Origin: an uncultured SAR86 cluster bacterium
Lineage (GTDB): Bacteria > Pseudomonadota > Gammaproteobacteria > Magnimaribacterales > D2472
DNA: 64,000 bases
Assembly (NCBI GenBank): GCA_902605165.1
Contig: CACLBJ010000003.1
Location: 62,001-126,000, forward strand
Reading direction: 5' to 3'
Shown here: piece after piece, positions 1-64,000 of the stretch
Position numbering within the stretch: position 1 is the first letter of the stretch
Layout of the letters: every line of letters starts with the position of its first letter
The notes under the pieces: generated by a model
Databases searched by the model: none
Seen by the model: only the letters and a program-made list of their open reading frames with translations
What the model was told of the DNA's origin: nothing
Program-made: the position numbers and the translations under genes

Positions 1-1021
1 AAATTTCCGATAAAGATTTTATAATCTGATCCCTAATAGGACTGATTTTTGGAATCTCAGATACAACTGTTATATCAATATTGTTTAGATGATATCGCCT
101 CTTTTTCATCAAATCCAAACAATAGGTAATAATTACTCTACTATCTAAATCTTTACTTTTAGGATCATCTTCTGGAAAAGCAGTTCCAATATCACCTTCA
201 GATAATGCGCCCAAAATTGAGTCAGCTAAAGAATGCAGAATTACATCACCATCGGATATTGCTTCAATACCGAATTCGAATGGAAACCTTACACCCCCAA
301 AAACTATTGAATCTCCATCACAAAATCTATGCAAATCAAATCCGTTCCCAATGAGAATATCTTTTTTTTCTAGATCCTCTGGATAAGTAATTTTTATATT
401 TTTCTGTGATCCCTCAATAAAATTTATACTAAAGCCACACTGTTCCATTGCTGAGCTCTCATCAGTAGGATAAATACCCTTTGAAATTAATCCTTCAAGA
501 GCATCTTCTAATTTTTTAGATTCACAGATTTGTGGTGTTTGAACTAAAATAAAATCACCTCTTTCAACCATCTTACAAGATCCTTCCTCTAAGCTTTTAA
601 TTGAATCTTTTGGCTTTATTCCATAAAAAATACAATCATAGTCAGAATCTAAGATGGATGTATATATCTTTTCTAAAGAATCTAGGTCAATATATGGTCT
701 AACCCCATCATGGGTCATAACATAGTCATATTTTTCAATATTTTCACTCCTAATTCCGTTCAGAACTGATTCTGATCTAGAATTTCCTCCACTTATAATA
801 GAGAATCTTTCATCTAGATTGATACTTATTTTTTTTTGAAAACTTTCTGGATCTTTGACGACAACTACAATTTTTGAAGCAGGTTTAAACATCATAAAAT
901 TACTCAAGGTTGTCTCAATAACTGACAAATCTCCCAAACTAACATGCTGTTTTTCAACTTGAGATGAAAATCTATTTCCTATTCCTGCACATGGAATAAT
1001 TACTAAAAGGTTATTATTCAT
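1..1021 (-). CDS. ispDF: Bifunctional IspD-IspF fusion, 3' end outside the window
   Basis: Two steps of the MEP isoprenoid pathway in the cytosol: IspD makes CDP-methylerythritol and IspF cyclises its phosphorylated form. I translated from the ATG at 1021 and the frame stays open to the window edge. IspD occupies about residues 1-220, with a nucleotide-binding start CAGIGNRF, a KQH and an HDGVRPYI motif. IspF follows without a break at about residue 222 (GNGFDLHRF with metal ligands D and H, then ILHSLADSILGA and GDIGTAFPEDD). The start overlaps the ftsB stop by 8 bases. Gammaproteobacteria usually carry two adjacent genes; the fusion is more typical of alpha- and epsilonproteobacteria. The C-terminal end of IspF is missing because of the window edge. 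Confidence 0.93.
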   Translation of the reverse strand, partial: MNNNLLVIIPCAGIGNRFSSQVEKQHVSLGDLSVIETTLSNFMMFKPASKIVVVVKDPESFQKKISINLDERFSIISGGNSRSESVLNGIRSENIEKYDYVMTHDGVRPYIDLDSLEKIYTSILDSDYDCIFYGIKPKDSIKSLEEGSCKMVERGDFILVQTPQICESKKLEDALEGLISKGIYPTDESSAMEQCGFSINFIEGSQKNIKITYPEDLEKKDILIGNGFDLHRFCDGDSIVFGGVRFPFEFGIEAISDGDVILHSLADSILGALSEGDIGTAFPEDDPKSKDLDSRVIITYCLDLMKKRRYHLNNIDITVVSEIPKISPIRDQIIKSLSEI

Positions 1022-1313
1022 TCTCATCCTCTTCTTCAAAAACTATGAATTCCTCATCAGGCATAATGAGGTTAAATTTTTCACGAGCAATATTTTCAAC
1101 ATGCATATTAGGGTTCTCTTGAGCTTGTTTAATACTTTCAGATAATTTTTTATTTTCATCCATCAGTTTTTGATTTTCTTCCAGCAATTCTTTATTACTC
1201 TCAACAATCAGATTTCTTTCTTCTATGCCGCTTTCACTAAAAAATAAAGAATACAAAAGAGCTGCTATTAAAAGGAAAAATAAAATGATAATTAAAGGTG
1301 CTAATCTCATCAT
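1014..1313 (-). CDS. ftsB: Cell division protein FtsB
   Basis: FtsB is a small bitopic inner-membrane protein that forms the FtsQLB complex activating septal peptidoglycan synthesis. The 99-residue product has one membrane segment (about residues 5-24), then a heptad-rich coiled coil rich in E, N and K (about 30-66), then the typical acidic end. It lies between eno and ispD, the usual gammaproteobacterial position. The eno stop and the ftsB start share one base (TGATG), so translation is probably coupled. A second Met directly after the first could also be the start. Confidence 0.9.
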   Translation of the reverse strand: MMRLAPLIIILFFLLIAALLYSLFFSESGIEERNLIVESNKELLEENQKLMDENKKLSESIKQAQENPNMHVENIAREKFNLIMPDEEFIVFEEEDENE

Positions 1314-2584
1314 CAGCCATATGAAAAGCTATTTTTTTTATCAATCCAATAAAGCCTATTATATTTTGCAACCCTTTCAGATCTGCATGGTGCTCCTGTT
1401 TTAATTTGACCTGTTCCTGTTCCAACAGCCAGATCAGAAATTGATGAGTCCTCAGTCTCTCCAGATCTATGGGAAATAATATTTTTATAGTCATTATTTA
1501 AAGCAATAGAAATTGTTTCAAGCGTTTCTGATATTGTTCCGATTTGGTTATATTTTATTAAAACTGAATTAGCAATCTCATTACTTATTCCTTGCTTGAG
1601 GACGTCAGGATTTGTTACAAAAAGATCATCTCCAACTAGTTGGCATTTACCTCCAATTTGTTTTGTAAGCAGCTTCCATCCCTCTAAATCATTTTCATCC
1701 ATTCCATCTTCAATAGATGTTATTGGGAAATCATTTGCCAAACCCTCTAAATATTTGGCAAATTCAAGACTGGTAAGCTCTCTATCTTCACCTTTTAGGT
1801 GATAAATACCATTTTCATAAAATTCACTTGCAGCACAGTCTAAGGATATGCAAATATCTGAACCCAATTTAAGACCAGTTTTGTCTACAGCGCTTGCAAT
1901 TAACTCAAGTGCTTCTCTGTTTGTGTTGAGATTTGGAGCAAAGCCACCTTCATCACCTACTGCAGTTGATAAGCCTTTTTTCTTGAGAATAAATTTAAGA
2001 TTCCAATAAATCTCTGAAGACCACTGCATGGCTTGAGAAAAATTAACTGCTCCTTTTGGAATGATCATGAATTCTTGTATATCAATATTGTTGTCTGCAT
2101 GCTCACCACCGTTAAGAATATTTAACATAGGTATTGGAATAACTTGATCAATTGTTTTGCCCATTTTATTTCCAAGCAGAATATTAAAGTAATTATGCAA
2201 ATCTAAATTCTCTGATTTAGATGATGCTTTTGCAGAAGCTATTGATACGGAAAGAATTGCATTAGCTCCTAGGTGAGATTTATCACTTGTACCATCTAAA
2301 TCTTTTAAGATTTTATCAATATGGTCTTGGTCAATTGGATTCTCTCCAATGAGAGAATTCTTTATGCGACCATTAATATTATCTAAGGCTTTTTTTACGC
2401 CTTTACCATGAAATGCTTCACCTCCATCTCGAAGCTCTAGAGCTTCTTTTTCCCCAGTTGAAGCACCACTAGGGACCATTGCAACTGATCTAGTTCCATC
2501 ATCTAATTGTATTTCAGTAGAAATTGTAGGAAGACCTCTTGAATCCAGAACTTGAATGGAGGTTAGATTTTCAATTTTGGGCAT
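1313..2584 (-). CDS. eno: Enolase
   Basis: Converts 2-phosphoglycerate to phosphoenolpyruvate in glycolysis and is a component of the RNA degradosome in relatives. The 423 residues match the family length. Visible signatures are VGDEGGFAPNL (catalytic Glu region), SIEDGMDE and VGDDLFVTN (magnesium ligands), LIKYNQIGT (catalytic Lys; most members have V where this has Y) and SHRSGETEDSSISDLAVG. It follows kdsA with one base between the kdsA stop and its ATG and is coupled to ftsB downstream. Confidence 0.98.
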   Translation of the reverse strand: MPKIENLTSIQVLDSRGLPTISTEIQLDDGTRSVAMVPSGASTGEKEALELRDGGEAFHGKGVKKALDNINGRIKNSLIGENPIDQDHIDKILKDLDGTSDKSHLGANAILSVSIASAKASSKSENLDLHNYFNILLGNKMGKTIDQVIPIPMLNILNGGEHADNNIDIQEFMIIPKGAVNFSQAMQWSSEIYWNLKFILKKKGLSTAVGDEGGFAPNLNTNREALELIASAVDKTGLKLGSDICISLDCAASEFYENGIYHLKGEDRELTSLEFAKYLEGLANDFPITSIEDGMDENDLEGWKLLTKQIGGKCQLVGDDLFVTNPDVLKQGISNEIANSVLIKYNQIGTISETLETISIALNNDYKNIISHRSGETEDSSISDLAVGTGTGQIKTGAPCRSERVAKYNRLYWIDKKNSFSYG

Positions 2585-2585
2585 T

Positions 2586-3425
2586 TTATTTAAGATCTAA
2601 ATCTTTTTGAGACTTTACAAGTTTGTCTAGTTCTTGCACTTGAAAAAGAAATGATTCAAGCTGATCAAGTTTTAGGGCGCATGGTCCATCACATTTAGCT
2701 TTATTTGGATCAGGATGAGCTTCAAGAAACAATCCAGCAATCTTTTGAGAAATTCCTGCTTTTGCCATATGCAAAAGGTATTCTCTCCTACCGTCAGTAG
2801 ACTTTCCCAGCCCGCCAGGAAGTTGGAGTGAGTGAGTAACATCAAACATGACTGGAACAGAGTATTCTTTCATTATTTGAAAATTAAGCGTATCAACTAC
2901 AAGATTGTTATAACCAAAAATATTTCCTCTCTCGCATAAAATAACCTTGTCATTTCCAGCAGACTTACATTTTTCAACAACATTTTTCATTTCAGCTGCT
3001 GAAAGAAATTGTGGCTTCTTAAATTGAATAGCTGATTTTGTTTTTGCAGCTGCAGAAACAAGATCAGTTTGTCTGCATAAGAATGCAGGAATTTGAATAA
3101 CTTCACAAACTTCACTTACAGCTTTGGCTTGACTTGGCTCATGTATATCGGTAATTACAGGAACATCGAATGCTGATGAGACTTTATCAAGGATTTTCAG
3201 CCCTTCATCCATACCCGGACCTCTAAAAGAATCAATTGAACTTCTGTTAGCCTTATCAAAGGAGGCTTTAAAAATCCAATTTATGTTTAACTTATCAGTA
3301 ACTTCTTTAAATTTTTCAGCTACTAAGAGGGCGGTCTCTTCTGATTCAAGAACATTCATTCCACCCATCAAGGTTAAACCTTGGTCATTTCCTATTTGAA
3401 AATCTTTTATTGAAATATCTTTCAT
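2586..3425 (-). CDS. kdsA: 3-deoxy-D-manno-octulosonate 8-phosphate synthase
   Basis: Condenses phosphoenolpyruvate with arabinose 5-phosphate to make KDO-8-phosphate, needed for the lipopolysaccharide inner core. The 279-residue protein shows [56 protein letters not shown] and the [11 protein letters not shown] segment with the substrate and metal region. The start overlaps the pyrG stop as ATGA. Its place between pyrG and eno is common in gammaproteobacteria; enolase next door makes its PEP substrate. Confidence 0.97.
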
Positions 3426-5053
3426 TTTTTAGTCTTTATTGTACTTGAAATGAAGCTATTAAAGATAGGATGTCCGTCTCTTGGATTTGAAGTAAATTCG
3501 GGATGAAACTGACAACCAAGAAACCAGGGATGGTTTTGTATCTCAATCATCTCAACCAGCATGTCATCTGCAGAAGTACCAACTATATTCATGCCTTTTG
3601 TATTAAATCCATCTCTAAATTCCGGGTTAACCTCATATCTGTGTCTATGCCTTTCAACAATTTCTTCCTTTTTATACATTCTAAAAACATTAGAGCTCTT
3701 TTTTAGAACACAGGTCTGTCCACCCAACCTCATTGTTCCGCCTAAATCTGAGTCAGCTGTTCTTTTTTCAGTTTTACCAGTTTTATCTTTCCATTCTGTA
3801 ATAAGGGCAACAACAGGATAATTTGTTTTTAAATTAAATTCAGTGCTATTAGCTCCTTTAAGGCCTAGCATATTTCTTGCAAACTCAATAAGAGCAATTT
3901 GCATTCCAAGACATATCCCAAAATAGGGTATATTTTTAAGCCTTGCATATTCACAGGCAATGATCATACCTTCAATACCCCTACTTCCGAACCCGCCTGG
4001 TACCAACACAGCATCTGCAAATTTAAGCTTAGTTTTAACATTTCTTTTAGTTAATTTTTCTGCCTCTACAAAAGTTATATTAACTTTTGCATTATTTTTG
4101 ATGCCAGCATGATCAAGTGCTTCATTAAGAGACTTATAAGAATCTTTTAATTCTGTATATTTCCCAACCATAGCAACTTCAACAGATTTTTTAGGATTTA
4201 GTTTCGCTTGAACGACTTTTTTCCAATCATTTAAGTTTGGTTTTTTTGTTTTGAGGCCCAAATCCTTTAAAACTATTTCATCTACCTTCTGTTTATGAAG
4301 TAACAAAGGTATTGAGTAAACTGTATCTACATCATGCATAGATACAACATTAGACATATCAACGGAGCAAAATAGTGCTATTTTCTTTTTTTCATCTTTA
4401 GGGAGTTCTGTTTCAGATCTACAAATAAGACAGTTAGGACCAATTCCCAAAGACCTCAGCTCTTTAACTGAATGCTGGGTAGGTTTAGTTTTTAGCTCAC
4501 CTGAAGCATTTATATACGGCACAAGAGTTAAATGAACAAATGATGTTGATTTTGAAGGAAGATCTAAAGACATTTGTCTAATAGCTTCAACAAATGGCTG
4601 ACTTTCTATGTCACCAATAGTCCCTCCAATTTCTACTATAGCAACATCGCTTGCAGCTGCCCCTGCCTTAATCCTTCTTTTAATTTCGTCGGTAATATGG
4701 GGGATAACTTGAACAGTACCGCCAAGATATTTTCCTTTTCTTTCGTTCTTAATCACAGATTCATAAACTATTCCTGCAGTAAAGTTATTCTTTTTAGAAG
4801 CCTCAAATCTAACAAAACGCTCATAGTGACCTAAGTCAAGATCCGTTTCTGTTCCGTCATTCGTAACAAACACTTCTCCATGCTGAAATGGACTCATAGT
4901 CCCAGGATCAACATTGATGTAAGGATCTAATTTTAATAAGGAGACCTTTAGGCCTCTTGCTTCCAGAAGAGCCCCAATTGAGGCGGCAGCAATACCTTTT
5001 CCAAGAGAAGAAACAACTCCACCGGTGATAAAAATATACTTAGTTTTCGCCAT
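3422..5053 (-). CDS. pyrG: CTP synthase
   Basis: Amidates UTP to CTP with ammonia from glutamine. The N-terminal synthetase domain has the P-loop-like [15 protein letters not shown] and the [21 protein letters not shown] stretch. The C-terminal class I glutamine amidotransferase domain has the nucleophile elbow FGICLGMQ and the HPEF His-Glu pair near the end. The length of 543 residues is normal. I take the ATG at 5053 and not the GTG one codon upstream. It heads the run pyrG-kdsA-eno-ftsB-ispDF and is 60 bases downstream of the di-iron protein gene. Confidence 0.97.
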
Positions 5054-5113
5054 CACTAAAGATAATCATGATGGGATAACAGAATAACAGATATTAAAGA
5101 TTATATAAATGCT

Positions 5114-6205
5114 TTATGGAGCTAACTCTGCAGTTTCTTTAAATAATGGTCTTGATAGATCAGCCCAATCAATGTCTGCATCACTAGCATCATCTTCATA
5201 CTCAAGAATACCAAGTTTTTCAAATTTAGGTCTAATTGAATCAGTTAATAGCCCAATTCTCTTTAAATTTGGCATAACCCTTTGAAACAAAAGCTTTTGA
5301 AATGTTTGCATAATTTCAGAACTTAATTGAAATTGTCTAGCATCTTCAACATTCCAACCAAAGTGTTCATAGACTTCTATCGAAACAAGCCTTTCCTTGC
5401 TTAAGAAGCATGCTTCATAAGCAAACTGTGCCCTTTCTTCAACTTCTTTTTCAGATAAAGTTGTTACAAACTCTTCTAAATAATTAATGCCAAAAGTTAC
5501 ATGTCTTGCTTCATCTCGAATTATTAAATCAAGCATATCTTTAAGGACTGGATCTGGCGTTAAATCCCTTGAAGTTCTAAAAGCTGCTAGAGCTAGTCCC
5601 TCAATAATTAGCTGCATTCCAATAAACTTAAGATCCCACCTTGGGTCTGTAAGGATTTTATCTAAGATTGATTTTAGGGCATTACCTATAGGATACATAA
5701 GCTCCATTCTTGATTGAACATATCTATTAAAGCTTTCTACATGTCTAGCTTCGTCAAAAGTTTGAGAAGCTGCATAAAGCTTTGCATTATAAGTTGGTGC
5801 ACAACTAGTTAGCTGAGATGCTACTAGTAAAGCTCCCTGTTCTCCATGCAAGAACTGGCTCATACTCCATGCCTGTCTATGCCTTAGAAACCTCAACTTT
5901 TCTTTGTCTGACAACTTTTTGTAGGGCTCGTAATCATCCCAAAAAATTGGTGGGGGTTCATCTAAATGAACTATGGGTCTGTCCCAATTAATATCCATAT
6001 TAGAATTCCAGTTAAGCTCTTTACCTAACTCATAAAGCTTCTTTATTCTGTTATCTTGTATTGTATAGTCCCAATTATATGACCCGGTTAGAGGCGTATT
6101 AAAGATCTCAACAACATCAGTAACATCATTTTCTGACATATAGTCGGGTAAATCATCTGAGTCGATTACTTTTCTGGGTGTATCGTTAAGGTAATTAATT
6201 TTCAT
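5114..6205 (-). CDS. Ferritin-like di-iron carboxylate protein, substrate unknown
   Basis: I do not recognise a named function. The 363 residues carry two iron-binding half sites of the ferritin/ribonucleotide-reductase-R2 type: E122 with DEARH (E152, H155), and E202 with RDEARH (E232, H235). This gives the E...EXXH...E...EXXH pattern of di-iron oxidases and oxygenases. There is no signal peptide or membrane segment, so it is probably cytosolic. It directly abuts alr upstream (stop at 6206, ATG at 6205) and sits before pyrG, an odd place for an oxidase. R2-like oxidase, AurF-like N-oxygenase or desaturase-like roles are all possible. The fold call is firm; the function is open. Confidence 0.75.
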   Translation of the reverse strand: MKINYLNDTPRKVIDSDDLPDYMSENDVTDVVEIFNTPLTGSYNWDYTIQDNRIKKLYELGKELNWNSNMDINWDRPIVHLDEPPPIFWDDYEPYKKLSDKEKLRFLRHRQAWSMSQFLHGEQGALLVASQLTSCAPTYNAKLYAASQTFDEARHVESFNRYVQSRMELMYPIGNALKSILDKILTDPRWDLKFIGMQLIIEGLALAAFRTSRDLTPDPVLKDMLDLIIRDEARHVTFGINYLEEFVTTLSEKEVEERAQFAYEACFLSKERLVSIEVYEHFGWNVEDARQFQLSSEIMQTFQKLLFQRVMPNLKRIGLLTDSIRPKFEKLGILEYEDDASDADIDWADLSRPLFKETAELAP

Positions 6206-7258
6206 TTAAGTCACTTTTACTTTTACTCTTTTAGTGATTCTAGTCATAAGCTCATATGAAATCAATCCATTTTTATTTGAAAATTCATTGATTGGGAGTT
6301 CTTCAGACCAGAAAGAAACAAGATCATTTTCTGCTACTTTAGGAAGATTTGTAACATCTATTGATACTAAATCCATGCTCACTCTTCCAAAAATCTCTGC
6401 CTGTTTATCATTTACTAACACTTTAGTCCCGTCAATTGTTGTTTGGGGGATTCCATCAGCATATCCAGCATAGACTGTAGCAATTCTCATATCCTTAGAT
6501 GCTTTCTTTCTCCCACCATATCCAACTCTTTCTCCTTTTCTTATGTTTCTTATCGAAATTATTGGGGCTCTGAATGTCATTGCTGTTTTTAGATTCAAAT
6601 TTTTAAACTCTCCACCATAAGCGGCTATACCTGATCTAACCCAATCAAATGAAAGCTCAGGAAAATTTATTAAACATGCGCTATTACAAATACTTCTTTT
6701 TGTTTTCCTCTCAACTATGTTAAAGACTTTTTCAAAGTTATTTATTTGCATCTTGTTCATTGGATCATCTGGATCATCTGCGCATGCCATATGTGTCATG
6801 AGCACAGAATTAGAATTTATGATTCCCTTTTCATAGGCTACTTTTAATTCTTCTTGTGAAAGCCCCAATCTATTCATGCCAGTATTTATTTTTATCCAAA
6901 GGCCGAGCTCACTATTATTAGTGCCAATAAGCTTAAATTGGTTCATATTATGAATAACTATTTGTATTTTATTTTCTTTAGCTACTTTAATTTCATGATC
7001 TGTATAAATGCCTTGCATAAGAAGGATGGGCTTATTGGTGGCTTTTCTGACTAAAATAGCTTCTTCCATTCTAACTACACCAAAAGCATCAACATAGCTT
7101 TCAAGTTTTCTTACAATCTCTTTTAAGCCATGTCCATAGGCATTACTTTTCACGATGAACATAAATTTTGACTCGCTGCTAATAAGTGATTTTAGGCGAG
7201 AAATATTGCTAATAATTTTAGAGCTATCGACGATTAGCTCTGCTGAGAAGGTTGTCAT
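6206..7258 (-). CDS. alr: Alanine racemase
   Basis: PLP-dependent conversion of L-alanine to D-alanine for peptidoglycan. The 350-residue product has the PLP lysine in VKSNAYGHG (K37), the catalytic Tyr region VGYGGR, and YAGYADGIP, followed by the C-terminal beta domain with GRVSMDLVSID. Its ATG overlaps the dnaB stop (ATGA), which continues the common order rplI-dnaB-alr. D-alanine made here feeds Ddl, encoded about 5 kb upstream in the same block. Confidence 0.96.
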   Translation of the reverse strand: MTTFSAELIVDSSKIISNISRLKSLISSESKFMFIVKSNAYGHGLKEIVRKLESYVDAFGVVRMEEAILVRKATNKPILLMQGIYTDHEIKVAKENKIQIVIHNMNQFKLIGTNNSELGLWIKINTGMNRLGLSQEELKVAYEKGIINSNSVLMTHMACADDPDDPMNKMQINNFEKVFNIVERKTKRSICNSACLINFPELSFDWVRSGIAAYGGEFKNLNLKTAMTFRAPIISIRNIRKGERVGYGGRKKASKDMRIATVYAGYADGIPQTTIDGTKVLVNDKQAEIFGRVSMDLVSIDVTNLPKVAENDLVSFWSEELPINEFSNKNGLISYELMTRITKRVKVKVT

Positions 7259-8646
7259 TCAAACTTACTATATAGACCCTCCTCTGGGAGTCGGTCATCA
7301 GGAACAAAGTCTTCAAATCTTGCATATTGTTTCAAGAAAGTGAGATAAGTTTTGCCAATTGGACCATTTCTTTGTTTTCCAATAATAATCTCAGCCTTGT
7401 TACCCTGATCGGAATCCTCGTTGTAAACTTCGTCTCTATAAATAAATAAGATTACATCTGCATCTTGCTCAATTGCGCCAGAATCTCTTAAATCAGCCAT
7501 CATTGGTCTCTTATCTGTCCTTTGTTCAACTGCTCTATTAAGCTGCGATAGTGCTAATACAGGGACATTTAACTCTTTAGCTAAGGATTTTAAAGATCTT
7601 GATATCTCAGAAATCTGATTAACGCGGTTTTCGAGAGATCCTGGAACCTGCATTAGCTGTAAGTAATCTACTACAATTAATGAAAGTCCATTTGGCTCCT
7701 GTCTATTAACTCTTCTTGCTCTGGCTCTTAGTTCCATAGGGGAAATTAGAGAACTATCATCAATATATATAGGAAGTTCACGCAACCTCTTGCTTTGCTC
7801 AACTACCTGAGTGACTTGTTTATTATCAAGCTTTCCTGATCGAACGTCCTGTTGATCCAATCTAGACATTCCTGAAAGTAATCTAGTGGTTAGTGATTCT
7901 GCAGGCATCTCAAGACTAAATACAAGCACAGCTCCAGTATTTTCATCATTCTCGACTAAAACATTTTCTGCTATATTCATTGCAAGTGCGGTTTTACCCA
8001 TGCTTGGCCTTCCTGCAACAACAATCAGGTCACCATCCTGCAGTCCCTGTAATTTATTATCTATTGCTTTAAAGCCAGTTGAGCTACCAAGGAGTTTAGA
8101 GCCGCTTTCAGCCAACTGATGGAGTCTATCAATTGATTTAGGTATCAACTCCTTCATTGATAGAATGCTAGATTGTGATCTGTTAGCTTCATCATTTAAA
8201 GAAAATATTTTTCTTTCTGCTTCATCGAGAAGACTATAACCATCCATTCCTTGAGGGTTGTTTATTAATTCAGCAATCTCAGAATTTGCTTTCATGAGTT
8301 GTCTTGCTACTGATCTTTGCCTGATAATTTCGGCATATGCCTCGAGGTTTGCCGCAGTTGGGGTCTCGGTTGCCAGCGATATAAGATAATCTTTACCTCC
8401 GATTTTATTAAGAAGATTTTTACTATCAAGCTTTTCAGATACTGTAAGGGGGTCAAGCGGCTTATTCTCATTAATAAGCTCTCCCATGCTCTCAAAAATA
8501 AGTTGATGATCTTTACCATGGAAATCTTTATCAGAAATTTTGAGGATAACTGAATCAAATCTTTCAGTCTCGAGCATTAAGCCACCTAAAACGGCTTTTT
8601 CAGCTTCCCTAGCTTGTTGGTTAAAATTGTTAGTTATTTCTGACAT
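7255..8646 (-). CDS. dnaB: Replicative DNA helicase DnaB
   Basis: Hexameric 5'-3' helicase of the replication fork. The N-terminal primase-interacting helical domain (about residues 8-110) starts with AREAEKAVLGGLML. The RecA-like C-terminal domain has Walker A GRPSMGKT (residues 212-219), Walker B LIVVDYLQLM, the ALSQLNRAVEQR segment and DLRDSGAIEQDADV. The length of 463 is normal and I see no intein. It follows rplI after 38 bases and is coupled to alr. Confidence 0.97.
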   Translation of the reverse strand: MSEITNNFNQQAREAEKAVLGGLMLETERFDSVILKISDKDFHGKDHQLIFESMGELINENKPLDPLTVSEKLDSKNLLNKIGGKDYLISLATETPTAANLEAYAEIIRQRSVARQLMKANSEIAELINNPQGMDGYSLLDEAERKIFSLNDEANRSQSSILSMKELIPKSIDRLHQLAESGSKLLGSSTGFKAIDNKLQGLQDGDLIVVAGRPSMGKTALAMNIAENVLVENDENTGAVLVFSLEMPAESLTTRLLSGMSRLDQQDVRSGKLDNKQVTQVVEQSKRLRELPIYIDDSSLISPMELRARARRVNRQEPNGLSLIVVDYLQLMQVPGSLENRVNQISEISRSLKSLAKELNVPVLALSQLNRAVEQRTDKRPMMADLRDSGAIEQDADVILFIYRDEVYNEDSDQGNKAEIIIGKQRNGPIGKTYLTFLKQYARFEDFVPDDRLPEEGLYSKFE

Positions 8647-8684
8647 GGGTTTATGATTTTTACATCATATTCAAAAATAAACAA

Positions 8685-9131
8685 CTACTCTGATTCTACT
8701 TTTACTATGATTTCGGTTGAAACCTCTTGGTGAAAGGATATTGTTACTGAATGCTCACCAATTTCCTTAATAGGACCTTCTGGAAGTTGAACTTGGCTCT
8801 TATCAATTTGAATATCTGATGATTGACATGCTTCTTCTATTTCTCTGGTTCCAATTGAACCATACATAGAGCCTTCTTCAGAAACAGCAACTTTGATTAA
8901 AACCTCTTTTCCAGAAACAGCATCTGCTGATGCTTGAGCTTGGACTTTCAGATCTTCTGATTCTGCTGCTAATTCTGCTTTTTTGGCTTCAACTATTTTT
9001 ATATTCTCATCATTAGCAAACATTGCTTTTTTTTGGGGTATTAAGTAATTCCTTGCAAATCCTGACTTCACATTAACAACATCTCCGATGTCACCTAAAC
9101 GAATAATTTTATCTAATAATATAATTTTCAT
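8685..9131 (-). CDS. rplI: 50S ribosomal protein L9
   Basis: Large-subunit protein L9: N-terminal domain binding 23S rRNA (MKIILLDKIIRLGDIGDVVNVKSG and GFARNYLIPQKKA), a long connecting helix rich in A, E and K, and a C-terminal domain ending in VSTEIIVKVE. The length of 148 matches E. coli. It lies two bases after the rpsR stop in the classical rpsF-rpsR-rplI operon. Confidence 0.97.
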   Translation of the reverse strand: MKIILLDKIIRLGDIGDVVNVKSGFARNYLIPQKKAMFANDENIKIVEAKKAELAAESEDLKVQAQASADAVSGKEVLIKVAVSEEGSMYGSIGTREIEEACQSSDIQIDKSQVQLPEGPIKEIGEHSVTISFHQEVSTEIIVKVESE

Positions 9132-9133
9132 AT

Positions 9134-9325
9134 TTATTTATGTGAATCTGTATATGGCAATAAAGCCATATATCTAGCAACTTTAATAGCTCTAGTAATT
9201 TTCCTCTGCTGAGAAGAGGTAACTCCAGAAACTCTTCCAGGAACAATTTTCCCAGTTTCTGTTATATACCTCTTAAGTAAATCAATGTTCTTATAATTTA
9301 TAAATTTTGAATCGAGATTACTCAT
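9134..9325 (-). CDS. rpsR: 30S ribosomal protein S18 (short N-terminus)
   Basis: S18 binds S6 on the small-subunit platform. The core is clear: [39 protein letters not shown] and [11 protein letters not shown] choose the ATG at 9325 because an AGGAG ribosome binding site sits 7 bases before it; an in-frame ATG at 9346 has none. This gives 63 residues, about 10-12 fewer than usual, so the basic arginine-rich N-terminal arm seen in E. coli is missing. The start overlaps the rpsF stop by 8 bases. Confidence 0.93.
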
Positions 9326-9818
9326 TTTTAGTCTCCTCTTTTTCATTATCAGCTTGCTTATCTTCAGTTATTTCTTCATCTTTGCTAACTTCATCAACGG
9401 TTTCCTTTACTTCATCTAGCTTTTTGTCATCATCTTTTTTTGTATCTTCTTTTTTATCGGGTGATTTTATGGTTTTTTTAGGTTTGTCCTCTTCGTTCTT
9501 AGAATCCTCTTTAAGGACAGATTCAAAGTCTGGAACATTATTAGTTTTCATGAATAAATGTCTAATTATCATGTCATTGAACTTTATCTTGTTTTCAATT
9601 TCAGAAACACTTTCCGGATTCCCTTCTACATAATAGAAAAGATAGTGACCTTTATTATGATCATCTATGGAATATGCAAGCTTTCTTCTTCCAACATCAT
9701 CCAACCTAGATATCGAAAAATTATTATCTGACAACAGTTTTTCAAAGCTGGTGAAAAACTTATCAATATCCTTTGATAGGTCAGGATTAATTATTAAAGC
9801 TATTTCGTAATTTTGCAT
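9318..9818 (-). CDS. rpsF: 30S ribosomal protein S6 with long charged tail
   Basis: The S6 fold covers residues 1-103: [14 protein letters not shown], the GRRKLAYSI segment and [10 protein letters not shown]. Residues 105-166 form a low-complexity tail made almost only of K, D, E, N and T. E. coli S6 also has an acidic tail with added glutamates, but this one is much longer and mixes Lys with Asp and Glu. The gene heads rpsF-rpsR-rplI behind its own promoter and leader hairpin. Confidence 0.96.
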
Positions 9819-9842
9819 TTTTACCCTATGGTTTTAAGATTT

Positions 9843-9869
9843 AACACTTATTTGATAAATCAAGGTGTT
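9843..9869 (-). promoter_or_regulatory. Hairpin in rpsF leader, possible S6/S18 autoregulation site
   Basis: The leader between promoter and rpsF can fold: an outer stem AACAC/GTGTT (9869-9865 with 9847-9843) and an inner stem TTGA/TCAA with loop TTTA, with an uneven internal bulge between them. Many bacteria control rpsF-rpsR through a leader stem bound by S6:S18. The position and bulged shape fit, but I do not see the CCG trinucleotide reported for that motif, so the role is only suggested. Confidence 0.3.
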
Positions 9870-9872
9870 TGA

Positions 9873-9900
9873 ATTATATATAAAAATTTTTTCTAATCAA
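9873..9900 (-). promoter_or_regulatory. Sigma70-type promoter of rpsF operon
   Basis: The minus strand reads TTGATT (9900-9895), a 16-base spacer, then a perfect TATAAT (9878-9873). The -35 box overlaps the ftsA stop codon. A transcript would begin near 9866, giving a leader of about 48 bases. In the standard dcw order ftsZ would follow ftsA here; this organism starts a ribosomal operon instead. Confidence 0.6.
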
Positions 9901-11126
9901 TAATTATTTTTAAGCCAACTCCAAGCTTTGGATACAAAGCTATCGCCTGAGTTTGATACTAGACCGTTTTTAATTCTATCATTGCCGTAGGCCAAGAGAC
10001 CTATAGAAGTTGCATATATTGGGTTTCGCAAAATATTTTCCATGCCTGAAAATTTCTCTGGTACTCCTAATCTAACGCTTGTCTGAAATATTGATTCTGC
10101 TAATTCAACTACGCCCTCCATTTTTGAGGTTCCACCAGTTAAAACTATGCCTGCCGGAATCTTGTGCTCAAATCCATTTCTTTCAATCTCAGCTCTAATT
10201 AACTCAAATAGCTCAACATATCTAGGCTCTATAATCTCTGCCAATGATCTTCTTGCCAACTCTCTTGGAGGTCTTCCTCCAACTCCCTGAACCTCTATCA
10301 TGTCTTCGTCATTTGTAAATTCTGCAACTGCACATCCATATGTTTGTTTTATTTCTTCAGCTTGAGATGTGGGTGTTCTCAGGGCAACAGCGATATCGCT
10401 TGTTACCTGATCTCCTGCAATTGGTATTACGCCTGTGAAAATGATTGATCCAGAATTAAGAATTGCAATATCTGTTGTGCCTCCCCCAATGTCAACTATA
10501 CAAACACCTAAATCTTTTTCATCCTCAGTTAGAATTGAGTATGAGCTTGCAAGTTGCTCAAGCACAAATGCATTTGCATTTAAATCACAAGAATTTATGC
10601 ATTTCTCAATATTTGAGATTGCATTAGATGCACACGTAACAAGGTGAACACTAGATTTTAGTCTAACACCAGTCATACCAATAGGTTCTTTTATCGAGTC
10701 TTGCTCATCAATTGTATATTCCTGAGGTATAACATGAAGCATTGTCTGATCTGATGGAACAGCAACTGCTCTTGCAGATTCTATAACCGCATCCACATCA
10801 GATTGTTTTACTTCTTTGTCTTTTATGCCAACAACACCCTCTGAGTTTAGGCTCTTAACATGATTTCCAGCTATTCCGACAAAAATATTTCTTATCTTTT
10901 CATCGATTAAAGACTGAGCCTGTTCAACAGCTTTCTCTATTGCATCTGTTGTAGCATCGATATTAACAACTACACCTTTTTTTAAGCCACTTGATGGGTA
11001 TGTTCCGAGTGAAAGTATTTCTAGATTATCAGATGAATCATACTTACCGACTAAACAAACAACTTTTGAAGTCCCAATGTCTAAACCAACTATAAGATCT
11101 TTATTTTTTAATTGATTATTTGACAT
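9897..11126 (-). CDS. ftsA: Cell division protein FtsA
   Basis: Actin-like ATPase that anchors FtsZ filaments to the membrane and recruits later division proteins. The 409 residues show LIVGLDIGTSKVVCLVG (phosphate 1), the 1C-domain region, VCIVDIGGGTTDIAIL (phosphate 2) and GIVLTGGTSKMEGV (adenosine motif). The C-terminal amphipathic membrane-targeting helix is SKAWSWLKNNY. The start overlaps ftsQ by 11 bases. It is the last gene of the dcw cluster here; ftsZ does not follow. Confidence 0.96.
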   Translation of the reverse strand: MSNNQLKNKDLIVGLDIGTSKVVCLVGKYDSSDNLEILSLGTYPSSGLKKGVVVNIDATTDAIEKAVEQAQSLIDEKIRNIFVGIAGNHVKSLNSEGVVGIKDKEVKQSDVDAVIESARAVAVPSDQTMLHVIPQEYTIDEQDSIKEPIGMTGVRLKSSVHLVTCASNAISNIEKCINSCDLNANAFVLEQLASSYSILTEDEKDLGVCIVDIGGGTTDIAILNSGSIIFTGVIPIAGDQVTSDIAVALRTPTSQAEEIKQTYGCAVAEFTNDEDMIEVQGVGGRPPRELARRSLAEIIEPRYVELFELIRAEIERNGFEHKIPAGIVLTGGTSKMEGVVELAESIFQTSVRLGVPEKFSGMENILRNPIYATSIGLLAYGNDRIKNGLVSNSGDSFVSKAWSWLKNNY

Positions 11127-11745
11127 ATTTCAGAGAAATTCCTGCATTACTTCTTAAATCTACTATACTTGGATTTTTTCTTTTTGCGTATAAGTATTCT
11201 ATAGTTTTTAAAAGATTTTCAAACTTATAACTATCTAAATCTCTTCCCAATTTTGCCTCAAAATCTTCAAATTGGAATATCCATCCCTCAACAGAATTGT
11301 AGTTAATTGAAATTAGTTTGTTTTCAGTAAAATCAATAGGATGCTTTATCCAATAAAAAAGTTCATAAAGTACTGACTCTGGACAATTAACCATCAGCAT
11401 ATTGTTAGATATGGAATTCTGATTTTTTGGGAAAATTACTAAATCTTTGTCTACAAAACTATTATTGTTCCAGATAAAAATAGGTTTTCTTGAAAAGATG
11501 TTTATGGAGGATGGTTTGAAGAAGTTTCTTTTGATTTCATATCTTTCAACCCAATGCTTTTGATCCAAAAAAGTTTTTATTCTTTTAATATTATTTTCAT
11601 ATTTTAATTCTTGTATAACCTCAAGCATGTAATTCTCATCAAAGGTTTCAATAAAATTAATTTCAAATTCCGCAGATTGCGAAGGAATAAAATATAGGAT
11701 CAAAAAACTTACTAAAAAAAATTTTTTATTACTTTGCAATTTCAT
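11116..11745 (-). CDS. ftsQ: Cell division protein FtsQ, divergent
   Basis: Assigned from position between ddl and ftsA and from weak but specific features. There is an N-terminal hydrophobic segment (about residues 9-22) and an FtsQ-like stretch WVERYEIKRNFF with FSRKPIFIW. The C-terminal DLRSNAGISLKYV corresponds to the final beta strands that bind FtsB. At 209 residues it is shorter than E. coli FtsQ (276), with almost no cytoplasmic tail. The SQSA end of the hydrophobic part could even be read as a signal-peptide cleavage site, which would be unusual for FtsQ. Confidence 0.78.
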   Translation of the reverse strand: MKLQSNKKFFLVSFLILYFIPSQSAEFEINFIETFDENYMLEVIQELKYENNIKRIKTFLDQKHWVERYEIKRNFFKPSSINIFSRKPIFIWNNNSFVDKDLVIFPKNQNSISNNMLMVNCPESVLYELFYWIKHPIDFTENKLISINYNSVEGWIFQFEDFEAKLGRDLDSYKFENLLKTIEYLYAKRKNPSIVDLRSNAGISLKYVK

Positions 11746-12628
11746 TTACTAGCTCATCAAAACTAAACCCCTTTAAGCTTGCAGCATAAGGAAAAAGACT
11801 ATGATCAGTCATACCTGGAACAGTATTAAGTTCTAATACAAAAAAATTGCCTTTTTGATCTTGCAGAATATCCACTCTTCCCCATCTTGAAAGTCCAAAC
11901 ACATTGAAACAATTCTTAGCTATTTCTTTTAGTATACCCAGGTCATTTTCACCCAAATCAGCTTCAATAATCTGCGTTTCGTCATCATCATATTTAGCTT
12001 CATAATCATAGAATTCTCTTTTTGTAATTATTTCTAAGGGTTCAAGAATATGATCATTTAAAAAACCAACAGTAAATTCCCTGCCCTCAATAAATCTTTC
12101 TACTAAAAATCTTCTTTCTCTATCAACTAAATCTATATTTATCTTCTCTAGATCAGATTTTGAGAAATCTGTTACCTTAACAATATCTATACTAGAGCCC
12201 TCTTTGCATGGTTTTATAAACACTCCTTCTTGAAATTGCTCTTCTATTTTATTTTTAGATTCAATTATTTCTTGAAATGTTTTATAAACAAAAAAGTCAG
12301 GAGTAGGAAGATTGTGCTGTCTTAATATGTTTTTGCAAATTTCTTTGTCCCAACTATTCTTGCAAGCTTCAAAACCTGATCCGGTATAGTCTATTCCTGC
12401 TTTCTCCATTCTGGCTTGAAGAACACCGCTTTCGCCCTCTTCGCCATGTAATGCAATAAAAACAAGATTAAAATCTTTCAACTCTTCTAATTCAGTCAGG
12501 TCTGCATAATCAATTAAGTAAGATTCATAACCATTTTTTAATAAAGATTTATGAATAAATTTTCCGCTTTTGAGTGAAATCTCTCTTTCGGAGGAATTAC
12601 CCCCATAGAGAACACAGACTTTTTTCAT
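11729..12628 (-). CDS. ddl: D-alanine--D-alanine ligase
   Basis: ATP-grasp ligase that joins two D-alanines for the peptidoglycan stem. Signatures: VCVLYGGNSSEREISLKSG, LHGEEGESGVLQ, GIDYTGSGF, FIKPCKEGSSIDI, and the magnesium site region VLELNTVPGMTDHSL. I take the ATG at 12628, which overlaps the murC stop as ATGA; an upstream in-frame ATG at 12637 would add three residues. The protein is 299 residues. Confidence 0.95.
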   Translation of the reverse strand: MKKVCVLYGGNSSEREISLKSGKFIHKSLLKNGYESYLIDYADLTELEELKDFNLVFIALHGEEGESGVLQARMEKAGIDYTGSGFEACKNSWDKEICKNILRQHNLPTPDFFVYKTFQEIIESKNKIEEQFQEGVFIKPCKEGSSIDIVKVTDFSKSDLEKINIDLVDRERRFLVERFIEGREFTVGFLNDHILEPLEIITKREFYDYEAKYDDDETQIIEADLGENDLGILKEIAKNCFNVFGLSRWGRVDILQDQKGNFFVLELNTVPGMTDHSLFPYAASLKGFSFDELVNEIAK

Positions 12629-14019
12629 GTCTTCCATCTCTTGATTAAACCTTTTGAAACCATAGAGACATTACCCGCTCCCTGAGTTATTACAACATCA
12701 TATTTATCTATATATTGCTCAACCATATCATTTACATCTTCATGGCTAACGAGATTACAAAAATTTTTTCCATTTATTTTATTTAATTTTTTAGCCATAT
12801 TTTTTGAAGTGACTCCCTTAATTTCTTTTTCACTTGCAGAATAAATTGGTAATAAAAATACTTTATCAACTTTGCTTAAAGTTAAAATGAAATCTTTGAA
12901 AAGCATTTTTGTTCTTGAAAATCTGTGTGGTTGAAAAATCATAAGAACTTTTTTTTTCTTAAAATGTTTCCTTAAAGAAACTATTACCTGCCCTATTTCA
13001 CTAGGATGATGCCCATAATCATCAATATGAGTAACTTGCTTATTTCTAATTATTAGCTTAAATCTCTCAAGTCTCCTTTCGACACCAGAAAAAGATTTCA
13101 ATGCAGCTCTGATTGTCTGAATGCTAATTCCCTCCTCTATAGCAACTGCTATAGCAGCAACAGCATTGTAAATATTATATTTTCCCTGAAGTGATAACCT
13201 AAATTTATGCTTTTTATTTGTGTCTTTTATATGAATCTTAAAATCAACGTAATCGAAGAAGTAATTGATTTCACTAATTGCAATGTCACTTTTCTTATTT
13301 AAACCAAACGTAATTACCCGTCTTTTTATTCTTTTTAATACATCCCTGGTGTTTTTATCATCATAATTAGCAATGACATATCCAAAAAAAGGAATATTAT
13401 CTGAAAAATCTAAAAAAGATTTCTTTAAGTTGTTAATATCGCCCTCATAAGCCTCAAGATGATCATCATCTATATTTGTTATAACAGCAGAATCAGGATA
13501 AAAACTTAAAAAAGATTTATCACTTTCATCTGCTTCAAATATAAAAAAATTTCCGTCACCAAGGCGTGAGTTACCATCTGAACTCAGTATTTTTCCTCCA
13601 ATAACATAAGTTGGACTTAATAAAGCTTGATTAAAGATATGTGCAATTAAGCTTGTTGTAGTTGTTTTTCCATGGCTTCCAGCAACCGCTATTCCTTGGT
13701 ATCCTCTTGAAATACCACTTAACATCTCAGCTCTGGGAATAATTGGTATATTTTTCTTTTTTGCAGATAATACCTCTACATTTGAAGAATGAATTGCGGA
13801 CGATAGAACAATTAAGTCTTTATTACTTACATTCTTACTTTTGTGAGAGTAAGTTACTTCAACACCTGACTTCTCCAACTCATCAAGATCTTTTGTTTTA
13901 GAAATATCTGAACCCGAAATGTTATACCCTTTCTTATGAAGAATTGTTGCAATTCCTATCATTCCAGACCCACCAATGCCTATAAAATGTATATTTCTTA
14001 TTTTCTTAAATTGCCGCAT
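12625..14019 (-). CDS. murC: UDP-N-acetylmuramate--L-alanine ligase
   Basis: Adds L-alanine to UDP-MurNAc, the first stem-peptide step. Motifs: IHFIGIGGSGMIGIA (N-terminal nucleotide sugar domain), AVAGSHGKTTTTSLI (P-loop), EADESDKSFL, NIDDDHLEAYEGD, and DDYGHHPSEI in the C-terminal domain. I prefer the ATG at 14019 (MRQFKKIRNIHF), which overlaps murG by 14 bases; another in-frame ATG lies at 14037. Neither has a strong ribosome binding site. Confidence 0.96.
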   Translation of the reverse strand: MRQFKKIRNIHFIGIGGSGMIGIATILHKKGYNISGSDISKTKDLDELEKSGVEVTYSHKSKNVSNKDLIVLSSAIHSSNVEVLSAKKKNIPIIPRAEMLSGISRGYQGIAVAGSHGKTTTTSLIAHIFNQALLSPTYVIGGKILSSDGNSRLGDGNFFIFEADESDKSFLSFYPDSAVITNIDDDHLEAYEGDINNLKKSFLDFSDNIPFFGYVIANYDDKNTRDVLKRIKRRVITFGLNKKSDIAISEINYFFDYVDFKIHIKDTNKKHKFRLSLQGKYNIYNAVAAIAVAIEEGISIQTIRAALKSFSGVERRLERFKLIIRNKQVTHIDDYGHHPSEIGQVIVSLRKHFKKKKVLMIFQPHRFSRTKMLFKDFILTLSKVDKVFLLPIYSASEKEIKGVTSKNMAKKLNKINGKNFCNLVSHEDVNDMVEQYIDKYDVVITQGAGNVSMVSKGLIKRWKT

Positions 14020-15049
14020 TATCTTTATGAATTTCATTCAACATTAAAGAAGCAGCTCTTGAGTGATCAATTGGCGGCTCTTTCTTTTTCCAATCCTGAT
14101 AAGTTTTTTCATGAATTATTTTTCTAAGAAGATAAGAAAGACTATCCAGTGAGTCTTTTTCTTGAAAAATCCTACCTTGATTTTTTTCCTCATAAAATAC
14201 TGCATTAAAGTATTGATGATTATCAATTGATGTTGGAAGAGGAATCATGATCATGCCTCTCTTTTTTTGTGAAATCTCACTAAGAGTGCCTGCCCCACAT
14301 CTGCAGATAACAAAGTCACACCATTCTATGTAAGCATCTAAATTATCTATAAATTCAGAAATTGATGCATTAATTTCTTGGTTATAGTTTGAAACATTTT
14401 GAATCTTACCCAATCCACATTGATGGATTACATTTAACTGAATATTTAGAGCATTTAGAGCAATGGGAATATTTTTATTAATAAAATCTGCTCCTTGGCT
14501 TCCGCCAGTCACTAAAATATTCAAATTATCATTTTGAAGAATATCTATAGCTTTTTTATTTTGTGTATTTGGTGGGTTTCCAATAAAAAAGTATTTTTTG
14601 TTTTTACTAACTGGAAATGCAGTGAACATCTTTTTTGCAAACATTGAAAGAAGTTTATTTGAAGATCCGACAACTGAGTTCTGCTCATGTAAATACAGTT
14701 TCCTTAAACTGATGATACTAGCAAAACCTACTGGTACTGTTATAAATCCACCAAAACAAATTACTGAAGATATATTTTTTGAAATAATAATCGATATGGC
14801 TTGAAAAAAAATTAGAGGTAACTTTAATAGAAAGATAGATTTTTGAATTATGCTTTTTCCTCTGAAGCCATCTAATTCAAATTTAATAAAATCTATATTC
14901 TCATTTCGTTGAAAAACTTTTTTTTCTAGATCAGTGTTCGTTCCTAAAAAAGTGACTCTATAGTCCTTTTTAAGAGCCTCCCTTGCAAAACTAAGTGCAG
15001 GAAAAATATGTCCGCCTGTTTTTGCAGCGCAAATAATTATACTTTTCAT
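14006..15049 (-). CDS. murG: UDP-GlcNAc transferase MurG (lipid II synthesis)
   Basis: Peripheral inner-membrane GT-B glycosyltransferase that turns lipid I into lipid II. The N-terminal CAAKTGGHIFPALSFA is the usual AGGTGGHxFP loop with one change. Others are YLHEQNSVVGSSNKLL, VTGGSQGADFINKNI and CRCGAGTLSEI. The length of 347 is standard. It overlaps ftsW by ATGA and murC at its 3' end. Confidence 0.95.
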   Translation of the reverse strand: MKSIIICAAKTGGHIFPALSFAREALKKDYRVTFLGTNTDLEKKVFQRNENIDFIKFELDGFRGKSIIQKSIFLLKLPLIFFQAISIIISKNISSVICFGGFITVPVGFASIISLRKLYLHEQNSVVGSSNKLLSMFAKKMFTAFPVSKNKKYFFIGNPPNTQNKKAIDILQNDNLNILVTGGSQGADFINKNIPIALNALNIQLNVIHQCGLGKIQNVSNYNQEINASISEFIDNLDAYIEWCDFVICRCGAGTLSEISQKKRGMIMIPLPTSIDNHQYFNAVFYEEKNQGRIFQEKDSLDSLSYLLRKIIHEKTYQDWKKKEPPIDHSRAASLMLNEIHKDNAAI

Positions 15050-16152
15050 TTATAGAACTTATTTTCGTTATTAATCCTTACAACTATAGCTATTAGGCTC
15101 ATCATTACAAGTAAACTAGTACCTCCGTAACTCATGAATGGAAGGGTTAGTCCCTTTGTAGGAAGCAGTCCAATATTGACTCCTATATTCAAAATTACTT
15201 GAAGTGATATTAAAAATCCTATTCCAAAACAAAGGTAACCCTGGAATGGTCTAATTTTGTTAAATGATTCAAAGGAAACTTTAAAAATACCTATCAACAA
15301 AATGACGTACATCAAAATTAGGACAATTCCTCCTATTATTCCAAGCTCCTCAACTAATATTGCAAAGATAAAATCTGTATGTGCCTCGGGTAAAAAAAGA
15401 TTCTTTTGAATGCTATTTCCTAAACCTAAGCCAAACCATCCTCCCTGACCTAAACTTATTAAGGATTGAGCAAGTTGCCAACCACTGTCTTGAATATCCT
15501 CGAAAGGATCGACAAAACTTAATAATCTTATCAATCTGTAAGGTTCAAAAAATATTGCAATTGCTCCGAGTATTAAAAAAAGCATTATCAAAATTAGAAA
15601 TTGATAAAAAGAAATACCAGCAAAGAAAAGTAAAATCATTACAATTAAGCAAAGTATTGCAGCAGATCCATAATCTGGTTGAATTAATATCAAAGAAGCA
15701 AAAAGAGTTAAGATAAAAAGAGGTCTTAAAAAACCAGATGTTGAAGATATTTCTTCAAGTCTTCTTACGCAATATCCAGAAATATAAATGAGCATACAGA
15801 ACTTCGCAACTTCAGATGGCTGAATATTTATTGGTCCAAATCTTATCCATCTCATACTACCGTTGACTTCAGTGCCAACTCCAGGAAAAAATAATGCGAC
15901 CAGCAGGATAAAAGATACCATCAATAACAACCAATCAAATTTTCTTAAAAAATCTGATGGCATAAGAAGAAAGAAACAAAAAATAATAAAGCCAATTGAA
16001 ATAAAAATAGCTTGTCTTGAAGCAAAGAAAAAAGGATTATCATAAATTGATTCAGCTCTGACCATACTCGAGGAAAGAACCATAACTTCTCCAAAGATTA
16101 ACAAGAGAACAAAGGTAAAAAGAATTTGAAAATTATTACTTTTAAGTTCCAA
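15046..16152 (-). CDS. ftsW: Peptidoglycan glycosyltransferase FtsW
   Basis: SEDS-family polymerase of septal lipid II that works with FtsI. The 368 residues form about ten membrane segments. Visible family signatures are GSMRWIRFGPINIQPSEVAKF, DYGSAAILCLIVMILLFFAG, LGNSIQKNLFLPEAHTDFIF and LPFMSYGGTSLLVMM. The start overlaps the murD stop by 11 bases, and the gene sits between murD and murG as in other gammaproteobacteria. Confidence 0.95.
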   Translation of the reverse strand: MELKSNNFQILFTFVLLLIFGEVMVLSSSMVRAESIYDNPFFFASRQAIFISIGFIIFCFFLLMPSDFLRKFDWLLLMVSFILLVALFFPGVGTEVNGSMRWIRFGPINIQPSEVAKFCMLIYISGYCVRRLEEISSTSGFLRPLFILTLFASLILIQPDYGSAAILCLIVMILLFFAGISFYQFLILIMLFLILGAIAIFFEPYRLIRLLSFVDPFEDIQDSGWQLAQSLISLGQGGWFGLGLGNSIQKNLFLPEAHTDFIFAILVEELGIIGGIVLILMYVILLIGIFKVSFESFNKIRPFQGYLCFGIGFLISLQVILNIGVNIGLLPTKGLTLPFMSYGGTSLLVMMSLIAIVVRINNENKFYK

Positions 16153-17176
16153 AATACCTCTCTATAAGTTTATTGAATGCCTTTCCCCTTTCTTCAAAGT
16201 TAGTATAGTCATCGCCACTAGGATATCCTGGTGAAAAAAGAATATTTCTAATATTAGTTTTTTTAATTTCTTTGATTGCTAAGCTAAGATTTTCACATAA
16301 AACTTTATTTTCATGTTTAACGGATGGGAAGATTTCATCTTTATGTTTGCCACATATAACCACTAATGCTGGATTGGAAATCTCAATTTTTCTATATTCT
16401 TCTTTTTTAGGATTTCCCAATAGTATCAAAGCAAAATCTTCAAAGATTTTACTTGCTTCACATATAGCGAATTTTAAGGAGTGAAAGTTAGTCGATTTTG
16501 AGTCATTGATAATATTGTGGCTTATTTTTTGAAACCTAAATGGGAGATCTTTAAGTTCTTTCTTTGGTGGGATAGATCCAGTAATAAATTTATATATTAT
16601 GTTTATATCATCATTATGGATACTTTTTTTAGCTTCTAATATCCTTTTTTTCGATTGAATATAGTCTTCAATATTTTCGTGGTAATCAAGATGATCACTA
16701 TCTATATTAAGAAGAATCCCATAATCAAGATCAACATTTGAAACCTTATCTAACTGAAAGCTAGAAAGCTCAATAATTGAATATTTTTTTCCATTATTCA
16801 AAACATCTAGGACTGGCTTGCCAATATTACCAACTAGATTTGTGGAGTATTCTTCCTCCAATAGTTGCATTAAGTGGTAGCAGGTTGTACTTTTTTTGTT
16901 CGTACCTGTTATTCCTATTTTAATTGAATCATCCTCATTGAAAAAGATATCCATATCAGTAATAACTGTTGAATATTTCTTTAAATTTTTAAAGTCCTTT
17001 TTAGATACTGAAGGGCTTACATAGATATTTTTATAAAAACTATCTTCAATCTTTGAAGCAATTTTTAATGAGTCATTATGCAAAATGTCATATATTTCAA
17101 ACTCTTCACCTTTGATATCAAGGTATCTTTGAAATGACTTTCCAGTTAAACCGTAGCCATATATCAGAGATGGCAT
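16142..17176 (-). CDS. murD: UDP-MurNAc-L-Ala:D-Glu ligase MurD, short and divergent
   Basis: Should add D-glutamate to UDP-MurNAc-L-Ala. Position between mraY and ftsW and motifs IIELSSFQLD (136-143), NIDSDHLDYH (157-166), INDSKSTN (223-230) and FSPGYPSGDDYTNFEERG identify it. At 344 residues it is about 90 shorter than E. coli MurD (438). The P-loop reads GTNKKST (91-97) and not GTNGKST. The part that normally follows the carbamylated-Lys region and includes the conserved GxHNxxN motif is gone: LPFRFQ (211) comes only about 25 residues after the AKKSI segment. Mur ligases encoded nearby keep the normal P-loop. Activity cannot be judged from sequence. Confidence 0.85.
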   Translation of the reverse strand: MPSLIYGYGLTGKSFQRYLDIKGEEFEIYDILHNDSLKIASKIEDSFYKNIYVSPSVSKKDFKNLKKYSTVITDMDIFFNEDDSIKIGITGTNKKSTTCYHLMQLLEEEYSTNLVGNIGKPVLDVLNNGKKYSIIELSSFQLDKVSNVDLDYGILLNIDSDHLDYHENIEDYIQSKKRILEAKKSIHNDDINIIYKFITGSIPPKKELKDLPFRFQKISHNIINDSKSTNFHSLKFAICEASKIFEDFALILLGNPKKEEYRKIEISNPALVVICGKHKDEIFPSVKHENKVLCENLSLAIKEIKKTNIRNILFSPGYPSGDDYTNFEERGKAFNKLIERYFGT

Positions 17177-17179
17177 GAA

Positions 17180-18265
17180 TTACCTTAATTTGAGTGTTGC
17201 AAGTGCAACTAAAATTAGAACAAGAGTAATAATCCAGAACCTGACGATAATTTTTGGCTCTGGCCACCCTTTTAGCTCAAAATGATGATGGATAGGTGCC
17301 ATTAAAAAAACCCTTTTTTGTCTCAATCTGTAAGAAGTGACTTGAATCATTACACTAAGAGTTTCAGCTATAAAAACGCCTGCCATAATTGCATAAACTA
17401 TTTCATGTCTCAAGATTACGGCAAGGACTCCAAGAATTGCTCCAAGAGTAAGTGAACCAACATCTCCCATAAAAACTTCTGCAGGATATGAGTTGTACCA
17501 TAAGAAGCCTATTCCTGATCCTATTAGTGCTCCACAAAATACAATGAGCTCACCTGCAATTTTGAGATGAGGTATAAATAAATATTCTGCAATTAACTGG
17601 TTACCCATTGCATACGCTATTAATCCCAAACCCCCACCGATTAAAATAGTAGGCAAGATTGCTAAACCATCGAGACCGTCCGTTAGATTTACTGCATTAG
17701 AGGAACCAACAATTACAAAGGAGCCAAATAAAATAAATGAAAGCATACTCATTTCAAAGATCCAATCTTTATTAAAGAGGAGTATTAAGGATATTTCTGC
17801 AGAGTCTACCGCGGTGAAGTATAAGAAACTTACAGCGGTAACTGAAACTATAGTTTGAGACAATAGTTTAAGCCTTCCAGATATCCCTTTTGAGTCTTTG
17901 TATTTAATTTTTAAAAAATCATCTAGAAAGCCTATAACTGTAAAACCCAATGTAATAAAAAGACAAACCCAAATATATCTGTTACCTAAATCTGCCCACA
18001 ATAAGCTTGATATGAGCAGTGAAGAAATTATTAATAAGCCTCCCATTGTTGGGGTGCCAGACTTTTCTTTGTGAGATTCTGGGCCTCTCTCCACTCCAAA
18101 TTGTTTAAATTGCATCCTTTGAAGCCAGCTTATTAGCTTAGGACCCAGAAATATTGTCAATAATAATGCTGTTACTGTTCCTCCAATTGTTCTGACAGTA
18201 AGATATCTGAGAACGTCGAAGCCAGGATCAATATCTACAAGAACAGTTCCTAAGTATTCAAACAT
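17180..18265 (-). CDS. mraY: Phospho-N-acetylmuramoyl-pentapeptide transferase
   Basis: Integral membrane enzyme that moves phospho-MurNAc-pentapeptide to undecaprenyl phosphate, giving lipid I. The 361-residue protein has the HKEKSGTPTMGG start motif, GFLDDFLKI with the Asp pair, NAVNLTDGLDGLA, YPAEVFMGDVGSL and FLMAPIHHHFE with the histidine-rich loop. The murF stop and mraY ATG share one base (TAATG). Confidence 0.97.
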   Translation of the reverse strand: MFEYLGTVLVDIDPGFDVLRYLTVRTIGGTVTALLLTIFLGPKLISWLQRMQFKQFGVERGPESHKEKSGTPTMGGLLIISSLLISSLLWADLGNRYIWVCLFITLGFTVIGFLDDFLKIKYKDSKGISGRLKLLSQTIVSVTAVSFLYFTAVDSAEISLILLFNKDWIFEMSMLSFILFGSFVIVGSSNAVNLTDGLDGLAILPTILIGGGLGLIAYAMGNQLIAEYLFIPHLKIAGELIVFCGALIGSGIGFLWYNSYPAEVFMGDVGSLTLGAILGVLAVILRHEIVYAIMAGVFIAETLSVMIQVTSYRLRQKRVFLMAPIHHHFELKGWPEPKIIVRFWIITLVLILVALATLKLR

Positions 18266-19596
18266 TAAATAAACCTTTCCATTTTCATTCCTCTAGATCC
18301 TTTTATTAAAACAATATCATTCTTTTCAATAAAATTAATAATAAAATCCTTAAGTTGTTCTTCATTATAAAAATTATAGGATTTTTTTTGAAATCCATTA
18401 GATGCATATTTTGAAAGCTCTCCAAAAGTTATAAGAATATCAATCTTGGTCTTCTTCGCATACGAGCCTATATCAACATGAAATTTTTTTCGAAACCTTC
18501 CTAACTCAAACATATCTCCAAAAATAAAAATCTTTCTGCCTGAAAATTCTGAGAGAACATCTATGCTTCTCTTGACTGACTCTGGATTAGCATTATAAGT
18601 ATCATCAATCAAAGTAGATTTATTTCTCCAGGAAAGAATTTTTTGCCTTGAAATAGAACTTGATATTTTTTTTAAAGATTTAAGCATCTTAGAGTTGCTC
18701 TCGCCTAGCTCGTTAAGGCATGTATGACATACCAAAATATTTTGAACGTTATGCTTTCCTAAAAGTGATGAAGAAATAGAAATAACTTTATATTCTTTAT
18801 TTTCTCTAGAGCTCTTGATGATATTAAAAGTCATCATTTTTTTATCGTTTGAGATTTTCACATTTTTTGTAATAAATTTTTTTGGGACAGGAATTACCTT
18901 TATATCTTTTGCCATTTTTTTCCATTTATGAAGATAATTCATATCATTTGGGACTATTAGAGTTCCTCCATTACGAATATTCTTTACAAGTTCGGACTTA
19001 ACCTTGAAGACACCTTCAACATTTATGAGTTTTTCTAAATGTGAGTTTCCAATATTAGTAATAATTCCTATATCAGGCTTAACAATCTTTGATAAGTATT
19101 CGATATCTCCTTTTTTTGCAGCACCTGCTTCTAAAACAAAATATTTGCTATCCTTTTTTGCTGACATAATGCTAATCGGAAGGCCAATCTCATTATTAAA
19201 ATTCTTAATTGTAGATGAGCACTTAGGAAGTGATTTTGAAATAATATTTGTTGTTGTTGTTTTTCCATTACTCCCAGTAATTAGTATTTTCTTTCCTTTA
19301 AAATTAGATGCAATCTCTGATGATATTTTTGAAAGCGCATTCCTAACACTAGGAACATAGATGATATTATTTTTATTTTTATAAGATTTATCAGAGCATA
19401 AAACTGCAACTGCCCCAGATGAAAAAGCTTTTGGGATAAATTTATTTCCATTAAAATTTTCCCCTTTCAAAGCAATAAATAGTGAATCTTTTTTGATAGT
19501 TCTTGTATCAATTGAAATATTTGTGAATTTAATATTTTTTTTTGGCTTTAAGCCAAGATACTGCCTTATATCGTTTGTGCTGGAAATGAATTTCAT
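18265..19596 (-). CDS. murF: UDP-MurNAc-tripeptide:D-Ala-D-Ala ligase MurF
   Basis: Adds D-Ala-D-Ala to complete the UDP-MurNAc pentapeptide. Signatures: ISIDTRTIKKDSLFIALKG, ITGSNGKTTTTNII (P-loop), LEAGAAKKGDIEYL (the usual ExGxxxxGE region), ITNIGNSHLE and LIDDTYNANPESVKRSI. I choose the ATG at 19596, which shares a base with the stop of the preceding unknown gene (TAATG). This gives 443 residues. The protein is very lysine-rich. Confidence 0.95.
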   Translation of the reverse strand: MKFISSTNDIRQYLGLKPKKNIKFTNISIDTRTIKKDSLFIALKGENFNGNKFIPKAFSSGAVAVLCSDKSYKNKNNIIYVPSVRNALSKISSEIASNFKGKKILITGSNGKTTTTNIISKSLPKCSSTIKNFNNEIGLPISIMSAKKDSKYFVLEAGAAKKGDIEYLSKIVKPDIGIITNIGNSHLEKLINVEGVFKVKSELVKNIRNGGTLIVPNDMNYLHKWKKMAKDIKVIPVPKKFITKNVKISNDKKMMTFNIIKSSRENKEYKVISISSSLLGKHNVQNILVCHTCLNELGESNSKMLKSLKKISSSISRQKILSWRNKSTLIDDTYNANPESVKRSIDVLSEFSGRKIFIFGDMFELGRFRKKFHVDIGSYAKKTKIDILITFGELSKYASNGFQKKSYNFYNEEQLKDFIINFIEKNDIVLIKGSRGMKMERFI

Positions 19597-20180
19597 TAAA
19601 ATTTTCTTTCTTTTTTTGTGCAATTTCCTTTTGCCAAGATTTCTAACTTAGGATTCTTGTTTTTGCCACCATCTTTGCTTTTAAGCCAAATATCGCCAAA
19701 AATTCTCCCTTTGCCCGTATACCAATTGATAGAGTTTGAGATTCCATAATATTCAACAGTATAGTTATCAAAAAGTGGATGATCTTCTCCCAAAGTCATT
19801 GATGATATTACTTCTATACCATTTTCACTTATCTTTTTACTCCAATTTGCTTTGGGATTTATCCAAATTGGTGATGGATCAAATGAATAATTTAGTTTTA
19901 GAAGGTTGTCATCATCAATTTCCCAATACTGAACAACCTGCAAAGATTCTTTCTTCCAATCGTCTTTATCAAAATTTGTTTTTGCTTTATTTATAAGAAA
20001 AATAGACTGTTGTGTCTGAGTTGCCAGGTTTTTAAAAAAATCTAAGCCTTCCGATATTACTGTTTTGGAAAGATCTCTATAGGTTACAGAAAATGATCCA
20101 TCGAGCTCGCAGATTATTTCTTTTTTTTCAGAAAAGGAAAATGTTGAAAAGACTATCATTAAAAGAGTGATATATTTCAT
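19596..20180 (-). CDS. Secreted protein of unknown function inside the dcw cluster
   Basis: I do not recognise this 194-residue protein. It starts with a clear signal peptide (hydrophobic residues 4-16, likely cleavage after about residue 17). The mature part is mostly polar, rich in W, K, D and S, with only two cysteines (C24 and C187) that could form a disulfide. There is no lipobox. It is coupled on both sides: its ATG overlaps the murE stop (ATGA) and its stop overlaps the murF start (TAATG). It is therefore expressed with cell wall genes. A periplasmic role in wall synthesis is a guess from context only. Confidence 0.8.
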   Translation of the reverse strand: MKYITLLMIVFSTFSFSEKKEIICELDGSFSVTYRDLSKTVISEGLDFFKNLATQTQQSIFLINKAKTNFDKDDWKKESLQVVQYWEIDDDNLLKLNYSFDPSPIWINPKANWSKKISENGIEVISSMTLGEDHPLFDNYTVEYYGISNSINWYTGKGRIFGDIWLKSKDGGKNKNPKLEILAKGNCTKKERKF

Positions 20181-21601
20181 AACATTTTCTCCACAACTCT
20201 TTGATCATTAAATGGTATCTTAATTCCATTAATTTCTTGGAATTCTTCATGACCTTTCCCAAGAATCAATAAGATTTCATCTTCTTTAATAACTTCTAAG
20301 CCAATCTTTATTGCTCTCTTTCTGTCTGATTCAACAATTAAGTTACTATACTCCTGATCTTTTCTTGAATCATCTAAAATTGATTGAAAACTTTCATTTC
20401 TAGAATTGTCAGAAGTAAAAATAACTTTTCTTGAATTAGTGCATGCGAATTTCATGATTTTTTCTCTTTCAGAACTATCTCGCTCTCCTCCGCATCCATA
20501 AATAATGATTAAATCATCATAGATATTTGAGACTGAATTGACTATGGCTTTGATACCTCCAAAATTATGAGCATAGTCAACTAAGATATTTTTATTATTT
20601 TTAGATATTAATTTTGCCCTTCCAGCGGGAAGATCTATTGACTTAATTAGCTCCCTGTCAAAAAAAATATTTTTTTCTAATTGATCGAGGCATGCTATTG
20701 CAAAAACTAAATTACAAACATTATGTTTTTGAAAAAATTTTACCTTTAAGTCCATACATTTTTCATTTGTTATTAATTTGAAGTCGCAACCATCTTTATT
20801 AGTTTCATTGATTGAATAGAAATAGTCTGCTTTTTTATTTGAGCTGCTCACTATGCATATGTCATGTTTTACTAATTCATTATCAATAAGTGAAGCAGAA
20901 GTTTCACAATCTCCATTTAAGATCAGTTTATTATGGGAAGAAAAATCTAATATTTTCAGTTTTGAGCCAATATAATTCTTAATACTTTTGTGGAAATCTA
21001 GATGGTCTTGCTCAATATTTAAGATTGCTCTAGTTTCAGCACCTATTCCTATAAGTCTATTCTGGTCTAATCCGTGAGAAGAGGCTTCAATACAAATAAA
21101 TAGGTCATCTTCATATTCTTCTTTAGAAATAAATTCAAATAGTTCGAAAAGATTTGGGGTTGTGTTTCTTGTTCTCTTAAATCTTGTTCTACTTTCAAGT
21201 CCCAATGTCCCTGCTAGAACTGCATCTTTATTTGTTTTTAATAGGATTTGATAAGAAAAAAAAGCTGTGGAAGTCTTTCCATTAGTCCCTGTAAAAATAA
21301 GGAACTTTAAATTTTTTTCACAAATATTATAAAAATTTAGATATATCTCTTTTTGTCTCTCAAATAAATCTTCTACAAAAAAACAAGGTGTCTTATGCTG
21401 AACATAATAATCTTTTTTATTATGCAAGATACAGCTAGCTCCATTTGCAATCGCTTCATCAATATAATCAATTCCGTGGGATCTTAAACCTTGAAGAGCT
21501 ATAAAACATTGATCTTTCTCTACTAATTTTGATGAGCTGCTTAATCCAGATATAAATATGTCTTCATTAATATCTATCTCTAGGTCACGTAAAACTTTCA
21601 T
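20177..21601 (-). CDS. murE: UDP-MurNAc-L-Ala-D-Glu:meso-DAP ligase MurE
   Basis: Adds the third stem-peptide residue. Motifs: FTGTNGKTSTAFF (P-loop), IEASSHGLDQNRL, NIEQDHLDFH, LPAGRAKL, LVDYAHNFGGI and YGCGGERDSSERE. The residue-recognition motif reads DNSR (398-401), where DAP-adding enzymes normally have DNPR. The arginine that contacts DAP is kept, so meso-DAP is still the likely substrate. Length 474. ATGA overlaps link it to ftsI upstream and to the secreted unknown protein downstream. Confidence 0.95.
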   Translation of the reverse strand: MKVLRDLEIDINEDIFISGLSSSSKLVEKDQCFIALQGLRSHGIDYIDEAIANGASCILHNKKDYYVQHKTPCFFVEDLFERQKEIYLNFYNICEKNLKFLIFTGTNGKTSTAFFSYQILLKTNKDAVLAGTLGLESRTRFKRTRNTTPNLFELFEFISKEEYEDDLFICIEASSHGLDQNRLIGIGAETRAILNIEQDHLDFHKSIKNYIGSKLKILDFSSHNKLILNGDCETSASLIDNELVKHDICIVSSSNKKADYFYSINETNKDGCDFKLITNEKCMDLKVKFFQKHNVCNLVFAIACLDQLEKNIFFDRELIKSIDLPAGRAKLISKNNKNILVDYAHNFGGIKAIVNSVSNIYDDLIIIYGCGGERDSSEREKIMKFACTNSRKVIFTSDNSRNESFQSILDDSRKDQEYSNLIVESDRKRAIKIGLEVIKEDEILLILGKGHEEFQEINGIKIPFNDQRVVEKML

Positions 21602-23211
21602 TTATTAAAATATCCCATATAACTAAAAACATCATTTGAAATCTTTTTGAAAAGCGGAGCTGCAACAGATCCTCCAGAATATTTTTGGGATCCCAGGCCA
21701 TCGATGTTTACAAAGATAGTTAGCTCATTTGAGGGATTAGGTCCAATTCCAATAAAAGATGCTGTATAAGATGAACTTTTATAGTTACCATCTCTTAGTT
21801 TTTCTGTTGTTCCTGTTTTACCACTTACATCAAAGTTTTCTAACTTTGCAAGGATTCCTGTTCCATCCTCAATGACTTCCCTCATTGAAAATAAAACATC
21901 ATTAGCAGTTTTTTCACTAATAATTTGTTCTGAGAAAATTTGAAATTCATTATCTTTAATTATCTTAAAATCATAATAAGTACCCTTATTTGCAAAGATT
22001 GCATATGCTTGTGAGATTTGAAAAGGTGTTGCAGTTAACCCATAACCATAGCCAAGTGTGGCTATCTCAATATCAGAAATTTCATCTCTAGAATTAATAC
22101 TGCCAAATGAAGTAGAAGGAAAATTTATATTTACAGGTTTTGAAAATCCAAATTTTTTATAATTATCAATAAGCTTTTCTGCCCCCAAAAGAAATGAAAT
22201 CTGAGTTGCACCTACTTGGCTAGATTCCTTGATAACCTCGAATGCTTTAAGTTGCCCATATTTCTTTCTGTCATTGATAATATTTCCATCAACTTCAATT
22301 TTTATTGGTAGCTCCATCTCTGTATCAATAGCAATTAGATTATTTTCAATAGCTCCTGCAAGAGCTAATGGTTTTACGATTGATCCTGGTTCATAGCTTT
22401 CAAGAAAAGCTCTATTTTTTTTAATGCTTCTCATTGGGTTATTCGGGTTATAGGAAGGATAACTTGCTAAAGCTAGGACTTCTTTAGCTGAATTATCTAG
22501 GATAATAACTGTGCCTGCAGTGCCATCATTATTTTTAATAGCTTCGACAAGATACTTATATGCAATATATTGAATATTGCTATCGATAGTCAGGTAAATA
22601 TCTCTTGAGTTTTCCCCAAATTCTATAATTTCAAGCCTTTGTATAGCGCTTCTAGCTCCATCTTTGAGGACCCTCTCTTTTAGTGGCTTTCCAATTAAAA
22701 TTGAGTTATAACTTTTTTCTAAGCCTTCTAAACCATATCCATCCCTGCCAGAAAATCCCACCAACGGAGCTACTTGTTCTCCAAGGGGATAATGCCGCTT
22801 ATAAGTCTTCTCAAGCTCTAACCTATTTATTTTTAGAGACCTAATTTTTCGCATCTCTTCAAAAGATAATGAAGCGCTTATTAAGGATTTCTTATTAAAG
22901 GGTTTATATTCTAAATCTTTAAGTTTAAGAGTATTTTGGATTTTTAAGAAATCATCCTCACTAAGTCCACTAAGTGCAAATAGATCAAAACCTGTAATAC
23001 TTATTGCAAGAGGAATACCATTTTTGTCAAAAATAGATCCTCGTTTGAATTCGATTATCCTTTCTGAAGTGTTTTGATTATTCCCTTTTTGTAGTAGAAA
23101 ATTACCTTGTTGAACCTGAACATATACCATTCTTGAAAGGATTGCTGCTATCGATAAAAAAAGAAATAAAAATATTAAAAACAATCTCCAGTTTTTGTAA
23201 TAAATCTTCAT
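21598..23211 (-). CDS. ftsI: Septal peptidoglycan transpeptidase FtsI (PBP3)
   Basis: Class B penicillin-binding protein that crosslinks septal wall. One membrane anchor (about residues 9-30), dimerisation region with FKRGSIFDKNGIPLA, then the transpeptidase domain. Catalytic SIVK (S277, K280) and KTG (465-467) are present. The middle motif reads SSQ (330-332) where class B enzymes have SSN or SxN; Asn to Gln at this position is unusual. Length 537. Coupled to ftsL and murE by ATGA overlaps. Confidence 0.95.
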   Translation of the reverse strand: MKIYYKNWRLFLIFLFLFLSIAAILSRMVYVQVQQGNFLLQKGNNQNTSERIIEFKRGSIFDKNGIPLAISITGFDLFALSGLSEDDFLKIQNTLKLKDLEYKPFNKKSLISASLSFEEMRKIRSLKINRLELEKTYKRHYPLGEQVAPLVGFSGRDGYGLEGLEKSYNSILIGKPLKERVLKDGARSAIQRLEIIEFGENSRDIYLTIDSNIQYIAYKYLVEAIKNNDGTAGTVIILDNSAKEVLALASYPSYNPNNPMRSIKKNRAFLESYEPGSIVKPLALAGAIENNLIAIDTEMELPIKIEVDGNIINDRKKYGQLKAFEVIKESSQVGATQISFLLGAEKLIDNYKKFGFSKPVNINFPSTSFGSINSRDEISDIEIATLGYGYGLTATPFQISQAYAIFANKGTYYDFKIIKDNEFQIFSEQIISEKTANDVLFSMREVIEDGTGILAKLENFDVSGKTGTTEKLRDGNYKSSSYTASFIGIGPNPSNELTIFVNIDGLGSQKYSGGSVAAPLFKKISNDVFSYMGYFNK

Positions 23212-23468
23212 TTTATCTTCTTGGGTCTAACCTTTATCATTCCAAGATCCTCTTTAGCTTTTTTTTCAATTCTAGCGGGAGAGTTAAGAAAGAATTCCTC
23301 TGTTAAAAGCTGATAATAAAGATTTTCTAATTCTTCATTCTGAATGGTAAGTTTTTCTTGTGTCTTAAAACCCGATCTTATTTCCCACCTAACATCAACA
23401 ATAATAAAAGATAAGTAAGTAATTATTACTAGTTGGAAAAAAATAACTGACAGGTAGAGATTTTGCAT
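23208..23468 (-). CDS. ftsL: Cell division protein FtsL
   Basis: Small bitopic membrane protein of the FtsQLB complex. The 86 residues have a short N-terminus, one membrane segment (about 5-25), a coiled-coil region with IQNEELENLYYQLL, and the typical end with RIEKKAKEDLGMIKVRP. It sits between rsmH and ftsI, sharing a base with the rsmH stop and overlapping ftsI as ATGA. Confidence 0.92.
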   Translation of the reverse strand: MQNLYLSVIFFQLVIITYLSFIIVDVRWEIRSGFKTQEKLTIQNEELENLYYQLLTEEFFLNSPARIEKKAKEDLGMIKVRPKKIK

Positions 23469-24364
23469 TATATCTTTTCGAAAACTCGCATAATTGCACT
23501 CCTTGATCTCTTATTTCTTTGTAGCTCAGAAGCACTCGGCTTAATTTTTTTAGCAACTACTTTAAATTCTTTTATAACTTCATTGTTCAATGGAATTTCT
23601 TTTGGATAGCTTATCTTTTTTGGAGCAAAAGATTGCTTAACTGATCTATCCTCGAGGGAGTGGAAAGAAATACAAACAATTCTTCCTCCAGTTTTTATTA
23701 AATCCTTTGATTTTTTTAATCCAATTCTAAGATTATTTATCTCATTATTTAAATAAATCCTTAAGGCTTGAAAAGTTTTGGTTGCTGGATGTATTTTTTT
23801 AGGAAATCTGGTTTTTGATTTTTTTATTACTTCTGCTAAATCAATAGTATTTGAAATCTTGCCATCCTTATAAGAATCTATAATTGCATGCGAAATTTTT
23901 CTTGACTCTTTCTCATCCCCATATCGGTAAATAATGTTTGCTAGCTCCTCAGCATCACTAGTTTGAAGAAAATCTTCAAGCTTTTTAGGCTGTCTGATAT
24001 CAATTCGCATATCAAGTGGCCCAGCCTCATTAAAGCTAAAGCCTCTTGATGGATTATCATAATGAGTTGAGCAAAGTCCAAAATCAAATAAAATACCGTC
24101 TGCTTCTTTTGCTGTATTTATTGAGTCTATATCTTCAAACCCTGCATGTTGAATTGAGAAATTATTTTCTTTGAAATTTTCTTCTGCAAACCTAATTGCT
24201 TCGATGTCTTTATCCAATGCCAAAAGCTCTCCATCTTTGGATATCGATTCAAGTATTTTTCTAGAGTGTCCACCTCTACCAAAGGTTGCGTCAATATATT
24301 TACCAGAAGGATTAGTAATTAAAAAATCAATCGATTCTTCCAGCAATACTGGAGAATGAAGCAT
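23468..24364 (-). CDS. rsmH: 16S rRNA (cytosine1402-N4)-methyltransferase RsmH
   Basis: Methylates C1402 in the decoding centre of 16S rRNA. Signatures: HSPVLLEESIDFL, YIDATFGRGGHSRKIL (SAM-binding), GILFDFGLCSTHYD, RGFSFNEAGPLDMRID, KTFQALRIYLNNE and VCISFHSLEDRSVK. Length 298. It normally follows mraZ directly; here ftsZ is inserted between them, with three bases between the ftsZ stop and the rsmH ATG. Confidence 0.96.
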   Translation of the reverse strand: MLHSPVLLEESIDFLITNPSGKYIDATFGRGGHSRKILESISKDGELLALDKDIEAIRFAEENFKENNFSIQHAGFEDIDSINTAKEADGILFDFGLCSTHYDNPSRGFSFNEAGPLDMRIDIRQPKKLEDFLQTSDAEELANIIYRYGDEKESRKISHAIIDSYKDGKISNTIDLAEVIKKSKTRFPKKIHPATKTFQALRIYLNNEINNLRIGLKKSKDLIKTGGRIVCISFHSLEDRSVKQSFAPKKISYPKEIPLNNEVIKEFKVVAKKIKPSASELQRNKRSRSAIMRVFEKI

Positions 24365-24367
24365 CTT

Positions 24368-25489
24368 TTAATCTACTTGCTTTCTCATAAAAGTTGGCAC
24401 ATCGAGGAAATCAATTGCCTCTGCAGACGATGCACCAACTTGCTGAACTTCTTTATTTGTTAAATCTTTGTCTAATCCAACCGGTGAGAGCTTAATTGAT
24501 GCCCTAGGTTTATTGTCGATAGCAAGCTTTGGAGATTTTTGATTTACTCCTGTTGCAACTATCGTAACCATTAGTTCATCTTTGAGAGATGGATCAATTA
24601 CAAGACCGTAGATGCATGTTGCATCATCAGCAGTAAACTCCTCAACAACTTCACTGACCTCAGTAAAATCTCCCATTGTTGGATCTTTGGCAGAAATATT
24701 TACTAGAACACCTCTTGCATCCTTTAGGTTTATGTCTTCTAGAAGCTCACTTCCAACAGCTAATTCTGCTGCATCTCTTCCTCTATCTTTTGTGTTAGAT
24801 CTTCCAGTTCCCATCATTGCGATGCCTTTTTCTGACATAACTGTTTTTACATCAGCGTAATCAACGTTTATGAGGCCTGGTTTCATAATAATATCTGAAA
24901 TGCCTTGAACAGCACCCTTTAAAACATTATCTGCTTGTGCAAAAGCTTCTGGAATCGGTGTATTTGCTCCAAGAACATCTATTAATTTTTGATTTGGTAT
25001 TGTTATTAAGCTATCAACTTCTTCAACAAGAGCAGCAAGGCCTTTTTCAGCTGAACTCATTCTTGGCTTACCTTCAAACTTAAATGGTTTTGTAACAACT
25101 GCAACCGTTAAAGCGCCAAGTTCTTTTGCAATCGATGCTATTACCGGTGCAGCTCCAGTTCCGGTTCCGCCACCCATACCAGCAGTTATGAAGATCATAT
25201 CTGAGCCATGGAGTAGTTGTTCAATTGCTTCTCTATCTCTCTCAGCAGCTTGTCTTCCGACTTCAGGATTTGCTCCGGCACCAAGCCCTTTAGTCATTCC
25301 GCCTCCAAGTTTTAAAATAGTGGCGCCCTTAGCATTTTTTAAGGCCTGTGAATCTGTATTAGCGCATATAAATTCAACACCTTGGATTTTGTGATTCATC
25401 ATGTGGATCACAGCATTGCCTCCGGCACCACCCACCCCAATAACTTTTATTTTTGCTTGATCATTATCATTTACAACTTCCCAGTTCAT
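24368..25489 (-). CDS. ftsZ: Cell division GTPase FtsZ, relocated to second place in dcw
   Basis: Tubulin-like GTPase forming the Z-ring. It has GVGGAGGNAV, the tubulin signature GMGGGTGTGAAP, the T7 loop region NVDYADVKTVM and the C-terminal peptide IDFLDVPTFMRKQ that binds FtsA and ZipA. The linker is short and the total length is 373. A good ribosome binding site AGGGGAG precedes the ATG. In most bacteria ftsZ follows ftsA at the end of the dcw cluster. Here it lies between mraZ and rsmH, so it is the first structural division gene behind the MraZ-type promoter, and no second copy follows ftsA in this window. Confidence 0.98.
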   Translation of the reverse strand: MNWEVVNDNDQAKIKVIGVGGAGGNAVIHMMNHKIQGVEFICANTDSQALKNAKGATILKLGGGMTKGLGAGANPEVGRQAAERDREAIEQLLHGSDMIFITAGMGGGTGTGAAPVIASIAKELGALTVAVVTKPFKFEGKPRMSSAEKGLAALVEEVDSLITIPNQKLIDVLGANTPIPEAFAQADNVLKGAVQGISDIIMKPGLINVDYADVKTVMSEKGIAMMGTGRSNTKDRGRDAAELAVGSELLEDINLKDARGVLVNISAKDPTMGDFTEVSEVVEEFTADDATCIYGLVIDPSLKDELMVTIVATGVNQKSPKLAIDNKPRASIKLSPVGLDKDLTNKEVQQVGASSAEAIDFLDVPTFMRKQVD

Positions 25490-25499
25490 TTTATCTCCC

Positions 25500-25967
25500 C
25501 TAAAAACTCATGTCCTTTATAGATTCTGGAAGAACTATATCTAGGATCTCTGTTGCAAGACTTCCTCCAGTCTGTCTTTGCTCCCAATTTTCTTGATTCC
25601 AAATTTCAAACTTATTACCCATTCCAATTAAGCATATTCTGTTCGCATCTTCTATTTGTGCATATTTTTTTAGATCAGCAGAAATTAAAACCTGCATTCT
25701 TCCATTAGGTTCAAAATCACAGACACTTGCATTACCCAAAATTGTCCACTGAAGATTCCTAACTATTGGATCTAAACCTTGTAAAGAAGAGAGTTTATTG
25801 GATATTTGATCCCATTCACTTCCAAAGTAAACCTTCAGTGCGGGATACTGTGGATCTTTAGTAATAACTATTTGATTTTCGTTTGAATTAACAAAAGCAT
25901 TTCTGTATTTTGCAGGAAATGAAAACCTGCTCTTTTTATCAATAGAAATGTTATTAAAGCCGAACAT
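25500..25967 (-). CDS. mraZ: Transcriptional regulator MraZ
   Basis: AbrB-like DNA-binding protein that controls the dcw cluster, often its own repressor. Two MraZ repeats are visible: an N-terminal copy with ISIDKKSRFSFPAKYR and a second with CDFEPNGRMQVLISADLKKYA, each with the SerProLys or Asn-Gly-Arg loop region. Length 155 is normal. No ribosome binding site precedes the ATG; the -10 box ends 8 bases before it, so the mRNA is probably leaderless. Confidence 0.93.
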   Translation of the reverse strand: MFGFNNISIDKKSRFSFPAKYRNAFVNSNENQIVITKDPQYPALKVYFGSEWDQISNKLSSLQGLDPIVRNLQWTILGNASVCDFEPNGRMQVLISADLKKYAQIEDANRICLIGMGNKFEIWNQENWEQRQTGGSLATEILDIVLPESIKDMSF

Positions 25968-25975
25968 CAGTACAT

Positions 25976-26028
25976 ATTATAAAGTATTTACGCACTTTAC
26001 AATACTTTTAACGCACTTTTTAACACTT
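25976..26028 (-). promoter_or_regulatory. mraZ promoter with phased MraZ-box-like repeats
   Basis: A perfect TATAAT lies at 25981-25976. A weak -35 (TATTGT) is about 17 bases upstream. Overlapping it are four AAGTG-type units on the minus strand with plus-strand starts 25993 (CACTT), 26003 (TACTT), 26014 (CACTT) and 26024 (CACTT), spaced 10, 11 and 10 bases. Two units share the longer form AAAGTGCGT. Arrays of short G-containing repeats at one-helical-turn spacing are known MraZ operators; an AAAGTG form is known in mollicutes, while E. coli uses TGGG. Confidence 0.6.
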
Positions 26029-26032
26029 CTAT

Positions 26033-26051
26033 TAAAAAACATGAGTTGGTC
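26033..26051 (-). terminator. Likely rnpB 3' end: P1 strand followed by T-run
   Basis: The 3' strand of P1 (GACCAACTC) is followed within a few bases by ATGTTTTTT on the minus strand (T-run about 26039-26034). A separate hairpin is not needed if the P1 helix stops the polymerase. The mraZ operator array begins only a few bases further on. Confidence 0.4.
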
Positions 26052-26368
26052 TATAAGCCGGATTCTGTTCAAGATGATCATCTATCTTGATATTATGTTG
26101 CCATAATACTCTAGCGACCTACCCAAGCTCAGAATGAGCATTCCTATTGAGCTTCTATTTGGTCTTGCTTCAAGCGGGGTTTGCACTGCCATAGAATGTT
26201 ACCATCCATGCGGTGAGCTCTTACCTCACCTTTTCACCCTTACCCTTAGGCGGTTTGTTTTCTGCTGCACTTTCCGTAGACTCACGTCTCCCAGGAGTTA
26301 CCTGGCGCCTTGCTCATGAAGTCCGGACTTTCCTCTGGATTTCCAGCGATCATCCGACCAACTCGGTT
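26040..26368 (-). ncRNA. rnpB: RNase P RNA, class A
   Basis: Catalytic RNA that cuts the 5' leader from tRNA precursors. Read on the minus strand it has the conserved core GAGGAAAGTCCGG near the 5' end, GGAAAGTGCAGCAGAAAAC with AAACCGCC, GGTAAGGGTGAAAAGGTG in the middle, and AGAATCCGGCTTATAGAC-type 3' core sequence. P1 is formed by GAGTTGGTC (26364-26356) and GACCAACTC (26051-26043). The gene is about 330 bases, shorter than the E. coli 377. It lies between rsmI and mraZ. Ends are estimated to a few bases. Confidence 0.95.
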
Positions 26369-26370
26369 AC

Positions 26371-26398
26371 ATTTTATTTAAAAAAATTATTTCTTCAA
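26371..26398 (-). promoter_or_regulatory. Promoter of rnpB
   Basis: The minus strand has TTGAAG (26398-26393), a 16-base spacer and TAAAAT (26376-26371). This places a start near 26365-26368, exactly at the base of helix P1. The -35 box overlaps the last codons of rsmI. Confidence 0.55.
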
Positions 26399-27210
26399 CT
26401 TTTTTTAGTCAGCCACTTATAAAGATCTCTTCTATTTTGTTTTGTGATAAAACTCAAAAGCTTTGAGGCTTCGCTTGGAGACATTTTCTTCAGTAGTAAG
26501 TCTTTAACTTCATTATTTAAGTTTATTGATGATTCTTTTAATTTTTCATGTCCTTCAATAAGAAGACATACCTCTCCTTTAATATCTCTTGATACTATCT
26601 GCTCAAGAATCTCAGAGATCGATCCTCTTATTACTTCTTCATGTTTTTTTGTCATTTCTCTGCATATAACAATGCGCCTAGTTGATGGATAAATCTTCTC
26701 CATCACTGATAGCGTTTTGACTAATCTTTTTGGAGACTCAAAAAAAACTAATGTTGCATCATTTTCTAAATTATTTTCAAAAACTTTTTTTCTTTCAGAG
26801 TCTTTTCTTGGTAAAAATCCTAAAAACATAAATTTATTAATTGCAAACCCAGATAACAACAGAGAGTTTATCACCGAAGAAGGTCCAGGAATTACTGAAT
26901 ACTGAACGTTTTCTCTAATGCATTCATTGACCAATATATATCCTGGATCAGATACTAGAGGAGCTCCAGCATCTGAAATTAATGATATTGTTTTTCCTGC
27001 TTTAGCCTCTTGAATTATATTTTTTGTCTTACTTCTCTCGTTATGATCATTAAAAGAAAAACTCTTTTTATCAATTTTATACTTGTCGAAAATCCTTTGA
27101 GCTTTACGAGTATCTTCAGCATATATAAGGTCACTGCTATTCAGTATTTCTATTGACCTTAAAGAAATATCATTTAAATTACCTATTGGAGTACAAATTA
27201 AATAAATCAT
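26395..27210 (-). CDS. rsmI: 16S rRNA (cytidine1402-2'-O)-methyltransferase RsmI
   Basis: Methylates the ribose of C1402, the same nucleotide modified by RsmH. It has LICTPIGNLNDISLRSIEIL, IYAEDTRKAQRI, SLISDAGAPLVSDPGYILV, SVIPGPSSVINSLLLSG and FLGFLPRK. Length 271. It is divergent from lpoA with only two bases between the two start codons, so each promoter must lie inside the other gene or the messages are leaderless. Confidence 0.96.
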   Translation of the reverse strand: MIYLICTPIGNLNDISLRSIEILNSSDLIYAEDTRKAQRIFDKYKIDKKSFSFNDHNERSKTKNIIQEAKAGKTISLISDAGAPLVSDPGYILVNECIRENVQYSVIPGPSSVINSLLLSGFAINKFMFLGFLPRKDSERKKVFENNLENDATLVFFESPKRLVKTLSVMEKIYPSTRRIVICREMTKKHEEVIRGSISEILEQIVSRDIKGEVCLLIEGHEKLKESSINLNNEVKDLLLKKMSPSEASKLLSFITKQNRRDLYKWLTKKS

Positions 27211-27212
27211 AA

Positions 27213-28181
27213 GTGAAAGTTATATATCCTAACAATTTACTAATTATAAGCTTTATTTGCTTTTTATTTCTTGGTTGCTCTTCAACACAATTAATTGATA
27301 TTTCAAAGGATGATCAGCTTAATAGTCTCCTTAACGATATTGGGGAAGCAGAATTAAAAATTAGCACTAATGAAGAAGTAAAACAGCTTATTATTAAATC
27401 AATAGTTCATCTCGATTCTAATATAAAAATAAATTTTGTTGATAGAGTTGATAATGAAGTCCTTCCAATATCAAATAATTTTCTAGATCAAAAGTTCACT
27501 TATTTCTGCAAAACCGCAAATGCCTATCTTGAGGAAGTCACAGAGCAATATTTGTTTGATTTTCAAAAAAATGATGAAGTTTTTATTTTTTATAGCGAAA
27601 GGTTTAAATCTAAGGCAGAGATTTTAAAGAATAGTTACCCTGGAGTAACAATAATTAAACTTGAAGGAAGCTATGATGACCTAGTTAAGAGAGTATTTGA
27701 ATTGTCAGGAAGTAATAGCAGAGGAGATCTAATAAATAGATTGGTTCAAGAGGAAGATATCAGTTTTGTGCCAAGGCCCAGAGAGGATTTTGAAAAGATC
27801 TATATTATTGCCGACTTTGATCAATCTAAAAACTTTATTCCTTCGTTAAGGTTTAACTACATTTTAGATAAAGAAATTTATGTATCTTCACAAGCGGTAA
27901 CAAGAATTGATGATAGAAAAAAGTTATTAGACTTTTCTAAAGTTATTCTCACAGTTCCTAACTCATTTTTGAAAGAGGATAAGTCATTAAGTCTTGATGA
28001 GCTTTCAAAGTTGTCATTTTTGCAAGATTTAATAATCATCTCTGCAATTAAAAAAAATAATGTTAATTCTCAAGTAATAGCTGGCCAGTTTGCAAATATT
28101 CGCTTCTCACAAAATACTTGCTCTGATATGCAGACGAATCTAGTTCAGGTTGATAATCTAGGAGGATTTAGTCAGCTCTGA
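27213..28181 (+). CDS. lpoA: LpoA-like outer-membrane lipoprotein (LppC domain only)
   Basis: In E. coli LpoA is an outer-membrane lipoprotein that activates PBP1A. This 322-residue protein starts with GTG, has a signal peptide and a lipobox FLGC (Cys22). The rest matches the LppC periplasmic-binding-protein-like domain: GSNSRGDLINRLVQEEDISF, PRPREDFEKIYIIADFDQ, and SLRFNYILDKEIYVSSQAVT. Divergent placement from rsmI is the conserved context. E. coli LpoA has 678 residues; the N-terminal TPR-like domain is absent. It overlaps the end of sspA by 14 bases. Confidence 0.82.
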   Translation: MKVIYPNNLLIISFICFLFLGCSSTQLIDISKDDQLNSLLNDIGEAELKISTNEEVKQLIIKSIVHLDSNIKINFVDRVDNEVLPISNNFLDQKFTYFCKTANAYLEEVTEQYLFDFQKNDEVFIFYSERFKSKAEILKNSYPGVTIIKLEGSYDDLVKRVFELSGSNSRGDLINRLVQEEDISFVPRPREDFEKIYIIADFDQSKNFIPSLRFNYILDKEIYVSSQAVTRIDDRKKLLDFSKVILTVPNSFLKEDKSLSLDELSKLSFLQDLIIISAIKKNNVNSQVIAGQFANIRFSQNTCSDMQTNLVQVDNLGGFSQL

Positions 28182-28779
28182 GGTCTTTTTCAATTGTTGT
28201 TAAACTATCAATAAAGCCTGGTCTCTCAAAAATTTTATTTTGGTAATCTAAAAGAGGTTTAAGATGTTTGTTATATGGAAGATTAATACCCATGGATGTT
28301 AATCTCCACATAATTGGTGCTAAGTAACAATCCACAAGAGTGAAATCTTCATTCATAAAAAATGCAAATTCCTTAAAAATTGGTGAAATCGTTGCAAGCT
28401 CTTGAATAAGTTCTTCTTTTGTCTTTTTCTCATTTGCTTTTGTAAGCTTTCCTGAAATTATTGAATCTACTAATGGACACCATTCTCTATCTATTCGCAA
28501 CATTAACTCTCTGCAGTTGGCTCTTGCAACAGGGTAGACAGGCAATAATGGCGGATGCGGAAATCTTTCGTCAAGATATTCCATCATTACTGATGTATCG
28601 TAAAGCGCTAAATCTCTATCAACCAGAATTGGTAATTTATGATAAGGACTAACAGAAAGAATGTCATCTGGAACTTCTTCAATATCGAATTCCCTTATCT
28701 CGCATGCTATATCTTTTTCAGCTAGAACTATTCTAACTCTATGGCTGAGATGATTATCTCTCTCTGAATATAAAATCAT
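28168..28779 (-). CDS. sspA: Stringent starvation protein A
   Basis: GST-fold protein that binds RNA polymerase. It has an N-terminal thioredoxin-like domain (LYSERDNHLSHRVRIVLAEK, SPYHKLPILVDRDLALYDTSVMMEYL) and a helical C-terminal domain. The catalytic Ser or Cys of true glutathione transferases is not evident. Length 203. It follows petC as in many gammaproteobacteria, but no sspB follows; lpoA arrives from the other strand. Confidence 0.92.
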   Translation of the reverse strand: MILYSERDNHLSHRVRIVLAEKDIACEIREFDIEEVPDDILSVSPYHKLPILVDRDLALYDTSVMMEYLDERFPHPPLLPVYPVARANCRELMLRIDREWCPLVDSIISGKLTKANEKKTKEELIQELATISPIFKEFAFFMNEDFTLVDCYLAPIMWRLTSMGINLPYNKHLKPLLDYQNKIFERPGFIDSLTTIEKDLRAD

Positions 28780-28791
28780 GTTGAACTTCTC

Positions 28792-29583
28792 CTAGTGGTA
28801 GTCTTTTTGATATTCTCTGTAGAGAAGCGCAGAAAGAAATGTAAATATAATAAAGAATATTATCGCATATACTCCCATTCTTTCCCTTTCCGCCCTACTG
28901 GGCTCACCTACATATGTTAAAAAATTTGTGAGATCATATATAAATTCATCAAACTCTTCAACATTTAACAAGCCTGATCCGTCTTGATACTTAAGGTAGC
29001 CACATTTTTCTTTAGTAATAGTATTTCCAAATTCATCTCTTTTTTCGCCGCCATTCTTAGCTAAAACAGGGACTTCCTTGCAGCCCAGTTTTTGGCTGCC
29101 TTGTATTGGCGCTAAAATATTTGGCATGTTTACGCCTGGATAAACTAGATTATTTGATCCATAGGTTGTTGATGAGTCATCATAAAAAGCTCTTAAATAG
29201 GTATAAACCCAGCTTGAAGTTCTTTTTCTTGCAACCAAGGTTAAATCAGGAGGAGCATTATCTATTTCTAATTCATGAATAGGAGCAACCATTAAATCAT
29301 ATGGTCCAGCATCCTTATCAGGGACAAGATATTCAAAGAAAATGTCTTCGGGTATTTGTAGATCATTAGCAACCCTTCCCCATCGAGAATATTTAAGCGA
29401 ATGGCAACTGTAGCAATATTTCATAAATGTACCTACGCCTCTTTGCAGCGAAGCCATGTTATTTAAATCTGGCTTAAACTGATCACAATCTCCATAGTCT
29501 TTGCAGGGACCACCTTCGGCTGAATTTATTGAAGGAACAAGTGAGAAAGATAAAATACTTATAATTAATATTGATTTAATCAC
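28792..29583 (-). CDS. petC: Cytochrome c1 of the bc1 complex
   Basis: Heme-c subunit passing electrons from the Rieske centre to soluble cytochrome c. It has an N-terminal signal peptide ending at about SINSA, a heme site CYSCH (57-61), VAPIHELEIDNAPPDLTLVA, a stretch YPGVNMPNIL with the likely axial Met, and one C-terminal membrane anchor ending in REYQKDYH. Starts with GTG overlapping the petB stop (GTGA). Length 263. Confidence 0.95.
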   Translation of the reverse strand: MIKSILIISILSFSLVPSINSAEGGPCKDYGDCDQFKPDLNNMASLQRGVGTFMKYCYSCHSLKYSRWGRVANDLQIPEDIFFEYLVPDKDAGPYDLMVAPIHELEIDNAPPDLTLVARKRTSSWVYTYLRAFYDDSSTTYGSNNLVYPGVNMPNILAPIQGSQKLGCKEVPVLAKNGGEKRDEFGNTITKEKCGYLKYQDGSGLLNVEEFDEFIYDLTNFLTYVGEPSRAERERMGVYAIIFFIIFTFLSALLYREYQKDYH

Positions 29584-30788
29584 AATCTATCTGGCACCTC
29601 ATAGGTTTTTTCAATACTTGTATAAATAGGCATTAATAGGAAAAAAGCAAAATACATTAGAGTACAAATTACGGACATGATTTTCCCTGTTTCTGTAACA
29701 GTTACAGTTCCCAAGTATCCTAAGGTAACAAAGCTAACTATAAACAAAACTATCGCTATCTTACTTAATATTCCTTTGTATCTTATTGAAGCAACATTGC
29801 TTCTATCCAACCAAGGAACGACAAATAATATTGCCACTGCTGCAGCCATGACTACAAGACCACCAAGTGGATCTGGAACTGCTCTTAACATTGTGTAAAA
29901 GGGTGAATAATACCAAACAGGTGCTATATGTTCAGGAGTTACAAGTGGGTTTGCTTCCTCAAAGTTTGCTAATTCAAGAAAATATCCACCACCCTCAGGG
30001 AAGAAAAACATTATTACGCAAAAAACCAGTCCAAAAACTCCAATTGCAGGCATTGCACTCAAGACTTTGTAAGGGAAAAAAGGAACACTGTCTAATGGGA
30101 CTCCATCATCATCAATATATTCCTCAATATCAACACCCTCTGGATTTCCAGCACCAACTTCATGCAATGCTACAAGATGAAGAAAAACTAGAGCAATCAA
30201 TATAAGGGGTAACGCAACTACATGAAGTGCAAAAAATCTTGAAATTGTTATGCCAGAAATATAATAATCACCTCTTATCCAAATCTCTAATGATTCACCA
30301 ATGTAGGGTATTGCTCCAAAAAGAGAGATAATAACTTGTGCGCCCCAATATGACATTTGACCATATGGTAGAACATAACCCAAAAATCCTTCAGCCATCA
30401 TTACTAGATAAATTGTGCATCCAAAAATCCATACTAATTCTTTAGGTTTTTTATATGAACCATACAGGAGGCCTCTGAACATATGAAGATAAACTATAGC
30501 AAAGAACATCGATGCTCCTGTAGTGTGCATGTACCTGATGATCCATCCATAATCAACATCTCTCATAATGTATTCAATTGATGCAAATGCTCCTTCTTCA
30601 GTATTTGAATATGGCATCATTAACCAAATTCCTGTGACTATTTGAAGAATAAGGACAATTGAAGCAAGAGCTCCGAAGAGGTACCAAAAGTTAACTTTTT
30701 TTGGGACAGGATGCTTAGAAAGATGCCTTTCAAATGTGTTAATTATTGGTAGTCTGTAGTTAATCCAGTTTAGAACCTTCGTTACCAT
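29580..30788 (-). CDS. petB: Cytochrome b of the bc1 complex
   Basis: Central membrane subunit with two b hemes and both quinone sites. Ligand histidines H88 and H102 (helix B) and H189 and H204 (helix D) are present; GYVLPYGQMSYWGA and the PEW-type region as PEHIAPVWYYSPFY are visible. About eight or nine membrane segments in 402 residues. The ATG shares one base with the petA stop (TAATG). Confidence 0.97.
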   Translation of the reverse strand: MVTKVLNWINYRLPIINTFERHLSKHPVPKKVNFWYLFGALASIVLILQIVTGIWLMMPYSNTEEGAFASIEYIMRDVDYGWIIRYMHTTGASMFFAIVYLHMFRGLLYGSYKKPKELVWIFGCTIYLVMMAEGFLGYVLPYGQMSYWGAQVIISLFGAIPYIGESLEIWIRGDYYISGITISRFFALHVVALPLILIALVFLHLVALHEVGAGNPEGVDIEEYIDDDGVPLDSVPFFPYKVLSAMPAIGVFGLVFCVIMFFFPEGGGYFLELANFEEANPLVTPEHIAPVWYYSPFYTMLRAVPDPLGGLVVMAAAVAILFVVPWLDRSNVASIRYKGILSKIAIVLFIVSFVTLGYLGTVTVTETGKIMSVICTLMYFAFFLLMPIYTSIEKTYEVPDRL

Positions 30789-31657
30789 TATGCTTCTTCT
30801 CCGATTGTTAAAATACTCCCTTCAAAGTAATGAGGGGGTACAGTTAAATTAGTGGGTGCAGGAACACCTTTATAAACTCTACCAACTAAATCAAACATTG
30901 AGCCATGACAAGGACAGAAAAAACCACCTTCCCAAGAGGAATCCCATGGCTTAGGTTCTACTTCTGGGTAGTATTTAGGCGAGCACCCTAAATGAGTACA
31001 AACTCCAGATAGTACAGAATATTCAGAGCTTAAAGACCTTGTGGCATTAATATTTTTGTAAGGTTCATCAATACTATCTGAATTTGGATCAGCAAGTTTT
31101 GAAATAACTGAGGCCAATCCAGAAAGTGCTGATGGTGAATGCCTTATAATCAATATTGGCTGCTTTCTCCATGAAACTTGAATCTGCTGCCCAACCATCA
31201 TTTTTGAAACGTCAACCTTGACCGCAGATCCTATTGCTTTAGCCCTTGCACTTGGATTCCAAGTTGTTACAAATGGGGTAGCTACAAAAGCTACACCAGT
31301 AGCTGCAAAGCCAGCAGTAAGTCCAATCAAAACCTTTCTTCTCCCTTGATCCGGTTCATTACTTATTTCAGATTCTTTATGTCCATTTTCTTTTGAAATA
31401 GAAATACCAAAGCTATCCAATGTGCTACGAAAATGATCACTAATATTCAAAATATCAGAATTTTCAAGTTCATTTAACGCGTCTACAAGCTCATCTCTGC
31501 TGGAAATAGCTTCATTGAGATCTTTAGTCCTTAGCGATGTCTTCACAAAGCTAGTACCAATGATACCTGCAACCTTTTCACTAACCCTTTTTTGGAAGAA
31601 ATAAATATCGTTGTTAGCTCCTCTGAGAGTTAGATATTTTTCCGTAGTTTCTGTCAT
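30788..31657 (-). CDS. petA: Rieske iron-sulfur protein with recombinase-like N-terminal extension
   Basis: The Rieske part covers residues 105-289. It has a Tat-type signal GRRKVL (105-110) and a membrane segment, then WNPSARAKA and the cluster motifs CTHLGC (220-225) and CPCHG (248-252), with ligands C220, H222, C248 and H251. Ordinary Rieske proteins begin 5-15 residues before the twin arginine. Here about 104 residues precede it, with no Met, GTG or TTG start near GRRKVL. Residues 7-65 (KYLTLRG...IYFFQKRV...VKTSLRTKDLNEA) resemble the DUF6538-type N-terminal domain of tyrosine recombinases. The frame is open throughout, so either a real fusion or a start at a rare codon. Confidence 0.9.
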   Translation of the reverse strand: MTETTEKYLTLRGANNDIYFFQKRVSEKVAGIIGTSFVKTSLRTKDLNEAISSRDELVDALNELENSDILNISDHFRSTLDSFGISISKENGHKESEISNEPDQGRRKVLIGLTAGFAATGVAFVATPFVTTWNPSARAKAIGSAVKVDVSKMMVGQQIQVSWRKQPILIIRHSPSALSGLASVISKLADPNSDSIDEPYKNINATRSLSSEYSVLSGVCTHLGCSPKYYPEVEPKPWDSSWEGGFFCPCHGSMFDLVGRVYKGVPAPTNLTVPPHYFEGSILTIGEEA

Positions 31658-31677
31658 TTTAATAAAGATAAATAATA

Positions 31678-31815
31678 TTAATCAGTAATGTACCCATATT
31701 CTGAAAATAGAGTACTCATGATCTTAAAACAGATAAATGAAGTTAGACTATCAAAAAAGGCAAAATTTTCTGAAATACCTTTAATATTAGGGTATTTTTT
31801 ATTATTTGTACCCAT
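31678..31815 (-). CDS. Possible 45-residue small protein upstream of petA
   Basis: A short open frame between rpsI and petA. It has a strong ribosome binding site AAGGAAG ending three bases before its ATG, and a TATATT -10-like box upstream. The product has no recognisable domain and no clear signal or membrane helix; a middle stretch FICFKIM is hydrophobic. An in-frame Met 17 codons upstream has no binding site. It could be a real small gene, an upstream leader peptide of petA, or chance. A short direct repeat spans its start and its end. Confidence 0.25.
   Translation of the reverse strand: MGTNNKKYPNIKGISENFAFFDSLTSFICFKIMSTLFSEYGYITD
31689..31699. repeat. 11-bp direct repeat, copy 1 (petA side)
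   Basis: The plus-strand sequence TGTACCCATAT occurs here and again at 31807-31817, 118 bases apart, within the 244-base gap between petA and rpsI. The two copies enclose almost exactly the small open frame in this gap. Confidence 0.5.
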
Positions 31816-31817
31816 AT
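31807..31817. repeat. 11-bp direct repeat, copy 2 (rpsI side)
   Basis: Second copy of TGTACCCATAT. On the minus strand it contains the ATG of the small frame. The copies could be a duplicated target site or chance in AT-rich DNA. Confidence 0.5.
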
Positions 31818-31901
31818 ACTTCCTTATATATGTTTCTAAAGTACGCACAATATAATACAAAAACATCCTTATTGGAAGTAGATTTTAATAATAAATTATA
31901 T

Positions 31902-32294
31902 TTATCTTTTTGAAAATTGAGAGCTCTTTCTTGCCTTTTTTAGACCAGGTTTTTTTCGCTCTACTTTTCTTGAATCTCTAGTAAGAAAGCCCGCTTTCTT
32001 CAGCTGTGGCCTAAGCTCTTCATCAAATAAAAGAAGTGCTCTAGAAATACCATGCCTTATTGCTCCTGCTTGGCCGAAGCTGCCACCACCCTTAACTTTT
32101 GCATCAATATCAACTTTATCGATTAAGTTACATAGCTCAAGTGGTTGTTTAACAAGCATTTGAGCTACCTCTCTTCCAAAGTAATCAGAGAGTTCTTTGT
32201 TGTTAACTCTAATAGCTCCGCCACCTTGAGATAAGTAAATTCTTGCAGAAGATGTTTTTCTTCTGCCGGTTGCGTAAAGTCTTTCACTGCTCAT
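31902..32294 (-). CDS. rpsI: 30S ribosomal protein S9
   Basis: Small-subunit protein whose C-terminal tail reaches the P-site tRNA. It has [56 protein letters not shown] and the C-terminal SSQFSKR tail. Length 130 equals E. coli. Its ATG overlaps the rplM stop (ATGA). Confidence 0.98.
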
Positions 32295-32725
32295 ATTTTA
32301 GGATTCCATTCAGTAGGATTTTGAGATTCATGAGGATGCTCAGATCCACTATAAACCTTAAGTTTTTTTATCATTAATTTTCCTAGCTTATTTTTTGGTA
32401 ACATCCCTTTAACTGCATTTTCAATAATCCTTTCAGGATTGTTCTCAAGAACTTCTGTATATGATTTTTCTTTTAGTCCGCCAGGATATAAAGAATGTTT
32501 GAAGTATTTCTTTTGTTCAGATTTATTTCCAGTAACTTTTAACTTTTTTGCATTTATCACGACTACGAAATCACCGCCATCAACATGAGGAGTAAATGTT
32601 GGTTTGTCTTTACCTCTTAGTTTATCAGCGATTTTAGTTGCGAAGCGGCCCAAAACCTTATCTGAGGCATCGAACACAACCCAGTCTCTGGTAACTTCAT
32701 TATTTTTTAAGCTAAATGTTTTCAT
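32291..32725 (-). CDS. rplM: 50S ribosomal protein L13
   Basis: Large-subunit assembly protein. Signatures: [42 protein letters not shown], and [21 protein letters not shown] with HPHESQNP. Length 144. It begins the rplM-rpsI-petABC-sspA run. Confidence 0.98.
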
Positions 32726-32746
32726 ATCACTTTTTTGTGTGGACGA

Positions 32747-32775
32747 ATATTAAAGGTTAAGAGCTATTTAATCAA
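32747..32775 (-). promoter_or_regulatory. Promoter of rplM
   Basis: The minus strand reads TTGATT (32775-32770), a 17-base spacer and TAATAT (32752-32747). A start near 32740 would leave a leader of about 15 bases. It lies in the 63-base gap after zapE. Confidence 0.5.
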
Positions 32776-32788
32776 TAATTTTTATAAT

Positions 32789-33814
32789 TTATTTATCATT
32801 AATATCTCGCATTTCTTCAAGTCTGCTTATGGTTCTATCCCATAAGAATGAAAGCTCTTCTCCGCTATAAAGGTTCCTAATGTCATCATTATTTAAAAAG
32901 AACTTAATTTTTACTTTTTCAATATATGCAATATCAATAAAACCAATGAATCTTCTAATGATATCCTTGCCATAATCATCATTTTGATCAAAATCATCAA
33001 TGAAAAACCAGTCATAATTTTTACAAATAGCTAAGAAATCAGAGATTGCTAAACTTTGTCTAAAGAAATCCTTATATGACAGCCAAATAAAGTCTTTAGT
33101 ATTACCTTTACATGCAAAAGTTCTATCATTTATTCTAAATTCTTTATTAAGGTCACCGATAAAGTTGAAGTTTTTCTTAATGAAATTAAAGATTTCGTCT
33201 TGGTTAAAATCTTCAATATTCTTTGAAGAATTTAAATTTATATTCTTTAATCTATAATCCTTATCTCCAATAAATTCATATACAACAAAGTCCTTTTCTA
33301 ACTGTTTAATTTGTTTAATAAATTTGTCTCTTTGAAGACCATTTTTATAGAGGTTTTCTATCTTTGCATTCGATGTGAGCATTATAAAAACATTCATTTT
33401 TGATAATAAATTTAAAAGTTTTCCAATTATCATTGCATCTGAGACATCCTCAACTTGAAATTCATCAATGAAGATAACTTTATGCTTGGAAGCCATTCTT
33501 CTTGCAATCTTTTCTAAAGGATCTTTGGTATTTTTAACTGACTCAAGTTCAGTGTGAATAAACTTCATTAACTCAATGAAGTGATATGAACATTTAGTAT
33601 GTTTAATTTCTTTAAATATTGAATTTAATATCATGGTTTTACCCCTTCCAACATCACCAAATACGTAACAACCTTTTTTTGATTTTTTATTGAAAAAGTT
33701 TGCAAAAAAGGTCTTTTTAGGAAGGTTTTTTTCAAAAATCTTAAGAAAGTTGTTCTGTTCATCATTTAAATGAATGCCATCTTCTGAAAACTTCTTTAAA
33801 ATAGTTTGATACAT
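32789..33814 (-). CDS. zapE: Cell division ATPase ZapE (AFG1 family)
   Basis: AFG1-like P-loop ATPase that acts on the Z-ring in E. coli. Walker A is GDVGRGKT (53-60); the Walker B region is HKVIFIDEFQVEDVSDAMII. KIENLYKNGLQRDKFI and the RTFACKG region are family-typical. Length 341. E. coli has zapE directly upstream of rplM, as here. It is divergent from the protease gene with 11 bases between start codons. Confidence 0.93.
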   Translation of the reverse strand: MYQTILKKFSEDGIHLNDEQNNFLKIFEKNLPKKTFFANFFNKKSKKGCYVFGDVGRGKTMILNSIFKEIKHTKCSYHFIELMKFIHTELESVKNTKDPLEKIARRMASKHKVIFIDEFQVEDVSDAMIIGKLLNLLSKMNVFIMLTSNAKIENLYKNGLQRDKFIKQIKQLEKDFVVYEFIGDKDYRLKNINLNSSKNIEDFNQDEIFNFIKKNFNFIGDLNKEFRINDRTFACKGNTKDFIWLSYKDFFRQSLAISDFLAICKNYDWFFIDDFDQNDDYGKDIIRRFIGFIDIAYIEKVKIKFFLNNDDIRNLYSGEELSFLWDRTISRLEEMRDINDK

Positions 33815-33825
33815 ACTTTTTAGAA

Positions 33826-34818
33826 ATGGGAAATTATAAGTTTATCATTAGCGGCATTATATTTGCCGCATTTATTGGTATAGTTTCATTTGAAACTGGC
33901 TATAAAAGAGGCTCGCATGAAGATTTGGCCTATGCTGCTGAAAAAGCCTCATCATCTGTTGTCAATATATTCATAAGCAACATGGGAATTAGTAGAACCA
34001 GAAATGCGGTAGGTTCTGGAGTAATTTTCTCAAAAGAAGGACATATTGTAACGAATACTCACATACTGACTAATGCAAGATCTGTATTTGTGGAGTTTAA
34101 TGATGGAGAAATTACAGAGGCAGTATTAATTGGTGCAGATAAATACTCAGACATTGCAGTTTTAAAAATTAGTGGTTTTGAAGGCTTAAATCCTATTGAG
34201 TCAGCTGAATCGAGCAATATAAAGATTGGGGATGAAGTCCTTGCCATTGGAAATCCGTTTGGTGTTGGAAAAACTGTAACAAGTGGCATTATAAGTGCAA
34301 CCGGAAGAGATTATGGAAATCCTTATCTGGAATTACTTCAAACTGATGCAGCAATAAATCCAGGAAACTCTGGCGGTGCATTACTTAATAAAGAAGGAAA
34401 TTTAATTGGTATTAATTCGAGCATATATTCAAAAACTGGAACTTACTCAGGAATTGGTTTTGCAATACCATCTGAAAAAGTAATTCAAGTTGCATCCGAG
34501 CTTATAAAGTTTGGTAAGGTAAGAAATTCATGGATTGGCGACTTTCAGGTAAGGCAGATAAGGCTTAATTTAAAAAGTAGTTTGGTGCCTGCTCTAAGTA
34601 TTATTAAAATTGATGATACATCTGATATTACTAATCCCTTAGAGCTTAATGGAGTATCGGAGGGCGATGTAATATTAAAGATAAATGACTTGCCAGCTAC
34701 ATGGGTAAATCTGACTACAGCTCTAAAATTAACTTTTCCAGGTGATGAAATTTTATTAGAGCTTTACGGAAAAGATGCGAACAAGGAAGTTTTAGTTAAG
34801 ACTATTGCATCTAATTAG
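33826..34818 (+). CDS. degS: DegS/HtrA-type periplasmic serine protease
   Basis: Membrane-anchored trypsin-like protease with one PDZ domain, which in relatives cleaves the anti-sigma factor RseA. There is an N-terminal signal anchor (about residues 5-21), then the protease domain with triad H79 (TNTHILTNA), D109 (YSDIAVLKI) and S182 (PGNSGGAL). A single C-terminal PDZ-like region has GVSEGDVILKINDLPA. Length 330. One PDZ and an uncleaved anchor favour DegS over DegP. It overlaps the end of murA by 8 bases. Confidence 0.9.
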   Translation: MGNYKFIISGIIFAAFIGIVSFETGYKRGSHEDLAYAAEKASSSVVNIFISNMGISRTRNAVGSGVIFSKEGHIVTNTHILTNARSVFVEFNDGEITEAVLIGADKYSDIAVLKISGFEGLNPIESAESSNIKIGDEVLAIGNPFGVGKTVTSGIISATGRDYGNPYLELLQTDAAINPGNSGGALLNKEGNLIGINSSIYSKTGTYSGIGFAIPSEKVIQVASELIKFGKVRNSWIGDFQVRQIRLNLKSSLVPALSIIKIDDTSDITNPLELNGVSEGDVILKINDLPATWVNLTTALKLTFPGDEILLELYGKDANKEVLVKTIASN

Positions 34819-36070
34819 GTAATCTTATTATTTCTGCACCAAGATTGGATAATTTCTCTTCTATTCTCTCATAACCTCTATCAATATGATAAATCCTATC
34901 TACAATGGTTTCTCCTTTTGCTACTAAACCAGCAAGTATTAGACTTGCTGATGCCCTTAAATCTGTGGCCATTACTTGAGCACCAGAAATAGAATCAACT
35001 CCATTAATAAGTGCAGTAGTCCCATTAATTGTTATATCAGTACCCATTCTATTAAGTTCTTGAACATGCATAAATCTATTTTCAAATATGGTTTCTTTTA
35101 CGAAGGACTCACCGCGCCCGATGCAGTTTAAAACAGTAAATTGCGCTTGCATATCCGTTGGAAATCCAGGAAATGGAGCCGTAGTAATATCAACAGGCTT
35201 TATAGCATTATTCGTCATATCTAATGAAATAGAATTCTCATTTGAGTTTATTTCAGCACCAGCCTTTTGAAGAGTTTCTATAATTGCAACCATTCTACTT
35301 TGATCTATCTTATTGATTGTAATTTTTCCATTCGTAAGAGCTCCTGCTACAAGATATGTACCTGCTTCAATCCTATCGGCAGGGATTGTAAAAGTTGTTC
35401 CCATTAATTCTTTTACACCTTCAATTCTTATCTTATCTGTTCCTGCTCCTGAAATATTGGCTCCCATTGAGTTTAAAAAGTCTGCCAAGTCAGAAATTTC
35501 TGGCTCTTTCGCAACATTCGTTAAAGTTGTAACTCCCTCTGCTAATGAAGCAGCCATCATCAAATTTTCTGTGCCAGTTACAGTAACACCCTCAAATTCT
35601 ATATCAGCTCCAATTAGTTTTTTGGCTTTTGCCTCAATATATCCATTATTGAGTGATATTTCTGCACCAAGCTTTTCAAGAGCTGTAAGGTGATAATTCA
35701 CTGGACGACTTCCTATAGCGCATCCTCCAGGTAATGCAATCTTTGCATATCCATATTTAGCCACCATAGATCCAAGAACTAAGATAGAAGCTCGCATAGT
35801 TTTTACAAGCTCATATCTTGCTTCAAGGTTGGAAAGGTTTGATGTATTAAGTCTAAAATTCATTCTTTCATCTAGTGAAATATCTGCTCCCATTGAGCCT
35901 ATGAGTTCAAACATGGTAGTAATATCTTGAAGATATGGAAGATTTTTAAGCGTTACATCATTCGATGAAAGAATTGATGCTGCAATCACTGGTAGAGCAG
36001 CATTTTTAGCACCTGAGCAATCAATCTCACCAAAGAGACTTTTTCCACCTTTAATTAATAATTTTTCCAA
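34811..36070 (-). CDS. murA: UDP-GlcNAc enolpyruvyl transferase
   Basis: First committed step of peptidoglycan synthesis, adding enolpyruvate to UDP-GlcNAc. It has GKSLFGEIDCSGAKNAALPV, the catalytic Cys in LPGGCAIGSRPV (C117, the fosfomycin target), FPGFPTDMQAQF and RFMHVQELNRMG. Length 419. The ATG directly follows the ibaG stop. Confidence 0.97.
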   Translation of the reverse strand: MEKLLIKGGKSLFGEIDCSGAKNAALPVIAASILSSNDVTLKNLPYLQDITTMFELIGSMGADISLDERMNFRLNTSNLSNLEARYELVKTMRASILVLGSMVAKYGYAKIALPGGCAIGSRPVNYHLTALEKLGAEISLNNGYIEAKAKKLIGADIEFEGVTVTGTENLMMAASLAEGVTTLTNVAKEPEISDLADFLNSMGANISGAGTDKIRIEGVKELMGTTFTIPADRIEAGTYLVAGALTNGKITINKIDQSRMVAIIETLQKAGAEINSNENSISLDMTNNAIKPVDITTAPFPGFPTDMQAQFTVLNCIGRGESFVKETIFENRFMHVQELNRMGTDITINGTTALINGVDSISGAQVMATDLRASASLILAGLVAKGETIVDRIYHIDRGYERIEEKLSNLGAEIIRLPN

Positions 36071-36301
36071 TTAAATCTCGCTTGGTGCCTTTAAATCTAA
36101 ACTAATAGCATGGAGTTCACCAGATTGAAGAAGATCTGAGAATAATTTCATAATAGTTTTATGCCTCTCAAGGATACTTATATTTGTGAAATCTTTAGAA
36201 ACAATTTTTATAGAGAAATTACAATCCTGACCGCTGACAGTTAAAACAGAAACATCATCTAAAAAAGATCTAATGAGTTCTTGTATTTGATTATTATCCA
36301 T
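36071..36301 (-). CDS. ibaG: BolA-family protein IbaG
   Basis: Small BolA-like protein that partners monothiol glutaredoxins in iron-sulfur handling. The 76 residues end with the family motif GELHAISLDLKAPSE. Position between mlaC and murA is the conserved gammaproteobacterial one. Its start overlaps the mlaC stop by 8 bases. Confidence 0.9.
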   Translation of the reverse strand: MDNNQIQELIRSFLDDVSVLTVSGQDCNFSIKIVSKDFTNISILERHKTIMKLFSDLLQSGELHAISLDLKAPSEI

Positions 36302-36911
36302 CTATAAAAGCATCCGATTTCCACTCGCTGATAATTGAAGAAATATTCTCATTCTTTTCTATAGCAAGTGCTTGAAATTGATTATGAAAGGTTTGCCCCA
36401 AATTGATTCCATTAATAATTATATTCACTATTTTATATGTTCCGTTTTTATATTCCCTAAGTTTATAAATTATTGGATATATATTGTTAGTGGTTAGTAA
36501 ATTTTGCTTAATGCTTATAATTTTATTTTTTTTCTCATCATAAGAAAAATCAGTAATTATTTCTGCATCGCCCCACTGAGCAAGGGTTTCTGCATATGTG
36601 TCAAGAAGTGAAATCTTAAAAACTTCAATAAATTCTGCTCTTTCTTCATTAGTTGCGCTCAAATAATACTTTTTTCCCATAACACTCGCACTAACTCTAT
36701 TGAAATCTATCAGGGGTTCAAAAATGTTTTTTATCTTATTCTTGAATAGCTCTGGATTGGTATTGAATAATTCATTTTCTAAAGTTAAAACAACTACCAT
36801 TTCCTGTGATTTAACATCAATGAGCTCAAATGGATTTTTATTAATATCTGTAAAAATTGGAAATGATAAAAGTAAAAATAAGACTAATAAATTTCTTTTT
36901 AAGTGCAACAT
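36294..36911 (-). CDS. mlaC: Phospholipid-binding protein MlaC
   Basis: Periplasmic carrier that shuttles phospholipids between the outer and inner membranes. It has a signal peptide (about residues 6-20), then the MlaC/Ttg2D domain with KKYYLSATNEERAEFIEVFK, LLDTYAETLAQWGDAEI and VNIIINGINLGQTFHNQF. I take the ATG at 36911 (205 residues); the GTG five codons upstream would sit over a perfect TATAAT. The other mla genes (mlaF, E, D, B) are not here. Confidence 0.92.
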   Translation of the reverse strand: MLHLKRNLLVLFLLLSFPIFTDINKNPFELIDVKSQEMVVVLTLENELFNTNPELFKNKIKNIFEPLIDFNRVSASVMGKKYYLSATNEERAEFIEVFKISLLDTYAETLAQWGDAEIITDFSYDEKKNKIISIKQNLLTTNNIYPIIYKLREYKNGTYKIVNIIINGINLGQTFHNQFQALAIEKNENISSIISEWKSDAFIDG

Positions 36912-36917
36912 TGCATT

Positions 36918-36923
36918 ATTATA
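36918..36923 (-). promoter_or_regulatory. -10 box of mlaC, probably leaderless transcript
   Basis: TATAAT on the minus strand ends six bases before the mlaC ATG at 36911. Transcription would start at or next to the A of the ATG. No convincing -35 is visible and there is no ribosome binding site. Confidence 0.45.
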
Positions 36924-36946
36924 CACTTGTTAGTTTTTAAATTTTT

Positions 36947-37360
36947 ATGCAAAAGATATTTCTTGTTGGCTTGCTTATTTCAATATTTGGATTCCTTGAT
37001 GCTGCTGAAATGAGCATAGATGTATCAGAAAAAATAGATATTTCTTCAGATAATATAGAAATTAAAGAAGGAAAAATTGAGTTTAGAGATAATGTTATTT
37101 TTCGCTCAGACTCGTTTGAAATATTTGGAGAGGTTGCAGAATATAATAGAAATTCAGAGCTTATTAAGATTGAAGGATCGCCTGTAATATTCGAAATAGA
37201 AACCGGAGATAATATTTTCAATGGTTTTTCAAATTTAGTCTTAATAAAAGATGATGAAATAGAAATTTCTGGAAGCGTGCTGATAGAAGACAAGAATTCA
37301 CGAATAAGAGGTAAAATAATAAAATTCAATATGGGTTCTGGAGAGCTTCAAATAAACTGA
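36947..37360 (+). CDS. lptA: Lipopolysaccharide transport protein LptA
   Basis: Periplasmic bridge protein that carries LPS from the inner to the outer membrane. It has a signal peptide (about residues 3-19) and an OstA-like beta-jellyroll with ISSDNIEIKEGKIEFRDNV, SDSFEIFGEVAEYN and GNIxGS-like turns. The 137 residues are shorter than E. coli LptA (185). It is two bases from lptB, as in E. coli. kdsC, kdsD and lptC, which normally precede it, are absent. Confidence 0.88.
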   Translation: MQKIFLVGLLISIFGFLDAAEMSIDVSEKIDISSDNIEIKEGKIEFRDNVIFRSDSFEIFGEVAEYNRNSELIKIEGSPVIFEIETGDNIFNGFSNLVLIKDDEIEISGSVLIEDKNSRIRGKIIKFNMGSGELQIN

Positions 37361-37361
37361 T

Positions 37362-38081
37362 ATGGAAGTCCTAAGAGTTAAAAATATATCAAAATCTATA
37401 AAAAATAAGCAGATTATTAATGAAATCTCGTTCAATATTTCAGAGGGCCAAATTGTTGGACTTTTGGGCCCTAATGGTGCTGGAAAAACCACAACTTTTT
37501 ACTCAATCCTGGGATTAATAAAAATTGATAGTGGAGAAGTTTTTATTGATAACAAAAATATAACTATGATTCCTACGCATAAAAGAGCCGAAGTTGGAAT
37601 GAGCTATTTGCCTCAAGAACCCTCAATATTTAGGAACCTTTCAGTTAAATCAAATATTTTGGGTGTAGCAGAAAAGAATTTCTTAAAAAAAGAAAATCTT
37701 CTTAATTTTTATCAAAACACAATTAAAGAGTTTGACCTAGAGTCTATTGAGGATTCAATGGGCTATGTATTGTCAGGCGGGCAAAGAAGAAAAGTTGAAA
37801 TAGCTAGATGTTTAGCTTCAAAACCAAAACTAATACTTTTAGATGAGCCATTTGCTGGCATTGATCCTCTTGCTATTGAAGATATAAAGAATGTTTTAAA
37901 GAATCTTTCTAACAAAGGTATTAGCATCTTAATAACTGATCATAATCTGAGAGAAACTATAGATATATGCAATTACTCAATTGTCATAAAAGATGGGTGT
38001 ATCCTTGATAAGGGTGAAAAAGATTATCTTATAAATAGCTCACTTATAAAAAAGGAATACTTTGGAACAGTTTTTGATTGA
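37362..38081 (+). CDS. lptB: LPS export ABC transporter ATPase LptB
   Basis: Cytoplasmic ATPase of LptB2FGC that drives LPS export. Walker A GPNGAGKTTTFY, Q-loop in YLPQEPSIFRNLSV, signature LSGGQRRKVEIARCLA, Walker B LILLDEPFAGIDPLA, switch His in LITDHNLRETIDI. Length 239. rpoN, which follows lptB in many relatives, is replaced by mgtE. Confidence 0.97.
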   Translation: MEVLRVKNISKSIKNKQIINEISFNISEGQIVGLLGPNGAGKTTTFYSILGLIKIDSGEVFIDNKNITMIPTHKRAEVGMSYLPQEPSIFRNLSVKSNILGVAEKNFLKKENLLNFYQNTIKEFDLESIEDSMGYVLSGGQRRKVEIARCLASKPKLILLDEPFAGIDPLAIEDIKNVLKNLSNKGISILITDHNLRETIDICNYSIVIKDGCILDKGEKDYLINSSLIKKEYFGTVFD

Positions 38082-39418
38082 TGGAAACCTACAATCAAGA
38101 AAAGATTTTTGAGGAATTAAGCAAAAAATCAGAAGATAAGTTCATTCAGATCCAGAGAATCCTCTCTAAAATGGATTCACATGAGATTGCTCATTGCCTT
38201 GAATCGACTCCCTCTGAGCAACGAAAAGTAATTTGGTCAATTATAGATAAATCGAATGAAGCTGAGGTGCTCAGCGAATTGGGTGAAGAAATACAGCATG
38301 ATCTATTTGATGAGATTTCTAATGAAGAACTGCTTGATTTGGTTCAAAATCTTGAATTAGATGAAATGGTTGATATTCTTCAGAATCTTCCACAGCAAAG
38401 AACAAGTTTTCTCCTTTCTAAGATGACTAAAATAGACAGAGAAAGAGTTGAGATGGTTTTAGAGTATCCTGAAGATTCAGCAGGCGGCTTGCTTAATAAT
38501 GACATTATAAGTGTACAGAAAGATTCTTCTCTTAATGTAGTTCTAGAATATCTAAGATCAATTGGCGATATTCCAGAAAATACAGATAAATTATTTGTAG
38601 TCTCTAAAAATAATAATTTTATTGGTGAGCTAAAAATCTCAAAGATTATCAGCTCAGATCTAGAACTTAAAGTATCAGATATTATGAATTACAAACCACA
38701 TTCTTTTAAGGTCAATGAATCTGATAAAGAGGTTTCAAGGTTTTTTGAACAAAATGATCTTATCTCTGCGGCGGTTGTGAATCATAAAAATGAACTTATT
38801 GGGAGAATAACCATTGATGATGTCGTAGATGTCATTATTGAAGATGCAGATCAAAACTTTTTGAGTATGGCTGGAATTGCTGAAGATACATTTTCACCTC
38901 CAGCGAGAGCTGCGCGAAGAAGAATTGTTTGGCTTGGCCTTAATCTCATCACTGCATTCATAGCTGCTTTAGCAATAAATATTTTTCAAGATGCAATTGA
39001 CAAAATAGTATATCTAGCTGTTTTGATGCCAATTGTTGCGAGTATGGGAGGTGTTGCTGCAACTCAAACTTTAACGATAGTATTGAGGGGACTAACCTTA
39101 GAGCAAATTTCAAATTCAAATCTAGCCTGGCTTTTTAAAAGGGAGCTGGCGGTTTCGATTCTTAATGGAATCGTTTTGTCTTTAATAATTAGTTTGGTTA
39201 CTTTCCTTTGGTTTAATCAGATAATTCTTTCAATACTAATTGCTGCTGCAATGATAATAAATCTTCTAAGTTCAGTTGTTGCAGGAGTATTTGTACCTGT
39301 TATCTTAAGAAGATTAAATCAGGATCCTGCTATAGCTGGAAGTGTTATTGTTACAACAGTAACTGATGTTGTCGGTTTTGTTTCTTTTCTGGGTCTAGCA
39401 ACTATATTTCTACTCTAA
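38081..39418 (+). CDS. mgtE: Magnesium transporter MgtE
   Basis: Magnesium-gated channel. The N-terminal helical domain (LLDLVQNLELDEMVDILQNLP, YPEDSAGGLLNNDI) is followed by two CBS domains (about residues 140-255) and five membrane helices with PIVASMGGVAATQTLTIVLRG and NLLSSVVAGVFVP. I take the ATG at 38081, which shares one base with the lptB stop; an in-frame TTG lies one codon upstream. Length 445. The end overlaps the YhdP-like gene on the other strand by 9 bases. Confidence 0.94.
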   Translation: METYNQEKIFEELSKKSEDKFIQIQRILSKMDSHEIAHCLESTPSEQRKVIWSIIDKSNEAEVLSELGEEIQHDLFDEISNEELLDLVQNLELDEMVDILQNLPQQRTSFLLSKMTKIDRERVEMVLEYPEDSAGGLLNNDIISVQKDSSLNVVLEYLRSIGDIPENTDKLFVVSKNNNFIGELKISKIISSDLELKVSDIMNYKPHSFKVNESDKEVSRFFEQNDLISAAVVNHKNELIGRITIDDVVDVIIEDADQNFLSMAGIAEDTFSPPARAARRRIVWLGLNLITAFIAALAINIFQDAIDKIVYLAVLMPIVASMGGVAATQTLTIVLRGLTLEQISNSNLAWLFKRELAVSILNGIVLSLIISLVTFLWFNQIILSILIAAAMIINLLSSVVAGVFVPVILRRLNQDPAIAGSVIVTTVTDVVGFVSFLGLATIFLL

Positions 39419-41374
39419 CCTTTCTAGACTTGGAGAATTTAACGGCCCTTTCACTGTGTATTCTATAGTTGAAATATCTTCAATCTGATCTTCAAAAACA
39501 TTTCCGATAATTGCTGTTCCAGCAGCAACACCTAAACCACCAAAAATAGCTGCATACCAGGGTATATTTTCTTGTAGATTTAATTTTAAAGATAGCTCAA
39601 GATCTAGCTCTTCAAAAAAGCCGGAATTATCTTTGATAATAAAGCCGCTCCAATCCATATTTCCAAAATCAGCCTCAAAAGAAAAATCATTAACAACTCT
39701 CCCATATTTTTGGGAAAAAATCATACTCCCGCTTCCTCTTTTAAATTTAATATATTCGTCAGTTGATGATCCGTCATAACCATCAAAAAATGATTGTATG
39801 TCTAGTAAGCCAATTAGATTTAATAAAGCAGAATTTGGATTTCTTTGATTTACTTGAAAATCTTTAGCTAAAAAATCTAAACTTCCCTCTATATTTCTGA
39901 GCTCAAGAAGATTATTCCACTGAATATTTATATTTGATCTTAAATAATTTATTGGTGGAAAATTTTCAAGTTTTAGAGAATTTTTAATATCATAAAACTC
40001 ATATAGGCCTTTTATTTTGTAAAAATCTTCACTGGCATTAATGGAAAAGTAGGCAGGTTCATTTTCATAATTTGATATTTTTAAAAAGTCACTATCAATA
40101 TTAATATCATTTAATGTAAGAACATCCCCATTCTTTAGATAGTAAAAATCAATTGATTTGAATATTGCATCATTTAAAATAACATTTTCTCCAGTTACTC
40201 TGAACTTTAGGTTTGGAAGAACAAAATTTTCTTCTTCAGAATCTCTAAAGTTAAAATTAATATTTGAATCATAAAGATTAATTCTGAAGAAGCTTGAAGC
40301 ATCTCTGACTATAGATCCTTTAAGATTTTGACTTTCAAAATCTAATCTGAGATTTCCTTCATTAAAATTTCCTGATAACTCAATACCAGATTGTTTATCC
40401 GAAAAGAAATTAAAAGCAGATGAATTTTGTATCTCATTTCCAGATAGATATAGATTTATCTCAAGATCTTTAAAGGAGATAAAATTTTGTGAAAATACAT
40501 TATTGAAATCTTCAATGAATATATTTGTCTTTATATTAAATCCATCTTCTAGATATTTTATATCTGAGAGATCTTGAAAACTAATAAAGCCAAAATTTTT
40601 ATTTTTATTATTTCTAAAATCTGCAAAACCTGAAGTAAATAGCTGAATATCATTTTTAAAGTTTAAAACTCCAAGCGGAAGAATATTTTCAGCGTAATCA
40701 TTAATAGATTTATGATAAGAAATATAACTCAATTCCATTGTATCTACATTTAAAAATCCCATAATTTCTTCAAATGGAAGATCTTCGTATGAACCTTTAT
40801 CTAACTTTATTTTTACTTCTTGAGGATCTGCAGTGATAAATGCACGATTAGCTGATAGTTTTCTTTTAGATCCTAAGTTAAGGATTACATCTGAAATTAT
40901 CAATTCATTATTAATACTGATGTTGGCTTCGTCTATAAATTCAAAATAAAGCTCCTCAATATTGCCACTATCAATTATATTTAATAAATTATTTTTAAGT
41001 GCTATAGAGTTTTCTGGAAGTAAAGAAATATAATCCTCTATTTTAATCTGTGTTGCATAAATTTTTAGATATTTAAGTCTCTGAAGATCATCAAAAAAAT
41101 ATCCAAGTATATTTAGCCCTATCTTGAGCTTAATAATTTTAATGTCCCCATTTTTATTTTTAAGAACAACATCTTCAAATGTTAATTCTGGATATAAGGG
41201 ATTTTTGTTTGTTGATACTTCTCTAAAACCAAAGGAATAGTCTTGATACTTATATCTTTCAAGACTATTAGAAAAAAATTCAGGCTTACTTAGAAACAAA
41301 AAATAGGATAATGAAACAACTATGAGTGGTGAAAAGATCACTAATAAAAATCTTAATAACAGAGTCTTATGCAT
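39410..41374 (-). CDS. yhdP: YhdP-like AsmA-superfamily protein, half-size
   Basis: YhdP-type proteins are bridge-like inner-membrane-anchored proteins implicated in phospholipid transport to the outer membrane. This one has an N-terminal anchor (about residues 8-27), a long beta-rich periplasmic body, and the family C-terminus: GSGSMIFSQKYGRVVN, FGNMDWSGF, YAAIFGGLGVAAGTAII and IEYTVKGPLNSPSLERL. It follows mreD; in E. coli yhdP also lies downstream of mreBCD with maf and rng between. E. coli YhdP has about 1,270 residues and this has 654, so the bridge would be about half as long. Confidence 0.82.
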   Translation of the reverse strand: MHKTLLLRFLLVIFSPLIVVSLSYFLFLSKPEFFSNSLERYKYQDYSFGFREVSTNKNPLYPELTFEDVVLKNKNGDIKIIKLKIGLNILGYFFDDLQRLKYLKIYATQIKIEDYISLLPENSIALKNNLLNIIDSGNIEELYFEFIDEANISINNELIISDVILNLGSKRKLSANRAFITADPQEVKIKLDKGSYEDLPFEEIMGFLNVDTMELSYISYHKSINDYAENILPLGVLNFKNDIQLFTSGFADFRNNKNKNFGFISFQDLSDIKYLEDGFNIKTNIFIEDFNNVFSQNFISFKDLEINLYLSGNEIQNSSAFNFFSDKQSGIELSGNFNEGNLRLDFESQNLKGSIVRDASSFFRINLYDSNINFNFRDSEEENFVLPNLKFRVTGENVILNDAIFKSIDFYYLKNGDVLTLNDINIDSDFLKISNYENEPAYFSINASEDFYKIKGLYEFYDIKNSLKLENFPPINYLRSNINIQWNNLLELRNIEGSLDFLAKDFQVNQRNPNSALLNLIGLLDIQSFFDGYDGSSTDEYIKFKRGSGSMIFSQKYGRVVNDFSFEADFGNMDWSGFIIKDNSGFFEELDLELSLKLNLQENIPWYAAIFGGLGVAAGTAIIGNVFEDQIEDISTIEYTVKGPLNSPSLERLE

Positions 41375-41375
41375 T

Positions 41376-41849
41376 TTAAAGTTTTGTTCTCTTTATTAAT
41401 AATTTTCCAAGACTGGGAACAAAAAGATAAGCAATAAATGCAGAAAAAAAGCTTAAAAAGACCACTAAATACTGGAAATTCATTGTTGTAAGTAAGATGC
41501 TCTTAAATCCAACAAAGAAAGCTGTAAAAAAACTAAAAACTAATGTTGTTTGCAGAGTTGAAAACATCCTCAACCTAAAATAATTATAGTTAATTAAGAG
41601 AATAGTTAGTGTGAATAATGAAGCATGAAGACCAAAAAAAACATTTTGGTGGAGATCTATAATAAAACCGATATATGCTCCAAATAGCGAATTAATTTTT
41701 TGAGGATTTCTAAAACACAAGTAACAAAGAAATAAATAAGTAATATTTGAAACTATAAGAAAACCTGTAAGAAAAAAATTAAGTTGTGAATCAATAGAAC
41801 TGAGTAATATAAAAATTACAGTCAAAAAGAGTAACTCTGAAAGTTTCAT
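41376..41849 (-). CDS. mreD: Rod-shape protein MreD
   Basis: Polytopic inner-membrane protein of the elongasome. About five membrane segments in 157 residues; GAYIGFIIDLHQNVFFGLHASLF is the conserved mid-region. Its ATG shares the final base of the mreC stop. One base separates its stop from the YhdP-like start. Confidence 0.88.
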   Translation of the reverse strand: MKLSELLFLTVIFILLSSIDSQLNFFLTGFLIVSNITYLFLCYLCFRNPQKINSLFGAYIGFIIDLHQNVFFGLHASLFTLTILLINYNYFRLRMFSTLQTTLVFSFFTAFFVGFKSILLTTMNFQYLVVFLSFFSAFIAYLFVPSLGKLLIKRTKL

Positions 41850-42670
41850 TACTGAATAACTCCAAAATAATTTGAAGCTAAGGGGTCCGCATTTAGCTTA
41901 ATTATTATCCTAACTTCTTTAGGTGATAAATCTTGGATTTCATAAATACTCCCAATCTCAATACCCTTGGGAAATATGCCACCTAGTCCGGATGAGAAAA
42001 TCATTTGATCTAATTCAAAATAACTCTCTCCTATAGTTAGATCAACATCACAGAATATTTTTTTTGGTATTCCTAGTCCGCTAGCTTCACAATAAAACTC
42101 ATTTTCATTTTGAATTGGTATCTTGTGGCTTTTATCACTTAACAAGATTACCTCAAATAAGCTTTTGTTAACTTTAATTGTTTGTCCTATTATTCCCTCA
42201 GGATTTATTACGACTTTAAAAGAATCAACATCGCTTGATACTTCCGGTAACAAAAACATTCTATGCTTATCACAGCATCGATATTGGTTAACATCAAAAC
42301 TTACAACCTTTGCAGGAAGTAACTTTAAATCTATGTTTTCAAAATTTATTACTTCAAGGAAAATATTTGTATTTAAAATTTCTTTATTAGAAATAATAAA
42401 ATTCTCAATTAATTGCTTGTTGAGTTCTTCTTTTAAGCTTTGATTTTCTTCCATCGCTCTTCTGGTATCCCAAATACTTGATAGTGATCTATATAAAGGT
42501 CTTGCAACATACTCAGTGGACAAAACACGAATAAATATTGAAGAAGAGTTATAGAAATTCTGAACAGGCTTGAAAGCACCAAACCTAAAATCTATAAATA
42601 AAAATGAAGAGCAAATAATGAAAGTTGCTATCAATACAAACCTTGATGATTTATCAGGCAATCTTGCCAT
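41849..42670 (-). CDS. mreC: Rod-shape protein MreC
   Basis: Bitopic elongasome protein. It has an N-terminal membrane segment (about residues 11-27), a coiled coil around residues 75-95 (RRAMEENQSLKEELNKQLIEN), and the beta-domain with VINPEGIIGQTIKV, VILLSDKSHKIPI and FSSGLGGIFPKGIEIG. Length 273. One base separates it from the mreB stop. Confidence 0.93.
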   Translation of the reverse strand: MARLPDKSSRFVLIATFIICSSFLFIDFRFGAFKPVQNFYNSSSIFIRVLSTEYVARPLYRSLSSIWDTRRAMEENQSLKEELNKQLIENFIISNKEILNTNIFLEVINFENIDLKLLPAKVVSFDVNQYRCCDKHRMFLLPEVSSDVDSFKVVINPEGIIGQTIKVNKSLFEVILLSDKSHKIPIQNENEFYCEASGLGIPKKIFCDVDLTIGESYFELDQMIFSSGLGGIFPKGIEIGSIYEIQDLSPKEVRIIIKLNADPLASNYFGVIQ

Positions 42671-42671
42671 A

Positions 42672-43721
42672 TTACTCAGTTGATAGTAGGTCTATATTGT
42701 ATTTATCAATTATTTCTAATGCTTGACCTCCCCCTCTTGCAACGCATGTTAGGGGATCTTCAGCTACGATAACCGGTATTCCAGTTTGAGATGAAATTAA
42801 TCGATCTAAATCTCTTAATAGCGCTCCACCTCCGGTTAAAACAATGCCTCTTTCTGCAATATCTGCAGAGAGTTCGGGAGGAGAAAGTTCAAGTGCATCT
42901 CTAATTCCTCGGATTATTCCATTAAGTGGATCTTTCATAGCATCGTAAACATGATCACTTGAAAGACTAAATGTTTCAGGTATCCCCTCTGCTAAGTTTC
43001 TACCAGTAACCATCATTTCTTGTTTTTCAGAGTCCTCAGATGCGCATCCAATTGTATGCTTAATTTTTTCAGCAGTTGATTCTCCAATAACACATCCATA
43101 ATTTCTTCGAATATAGGAAACAATTGATTCATCCATCTTATCTCCTCCAATTTTTACCGATTCAGCATAAACAACTCCGTTTAATGCAAGTATGGCAATT
43201 TCAGATGTTCCTCCTCCAATATCGATAACCATGCTTCCGCTAGCTTCTTCAACAGGTAAACCTGCTCCAATTGCTGCAGCCATTGGCTCTTCAATAAGCT
43301 TCACGTCTCTAGCTCCTGCACCAAGAACAGATTCCCTTATTGCTCTTCTTTCAACTTGGGTTGATCTGCACGGAACACAAACTAGAATCCTTGGACTTGG
43401 TTTTATGAATCTTTGCTCATGAACAGAGGCGATAAAATGTTGTAGCATTTTCTCTGTAACCTGGAAATCAGCTATAACTCCATCGGATAAGGGTCTTATC
43501 GCGGTAATATTACCTGGCGTTCTTCCAAGCATCTTCTTCGCTTCACCACCAACGGCAACAACAGTCTTTTGGCCTCTGGACTCTCTTATTGCTACAACCG
43601 AAGGTTCGTTTAGAACTATTCCTACATCCTTTGTATAAATTAAAGTGTTAGCAGTTCCAAGATCTATTGACAGATCATTTGAAAATAATCCCCTAGCTGT
43701 TTTGAATAAGTTAAATTCCAC
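42672..43721 (-). CDS. mreB: Rod-shape actin MreB
   Basis: Actin-like filament protein that positions the elongation machinery. [29 protein letters not shown] (phosphate 1, starting at about residue 17), [16 protein letters not shown] (phosphate 2) and [19 protein letters not shown] choose the GTG at 43721, six bases after a GAGGA ribosome binding site; the longer frame would use a TTG inside that site. Length 349. Confidence 0.96.
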
Positions 43722-43744
43722 AATTTTCCTCAAAAATATATAAA

Positions 43745-43786
43745 ATTACACTGCGTTTGGTTAACAACTCGCAACTTTAATATAAT
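43745..43786. promoter_or_regulatory. Overlapping divergent promoters of mreB and gatC
   Basis: For gatC (+): TTGGTT (43757-43762), 18-base spacer, perfect TATAAT (43781-43786), only nine bases before the gatC ATG, so a leader of two or three bases. For mreB (-): TTGCGA (43774-43769), 18-base spacer, TGTAAT (43750-43745). The two promoters share the same DNA, so polymerase bound for one would hinder the other. Confidence 0.55.
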
Positions 43787-43795
43787 ATCCTATAT

Positions 43796-44077
43796 ATGGA
43801 CAATAAAACAATTGAAACAATCTCTTATTTAGCTAGACTAAAACTCGATAAAGATAAAAAAGAAAAGATTACTAAAGATCTAGAAAATATAATTAATTTT
43901 GTTGCTGAACTTCAAGATCTTGATACTAAAGATATAGCTCCGCTTGCTAATCCCTTAGAAAAAGTAGCGCCAAAAAGAGAGGACTCTGTGACTTCAAAAA
44001 GCAGAAAAGAAGCTTTTCTCTCAAACTCTCCTGAGTCAGATCAAGATTATTTTATGGTACCAAAAGTCGTTGAATGA
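43796..44077 (+). CDS. gatC: Asp/Glu-tRNA amidotransferase subunit C
   Basis: Small subunit that stabilises GatA in the GatCAB complex. The 93 residues show [25 protein letters not shown] and the C-terminal half with [16 protein letters not shown]. Operon order gatC-gatA-gatB with ATGA overlaps. The probable start of transcription is almost at the ATG. Confidence 0.93.
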
Positions 44078-45525
44078 GTATTAAATTTAAAACATTATCT
44101 CAATTGAAAGAACTTTTAGAAAAAAAAGAGTTATCTTCCTATGAGCTAGTAAGTGAAACCTTTAGAAATATATCATCAAGTAAAACGAATTCCTTTATTA
44201 CATTGAATGAGGAAGCAGCACTTAATAAAGCTAGAGATTTTGATGAAGGTAAAGTTGATGGCGACCTCGCAGGGATACCAATTGCTCAAAAAGATTTATT
44301 TTGCACAAAAAATTTAAAGACAACATGCGGCTCAAAGATTTTAGAGAACTTTATTCCTCCGTATGATGCTACTGTTGTAGATAATCTTTCTAAAGCTGGC
44401 AGTATTTGTGTAGGAAAAACAAATATGGATGAGTTCGCAATGGGATCCTCAAATGAAACAAGCTATTACGGGACTGTAAAAAATCCTTGGGGCCTTGAAA
44501 GAGTCCCTGGAGGAAGCTCTGGTGGGTCAGCAGCAGCAGTTTCAGAAGGTCTTGTTTGTGCAGCAACTGGAACAGATACAGGTGGCTCTATAAGGCAACC
44601 TGCTGCATTATGTGGAATTACTGGTATAAAACCTACCTATGGAAGAGCCTCAAGGTGGGGAATGATAGCTTTTGCGTCCAGTCTTGACCAAGCTGGAACT
44701 TTTGCAAGAAATGCTGAGGATTGTGCCCTTCTACTTAATCATATTTGTAGCCATGATCAAAAAGACTCAACCTCAATTAGCGATGCTCAGGAAAACTATC
44801 TTGATAATATAAATAACGATCTCAAAGGTAAAAAAATTGGCATTATCAAAGAGTTTGATATTTCTAGCCTTAATAGAGAAGTTCAGGATTCATTTGAGCA
44901 GTCAAAGAAAATATATGAATCTTTAGGTGTAAACTTTGTTGAGGTTTCAATGCCAAATATTCAACTCTCTGTTCCAACTTATTATGTTGTTGCTCCAGCC
45001 GAATGCTCATCAAACCTCTCCAGGTTTGATGGTGTGAAATATGGTTACAGAGCTGACGATGTCGGTAATTTAGAGGATCTATATATTAAATCAAGATCAG
45101 AAGGTTTTGGAGATGAAGTCAAAAGGAGAATCCTTATAGGAACATATGTTCTCTCAGCTGGCTTCTATGATGCATACTATAAGAAAGCTCAGCAATCTAG
45201 AAGAATGATAAAAAATGATTTTGTAGAAGCTTTTAAAAATGTAGATGTAATAATGTCTCCATCTTCGCCAAGCTCTGCTTTTAAAATTGGTTCTAAGACT
45301 GAAGATCCAATTGAGATGTATCTAGAAGACTTATTTACAATTTCTTCAAATCTTGCTGGCGTCCCAGCAATGTCTATACCTCATGGTTTTGCTAATGGGC
45401 TCCCTATTGGCTTGCAACTTATTGGAAACTATCTTGAAGAATCTAAGATATTAAATTTTGCTCATCAATATCAAAAAAGTAGTGATTGGCATCTCAAAAA
45501 TCCTAATCTCGGAGAAAGCTCATGA
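44074..45525 (+). CDS. gatA: Asp/Glu-tRNA amidotransferase subunit A
   Basis: Amidase subunit releasing ammonia from glutamine for transamidation of misacylated tRNA. The Ser-cis-Ser-Lys triad is present: K73 ([10 protein letters not shown]), the cis-Ser in [10 protein letters not shown] (148-149) and nucleophile S172 in [13 protein letters not shown]. Length 483. Whether the cell makes Gln-tRNA or only Asn-tRNA this way cannot be told here. Confidence 0.97.
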
Positions 45526-46952
45526 GTTGGGAAACAGTAATTGGTCTGGAAGTTCATGCGCAATTGTCTACAAATACAAAGCTTTTCTCTAGCGCATCGA
45601 CAAAATTTGGTTCTGAACCTAATACGCAAGTTGACTTAGTTGATTTGGGCTTACCTGGAGTTCTGCCTGTTGTGAATAAAGATGCATTTAAAAAAGCTAT
45701 AAGATTTGGGTTAGCTATTGATGCAGAAATAAATCAGGAATCTACTTTTGACAGAAAAAATTATTTCTACCCCGATCTTCCAAAAGGCTATCAAATAACT
45801 CAAATGTCAAAGCCCATAGTAGAGGGAGGATCTATTGATATTGATGTAGGGGAAGATAAAAAAACTATAAATATTACAAGAGCCCATCTTGAGGAAGACG
45901 CTGGAAAATCAATACATGATGCTTATCCAGACAAATCTGTGATTGATTTAAACAGAGCAGGAACTCCCCTGCTTGAAATTGTATCTGAACCTGAAATATC
46001 TAATGCTAAGGAAGCTGTATCCTACATGAAAGCTTTGCATCAACTTGTTACGTTTTTAGATGTGTGTGATGGCGATATGTCTCAAGGATCATTACGCTGC
46101 GATGCAAATGTTTCTATCAGAAAGATTGGTGATCTTGAGTTAGGAACTAGAACTGAGATAAAAAATATTAATTCATTTAAGTTTATTGAAAAAGCTATTA
46201 ATTTCGAGATCAAAAGACAAATTAAAGTCTTAGAAAGTGGTGGAAAAGTTACTCAGGAAACAAGGCTTTATGATAGTGGAAAAGATGAAACTAGGCCAAT
46301 GCGATCAAAAGAGTTTGCAAATGACTACAGATACTTTCCTGATCCAGATCTACTGCCAGTAGTTATTTCTGATGATGAAATGGAAGAAATAAAAAGCACC
46401 TTCCCTGAGCTTCCAGGAGATAAATCAAAAAGATATATTTCAGAATTTCAAATTGATGAAAGTGAAGCTGAAATTATCTCTTCATCAAGAGAGCTATCTA
46501 ATTTTTTTGAGGTTGCGGTGGGATCTAAAAACGATCCAAAACTTGCAGCTAATCTTATAGTTGGTGAAATTGGTTCCTTGCTTAATAAAGATAGTATAAA
46601 AATAGATGAATCTCAGCTTACATCAGATAATTTTAATGTTCTGCTTCAACGAATATCCGATGGAACAATATCTAAAAAAATAGCAAAAACTATTCTCGCT
46701 GAGATTTGGGAAACCGGCAGGAATGCAGATGAAATCATTGATGATCAAGGATTAGTTCAAATACAGGATGAGAACCTTCTTGAAGAAGTAATAACAAAAG
46801 TAATAGAGTCTAATACAAAACAAGTTGAGGACTACAAAAATGGTAAGGATAAATTATTTGGTTTCTTTGTGGGCCAAGTTATGAAAGAAACACAAGGAAA
46901 AGCTAATCCCCAAGCAGTTAACGACTTATTGAAAAAAGCTCTAAATTCTTAG
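45522..46952 (+). CDS. gatB: Asp/Glu-tRNA amidotransferase subunit B
   Basis: Kinase and tRNA-binding subunit. [66 protein letters not shown] and the C-terminal YqeY-like tail domain. Length 476. It overlaps gatA (ATGA) and, at the 3' end, the MaoC gene by 4 bases. Confidence 0.97.
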
Positions 46953-47407
46953 GTAACCCAAAGACCAAGCTGTTCAGCAACAAAAGCGGGTTTTTCAGAG
47001 CCTTCTAGCTCCATAGTGACCTCACTTTTAATAAGAAATTGGCCTGGATTCTTTTCCTTCACTTCTACAATCTTTGAATGCATCCTTATTCTAGAATTTA
47101 CAGGAACAGGAGCAAGGAATCTAATCTTATCTAATCCATAGTTAAGACTCATTTTTGAACCCTCAACCACTAAAGCATTCTCCTCTCCCATTCCAGATGT
47201 CAGAGATAATGATAAAAATCCATGCGCTATTGTTGATCCAAATATTGGTGCAGCTTTTTCAGGATCAACATGAATAAATTGATGATCATTAGTTGCATCA
47301 GCAAAATTATTTATTCTTTCTTGATCAATAACTAGCCATTCACTGGGTTCAAGCGACTTACCAATATAACTATCTAATTCTTCAGGTTTAACAAATGTCA
47401 TTGGCAT
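46949..47407 (-). CDS. MaoC-type hot-dog enoyl-CoA hydratase
   Basis: R-specific enoyl-CoA hydratase family, a single hot-dog domain of 152 residues. The catalytic motif appears as FADATNDHQFIHVDPEKA (Asp and His) with GSTIAHGFLSLSL after it. An AGGAGA site precedes the ATG. It lies 10 bases after an acyl-CoA ligase gene, so both probably handle the same acyl-CoA. The exact substrate is not visible. Confidence 0.87.
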   Translation of the reverse strand: MPMTFVKPEELDSYIGKSLEPSEWLVIDQERINNFADATNDHQFIHVDPEKAAPIFGSTIAHGFLSLSLTSGMGEENALVVEGSKMSLNYGLDKIRFLAPVPVNSRIRMHSKIVEVKEKNPGQFLIKSEVTMELEGSEKPAFVAEQLGLWVT

Positions 47408-47416
47408 GATGTTCTC

Positions 47417-49036
47417 CTACATGTAGTGCTCTTTATATTCTTCCCTTAAATCAATCTTTTTAACCTTTCCTGTCGCTCCTATTGGTAATTCTTTTAAGAA
47501 AACTATCTGGTCAGGAAGTTGCCATTTTTCAAACTTCTTTAACATTAATTCATCTAGCTCTTCCCTATTGATTTCATTGCCTGAGTTTGAAACAACAAAT
47601 AAAAGTGGTCTTTCATCCCATTTTGGATGAGGAATGCCAACAACTGCTGTTTGCATTACATCTGGATGGCTAGATACAGCATTCTCAACATCAATTGAGC
47701 TAATCCATTCACCGCCTGATTTGATAACATCTTTTTCCCTATCAACAATAGACATATATCCTTCTGGATCTATAGAAGATATGTCACCAGTATCAAACCA
47801 ACCATCTTTATCTACAGCATCCTCCTCAGCTTTAAAATATTTTTTAATAATCCAGGGTCCCCTTACTAATAAGCTACCTGAAGCCTTTCCATCATTTGGA
47901 AGAGTGTTTCCATCAGAATCTACTATCTTCATTTCTACACCAAAAACAGGTTTCCCTGCTTTAACTTGAATTGCATATTTCTCATCATTAGACATTTCCT
48001 CCATTTCTGGAGTTGGGAAATTTGTTGTTCCAAGAGGGCTCATCTCAGTCATGCCCCATCCTTGAAGAACGGTCACTCCATGAACTTGATCAAACTCTTT
48101 TATCATTGCTACTGTTACTGCTGATCCTCCTATTACAGTACTGTTCATTGATTCAAGGACAACATTATTTTCTCTACAATACCCTAAAAGCTGCATCCAA
48201 ACTGTTGGAACACCAAAAGCAAGTGTTACCTCTTCTTCCTTACACATTTTGTAAAGAGACTCACCATCCATTGCCATTCCAGGCATAACAATTTTAAGCC
48301 CATAAATTGCACCATAGTATGGAACTCCCCATGCCATAACATGGAACATAGGAACGACCATTAGAACTGAGTCATCTCCTTCAATTTTTAAAGCTTTTGG
48401 TCCAGCTGCTGAAATTGCATGAAGAATAGTCGATTTATGCGAATATAAAACTCCTTTTGGATTTCCTGTTGTACCAGATGTATAGCAAAGTCCACAAGCT
48501 GCGTTATCGGGTAAGTCTGGCCAATCAAAATCTTCATCTCCATCTTCAATATATTCTTCATATGACAAGCAATTTTTGAGAGTGGTTTCAGGCATCTCGT
48601 CTTTATTGCAAAAGACAATATATTTCTCAACAGTGCTGAGTTTTTCTTGAAGTGCCTCTAAGATAGGAACAAAAGGTGCCTCAACAAAGATTACTTTATC
48701 CTCAGCATGATTAATTATGTAAACTGCCTGTTCAGGATGTAATCTAAAATTCAAAGTATGAACTACTGCACCCATTCCTGAAACACCATAGTATGCCTCA
48801 AGATGCCTGAAGGTGTTTAGAGCAAGAGTAGCAATGACATCTCCTTGCTTATAACCATCTTGAGAAAGCTTTGAAGCTAACTTCCTAGATCTAACGCATA
48901 CTTCTCTGTAGTTAGTTCTGTGGACTTCGCCGCTTACTAATTTACTTACTACTTCAGACTCGGGGTAAATATCTGCAGCGTACTCTATAATGCTTGCAAC
49001 ATTTGGTTTCCAGTCTTGCATATCTCCTAATAACAT
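47417..49036 (-). CDS. Fatty acid--CoA ligase (AMP-forming)
   Basis: Acyl-CoA synthetase of the ANL family. CGLCYTSGTTGNPKGVLYSH is the AMP-binding loop; GWGMTEMSPLGT, DGWFDTGDISSIDPEGYMSI and DREKDVIKSGGEWIS follow. The C-terminal lysine is in GATGKVKKIDLREEY. Length 539. The N-terminus MLLGDMQDW resembles medium/long-chain members. A GAAGGAG site supports the ATG at 49036. It is grouped with a hydratase and a DUF1330 protein. Confidence 0.92.
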   Translation of the reverse strand: MLLGDMQDWKPNVASIIEYAADIYPESEVVSKLVSGEVHRTNYREVCVRSRKLASKLSQDGYKQGDVIATLALNTFRHLEAYYGVSGMGAVVHTLNFRLHPEQAVYIINHAEDKVIFVEAPFVPILEALQEKLSTVEKYIVFCNKDEMPETTLKNCLSYEEYIEDGDEDFDWPDLPDNAACGLCYTSGTTGNPKGVLYSHKSTILHAISAAGPKALKIEGDDSVLMVVPMFHVMAWGVPYYGAIYGLKIVMPGMAMDGESLYKMCKEEEVTLAFGVPTVWMQLLGYCRENNVVLESMNSTVIGGSAVTVAMIKEFDQVHGVTVLQGWGMTEMSPLGTTNFPTPEMEEMSNDEKYAIQVKAGKPVFGVEMKIVDSDGNTLPNDGKASGSLLVRGPWIIKKYFKAEEDAVDKDGWFDTGDISSIDPEGYMSIVDREKDVIKSGGEWISSIDVENAVSSHPDVMQTAVVGIPHPKWDERPLLFVVSNSGNEINREELDELMLKKFEKWQLPDQIVFLKELPIGATGKVKKIDLREEYKEHYM

Positions 49037-49048
49037 AATTACTCCTTC

Positions 49049-49363
49049 TTAATTTCTTGGTGGTTGTCCTTTAACTTTAAAAATTGAAACGGTATCAGTG
49101 CCCTCTCTTCTAAAAGCACTTAATTCTTTGTATTCGACACTGCTATACCATTGATTGGCTAAGTTCTCATTTGGAAAAGAAAAAAGAATAACTCTGCCAG
49201 AAACTTCTAAACTTCCCTCAAATTGACCAATATTATCGTCATAAGTAATAAATTGGCCTTCGTATTTCTTTAATATCGGAAAGAATCCCTTTTCATATTT
49301 TTTGTAAGTATCAGGATCTTTGATTACGATATTTGCTACAACATATACTGGGACTTCACTCAT
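49049..49363 (-). CDS. DUF1330 domain protein
   Basis: Small ferredoxin-like alpha/beta-barrel protein of 104 residues. It contains PVYVVANIVIKDPDTYKKYEKG, GRVILFSFPNENLANQWY and SVEYKELSAFRREG, the DUF1330 pattern (W-Y-x-S-x-E-Y). No biochemical function is established for the family. It lies 12 bases before the acyl-CoA ligase and probably shares its transcript. Confidence 0.88.
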   Translation of the reverse strand: MSEVPVYVVANIVIKDPDTYKKYEKGFFPILKKYEGQFITYDDNIGQFEGSLEVSGRVILFSFPNENLANQWYSSVEYKELSAFRREGTDTVSIFKVKGQPPRN

Positions 49364-49402
49364 ATTTCTAATAATTTAAATTAAATATTAACCTAATATT
49401 CT

Positions 49403-49426
49403 AAGAATAAAAATATCTTTATTCTT
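49403..49426 (-). terminator. AT-rich hairpin at the end of the GH84 gene
   Basis: Perfect 9-bp inverted repeat: AAGAATAAA (49403-49411) and TTTATTCTT (49418-49426) with a 6-base loop. It overlaps the GH84 stop codon. The stem has only one G-C pair per arm, so it is a weak terminator candidate. Confidence 0.3.
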
Positions 49427-50462
49427 TTACTCGAAAGCGCTTTTTTAAACCATTTAATTCATTCTGATCTGTTTCATTAAAAATTTGATTAACTTGATGC
49501 AGATATGGGTAAAAAAACTTTTTTATTTTTCCATTCCAATTCCAAAGGAGGAAATCTAGGTCTTTTTTTTCATCATCTGAGAAGCTCGATGAAATGTTTA
49601 TTTTAAAAAAATGACTTAAATTAATAAATTCTTTTGGAAAGCCTCTATCTTTTAAAATATCTTCAAGTGTTCTATGGTTTCCCTTTAAAGTATTATCCAA
49701 TATTTCAATAGCCATAAGATCTATTAGCTCTATGCCAGATGCATTTAACAGAAATCCAGATACTTTTTTATCATCTATAGAAAAAAAACCATCAAAGTTT
49801 TGCATAACTATCTTTGGGACACAATAATCATTTGCAAAAGTATTATCCCAAATTATTAAATCTCTATCTTCGCGAAATAATGCTTTCCAGCGATCAATAT
49901 TATTATTGGAATAATTAGAAGTTATAACTTGATTTCCAGTCCAAAAGAAAGGAATACTTATATCAACCTTATCTAATTCAGTTAAATAGTCATCATTAGA
50001 GTTTTCAACCATATTTTTACAATACTGTGATGGCACGCAAGACAACTTAATATTTGGAAACTTTTCTAAACAAAGTTCAAGCACTTTTCTGTGAAGAGAA
50101 AATTGCTCTTTTTCCTTGGGAATATCATCAAAAAGAATACAGAAATTTTCTATAGATAGCTCCTTAAAGATTTCTATCTTTCTTTCTAAATACTCAAAAT
50201 CTTTTAAATCTAAAGATGCACCTGGAGAGATACCAAAGATAATATCAATGCCGGCCCTATCTGCGTTAGATTTAAATTCTTTAAAATCTTCTATCCAGCC
50301 AACTGGATAATCATCTTTCCAGTTAACTCTGTGATAAGGATCCTCTTTAGGGCAATAAAAATAAGTATTACACCCAACCTCGTGAAGCTTTGATATTATA
50401 GAATTTCTCTCTTTCCAAGATAGTTCGACACCATAATAACCCTCAATATAGCCTGTTAGCAT
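49419..50462 (-). CDS. GH84 beta-N-acetylglucosaminidase, O-GlcNAcase-like
   Basis: A TIM-barrel glycosidase whose family removes terminal beta-GlcNAc, including O-GlcNAc from proteins, with substrate-assisted catalysis. The start GYIEGYYGVELSWKER and NTYFYCPKEDPYHRVNW are strongly GH84-like. The catalytic pair is D112-D113 in CILFDDIPK. Downstream are PFFWTGNQV and IIWDNTFANDY, which hold the substrate Asn and Asp. It is 347 residues with no signal peptide, no carbohydrate-binding module and no acetyltransferase-like domain, so a cytoplasmic catalytic core alone. The start overlaps the MoeB-like gene by 7 bases. Confidence 0.88.
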   Translation of the reverse strand: MLTGYIEGYYGVELSWKERNSIISKLHEVGCNTYFYCPKEDPYHRVNWKDDYPVGWIEDFKEFKSNADRAGIDIIFGISPGASLDLKDFEYLERKIEIFKELSIENFCILFDDIPKEKEQFSLHRKVLELCLEKFPNIKLSCVPSQYCKNMVENSNDDYLTELDKVDISIPFFWTGNQVITSNYSNNNIDRWKALFREDRDLIIWDNTFANDYCVPKIVMQNFDGFFSIDDKKVSGFLLNASGIELIDLMAIEILDNTLKGNHRTLEDILKDRGFPKEFINLSHFFKINISSSFSDDEKKDLDFLLWNWNGKIKKFFYPYLHQVNQIFNETDQNELNGLKKRFRVKE

Positions 50463-51196
50463 TCTTTATTTTCTCCACAAATCTTACAAAATATATCTTT
50501 TTTAAGTTTTGGCTGAGACATACTGAGATCAGATAGATTTATCCTCAAAACTGAACTCCTAAACCCTTCATCGGCTATTATTTTTAGAGCAACTGAGGCC
50601 ATAAAAGATCCAATTATGCCTAGGACAGATGGGGTGATGCCAGAGTTCTCACAAGTATTTTCATTTAGCTTGAAGTTCCTTGGGAAAAGGCACTCATAAC
50701 AAGGTGAATTTTCCTTAAAGTTAAATGCAGCCACAATTCCAAGCATCCCCTCTGCAGCCCCAGATATTAAAGGCTTTTTATGCTCGTGACATATATCATT
50801 GGAAATATATCTCGTTTGAAAGTTATCTGATGCATCAAAAATTAGATCGTGGTTCGCAATAAGTTCAAATAAATCTTTTTCTTCAAGAAATTTGTTTATT
50901 GTTTTAATATCAATAAATTCATAATCATTCTTAAATTTTTCTTTTAAAACCTCTGCTTTTCTCTTATTAAGGTCGCCAGCATTAAAATGGAATTGTCTGT
51001 GAAGATTTGAGAGCTCTACCTTGTCACCATCAGCAATTGATATGTTCCCAAAACCCGTCGAAACTAAATAGGTAAGAAGCGGATGAGCAATACCGCCACC
51101 ACCAATAACAAGACAATTTGTATTAAAAATCTTTTTTTGTAATTTTTCAGAGAAATTGTCAATAAGTAACTGTTTTTCAAAGAAATCTAAATTCAT
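50456..51196 (-). CDS. MoeB/ThiF/HesA-type adenylyltransferase
   Basis: E1-like enzyme that adenylates the C-terminus of a small sulfur carrier such as MoaD or ThiS. The ATP-binding loop is NCLVIGGGGIAHPLLTYLV; ELSNLHRQFHF, FDASDNFQTRYISND and two zinc-binding CxxC pairs (CYEC and CKIC) follow. Length 246, no rhodanese domain. It is coupled to prmC (ATGA). No moaD or thiS gene is seen in the window, so the partner is unknown. Confidence 0.88.
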   Translation of the reverse strand: MNLDFFEKQLLIDNFSEKLQKKIFNTNCLVIGGGGIAHPLLTYLVSTGFGNISIADGDKVELSNLHRQFHFNAGDLNKRKAEVLKEKFKNDYEFIDIKTINKFLEEKDLFELIANHDLIFDASDNFQTRYISNDICHEHKKPLISGAAEGMLGIVAAFNFKENSPCYECLFPRNFKLNENTCENSGITPSVLGIIGSFMASVALKIIADEGFRSSVLRINLSDLSMSQPKLKKDIFCKICGENKEC

Positions 51197-51975
51197 TTTT
51201 GTGCCAATATACCTCTATCATTTCCTGATAAATCTTTTATCTTCTTAATTAATTTTAAATCATTTTTGTAAATAATATTCTCTACATCTTCACTTTGATC
51301 AAAACCATGCTCAAATAGTATTAATCCACCTTTTTTAAGTAATTTTTTTGCTTGTTGAGAAATAATTTCAAAAGCTTCTAACCCATGTAAGTTAGAAACA
51401 AGAGCTGATAACGGCTCATACTCTAGGTCTGTTAGATGAGAATCATCTTTATCAATGTATGGAGGATTTGAAATTATGCAATCAATAGAGTCTTTTTGGA
51501 AACATGAACCCCAGTTTGATTGAATCAAAAAGAAATTTTTTTTGTCATGTATAAGATCATTCTTTCTTGCAACTTGAATGGCATCTATAGAAATATCTAC
51601 TCCAAAGACTATGAAACTCTTATTTAACATTGCTAAGGAAATTCCAATGCATCCTGACCCTGTTCCAAGATCACATAGAATTGAGCCATCACATAAATTT
51701 AAACTTTTAATAGTATCAATAAGAACTTCCGTTTCCACTCTTGGAATAAGAACTCTTTGATCTACAAAAAATTTTCTTCCATAAAATTCAGAGTTCCCAA
51801 TTAAGTAATCCCTTGGGTATCCTACTTCTAAATATTTAGCAACATTTCCTATTTTACTAATTTGACTTTGCGTTAATTTAGATGGGTCTTTAAACTTTTC
51901 TTTTATATAAAAATTTACATCCCTTCTAGTTTCAAAACTAAATTCAGAAAGGTCTATAGCTTTTTTAGATTTCAT
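51193..51975 (-). CDS. prmC: Release factor glutamine methyltransferase PrmC
   Basis: Methylates the Gln of the GGQ motif in RF1 and RF2. SAM-binding LCDLGTGSGCIGISLA and catalytic NPPY in CIISNPPYID; FVDQRVLIPRVETEVLID is also typical. Length 260. It follows prfA, its substrate gene, with an ATGA overlap. Confidence 0.95.
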   Translation of the reverse strand: MKSKKAIDLSEFSFETRRDVNFYIKEKFKDPSKLTQSQISKIGNVAKYLEVGYPRDYLIGNSEFYGRKFFVDQRVLIPRVETEVLIDTIKSLNLCDGSILCDLGTGSGCIGISLAMLNKSFIVFGVDISIDAIQVARKNDLIHDKKNFFLIQSNWGSCFQKDSIDCIISNPPYIDKDDSHLTDLEYEPLSALVSNLHGLEAFEIISQQAKKLLKKGGLILFEHGFDQSEDVENIIYKNDLKLIKKIKDLSGNDRGILAQK

Positions 51976-53063
51976 TTATTATCTAATTCAAGCTGAGCAA
52001 GCATTTCTAGCTGATTTTCTGCTATCAAGGCATCACTAATAGATCTTATATCTCCATCCATTACTTGATCAAGATTGTGCTGGGTAAGTTTGATTCTATG
52101 ATCAGTAACTCTTCCTTGGGGGAAATTATAAGTTCTTATTTTTTCGCTTCTGTCACCAGAGCCAACAAGAATCTTTCGCTCAGAGGCTATTTCAGCCTGC
52201 TGATTTTCTTCCTCCTCTTTTTTTAACTTAGCGCTTAAAAGTGATAATGCTTTTGTTTTATTCTTGTGCTGAGATCTACCATCTTGGCATTCTACAACCA
52301 AGCCACTCGGAAGATGAGTTATCCTAACAGCAGAATCAGTTTTGTTAACATGCTGACCTCCAGCACCAGATGCCCTGAAAGTATCAACTCTTATTTCTGA
52401 TTTATCTATCTCTACATCATCTATTTCTTCAGCCTCTGGAAGAACAGCAACTGTGCAAGTTGAAGTATGAACTCTACCTTGGGATTCAGTTTCTGGAACT
52501 CTTTGTACCCGATGGACTCCAGATTCAAATTTAAGTGTTTTGTAGACTAGCTTTCCAGATATTTTTGCAATAATTTCTTTAAAACCTCCATGTTCTGCAT
52601 CTTTCTGAGAAATAATCTCAATAATCCATTTTTCCCTTTCGGCTAATCTAGAGTACATCCTAAATAAGTTTCCTGTAAAAATTCCCGCCTCATCTCCTCC
52701 TGCTCCAGCTCTAATTTCTAAAAAAGCGGACCTTTCATCATCTTCATCAACTGGTAAAAGCATTAGCTTTAGTTCTCCAAGGATTTCATTCATTAAATTT
52801 TCTGTTTCTTGCATCTCTGCTTGGGCCAATTCTTGAATTTCATTCTCATCTGATTTTGAAAGACTTTCTGCTTGTGTATTTTGATCAAGAACTTTCAGAT
52901 ACTTAGAATAAAGACCAACAATAGGTTGAATATGCGAAAATTCTTTATTTAATGAAATTAAATCATTTTGATTTAGAGTTGAGGATTCCTCTATTAATTG
53001 TTTTTCAATCCCTGAAAGGCGTTCTGAGAGTTTTTTTAGCTTTGCCTCAATAGAATCTTGCAT
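51972..53063 (-). CDS. prfA: Peptide chain release factor 1
   Basis: Reads UAA and UAG stop codons. GGQ at 235-237 within RASGAGGQHVNKTDSAVRI; the codon-reading tripeptide position reads PET (190-192) in QRVPETESQGRVHT, where RF1 has PxT. Length 363. Shares a base with the hemA stop and overlaps prmC. Confidence 0.96.
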   Translation of the reverse strand: MQDSIEAKLKKLSERLSGIEKQLIEESSTLNQNDLISLNKEFSHIQPIVGLYSKYLKVLDQNTQAESLSKSDENEIQELAQAEMQETENLMNEILGELKLMLLPVDEDDERSAFLEIRAGAGGDEAGIFTGNLFRMYSRLAEREKWIIEIISQKDAEHGGFKEIIAKISGKLVYKTLKFESGVHRVQRVPETESQGRVHTSTCTVAVLPEAEEIDDVEIDKSEIRVDTFRASGAGGQHVNKTDSAVRITHLPSGLVVECQDGRSQHKNKTKALSLLSAKLKKEEEENQQAEIASERKILVGSGDRSEKIRTYNFPQGRVTDHRIKLTQHNLDQVMDGDIRSISDALIAENQLEMLAQLELDNK

Positions 53064-54292
53064 TATTTAGAATTAGAAATTATTGAAATAAGTTTTTGAC
53101 CATCTATAAGCTCAATTTTTTTTCTGAGATTTTCTGATAGTTGAATATTATCGGCATTATCAAGAAAAGTCAGAAACTCTAAATTTATATCATTATGGTT
53201 TGAGAGTTCATATATTCTTTGGTCATCTATATATTTGAGAAGTTTTAAGATCTCAGAAGCAAATTTGTCATCTTCTATCTTTGAAATAATAGTTTTATTT
53301 GATTTTAAAGCTTGATATTTGATGATCTCTTTGCCTCTCCCTGCTTCAACTAATCTTTCTTCGAGATTATCTTGAGAAATCTTTTCAATATCATCAATTG
53401 AGAACAAGTAAACCAATTCTAAATCTTTTATCTCAGGTTCAACATTTCTTGGAACGGCCAAATCAATTATCATCATTGGCTTGTTTCCTCTGTTTTTTAA
53501 TGCATTCTCAACTGCTCCTTTACCGATAATTGGTGTTAGGCTTGAGGCAGAGCAAATAACAATATCAGCATTTACAATCTCCCTATGAACTAAGTTAAGA
53601 GGCATTGGGATTATTGAGAAATCTTCAGATATCTTTATCTCTTTTATGGTTCTATTTATAGCAGAAATGGACCTCACGCCCTTATCAAATAAATTTTTAA
53701 TTATAGATTTTGCTAAATCTCCCCCTCCAATAACTAGGACTTGTTTGTTTTCAGGATTCTCAAATATTTCCTTTACAAGATTAAATGATAAACCACTAAC
53801 AGATAATGGGTTTATGCCTATTTTTGTTTCCGTTCTTACTTTTTTTGCAATTTCAAAGACCTTTTCAACATAAATCATTAGTTCTTTGCCAACAATCTTA
53901 AAAGCTTTGGCTGAGTTATATGCATTTTTGAATTGTCCAAATATTTCTTGTTCGCCAACTACTTGGGAATCTATTCCACAGCAAACTCTACACATATGCT
54001 CTAAAGCTTTTAAACTATCATAAATATAAAAGTTCTTATCTGGTATATCAGAAATATTAAGAGCCTCTTTAGTAAGCTTAAGAACATCAGTTTCTACACC
54101 TTTTTCTCCATAGAAATATATTTCAGTTCTATTGCATGTAGAGAGACCAAAAAAACCAGAAATTTTTTTATCTAATTTTAATCTTAGAAAATCATTAAGA
54201 TAAATGAGATTTGAATCATCGATAATAAACCTTTCTCTGTCAGAGACCTTTGAAGTCTTATGGTTTATTCCAATTAGGTGAATTTCTTGCAT
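53063..54292 (-). CDS. hemA: Glutamyl-tRNA reductase
   Basis: First step of tetrapyrrole synthesis, reducing Glu-tRNA to glutamate-1-semialdehyde. Nucleophile C53 in GLSTCNRTEIYF; LIGINHKTSKVSDRERF at the start; NADPH-binding VLVIGGGDLAKSI; dimerisation domain at the end. Length 409. Classical order hemA-prfA-prmC. Confidence 0.96.
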   Translation of the reverse strand: MQEIHLIGINHKTSKVSDRERFIIDDSNLIYLNDFLRLKLDKKISGFFGLSTCNRTEIYFYGEKGVETDVLKLTKEALNISDIPDKNFYIYDSLKALEHMCRVCCGIDSQVVGEQEIFGQFKNAYNSAKAFKIVGKELMIYVEKVFEIAKKVRTETKIGINPLSVSGLSFNLVKEIFENPENKQVLVIGGGDLAKSIIKNLFDKGVRSISAINRTIKEIKISEDFSIIPMPLNLVHREIVNADIVICSASSLTPIIGKGAVENALKNRGNKPMMIIDLAVPRNVEPEIKDLELVYLFSIDDIEKISQDNLEERLVEAGRGKEIIKYQALKSNKTIISKIEDDKFASEILKLLKYIDDQRIYELSNHNDINLEFLTFLDNADNIQLSENLRKKIELIDGQKLISIISNSK

Positions 54293-54307
54293 TATTTATG
54301 TTGAGTA

Positions 54308-54323
54308 TTTAGCTGTAGCTAAA
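54308..54323. promoter_or_regulatory. 16-bp palindrome upstream of hemA
   Basis: TTTAGCT-GT-AGCTAAA, a perfect inverted repeat with 7-bp arms, 15 bases upstream of the hemA ATG in the 125-base gap shared with ispE. It could be an operator for hemA. No regulator is identified. Confidence 0.35.
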
Positions 54324-54355
54324 AATTGATTGATTTGAAAGACTAATTTTCATTT

Positions 54356-54384
54356 TTGATCAAAACTATGAATGCTATTATACA
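54356..54384 (+). promoter_or_regulatory. Promoter of ispE
   Basis: TTGATC (54356-54361), a 17-base spacer and TATACA (54379-54384); an alternative -10 TATTAT overlaps at 54376. It would also drive tRNA-Gln and prs, since no other promoter fits before the tRNA. Confidence 0.4.
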
Positions 54385-54417
54385 ACTTATCTAGTAAAGA
54401 AAAATAATTGAAGCAAA

Positions 54418-55221
54418 ATGAAGTTTTTATCTCCTGCAAAGTTAAATCTTAACTTAAGGGTTATTTCAAAAAGAAATGATGGTTATCATAATTTAGAGAC
54501 TACCTTCCAGTTAATAAACCTGTTTGATGAGATTTCGTTTGAGGAAAGTGATAAATCTTTTGGTATCAGCTGTGATGGTTTAGACATTGAGCCTGAAAAT
54601 AATCTAATTTTTAAATCATTAAATGCAATCACAAAGTACTGTAAAGTTGATAAGTGTATTCAAATTCATTTAAAAAAGATTATACCGGTTGGAGCTGGGC
54701 TTGGCGGCGGAAGCTCTAATGCAGCAACAACTTTAATTGCATTGAACAAAATTTGGGATCTTAATTTGTCTACTGAAGAGTTAGTAAATATTGGAAAGGA
54801 TCTGGGGGCAGATGTTCCTATATTTATTTATGGTAAAAATGCAGTTGCAACAGGAATTGGAGATGTTTTATCAGATATTGAATTTAAAAAAAATAAATAC
54901 TTACTAATTTATCCAGATATTGAAGTTTCAACTAGTGAAATGTTCAAAAAGCTTAGAATACATGAATTAGACCCTAAACATCAAAATTCATTCTTGGATA
55001 CTCTACTTAAGGAGCACAAAAGCATTGAAGAATTCTATAAAAGCTTTGTAAATGATTATGATTTGAAGCTTTCTGGTAGTGGTTCAACATTCTTTATTGA
55101 GTATGACAATAAAGACGAATTAGGAAAAATATTACAAAAAATTCCAAAAAATTGGAGATTCTTTTTCTGTGAAGGATTACAATACTCACCATTGAAAGGA
55201 GTTTTAAGTGATGGGGTGTAG
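54418..55221 (+). CDS. ispE: 4-diphosphocytidyl-2-C-methyl-D-erythritol kinase
   Basis: GHMP kinase acting between IspD and IspF in the MEP pathway. AKLNLNLRVISKRNDGYHNLET at the start and the ATP loop PVGAGLGGGSSNAATTLIAL; LKLSGSGSTFFIEY near the end. Length 267. lolB, often next to ispE, is absent. The last codons and the TAG stop lie inside the tRNA-Gln gene (10-base overlap). Confidence 0.96.
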   Translation: MKFLSPAKLNLNLRVISKRNDGYHNLETTFQLINLFDEISFEESDKSFGISCDGLDIEPENNLIFKSLNAITKYCKVDKCIQIHLKKIIPVGAGLGGGSSNAATTLIALNKIWDLNLSTEELVNIGKDLGADVPIFIYGKNAVATGIGDVLSDIEFKKNKYLLIYPDIEVSTSEMFKKLRIHELDPKHQNSFLDTLLKEHKSIEEFYKSFVNDYDLKLSGSGSTFFIEYDNKDELGKILQKIPKNWRFFFCEGLQYSPLKGVLSDGV

Positions 55222-55286
55222 CCAAGCGGTAAGGCAACGGGTTTTGATCCCGTCATGCGTAGGTTCGAATCCTACCACCCCAGCCA
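55212..55286 (+). tRNA. tRNA-Gln (anticodon TTG)
   Basis: 75-base cloverleaf: acceptor TGGGGTG paired with CACCCCA, anticodon loop TTTTGAT with TTG, T-arm AGGTTCGAATCCT and encoded CCA end. Its 5' part overlaps the end of ispE, and prs starts 7 bases after the CCA. Cleavage of the tRNA would therefore remove the ispE stop codon from its message and leave prs with a very short leader. Confidence 0.95.
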
Positions 55287-55293
55287 AATAAAT

Positions 55294-56247
55294 ATGAGTA
55301 ACGGAACAATAGATATTTTCTCAGGGTCATCTTGCATTGATCTTTCGGATGAAGTCGTAAAACTTTTACGTACTGGACTTTCTTCTAGTCAACTGGGAAC
55401 TTTTTCGGATGGCGAAATACAAGTAGAAATTAATGAAAATGTTAGAGGTCACGATACCTTTATAATTCAATCCACCTGCTCACCAGCTGATAAGCATCTA
55501 ATGGAGCTAATGTTGCTTGCTGATGCCCTCAAGAGGTCTTCTGCCTCTAAAATAACTGCGGTTGTGCCTTACTTTGGCTATGCTAGACAAGATCGAAGAG
55601 TGAGATCTTCAAGGGTTCCAATTAGTGCAAAAGTTGTATCTGATATGTTTAGTTCTGTTGGTATTAACAGAGTCCTAACCCTAGATCTTCACTCTGAAAC
55701 TATCCAAGGTTTTTTTGACATGCCTGCTGATAATATTTATGCAACAAAACTAATGGTTGAGGATATATCTAAAAACTATTCTCAAGATAACTTAGTTATA
55801 GTCTCACCAGATGTTGGAGGTGTTGTTAGATCGAGAGCTTTAGCAAAATATCTAGGCGGTCTTGAGCTTGCTATTATTGATAAGCGAAGAGATGAAGCCA
55901 ATGAGTCAGAAGTCATGAACATAATTGGTAATGTTGAGGGAAAAAATTGCATTGTTCCTGACGATATTGTTGATACAGCAGGAACATTGTGCAATGCAGC
56001 TAAAGCCCTAAAAGATGCTGGTGCAAGTAAAGTAAGCGCCTATATAACTCATCCTGTTTTATCAGGTCCAGCTATTAAGAGAATAACTAATTCTCAAATT
56101 GATGAGCTTGTTGTAACTAATTCAATACCTCTTACCCAAGATGGTCAAAAATGCAGTAAAATACGCGTGATATCGATCGCACCATTAATATCAGAGTGTA
56201 TTAAAAGGCTTTCAAATGAGGAATCCTTGAGTGCGGTTTTTTTATAA
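55294..56247 (+). CDS. prs: Ribose-phosphate pyrophosphokinase
   Basis: Makes PRPP for nucleotides, His and Trp. [39 protein letters not shown] (flexible loop), [12 protein letters not shown] and the PRPP site [14 protein letters not shown]. The ATG at 55294 is the correct start (317 residues); the longer frame begins inside the tRNA. No ribosome binding site fits in the 7 bases after the tRNA. Confidence 0.96.
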
Positions 56248-56256
56248 GAGGTTTTT

Positions 56257-56958
56257 ATGTCAGAGCAAATAATGATAAATGCAGTTTCAAGATCTGAGCT
56301 TGGTTCTAATAGGGCTAGAAATATTAGAAGTGGCAACATGGTTCCAGCTGTAATTTATGGAAATGAGAAAGAGTTCTTAAATGTAAATATTCCTCTAAAT
56401 GAGCTTACAAAAGCATCTCAAAATGATTTATTTTTTACTCAAGTTCTAATTATTAAAGTGGGTGATAATGATGAAAAAGTTGTGCTAAAAGAGCTTCAAA
56501 GAGAGCCTATGAAAGGTAAATTGCTTCATGCCGATTTTATGAGGGTTTCAAGGAAAACTATGCTAAAAGTCACAATTCCTTTTAGCTTCTTAAATGAAGA
56601 AGACTGTATAGGAGTTAAAACAGAGGGTGGAGTTGTTACAAAAACAATGAGAGATATTGAAATTCTATGTTCTGCAGAAAATATTCCTGAACTCATTGAG
56701 GTTGATGTTATCAAGCTTAATTTAGGAGATTCTATCAGGTTAACAGATTTATCCCTTCCAGAGGGTTCGGAAATTCCGGGGCTTACGGAAGAAAATGATC
56801 AAATGATTGTTTCTGTGAATGCTCCAAAAGCTGAGGTTGAAGAAGAACCTCTTGAAGATGATGCTCTTGAGGGAGAAGAAGATGGTGATGAGGTCACTGA
56901 AGGAGCTTCTGACGAAGGCTCTGAAGAATCAGAAGCAAAAGAAGAAGCCTCAGAATAA
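56257..56958 (+). CDS. rplY: 50S ribosomal protein L25, CTC form
   Basis: Binds 5S rRNA. N-terminal L25 domain (about residues 7-95, with RSGNMVPAVIYG and LQREPMKGKLLHADF) and the C-terminal TL5/CTC beta domain to about residue 188. Residues 189-233 form a very acidic low-complexity tail. AAGAGG precedes the ATG. Length 233. Confidence 0.94.
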   Translation: MSEQIMINAVSRSELGSNRARNIRSGNMVPAVIYGNEKEFLNVNIPLNELTKASQNDLFFTQVLIIKVGDNDEKVVLKELQREPMKGKLLHADFMRVSRKTMLKVTIPFSFLNEEDCIGVKTEGGVVTKTMRDIEILCSAENIPELIEVDVIKLNLGDSIRLTDLSLPEGSEIPGLTEENDQMIVSVNAPKAEVEEEPLEDDALEGEEDGDEVTEGASDEGSEESEAKEEASE

Positions 56959-56965
56959 TTACCCT

Positions 56966-57520
56966 GTGCAAAAGGTATTTATTCTTGGTATCGGAAATCC
57001 TGAAGAAAAATATAACAACACTAGGCATAACATTGGCAAAAACTGGGTTGAAAAAATTGCCAAAGATCATGCCCTATCTTTCGTAAAGAAATCAAAACTA
57101 AAATGCAGTATCTGTGAAATAAAACCATATGTTTATTTAGTAACGCCTGATGTCTATGTAAATGAAACTGGTAAAGTTGCTTCATTGCTTAAAAGATATC
57201 TTAATGCTAAACCCGAGCAAATTTTAGTATTACATGATGATATTGATACTCAAATTGGTAAAGCAAAGTTTAAATCTGGAGGTGGAGATGGTGGCCACAA
57301 TGGATTAAAAGATTTATCTGATGTTATTGGAAAAGACTTTAAAAGATTAAAAATTGGCGTTAGCCATCCTGGTAGGAAAAATGAAGTTACAAATTGGGTT
57401 TTAGGTAAGTTTAAACCTGAAGAGGCTCATGTGCTTGAAGATTTATATAAAAAGATCATAGTCCACAAAGATAAAATATTTAGTCTTGAAATAGAAAATC
57501 TTCAAAACTTGGTAAACTGA
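56966..57520 (+). CDS. pth: Peptidyl-tRNA hydrolase
   Basis: Recycles tRNA from peptidyl-tRNA. FILGIGNPEEKYNNTRHNIG with catalytic His; YVNETGKV, LVLHDDIDTQIGKAKFKSGGG and GGHNGLKDL. The open frame runs back into rplY, but the family N-terminus begins at a GTG at 56966, giving 184 residues and no overlap with rplY. The gene pair rplY-pth-ychF is conserved. Confidence 0.94.
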   Translation: MQKVFILGIGNPEEKYNNTRHNIGKNWVEKIAKDHALSFVKKSKLKCSICEIKPYVYLVTPDVYVNETGKVASLLKRYLNAKPEQILVLHDDIDTQIGKAKFKSGGGDGGHNGLKDLSDVIGKDFKRLKIGVSHPGRKNEVTNWVLGKFKPEEAHVLEDLYKKIIVHKDKIFSLEIENLQNLVN

Positions 57521-57521
57521 T

Positions 57522-58613
57522 ATGGGCTTTAAATGTGGGATTATTGGTTTACCAAATGTAGGTAAATCGACATTGTTTAATGCAATAACTCAATCCTCTA
57601 TTCCTGCCGAAAATTTTCCTTTTTGTACAATTGAACCAAATGTTGGAGTTGTTGAAGTTCCTGACTTTAGACTTAATGAATTGCAAGAAATAGTAAGAGC
57701 TAAAAAAGTTATACCTACAACTTTAAACTTAGTTGATATAGCTGGATTAGTTAAAGGTGCCTCTAATGGAGAAGGTTTGGGAAATAGTTTCTTATCGAAT
57801 ATAAGGGAAATGAATGCATTAGCTCACGTTGTAAGATGTTTTGATGATAATAATATCACTCATGTAGATGGAGAAATAAATTCAACAAGAGATGCGGAAG
57901 TTATAAATCTTGAGCTTATTTTTGCTGATTTAGAAACCTTAAATAAAAGAAAAGAAAAGATTGAAAAGAAATTAAGATCAGGAGATAAAGATTTAGCTAA
58001 TGAATTTAGCTTAATTGAGAATTGTATAAAAACTCTAGAATCAGGAAATTTTGTAAATATATCTGACTATTCCAATAAAGAGGATCTAAAAATAATTAAG
58101 TCTTTTCAGTTGTTAACTGCTAAGCCAATCTTTTTCATTGCAAATGTTTCTGAAACTGAATCATCTAGAAAAAATCTTAATGATCTATGGGATTATGCAA
58201 AGAAAATAAATCAAGAAGTTATTGAAGTTCAAATAAAATTAGAAGAAGAAATAGCGAGCCTTGATGAGCAGGATAAAAAAGATTTTCTAGAATTAGAAGG
58301 CATTGAAGAACCAGCACTTAATAAAATTATTAAAAAAGGATATGAAGTTCTTGGTTTGGATACTTTTTTTACCGCTGGTCCTAACGAGCTAAGAGCTTGG
58401 ACATTAAAAAGAGGCTCTCTTGCTCCCCAAGCGGCTGGAAGAATTCATACAGACTTTGAAAGAGGCTTCATTAAAGCAGAAATTATTAGCTTTGAAGACT
58501 ATATATCTTTTGGTGGTGAGGCAGGATCAAAAGAAAATGGTAAATTAAGATTAGAAGGAAAAGATTATATATTTAAAGACGGAGACATAGCCCACTTTAA
58601 ATTTAATGTTTGA
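57522..58613 (+). CDS. ychF: Ribosome-binding ATPase YchF
   Basis: Obg-family protein that prefers ATP. P-loop IIGLPNVGKSTLFNA, switch II region DIAGLVKGASNGEGLGN, a coiled-coil insertion (about residues 125-200) and the C-terminal TGS domain with ELRAWTLKRGSLAPQAAGRIH and FERGFIKAEII. Length 363. One base after the pth stop. Confidence 0.96.
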   Translation: MGFKCGIIGLPNVGKSTLFNAITQSSIPAENFPFCTIEPNVGVVEVPDFRLNELQEIVRAKKVIPTTLNLVDIAGLVKGASNGEGLGNSFLSNIREMNALAHVVRCFDDNNITHVDGEINSTRDAEVINLELIFADLETLNKRKEKIEKKLRSGDKDLANEFSLIENCIKTLESGNFVNISDYSNKEDLKIIKSFQLLTAKPIFFIANVSETESSRKNLNDLWDYAKKINQEVIEVQIKLEEEIASLDEQDKKDFLELEGIEEPALNKIIKKGYEVLGLDTFFTAGPNELRAWTLKRGSLAPQAAGRIHTDFERGFIKAEIISFEDYISFGGEAGSKENGKLRLEGKDYIFKDGDIAHFKFNV

Positions 58614-58637
58614 CTTTTGTTGAGAGTAAATTATTAT
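58610..58637 (+). promoter_or_regulatory. Promoter of tRNA-Met
   Basis: TTGACT (58610-58615), a 16-base spacer and TATTAT (58632-58637). The -35 overlaps the ychF stop. The start would fall about 5 bases before the mature tRNA end. Confidence 0.55.
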
Positions 58638-58648
58638 TTCCGGTCAAT

Positions 58649-58725
58649 GGCTATGTAGCTCAGATGGTTAGAGCACAGCACTCATAACGCTGGGGTCGGT
58701 GGTTCAATTCCACCCATAGCCACCA
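58649..58725 (+). tRNA. tRNA-Met, elongator (anticodon CAT)
   Basis: 77-base cloverleaf: acceptor GGCTATG with CATAGCC, D-arm GCTCAGATGGTTAGAGC, anticodon loop CTCATAA, T-arm GGTGGTTCAATTCCACC, encoded CCA. The first acceptor pair G-C and overall similarity to the E. coli elongator tRNA argue against an initiator. It is 4 bases from the end of an oppositely directed small gene. Confidence 0.95.
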
Positions 58726-58729
58726 ATTT

Positions 58730-58966
58730 CTACTTCTTGTTTATTAAAAAAATTATTATCAAGGATACAAGAGCAACCACTCCACTATCCCCAATAGTAT
58801 CTAATACGCTAACAAGGTTTGAATATACTGCTCCAACAAATGGAGCATCAGGACCAAAAAGAACTCCTAGCAATAGAGCAACTGCAACAACAACTAGAAG
58901 AACGTCTGTGACCTGTTTAAGGTAACTTTTGATTTTATTTAATGTGTAGTAAAAATCTAGCTTCAT
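58730..58966 (-). CDS. Small two-helix membrane protein, paralogue B
   Basis: I do not recognise a named family. The 78-residue product has a basic N-terminus, membrane segment 1 (about residues 22-38), a loop with FGPDAPFVG, and segment 2 (about 61-75), ending NKK. It aligns without gaps (offset of four residues) to the next gene over about 44 residues. Shared positions include the FG, A, VG, V, NL and GD-x-G pattern (G34, F37, G38, A41, V44, G45, N50, G59, D60, G62). It is second in the pair, after a strong hairpin and with only a weak ribosome binding site. Confidence 0.75.
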   Translation of the reverse strand: MKLDFYYTLNKIKSYLKQVTDVLLVVVAVALLLGVLFGPDAPFVGAVYSNLVSVLDTIGDSGVVALVSLIIIFLINKK

Positions 58967-58981
58967 TCTTAAGATTTTAGA

Positions 58982-59009
58982 TCAAAGGGAGATATAAATC
59001 TCCCTTTGA
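58982..59009 (-). promoter_or_regulatory. Perfect 12-bp hairpin between the two small membrane genes
   Basis: TCAAAGGGAGAT and ATCTCCCTTTGA separated by ATAA. It begins 12 bases after the stop of gene A and ends 15 bases before the ATG of gene B. On the transcribed strand it is not followed by a T-run, so it is less like a terminator than like an attenuator or an mRNA-stabilising 3' hairpin for gene A. Confidence 0.6.
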
Positions 59010-59021
59010 AAGAATAAATGA

Positions 59022-59243
59022 TTACTTAAGCAGCCCTATCAGAATAGCAGCTACAAGTAGTCCAACGATTCCAGCATCACCAAGCATTGAAACAACACCT
59101 AGAAGATTTTCAAGAACATCGCCGACTAAGAAAGCATTGCCGCCAAAAACGATACCAGCTACAACACCAAATCCGATAAAAGCAACAAAGATCTTGGTAA
59201 GATTTGTTACTATATCCATTATCATTTTCATTCCAGTTTCCAT
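59022..59243 (-). CDS. Small two-helix membrane protein, paralogue A
   Basis: A 73-residue paralogue of the gene below it. It has membrane segment 1 (about residues 17-35), a loop with FGGNAFLVGDVLENL, and segment 2 (about 57-72). A very strong ribosome binding site AGGGGGG lies four bases before the ATG at 59243 and decides the start; an in-frame ATG 12 codons upstream has none. It lies 108 bases after pnp, with room for its own promoter. The strong binding site suggests high expression. Function unknown; holin-like, peptide-like or scaffold roles are guesses. Confidence 0.8.
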   Translation of the reverse strand: METGMKMIMDIVTNLTKIFVAFIGFGVVAGIVFGGNAFLVGDVLENLLGVVSMLGDAGIVGLLVAAILIGLLK

Positions 59244-59351
59244 AATTCCCCCCCTATAAAGGTAATGGTTAACACGCATATGAAACCAAAATTGATGGTG
59301 GTTTACAAATTACCTTAATTGTTTATTTAACGTAATTTGACTTTTAGAACT

Positions 59352-61436
59352 TTATTTACTAAGCGCCTTTATTGATAGTTTCATTTTTCCTCTATCAAAA
59401 CCTATAAGCTTAACTTGAACTTTCTGACCTTCTTCAAGAACAGCTGAAACATCTTCAGTTCTCTCTTCCGCAATCTCTGAAATATGAAGAAGTCCATCTT
59501 TCCCAGGTAAAATATTTACGAATGCTCCAAAGTCAACAATCTTTACAACTGTTCCTTCATAAACTTTATCTAATTCAGGTTCTTCAATAATCTTATCGAT
59601 AATATCGAGCGCTGCCTGCATCTTAGCCTGGTTATCACCAAATACTGATATTTCACCAGTATCATTGATATCCACAACAGCTCCAGATTCTTCTTGGATA
59701 GACTTAATAACTGAACCGCCCTTTCCAATAATTTCTTTTATCTTATCTTTATTAACCATAAACTTTTGCATTGATGGAGCATCTGAGGCTAATTCTTTTG
59801 GTTTAGAAAGAACTTCGTTCATCTTTTCAAGTATATGCATTCTTGCCTCTTTAGCACTGCTTAGAGCCTCATCCATTATTTTTTCATTAATTCCATCAAT
59901 TTTTATATCCATTTGCAGTGCAGTTATGCCTTTTTCAGATCCAGCAACTTTAAAATCCATATCTCCTAAATGATCTTCATCTCCTAAGATGTCTGTAAGA
60001 ACTGCAAATTCATCACCGTCTTTAATTAACCCCATCGCTATTCCAGCAACTGGGGCTGATAGAGGGACTCCAGCATCCATTAAGGAAAGAGAGGTACCGC
60101 AAACAGTAGCCATTGAGCTTGAGCCATTAGACTCAGTAATTTCTGAAACTATTCTGACGGTATAGCCAAAATCATCAAAGTCAGGAAGAACACCTTTTAT
60201 TGCCCTTTTTGCTAAGTTTCCATGGCCGATTTCTCTTCTTTTAGGTCCAAGCGGCATTCCAATCTCACCCACACAATAAGCTGGGAAATTATAATGGAGC
60301 ATAAAATGGTCATACATCTCTCCATCAAGCGACTCAAGTCTTTGTGCATCTCTCGGAGATGCTAGTGTTGCAGCAACTAATGCCTGTGTTTCACCTCGTG
60401 TAAATAGCGAAGAGCCGTGAGCTCTCTTAAGAACATCTGTTTCAACTGTTAGCTGTCTTACCGTATTTAAATCTCTTCCGTCTATTCTTGGTTTACCAGA
60501 TAGTATATTTCTTCTAACTATTTGTTTTTCAAGTTTTTTAAAAGCATCCATTACCTTTCCAACACTTAGCTCATCAAGATCTTCATATTTTTCTAAAATA
60601 TCAAGTCGAACTGAGTTGATAGCTTCTGATCTTTCTGATTTCTTTGCAATAGTGAAAGCATCTTCGATTCTTGAAGAAAATTCTGATTCCAGCTCTTTAA
60701 AATATTTTGGTGTTTCAGCATCTTTTTCAATTTCCCAATCTTCAACACCTACCATCTCTTTAAATTCGTTTATCTTCTCGATAACAATTTGCATTGATTT
60801 GTGACCATATAAAACTGCACCTAGCATAAGGTCTTCATTAAGTTCATTTGCTTCAGACTCAACCATAAGCACAGCCTCTGAAGTTCCAGCTACCACCATA
60901 TCAAGATGCGACTCATCCATTATCTTCTTTGAAGGATTTAAAACATAACTTCCATCAATGAAACCAACTCTTGCAGCACCTATTGGTCCCTGAAAAGGGA
61001 CTCCAGTAAGAGATAGTGCAGCTGAAGCACCAATCATAGCTGCGATATCAGAAGAAAACTCTTCATCAGAAGAAATCACTGTAGACATAATTTGAACATC
61101 ATTTTTAAACTCATCAGGAAATAGAGGTCTAATCGGTCTATCAATTAATCTTGATGTTAGTGTTTCTTTTTCAGTAGGTCTTGCTTCTCTTTTAAAATAT
61201 CCACCTGGAATCTTTCCGGCTGCATAAAATTTTTCTTGATAAAAAACTGCAAGTGGGAAGAAATCTTTCTTTGGGTCAGCTTCTTTTCTTGCTACTACAG
61301 TTGTAAGTACTTGTGTTTGATCTACCGAGACAAGAACAGCTGCATTAGCTTGTCTTGCAATTCTTCCTGTTTCGAGGGTAATTTCTTTACCCCCATATTC
61401 AAATGATATTGATTTTGGTTCTAAATGTTTTTCCAC
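59352..61436 (-). CDS. pnp: Polyribonucleotide nucleotidyltransferase
   Basis: 3'-5' phosphorolytic exoribonuclease. Two RNase PH domains (about residues 12-140 and 310-450; FFPLAVFYQEKFYAAGKIPGG, GRPRIDGR-type KPRIDGRDLN, SRGETQALV-type TRGETQALV), then a KH domain with IIGKGGSVIKSI and an S1 domain (about 620-690). Length 694. It follows rpsO after 3 bases. Confidence 0.97.
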   Translation of the reverse strand: MEKHLEPKSISFEYGGKEITLETGRIARQANAAVLVSVDQTQVLTTVVARKEADPKKDFFPLAVFYQEKFYAAGKIPGGYFKREARPTEKETLTSRLIDRPIRPLFPDEFKNDVQIMSTVISSDEEFSSDIAAMIGASAALSLTGVPFQGPIGAARVGFIDGSYVLNPSKKIMDESHLDMVVAGTSEAVLMVESEANELNEDLMLGAVLYGHKSMQIVIEKINEFKEMVGVEDWEIEKDAETPKYFKELESEFSSRIEDAFTIAKKSERSEAINSVRLDILEKYEDLDELSVGKVMDAFKKLEKQIVRRNILSGKPRIDGRDLNTVRQLTVETDVLKRAHGSSLFTRGETQALVAATLASPRDAQRLESLDGEMYDHFMLHYNFPAYCVGEIGMPLGPKRREIGHGNLAKRAIKGVLPDFDDFGYTVRIVSEITESNGSSSMATVCGTSLSLMDAGVPLSAPVAGIAMGLIKDGDEFAVLTDILGDEDHLGDMDFKVAGSEKGITALQMDIKIDGINEKIMDEALSSAKEARMHILEKMNEVLSKPKELASDAPSMQKFMVNKDKIKEIIGKGGSVIKSIQEESGAVVDINDTGEISVFGDNQAKMQAALDIIDKIIEEPELDKVYEGTVVKIVDFGAFVNILPGKDGLLHISEIAEERTEDVSAVLEEGQKVQVKLIGFDRGKMKLSIKALSK

Positions 61437-61439
61437 GTT

Positions 61440-61709
61440 TTATCCTCTTAAATTTAGGTCTGTAATAATTTTTTTATAACTTTCAGGGTTAGTTCTTTTT
61501 AAATATGCTAAAAGTTTTCTTCTGAGATTAACCATCCTTATTAGACCTGTTCTTGAGTGATGATCTTTTTTATGTGTCTTGAAATGACTTTGAAGTTTAT
61601 TAATATTTTCTGTAAGTAAAGCTACCTGAACCTCTGAAGATCCAGTATCATTTTCATCCTTCTGGAATTTTTTGACTAAATTAGCTTTTTCATCTTTTAA
61701 AAGCGCCAT
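61440..61709 (-). CDS. rpsO: 30S ribosomal protein S15
   Basis: Binds 16S rRNA early in assembly. [35 protein letters not shown] and [16 protein letters not shown]. 89 residues as in E. coli. AGGAGA precedes the ATG. It is 119 bases after truB; that gap holds a TTGACA but no matching -10 that I trust. Confidence 0.97.
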
Positions 61710-61828
61710 AATTATTCTCCTAGGACATACATTTTTATTAAATTACACCTGTCAAACCTCGTATGTCTAAAGTTTGAGAGCGTAGCTTAAAGGTATTTAA
61801 AGATATAAACAACTAATTTCTTTTATAT

Positions 61829-62500
61829 TTAAAATGATAAATCCTCTATGTTTATCAGATCACTCATTTGGATTTCGTCTACTTTTTTTGCATCTTTGAG
61901 CTCAAATTTACCTTGAGAAAGTCTAATAAGCTCGACTAAGTGGCCACCACATCCAAGCTTTTCACCCAGGTCTCTTGCAATAGATCTTATATAAGTGCCC
62001 TTGGAACAAGATATTTCAAAGGAAACAAAAGCATTTTCTACAACAATGTTTAATATCTTGTAAATTTTTATATTCCTAGGCTCTTTTTCTATCAGTCTTC
62101 CTTCTCTTGCATACTTATAAAGCGGTTTACCTTTATATTTTAAAGCTGAAAAAAATGGAGCTTTTTGCTTCGACTCTCCTATAAAGGTTTCAGTCATCTC
62201 AATAATCTCCTCTTCACTTACTTTAATCTTTTTCTCCTCAATAATATTTCCCTCAGAGTCATCAGTTGTGGTTTGGATTCCCAACATAATTCTTGAAAAG
62301 TATGACTTGTCGAGATTCAGAAATCTTTCTGATAACTTTGTGCCCTTATTAATTCCACAAACTAACAAGCCCTCTGCTAGAGGATCAAGCGTACCGAAAT
62401 GCCCAATTTTTTTTATATTCAGCCTTCTTTTTATCTTTTGGATAGCTTTATTTGATGATAAACCCTTATCTTTATTAATTAAAAAGATGCCTGAATTCAT
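61829..62500 (-). CDS. truB: tRNA pseudouridine(55) synthase TruB, short form
   Basis: Makes pseudouridine 55 in the T-loop of tRNA. GIFLINKDKGLSSNKAI, catalytic D39 in GHFGTLDPLAEGLL, KGTYIRSIARDLGEKLG and GGHLVELIRLSQGKF. At 223 residues it holds the catalytic domain but lacks most of the C-terminal PUA-like domain present in the 314-residue E. coli enzyme. Overlaps rbfA by ATGA. Confidence 0.94.
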   Translation of the reverse strand: MNSGIFLINKDKGLSSNKAIQKIKRRLNIKKIGHFGTLDPLAEGLLVCGINKGTKLSERFLNLDKSYFSRIMLGIQTTTDDSEGNIIEEKKIKVSEEEIIEMTETFIGESKQKAPFFSALKYKGKPLYKYAREGRLIEKEPRNIKIYKILNIVVENAFVSFEISCSKGTYIRSIARDLGEKLGCGGHLVELIRLSQGKFELKDAKKVDEIQMSDLINIEDLSF

Positions 62501-62826
62501 TTAATATTTTTTAAAAGATTTTCTATGTTATCTGCTTCCTCAGGTGTTTTATCAAAAATGAATACAATCTTAGGTACTCGTCTAATTTTCATAGATCTTG
62601 AGATTTCACTTCTTATCATGCCTGAAAATTTTGAAAGAATTTTTTCATTTAATTCAGTTTCATCTTTATTGACAGAATAAAAGACTTTAGCTACTGAAAT
62701 ATCTTGTGTTACAGAAATATGGTTTATGACTATAGATTTAAGCCTCGGATCTCTAACTTTTTGAAGAATGATATTTGAAATATCCTTTTTAAGATAATCT
62801 GCAATTCTCTCAGGCCTTAAGGACAT
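62497..62826 (-). CDS. rbfA: Ribosome-binding factor A
   Basis: Small KH-fold factor for 30S maturation. RPERIADYLKKDISNIILQKVRDPRL at the start, VTQDISVAKVFYSV and the C-terminal RRVPKIVFIFDKTPEEADNIENLL. Length 109. Sits between infB and truB as usual, six bases after infB. Confidence 0.94.
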   Translation of the reverse strand: MSLRPERIADYLKKDISNIILQKVRDPRLKSIVINHISVTQDISVAKVFYSVNKDETELNEKILSKFSGMIRSEISRSMKIRRVPKIVFIFDKTPEEADNIENLLKNIK

Positions 62827-62832
62827 ATTATC

Positions 62833-64000
62833 TTAAATTGATTGAGACTCTTCTTTCCTATCAAATACCTCAATCTTATCCCCCTCTCGAATATCTTTAT
62901 AATTTTTGATACCCATTCCACACTCGGTTCCATTCTTTACTTCATTAACATCATCTTTAAATCTTCTTAAAGAATCTAGCTCACCTTGGAAGATTACAAT
63001 ATCATCTCTAAGAACTCTAACTGGCTTATTTCTTAGAACAGTACCTTCCACAACAACGCAACCGGCAACTTGCCCAAATTTTGGTGAATTAAATACTTCA
63101 AGAACGTCAGCTGTTCCTACTATCTCTTCTCTAATAATTGGATCAAGTAATCCGCTTAATTTTGCTTTTGCATCATCAATTAGTTCATAAATAATGCTGT
63201 AATAAGTTAAGTCAACTCCTTCTTTTTCGATTATCTTTTTAGCTGCGTTATCAGCACGAACATTAAAGCCAACAATGCTTGAGTTAGTAGTAATTGCTAA
63301 ATTTGCATCAGATTCTGTAATACCGCCAACTCCAGAGGTGATGATCTTAATTGAAACCTCATCATTTCCAATTTTAGAAAGAGAGGCATTTATAGCTTCA
63401 GCAGTTCCTGCAACGTCAGTTTTAATTATAAGGTTCAGAAATTTCATCGAAGCTTGGCCCATTGATTCAAATATATCCCCCATACTGTCATCTTTTTGTT
63501 TAATTTGTCTCTTTTCTTTTTGCTTGCTATCTCTGAAATCTATAACTTCTCTTGCAGCTTTTTCATTTTTAACAACTTGGAAGAAACTTCCTGCATTTGG
63601 TGCAGTATCTAAACCAAGAACCTCAACAGCAGATGATGGTCCTGCTTGCTTAATCTTTTCTCCAGACGAATTCGTTATTGCCTTTACTTTCCCCATAGAC
63701 ATATCACTAATCACTACATCACCAACGTTTAGACAGCCATTCTGAACTAAAAATGTTGAGGTAGCTCCTCTAAATTTATCTAATTCGGACTCAATTACTA
63801 CGCCTTGAGCATCTCCTTCATGAAAAGCTTTAAGTTCAAGAATTTCTGCCTCTAGAGAAATTGCTTCAAGAAGCTTATCGACTCCTTCACCGTTAAGGGC
63901 TGAAACAGGTATCATCTGCACATTACCACCCCAGTCTTCAGGTACCAAATCTTTTGCTCCCAAATCTCCTTTTACCTTCTCAGCATCAGCACCTTGAAGA
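62833..64000 (-). CDS. infB: Translation initiation factor IF-2, 5' part outside the window
   Basis: GTPase that places initiator tRNA on the ribosome. The window holds the end of the G domain (VPEDWGGNVQMIPVSALNGEG, the G5-type SA motif), domain II, and the C-terminal domains with GVGGITESDANLA, IVGFNVRADNAAKK and ECGMGIKNYKDIREGD. The frame continues open to 64000, so the true start and the P-loop lie beyond the edge; the apparent TTG start at 63963 is not real. Confidence 0.96.
   Translation of the reverse strand, partial: LQGADAEKVKGDLGAKDLVPEDWGGNVQMIPVSALNGEGVDKLLEAISLEAEILELKAFHEGDAQGVVIESELDKFRGATSTFLVQNGCLNVGDVVISDMSMGKVKAITNSSGEKIKQAGPSSAVEVLGLDTAPNAGSFFQVVKNEKAAREVIDFRDSKQKEKRQIKQKDDSMGDIFESMGQASMKFLNLIIKTDVAGTAEAINASLSKIGNDEVSIKIITSGVGGITESDANLAITTNSSIVGFNVRADNAAKKIIEKEGVDLTYYSIIYELIDDAKAKLSGLLDPIIREEIVGTADVLEVFNSPKFGQVAGCVVVEGTVLRNKPVRVLRDDIVIFQGELDSLRRFKDDVNEVKNGTECGMGIKNYKDIREGDKIEVFDRKEESQSI

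Follow-up and report, generated by a model that had tools for sequence, protein, structure and literature searches.

The petA locus and its extended reading frame

The window (the whole stretch of SAR86 DNA that was analysed, 64,000 nucleotides long) carries the genes of a cytochrome bc1 complex on its minus strand. They follow rpsI and rplM (31902..32725, upstream of petA) in the order petA (30788..31657, stop codon included), petB (29580..30788; cytochrome b, with an ordinary N-terminus) and petC (28792..29583; cytochrome c1). The names of petB, petC, rpsI and rplM come from reading of their sequences. The petA gene is a single frame of 289 codons with an ATG start and encodes a Rieske iron-sulfur protein in which 105 residues precede the twin arginines (residues 106-107); a sequence-only reading of this DNA had put their number at about 104. 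The protein (all coordinates on the minus strand) begins with a recombinase-type domain of the DUF6538 family (residues 6-66, 31460..31642; Pfam, dN/dS and structure prediction), which is followed by a fast-evolving linker (residues 67-103, 31349..31459; dN/dS and pLDDT), by the twin-arginine signal and membrane anchor (residues 104-133, 31259..31348; the best 19-residue hydropathy window begins at residue 109), and by the Rieske [2Fe-2S] part with its CTHLGC and CPCH motifs (residues 141-289, 30791..31237).

Pfam found DUF6538 (PF20172) at residues 12-63 of the whole protein (E 1.9e-6, 27.9 bits against a curated cut-off of 27) and, with the first 109 residues alone, at 30.3 bits, so that the likeness to this family noticed earlier in the first residues holds above the cut-off. 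The Tat-signal family UCR_Fe-S_N matched residues 101-136 (28 bits, cut-off 24) and the Rieske family residues 210-272 (28.3 bits, cut-off 20.3). At E 1, the Pfam matches of the 289-aa protein included no catalytic Phage_integrase domain, no SAM-like domain and no ribbon-helix-helix family. When PF20172 was searched against the whole genome assembly of the window (996,230 bases, 16 contigs, 82.66% complete), the petA extension was the single match (30.9 bits). Judged from its sequence, this PetA is a real fusion of two parts.

The fusion was found in nine of the ten genomes of the genus (that of the window included), each aligning from residue 1 to 288 or 289 with 67-100% identity and no stops; the tenth genome (79% complete) gave no PetA match at all. 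Eight of the nine are the same as the public assemblies L032-L039, which are thus not extra evidence (their AG-/AH- isolate names are presumably of the single-cell form, yet three of the eight are titled MAG). Comparison of petA starts among relatives, which had been proposed as a check, showed that the first ATG is kept in all nine genus members read and that these share no other ATG, GTG or TTG codon ahead of the Tat motif. The in-frame GTG and TTG codons lie at residues 38, 70 and 80, and the earlier remark that no usual start codon stands just before GRRKVL is thereby confirmed. In 25 of the 27 family mates from other genera the PetA match begins only at residue 65 or later, and the other two gave no PetA match; three of the early-starting matches contain a stop codon. 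Of the 21 family-mate PetA frames read, 19 carry an ATG that lies 7-9 residues ahead of the arginines, and the remaining two (L022, L026) have no ATG, GTG or TTG at that distance. By this comparison the domain is dispensable at the genus level, because 25 of the 27 family mates carry a PetA without it. Two candidates for extended PetA proteins were rejected: L085 (tblastn match over residues 10-288) has a frame of 225 residues and no such domain, and in G019 (an open frame of 289) a stop lies 8 codons ahead of the ATG, and the domain is again absent.

Selection on the genus PetA was compared in 36 pairs, with many synonymous distances near saturation. Median dN/dS was 0.057 for the domain (residues 6-66; 26 pairs with finite dS), 0.496 for the linker (67-103; 32 pairs), 0.058 for the Tat/transmembrane part (36 pairs) and 0.025 for the Rieske part (34 pairs), i.e., the domain is constrained about as strongly as the Tat anchor. 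Translation of the extension domain is very probable, as is constraint on it; the linker is far less constrained. No conserved linker motif was visible by eye in the genus alignment.

Relatives and predicted fold of the domain

Among the relatives found, a small hydrophobic-tailed protein of sister genera is the closest to the PetA extension (51% identity over 65 residues). The integrase L121 (441 aa, from another SAR86 genome) shares 41% identity with it over 59 residues and matches both Phage_integrase (E 7.6e-10) and DUF6538 (E 1.9e-9) in Pfam; another SAR86 integrase (L143) matched SAM-like phage-integrase families (one above the cut-off) and not the catalytic family. In a tree of 40 domains, which was computed from an alignment only 60 residues long and in which PetA sits on a long branch, the PetA copies cluster with the small tailed proteins (support 0.914), with the integrase adjacent (0.842). 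The small proteins occur in 40 of the 203 genomes of the order as frames of 149-210 codons; the 29 loci read encode 146-176 aa counted from the first ATG. The linker differs between these proteins, and they finish in a hydrophobic segment (the 19-residue maximum was 2.17-2.81 in all six for which hydropathy was computed). One further genome (G115) holds a broken copy, and no second copy of the domain was found in the nine genus members with the PetA fusion. A phage donor was not found in a viral-contig scan with the DUF6538-type alignment (A4; 186 stretches matched, 0 confirmed), PHROGs gave nothing better than E 0.027 with the PetA extension, and a sequence search of the PDB returned one chance-level match (E 0.98).

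AlphaFold2, applied to residues 1-70 with nine sequences, predicted strands at 7-11, 18-24 and 37-43 and helices at 27-33 and 47-66 (mean pLDDT 72.5), so that the domain would consist of a small sheet of three strands and a helix at its C-terminal end; in the full-length model residues 89-136 lie below pLDDT 50. Foldseek found nothing in the PDB at E 0.001 with the predicted domain. The arm-type binding domain of the HPI integrase (3jtz) aligned with it at Z 3.9 and an rmsd of 2.3 A over 50 residues, against Z 4-5.7 for many unrelated small proteins, and the predicted fold is thus compatible with an integrase arm-binding domain and says no more than that.

Recombinase-type N-terminal domains on other proteins

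Further carriers came to light when matches were followed up, and each was read at its N-terminus. A search of PF20172 against 274 genomes of the class gave 13 matches, which include integrases, short or unassigned frames, the PetA of the window, a KorA-type 2-oxoacid oxidoreductase (L246; DUF6538 35.6 bits, POR_N E 3.5e-50) and a flavoprotein of the KOR operon in SAR86 family f3 (L247; DUF6538 15.5 bits, below the cut-off); the match in L244 lies deep in its frame and is chance-like. The KorA carrier was found in 4 of the 59 genomes of its order (L246 included). The KOR flavoprotein carrier is present in 60 of 202 genomes of the SAR86 order, with matches from query residue 1-3, while in G061 and G025 the flavoprotein matched only behind the domain. 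In 12 other genomes of family f3 the domain alone matched (51-74% identity) in frames of 474-498 codons, and the five of these that were read are the cysteine desulfurase IscS with iscU next to it (Aminotran_5 at E 2.5e-85 in one of them).

A different extension of about 80-90 residues precedes PetA in another SAR86 genus (g13 of family f4). Matches to this type were found in 14 of the 203 order genomes, 11 of them in frames of 267-288 codons; of the exceptions, one (G198) is a 112-codon frame ending before the Tat motif and two lie at contig ends, and three of the eight g13 genomes have petA frames of 191-200, which by their length are of the ordinary form. The g13 extension used as query (74 residues) also finds, in a SAR86 genome, an integrase-like protein of 382 aa (E 3.1e-10). 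The remaining matches fell in 93 of the 107 genomes of family f1, where the 16 proteins read were identified from their sequences as GltD, i.e., the glutamate synthase small subunit (Fer4_20 and Pyr_redox_2 in one carrier), and the others were assigned from frame length; G111 and G112 additionally contain an indolepyruvate-oxidoreductase-like (IOR) carrier of about 1240 aa (POR, TPP_enzyme_C and DUF6537 in Pfam). The corresponding arm-like profile (A2) gave 18 matches in 17 of 369 class genomes: a GltD (L187), a PetB (L192), a recombinase-fragment-like frame (L197), a recombinase-like one (L201) and 14 frames in which an LRH motif is visible by eye. The PetB (cytochrome b) fusion is present, with 85-99% identity, in 4 of the 20 genomes from its order, and PetA is ordinary in the three of these that were read.

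No DUF6538 match at E 0.5 appeared among the matches listed for the GltD, IOR and PetB carriers (for GltD, the best 25 of 28). In hhalign the DUF6538 type (A4) aligned with the arm-like type (A2) at 82.6% over 31 columns, and with the type on KOR flavoprotein, IscS and KorA (A8) at 95.6% (E 1.1e-8, 54 columns). The arm-like type (GltD, g13 PetA, PetB, IOR) is thus similar to the DUF6538 type in a way that is suggestive of homology only, and the two may represent separate recruitments of two families of recombinase N-terminal domains. A phylum-wide profile search (398 genomes, 17 matches) found no further redox carrier: eight frames have a recombinase motif by pattern, L222 has LRHT in its tail, four (L219, L221, L227, L233) have recombinase-like tails by eye, and L220, L224, L226 and L230 are left over. 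Of ten frames examined in Pfam, seven gave Phage_integrase matches at E 0.001, five of which exceed the cut-off. Carriers that are neither redox proteins nor integrases may exist, because three frames outside SAR86 (L236, 320 aa; L237, 81 aa; L250, 201 aa) show DUF6538 alone.

The net charge of residues 1-66 sets the PetA of the window genus apart: it ranges from -3 to +1 (mean -1.1) in its nine members, compared with +7 and +11 (mean +9.0) in two integrases. The means of the other carriers are +2.3 for PetB (3 proteins), +4.6 for g13 PetA (11), +5.5 for IOR (2), +5.6 for IscS (5), +5.7 for the KOR flavoprotein (3), +5.9 for the small proteins (9) and +6.0 for GltD (8), and the one KorA has +4. 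Among the carriers measured, the positive charge is lost only in the PetA of the window genus, which is mild evidence against DNA binding and for protein docking in this PetA. The domains of the other carriers may bind nucleic acid or phospholipid, because they stay basic.

Within the SAR86 order five carrier sets were compared, namely the small tailed protein (40 genomes), PetA of the window genus (9), the KOR flavoprotein (60), IscS (12) and g13 PetA (14), and they overlap in no genome (none of the 12 IscS-carrier genomes, for example, is among the 60 with the KOR carrier). Carriers of the DUF6538 type are present in 121 of about 203 order genomes, and many genomes hold none of the five; because the genomes are related and partly incomplete, the exclusion pattern does not amount to a statistical test. 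GltD with the arm-like domain does overlap, in family f1, with PetA, tail-anchored and KOR carriers. The KOR and IscS carriers are both present in each of four genera, and in the tree the IscS domains are nested within the KOR domains from their own family (with low supports). The KOR flavoprotein and KorA domains cluster together. Moreover, one complex may bear the domain on a differing subunit according to lineage (bc1 on PetA or PetB, KOR on the flavoprotein or KorA). The pattern suggests that the domain stays while the carrier protein changes.

All enzymes identified as carriers either belong to the electron-transfer or Fe-S enzymes or make Fe-S clusters, a category recognised after the fact and one to which the small tailed protein, not being an enzyme, does not belong. 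The domain is more constrained than the 30 residues that follow it in each of the other carriers compared, with median dN/dS of 0.090 vs 1.190 in the small protein, 0.080 vs 0.616 in g13 PetA, 0.108 vs 0.399 in IscS (two pairs only) and 0.175 vs 0.347 in GltD. The recurrence of such domains on these enzymes suggests a reusable module rather than an accident.

Proposed role and comparison with known systems

The sequence-only reading had expected a Tat signal placed so far inside the protein to be hard to export; its recombinase similarity, its lack of a usable internal start and its extension of a respiratory subunit all stood, and the difficulty of export was softened by what is known of Rieske proteins. 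According to a review (PMC7317946), bacterial Rieske Tat signals are uncleaved, the twin arginines stay on the cytoplasmic side while the protein is transported, and in Actinobacteria Tat handles the last helix of the Rieske protein, after two or four earlier ones. Since Rieske Tat signals are uncleaved and can be internal, a domain that remains in the cytoplasm ahead of the signal can be reconciled with export. We favour, with a probability of roughly 0.46, the reading that the PetA extension serves bc1 as a docking domain on the cytoplasmic side, where a Tat anchor that is not cleaved would hold it. An integrase-type N-terminal domain, closest among the relatives found to the small hydrophobic-tailed protein of the sister genera, would have been joined ahead of petA in the ancestor of the genus. 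The domain would lie in the cytoplasm on a flexible linker near the N-side of bc1, so that each bc1 dimer would display two copies on its cytoplasmic face and could dock there to a cytoplasmic partner. The small tailed proteins would place their domain on the same face of the membrane if their tail is a standard anchor. The partner would probably be common to the carrier enzymes (Fe-S delivery or repair, redox-metabolic assembly, or a common scaffold), because similar domains stand on other electron-transfer and Fe-S enzymes and on different subunits of one complex. Against docking count the lack of the domain in the family mates and, by frame length, in three of eight g13 genomes, the limited share of order genomes with DUF6538-type carriers, the overlap of GltD with other carrier sets, the basic domains of all other carriers, and the recognition of the redox and Fe-S pattern only after the fact.

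The main competitor is that the domain binds nucleic acid as the integrase arm domain does, either as a nucleoid tether or as a PutA-like redox-linked regulator. Homology to integrase N-terminal domains, the structural alignment with 3jtz and the basic domains of every carrier class measured except the genus PetA speak for it, but the near-neutral to acidic domain of precisely this PetA does not, the fold carries little weight when unrelated structures reach higher Z scores and Foldseek is empty, and a membrane complex of such abundance would hardly be suited to specific regulation; we regard this binding as unlikely, though a serious candidate. It is rather improbable that the domain is a passenger, i.e., that petA acquired, through a rearrangement, its promoter and the 5' end of its coding sequence from the gene of a small tailed protein or an integrase and that the domain does little beyond being kept with its start signal. 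Such an origin would account for a constant 5' part with varying carriers and for the fast-evolving linkers, and since KOR and isc genes adjoin in SAR86 families f3 and f2 (L247, L293) a local rearrangement could explain the IscS carriers. Purifying selection on the genus PetA domain is nevertheless about as strong as that on the Tat anchor, the domain exceeds its linker in constraint in every other carrier tested, and the identified enzyme carriers, all of the electron-transfer or Fe-S kind, are not obviously random.

Cleavage of the extension after synthesis, which would leave a separate soluble domain or simply remove it, might be read from the long linker, whose second half is predicted with low confidence, and from the existence of the domain as a protein of its own in the sister genera; that protein, however, has a hydrophobic tail which a freed domain would lack, and together with the absence of a visible conserved linker motif this makes cleavage quite improbable. 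As to a wrong start codon or an assembly artefact, with translation from just before the Tat motif, the ATG at that place in most family mates could point to it, as could the fact that no strong ribosome-binding site is visible by eye upstream of the petA ATG. This explanation was rejected, being practically excluded by the nine genomes, by the conserved ATG with no conserved start near the twin arginines, and by the synonymous pattern of substitution over the domain.

Beyond the docking role of the PetA extension, it is possible, and we put it forward tentatively, that recombinase N-type domains serve as a swappable address tag for electron-transfer and Fe-S complexes in Gammaproteobacteria, above all in SAR86, with a common partner. 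If so, selection would keep the tag on a complex or at the membrane while the carrier protein is swapped, the carriers being the KOR flavoprotein, KorA, IscS, the small tail-anchored protein, PetA, PetB, GltD and indolepyruvate oxidoreductase. As a piece of respiratory machinery the bc1 complex is highly conserved, and to our knowledge domains added on its cytoplasmic face are unusual; here it seems to have gained such domains on three occasions (two on PetA, one on PetB), and further enzymes of the Fe-S and electron-transfer kind several times, mostly in small-genome SAR86. A piece of a mobile-element enzyme could thus enter core energy metabolism, and repeated additions would predict a shared partner, which offers a testable route to finding it. 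The recurrence on redox and Fe-S enzymes shifts the question from a single odd fusion to a reusable module that seems unrecognised so far: in the literature searched, which covered few subscription journals, no papers on DUF6538 or PF20172 were found, nor anything on SAR86 and Rieske proteins or cytochrome bc1 that points to such a fusion.

Compared with known systems, the PetA extension belongs by Pfam score to the same domain family as that of tyrosine recombinases with DUF6538, but the PetA of the window has neither their SAM-like core-binding domain nor their catalytic domain and carries a Tat-exported Rieske part instead. With the bacterial PetA of cytochrome bc1 it shares the twin-arginine anchor, the Rieske domain, the CTHLGC and CPCH motifs and the petB and petC neighbours; it differs in having 105 residues with a folded domain before the twin arginines, where 19 of the 21 frames read from family mates have 7-9. 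The internal Tat signal is a likeness to the actinobacterial Rieske proteins (PMC7317946), in which the extra part is transmembrane, whereas that of the window PetA is predicted to be a soluble domain. A further parallel is offered by PutA-like flavoenzymes, redox enzymes with an N-terminal DNA-binding domain of the ribbon-helix-helix kind. They and the PetA of the window are alike as redox proteins with an N-terminal domain of DNA-binding descent; they differ in that the domain is of another family and that PetA sits in an integral respiratory complex.

N-terminal domains on GltD, indolepyruvate-oxidoreductase-like proteins and PetB

An arm-like N-terminal domain is present on GltD in all 16 proteins read (loci L142, L145-L156, L187, L255 and L256), and matches to it were found in 93 of the 107 genomes of SAR86 family f1, the window's genus among them. 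The same sort of N-terminal domain is carried by an indolepyruvate-oxidoreductase-like protein of about 1240 residues in two genomes, G112 and G111 (L248, 2055-5774, forward strand; L249, 3098-6823, reverse strand). In another gammaproteobacterial order, cytochrome b (PetB) bears a recombinase-type N-terminal domain in 4 of 20 genomes, with a TTG start and an ordinary PetA adjoining it in the three loci read (L192, 1471-3051; L253, 2660-4237; L254, 2097-3677; all on the forward strand).

IscS in family f3 and the small tailed protein

Twelve genomes of SAR86 family f3 have a match of this kind, and the five loci read encode the cysteine desulfurase IscS with an N-terminal DUF6538-like domain (forward strand: L287, 3128-4549; L288, 2924-4345; L291, 2792-4213; reverse strand: L289, 2439-3863; L290, 2288-3730); the domain-bearing flavoprotein of the 2-oxoacid oxidoreductase operon, found in relatives, was detected in none of these 12 genomes. 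The small DUF6538 protein with a hydrophobic C-terminal end, from sister genera of the window's genus, is encoded (L115-L119) near what we take to be coaD, a TonB-dependent receptor, a PnuC-like transporter, a kinase-like gene and proteorhodopsin.

A shortened petA frame and an integrase-like gene

The extended petA frame of G198 has 112 codons (L129, 1492-1782, forward strand) and a stop precedes the Tat motif; the copy may be broken, the gene may be split, or the sequence may contain an error. Separately, in two SAR86 genomes an integrase-like gene with a KSLKT-type N-terminal domain (L251, 1314-3151, forward strand; L252, 122-2043, reverse strand) and an adjoining serine-resolvase-like gene lie beside an apparent guaA end, all named from our reading; this arrangement may represent a mobile cassette that occupies one particular site.
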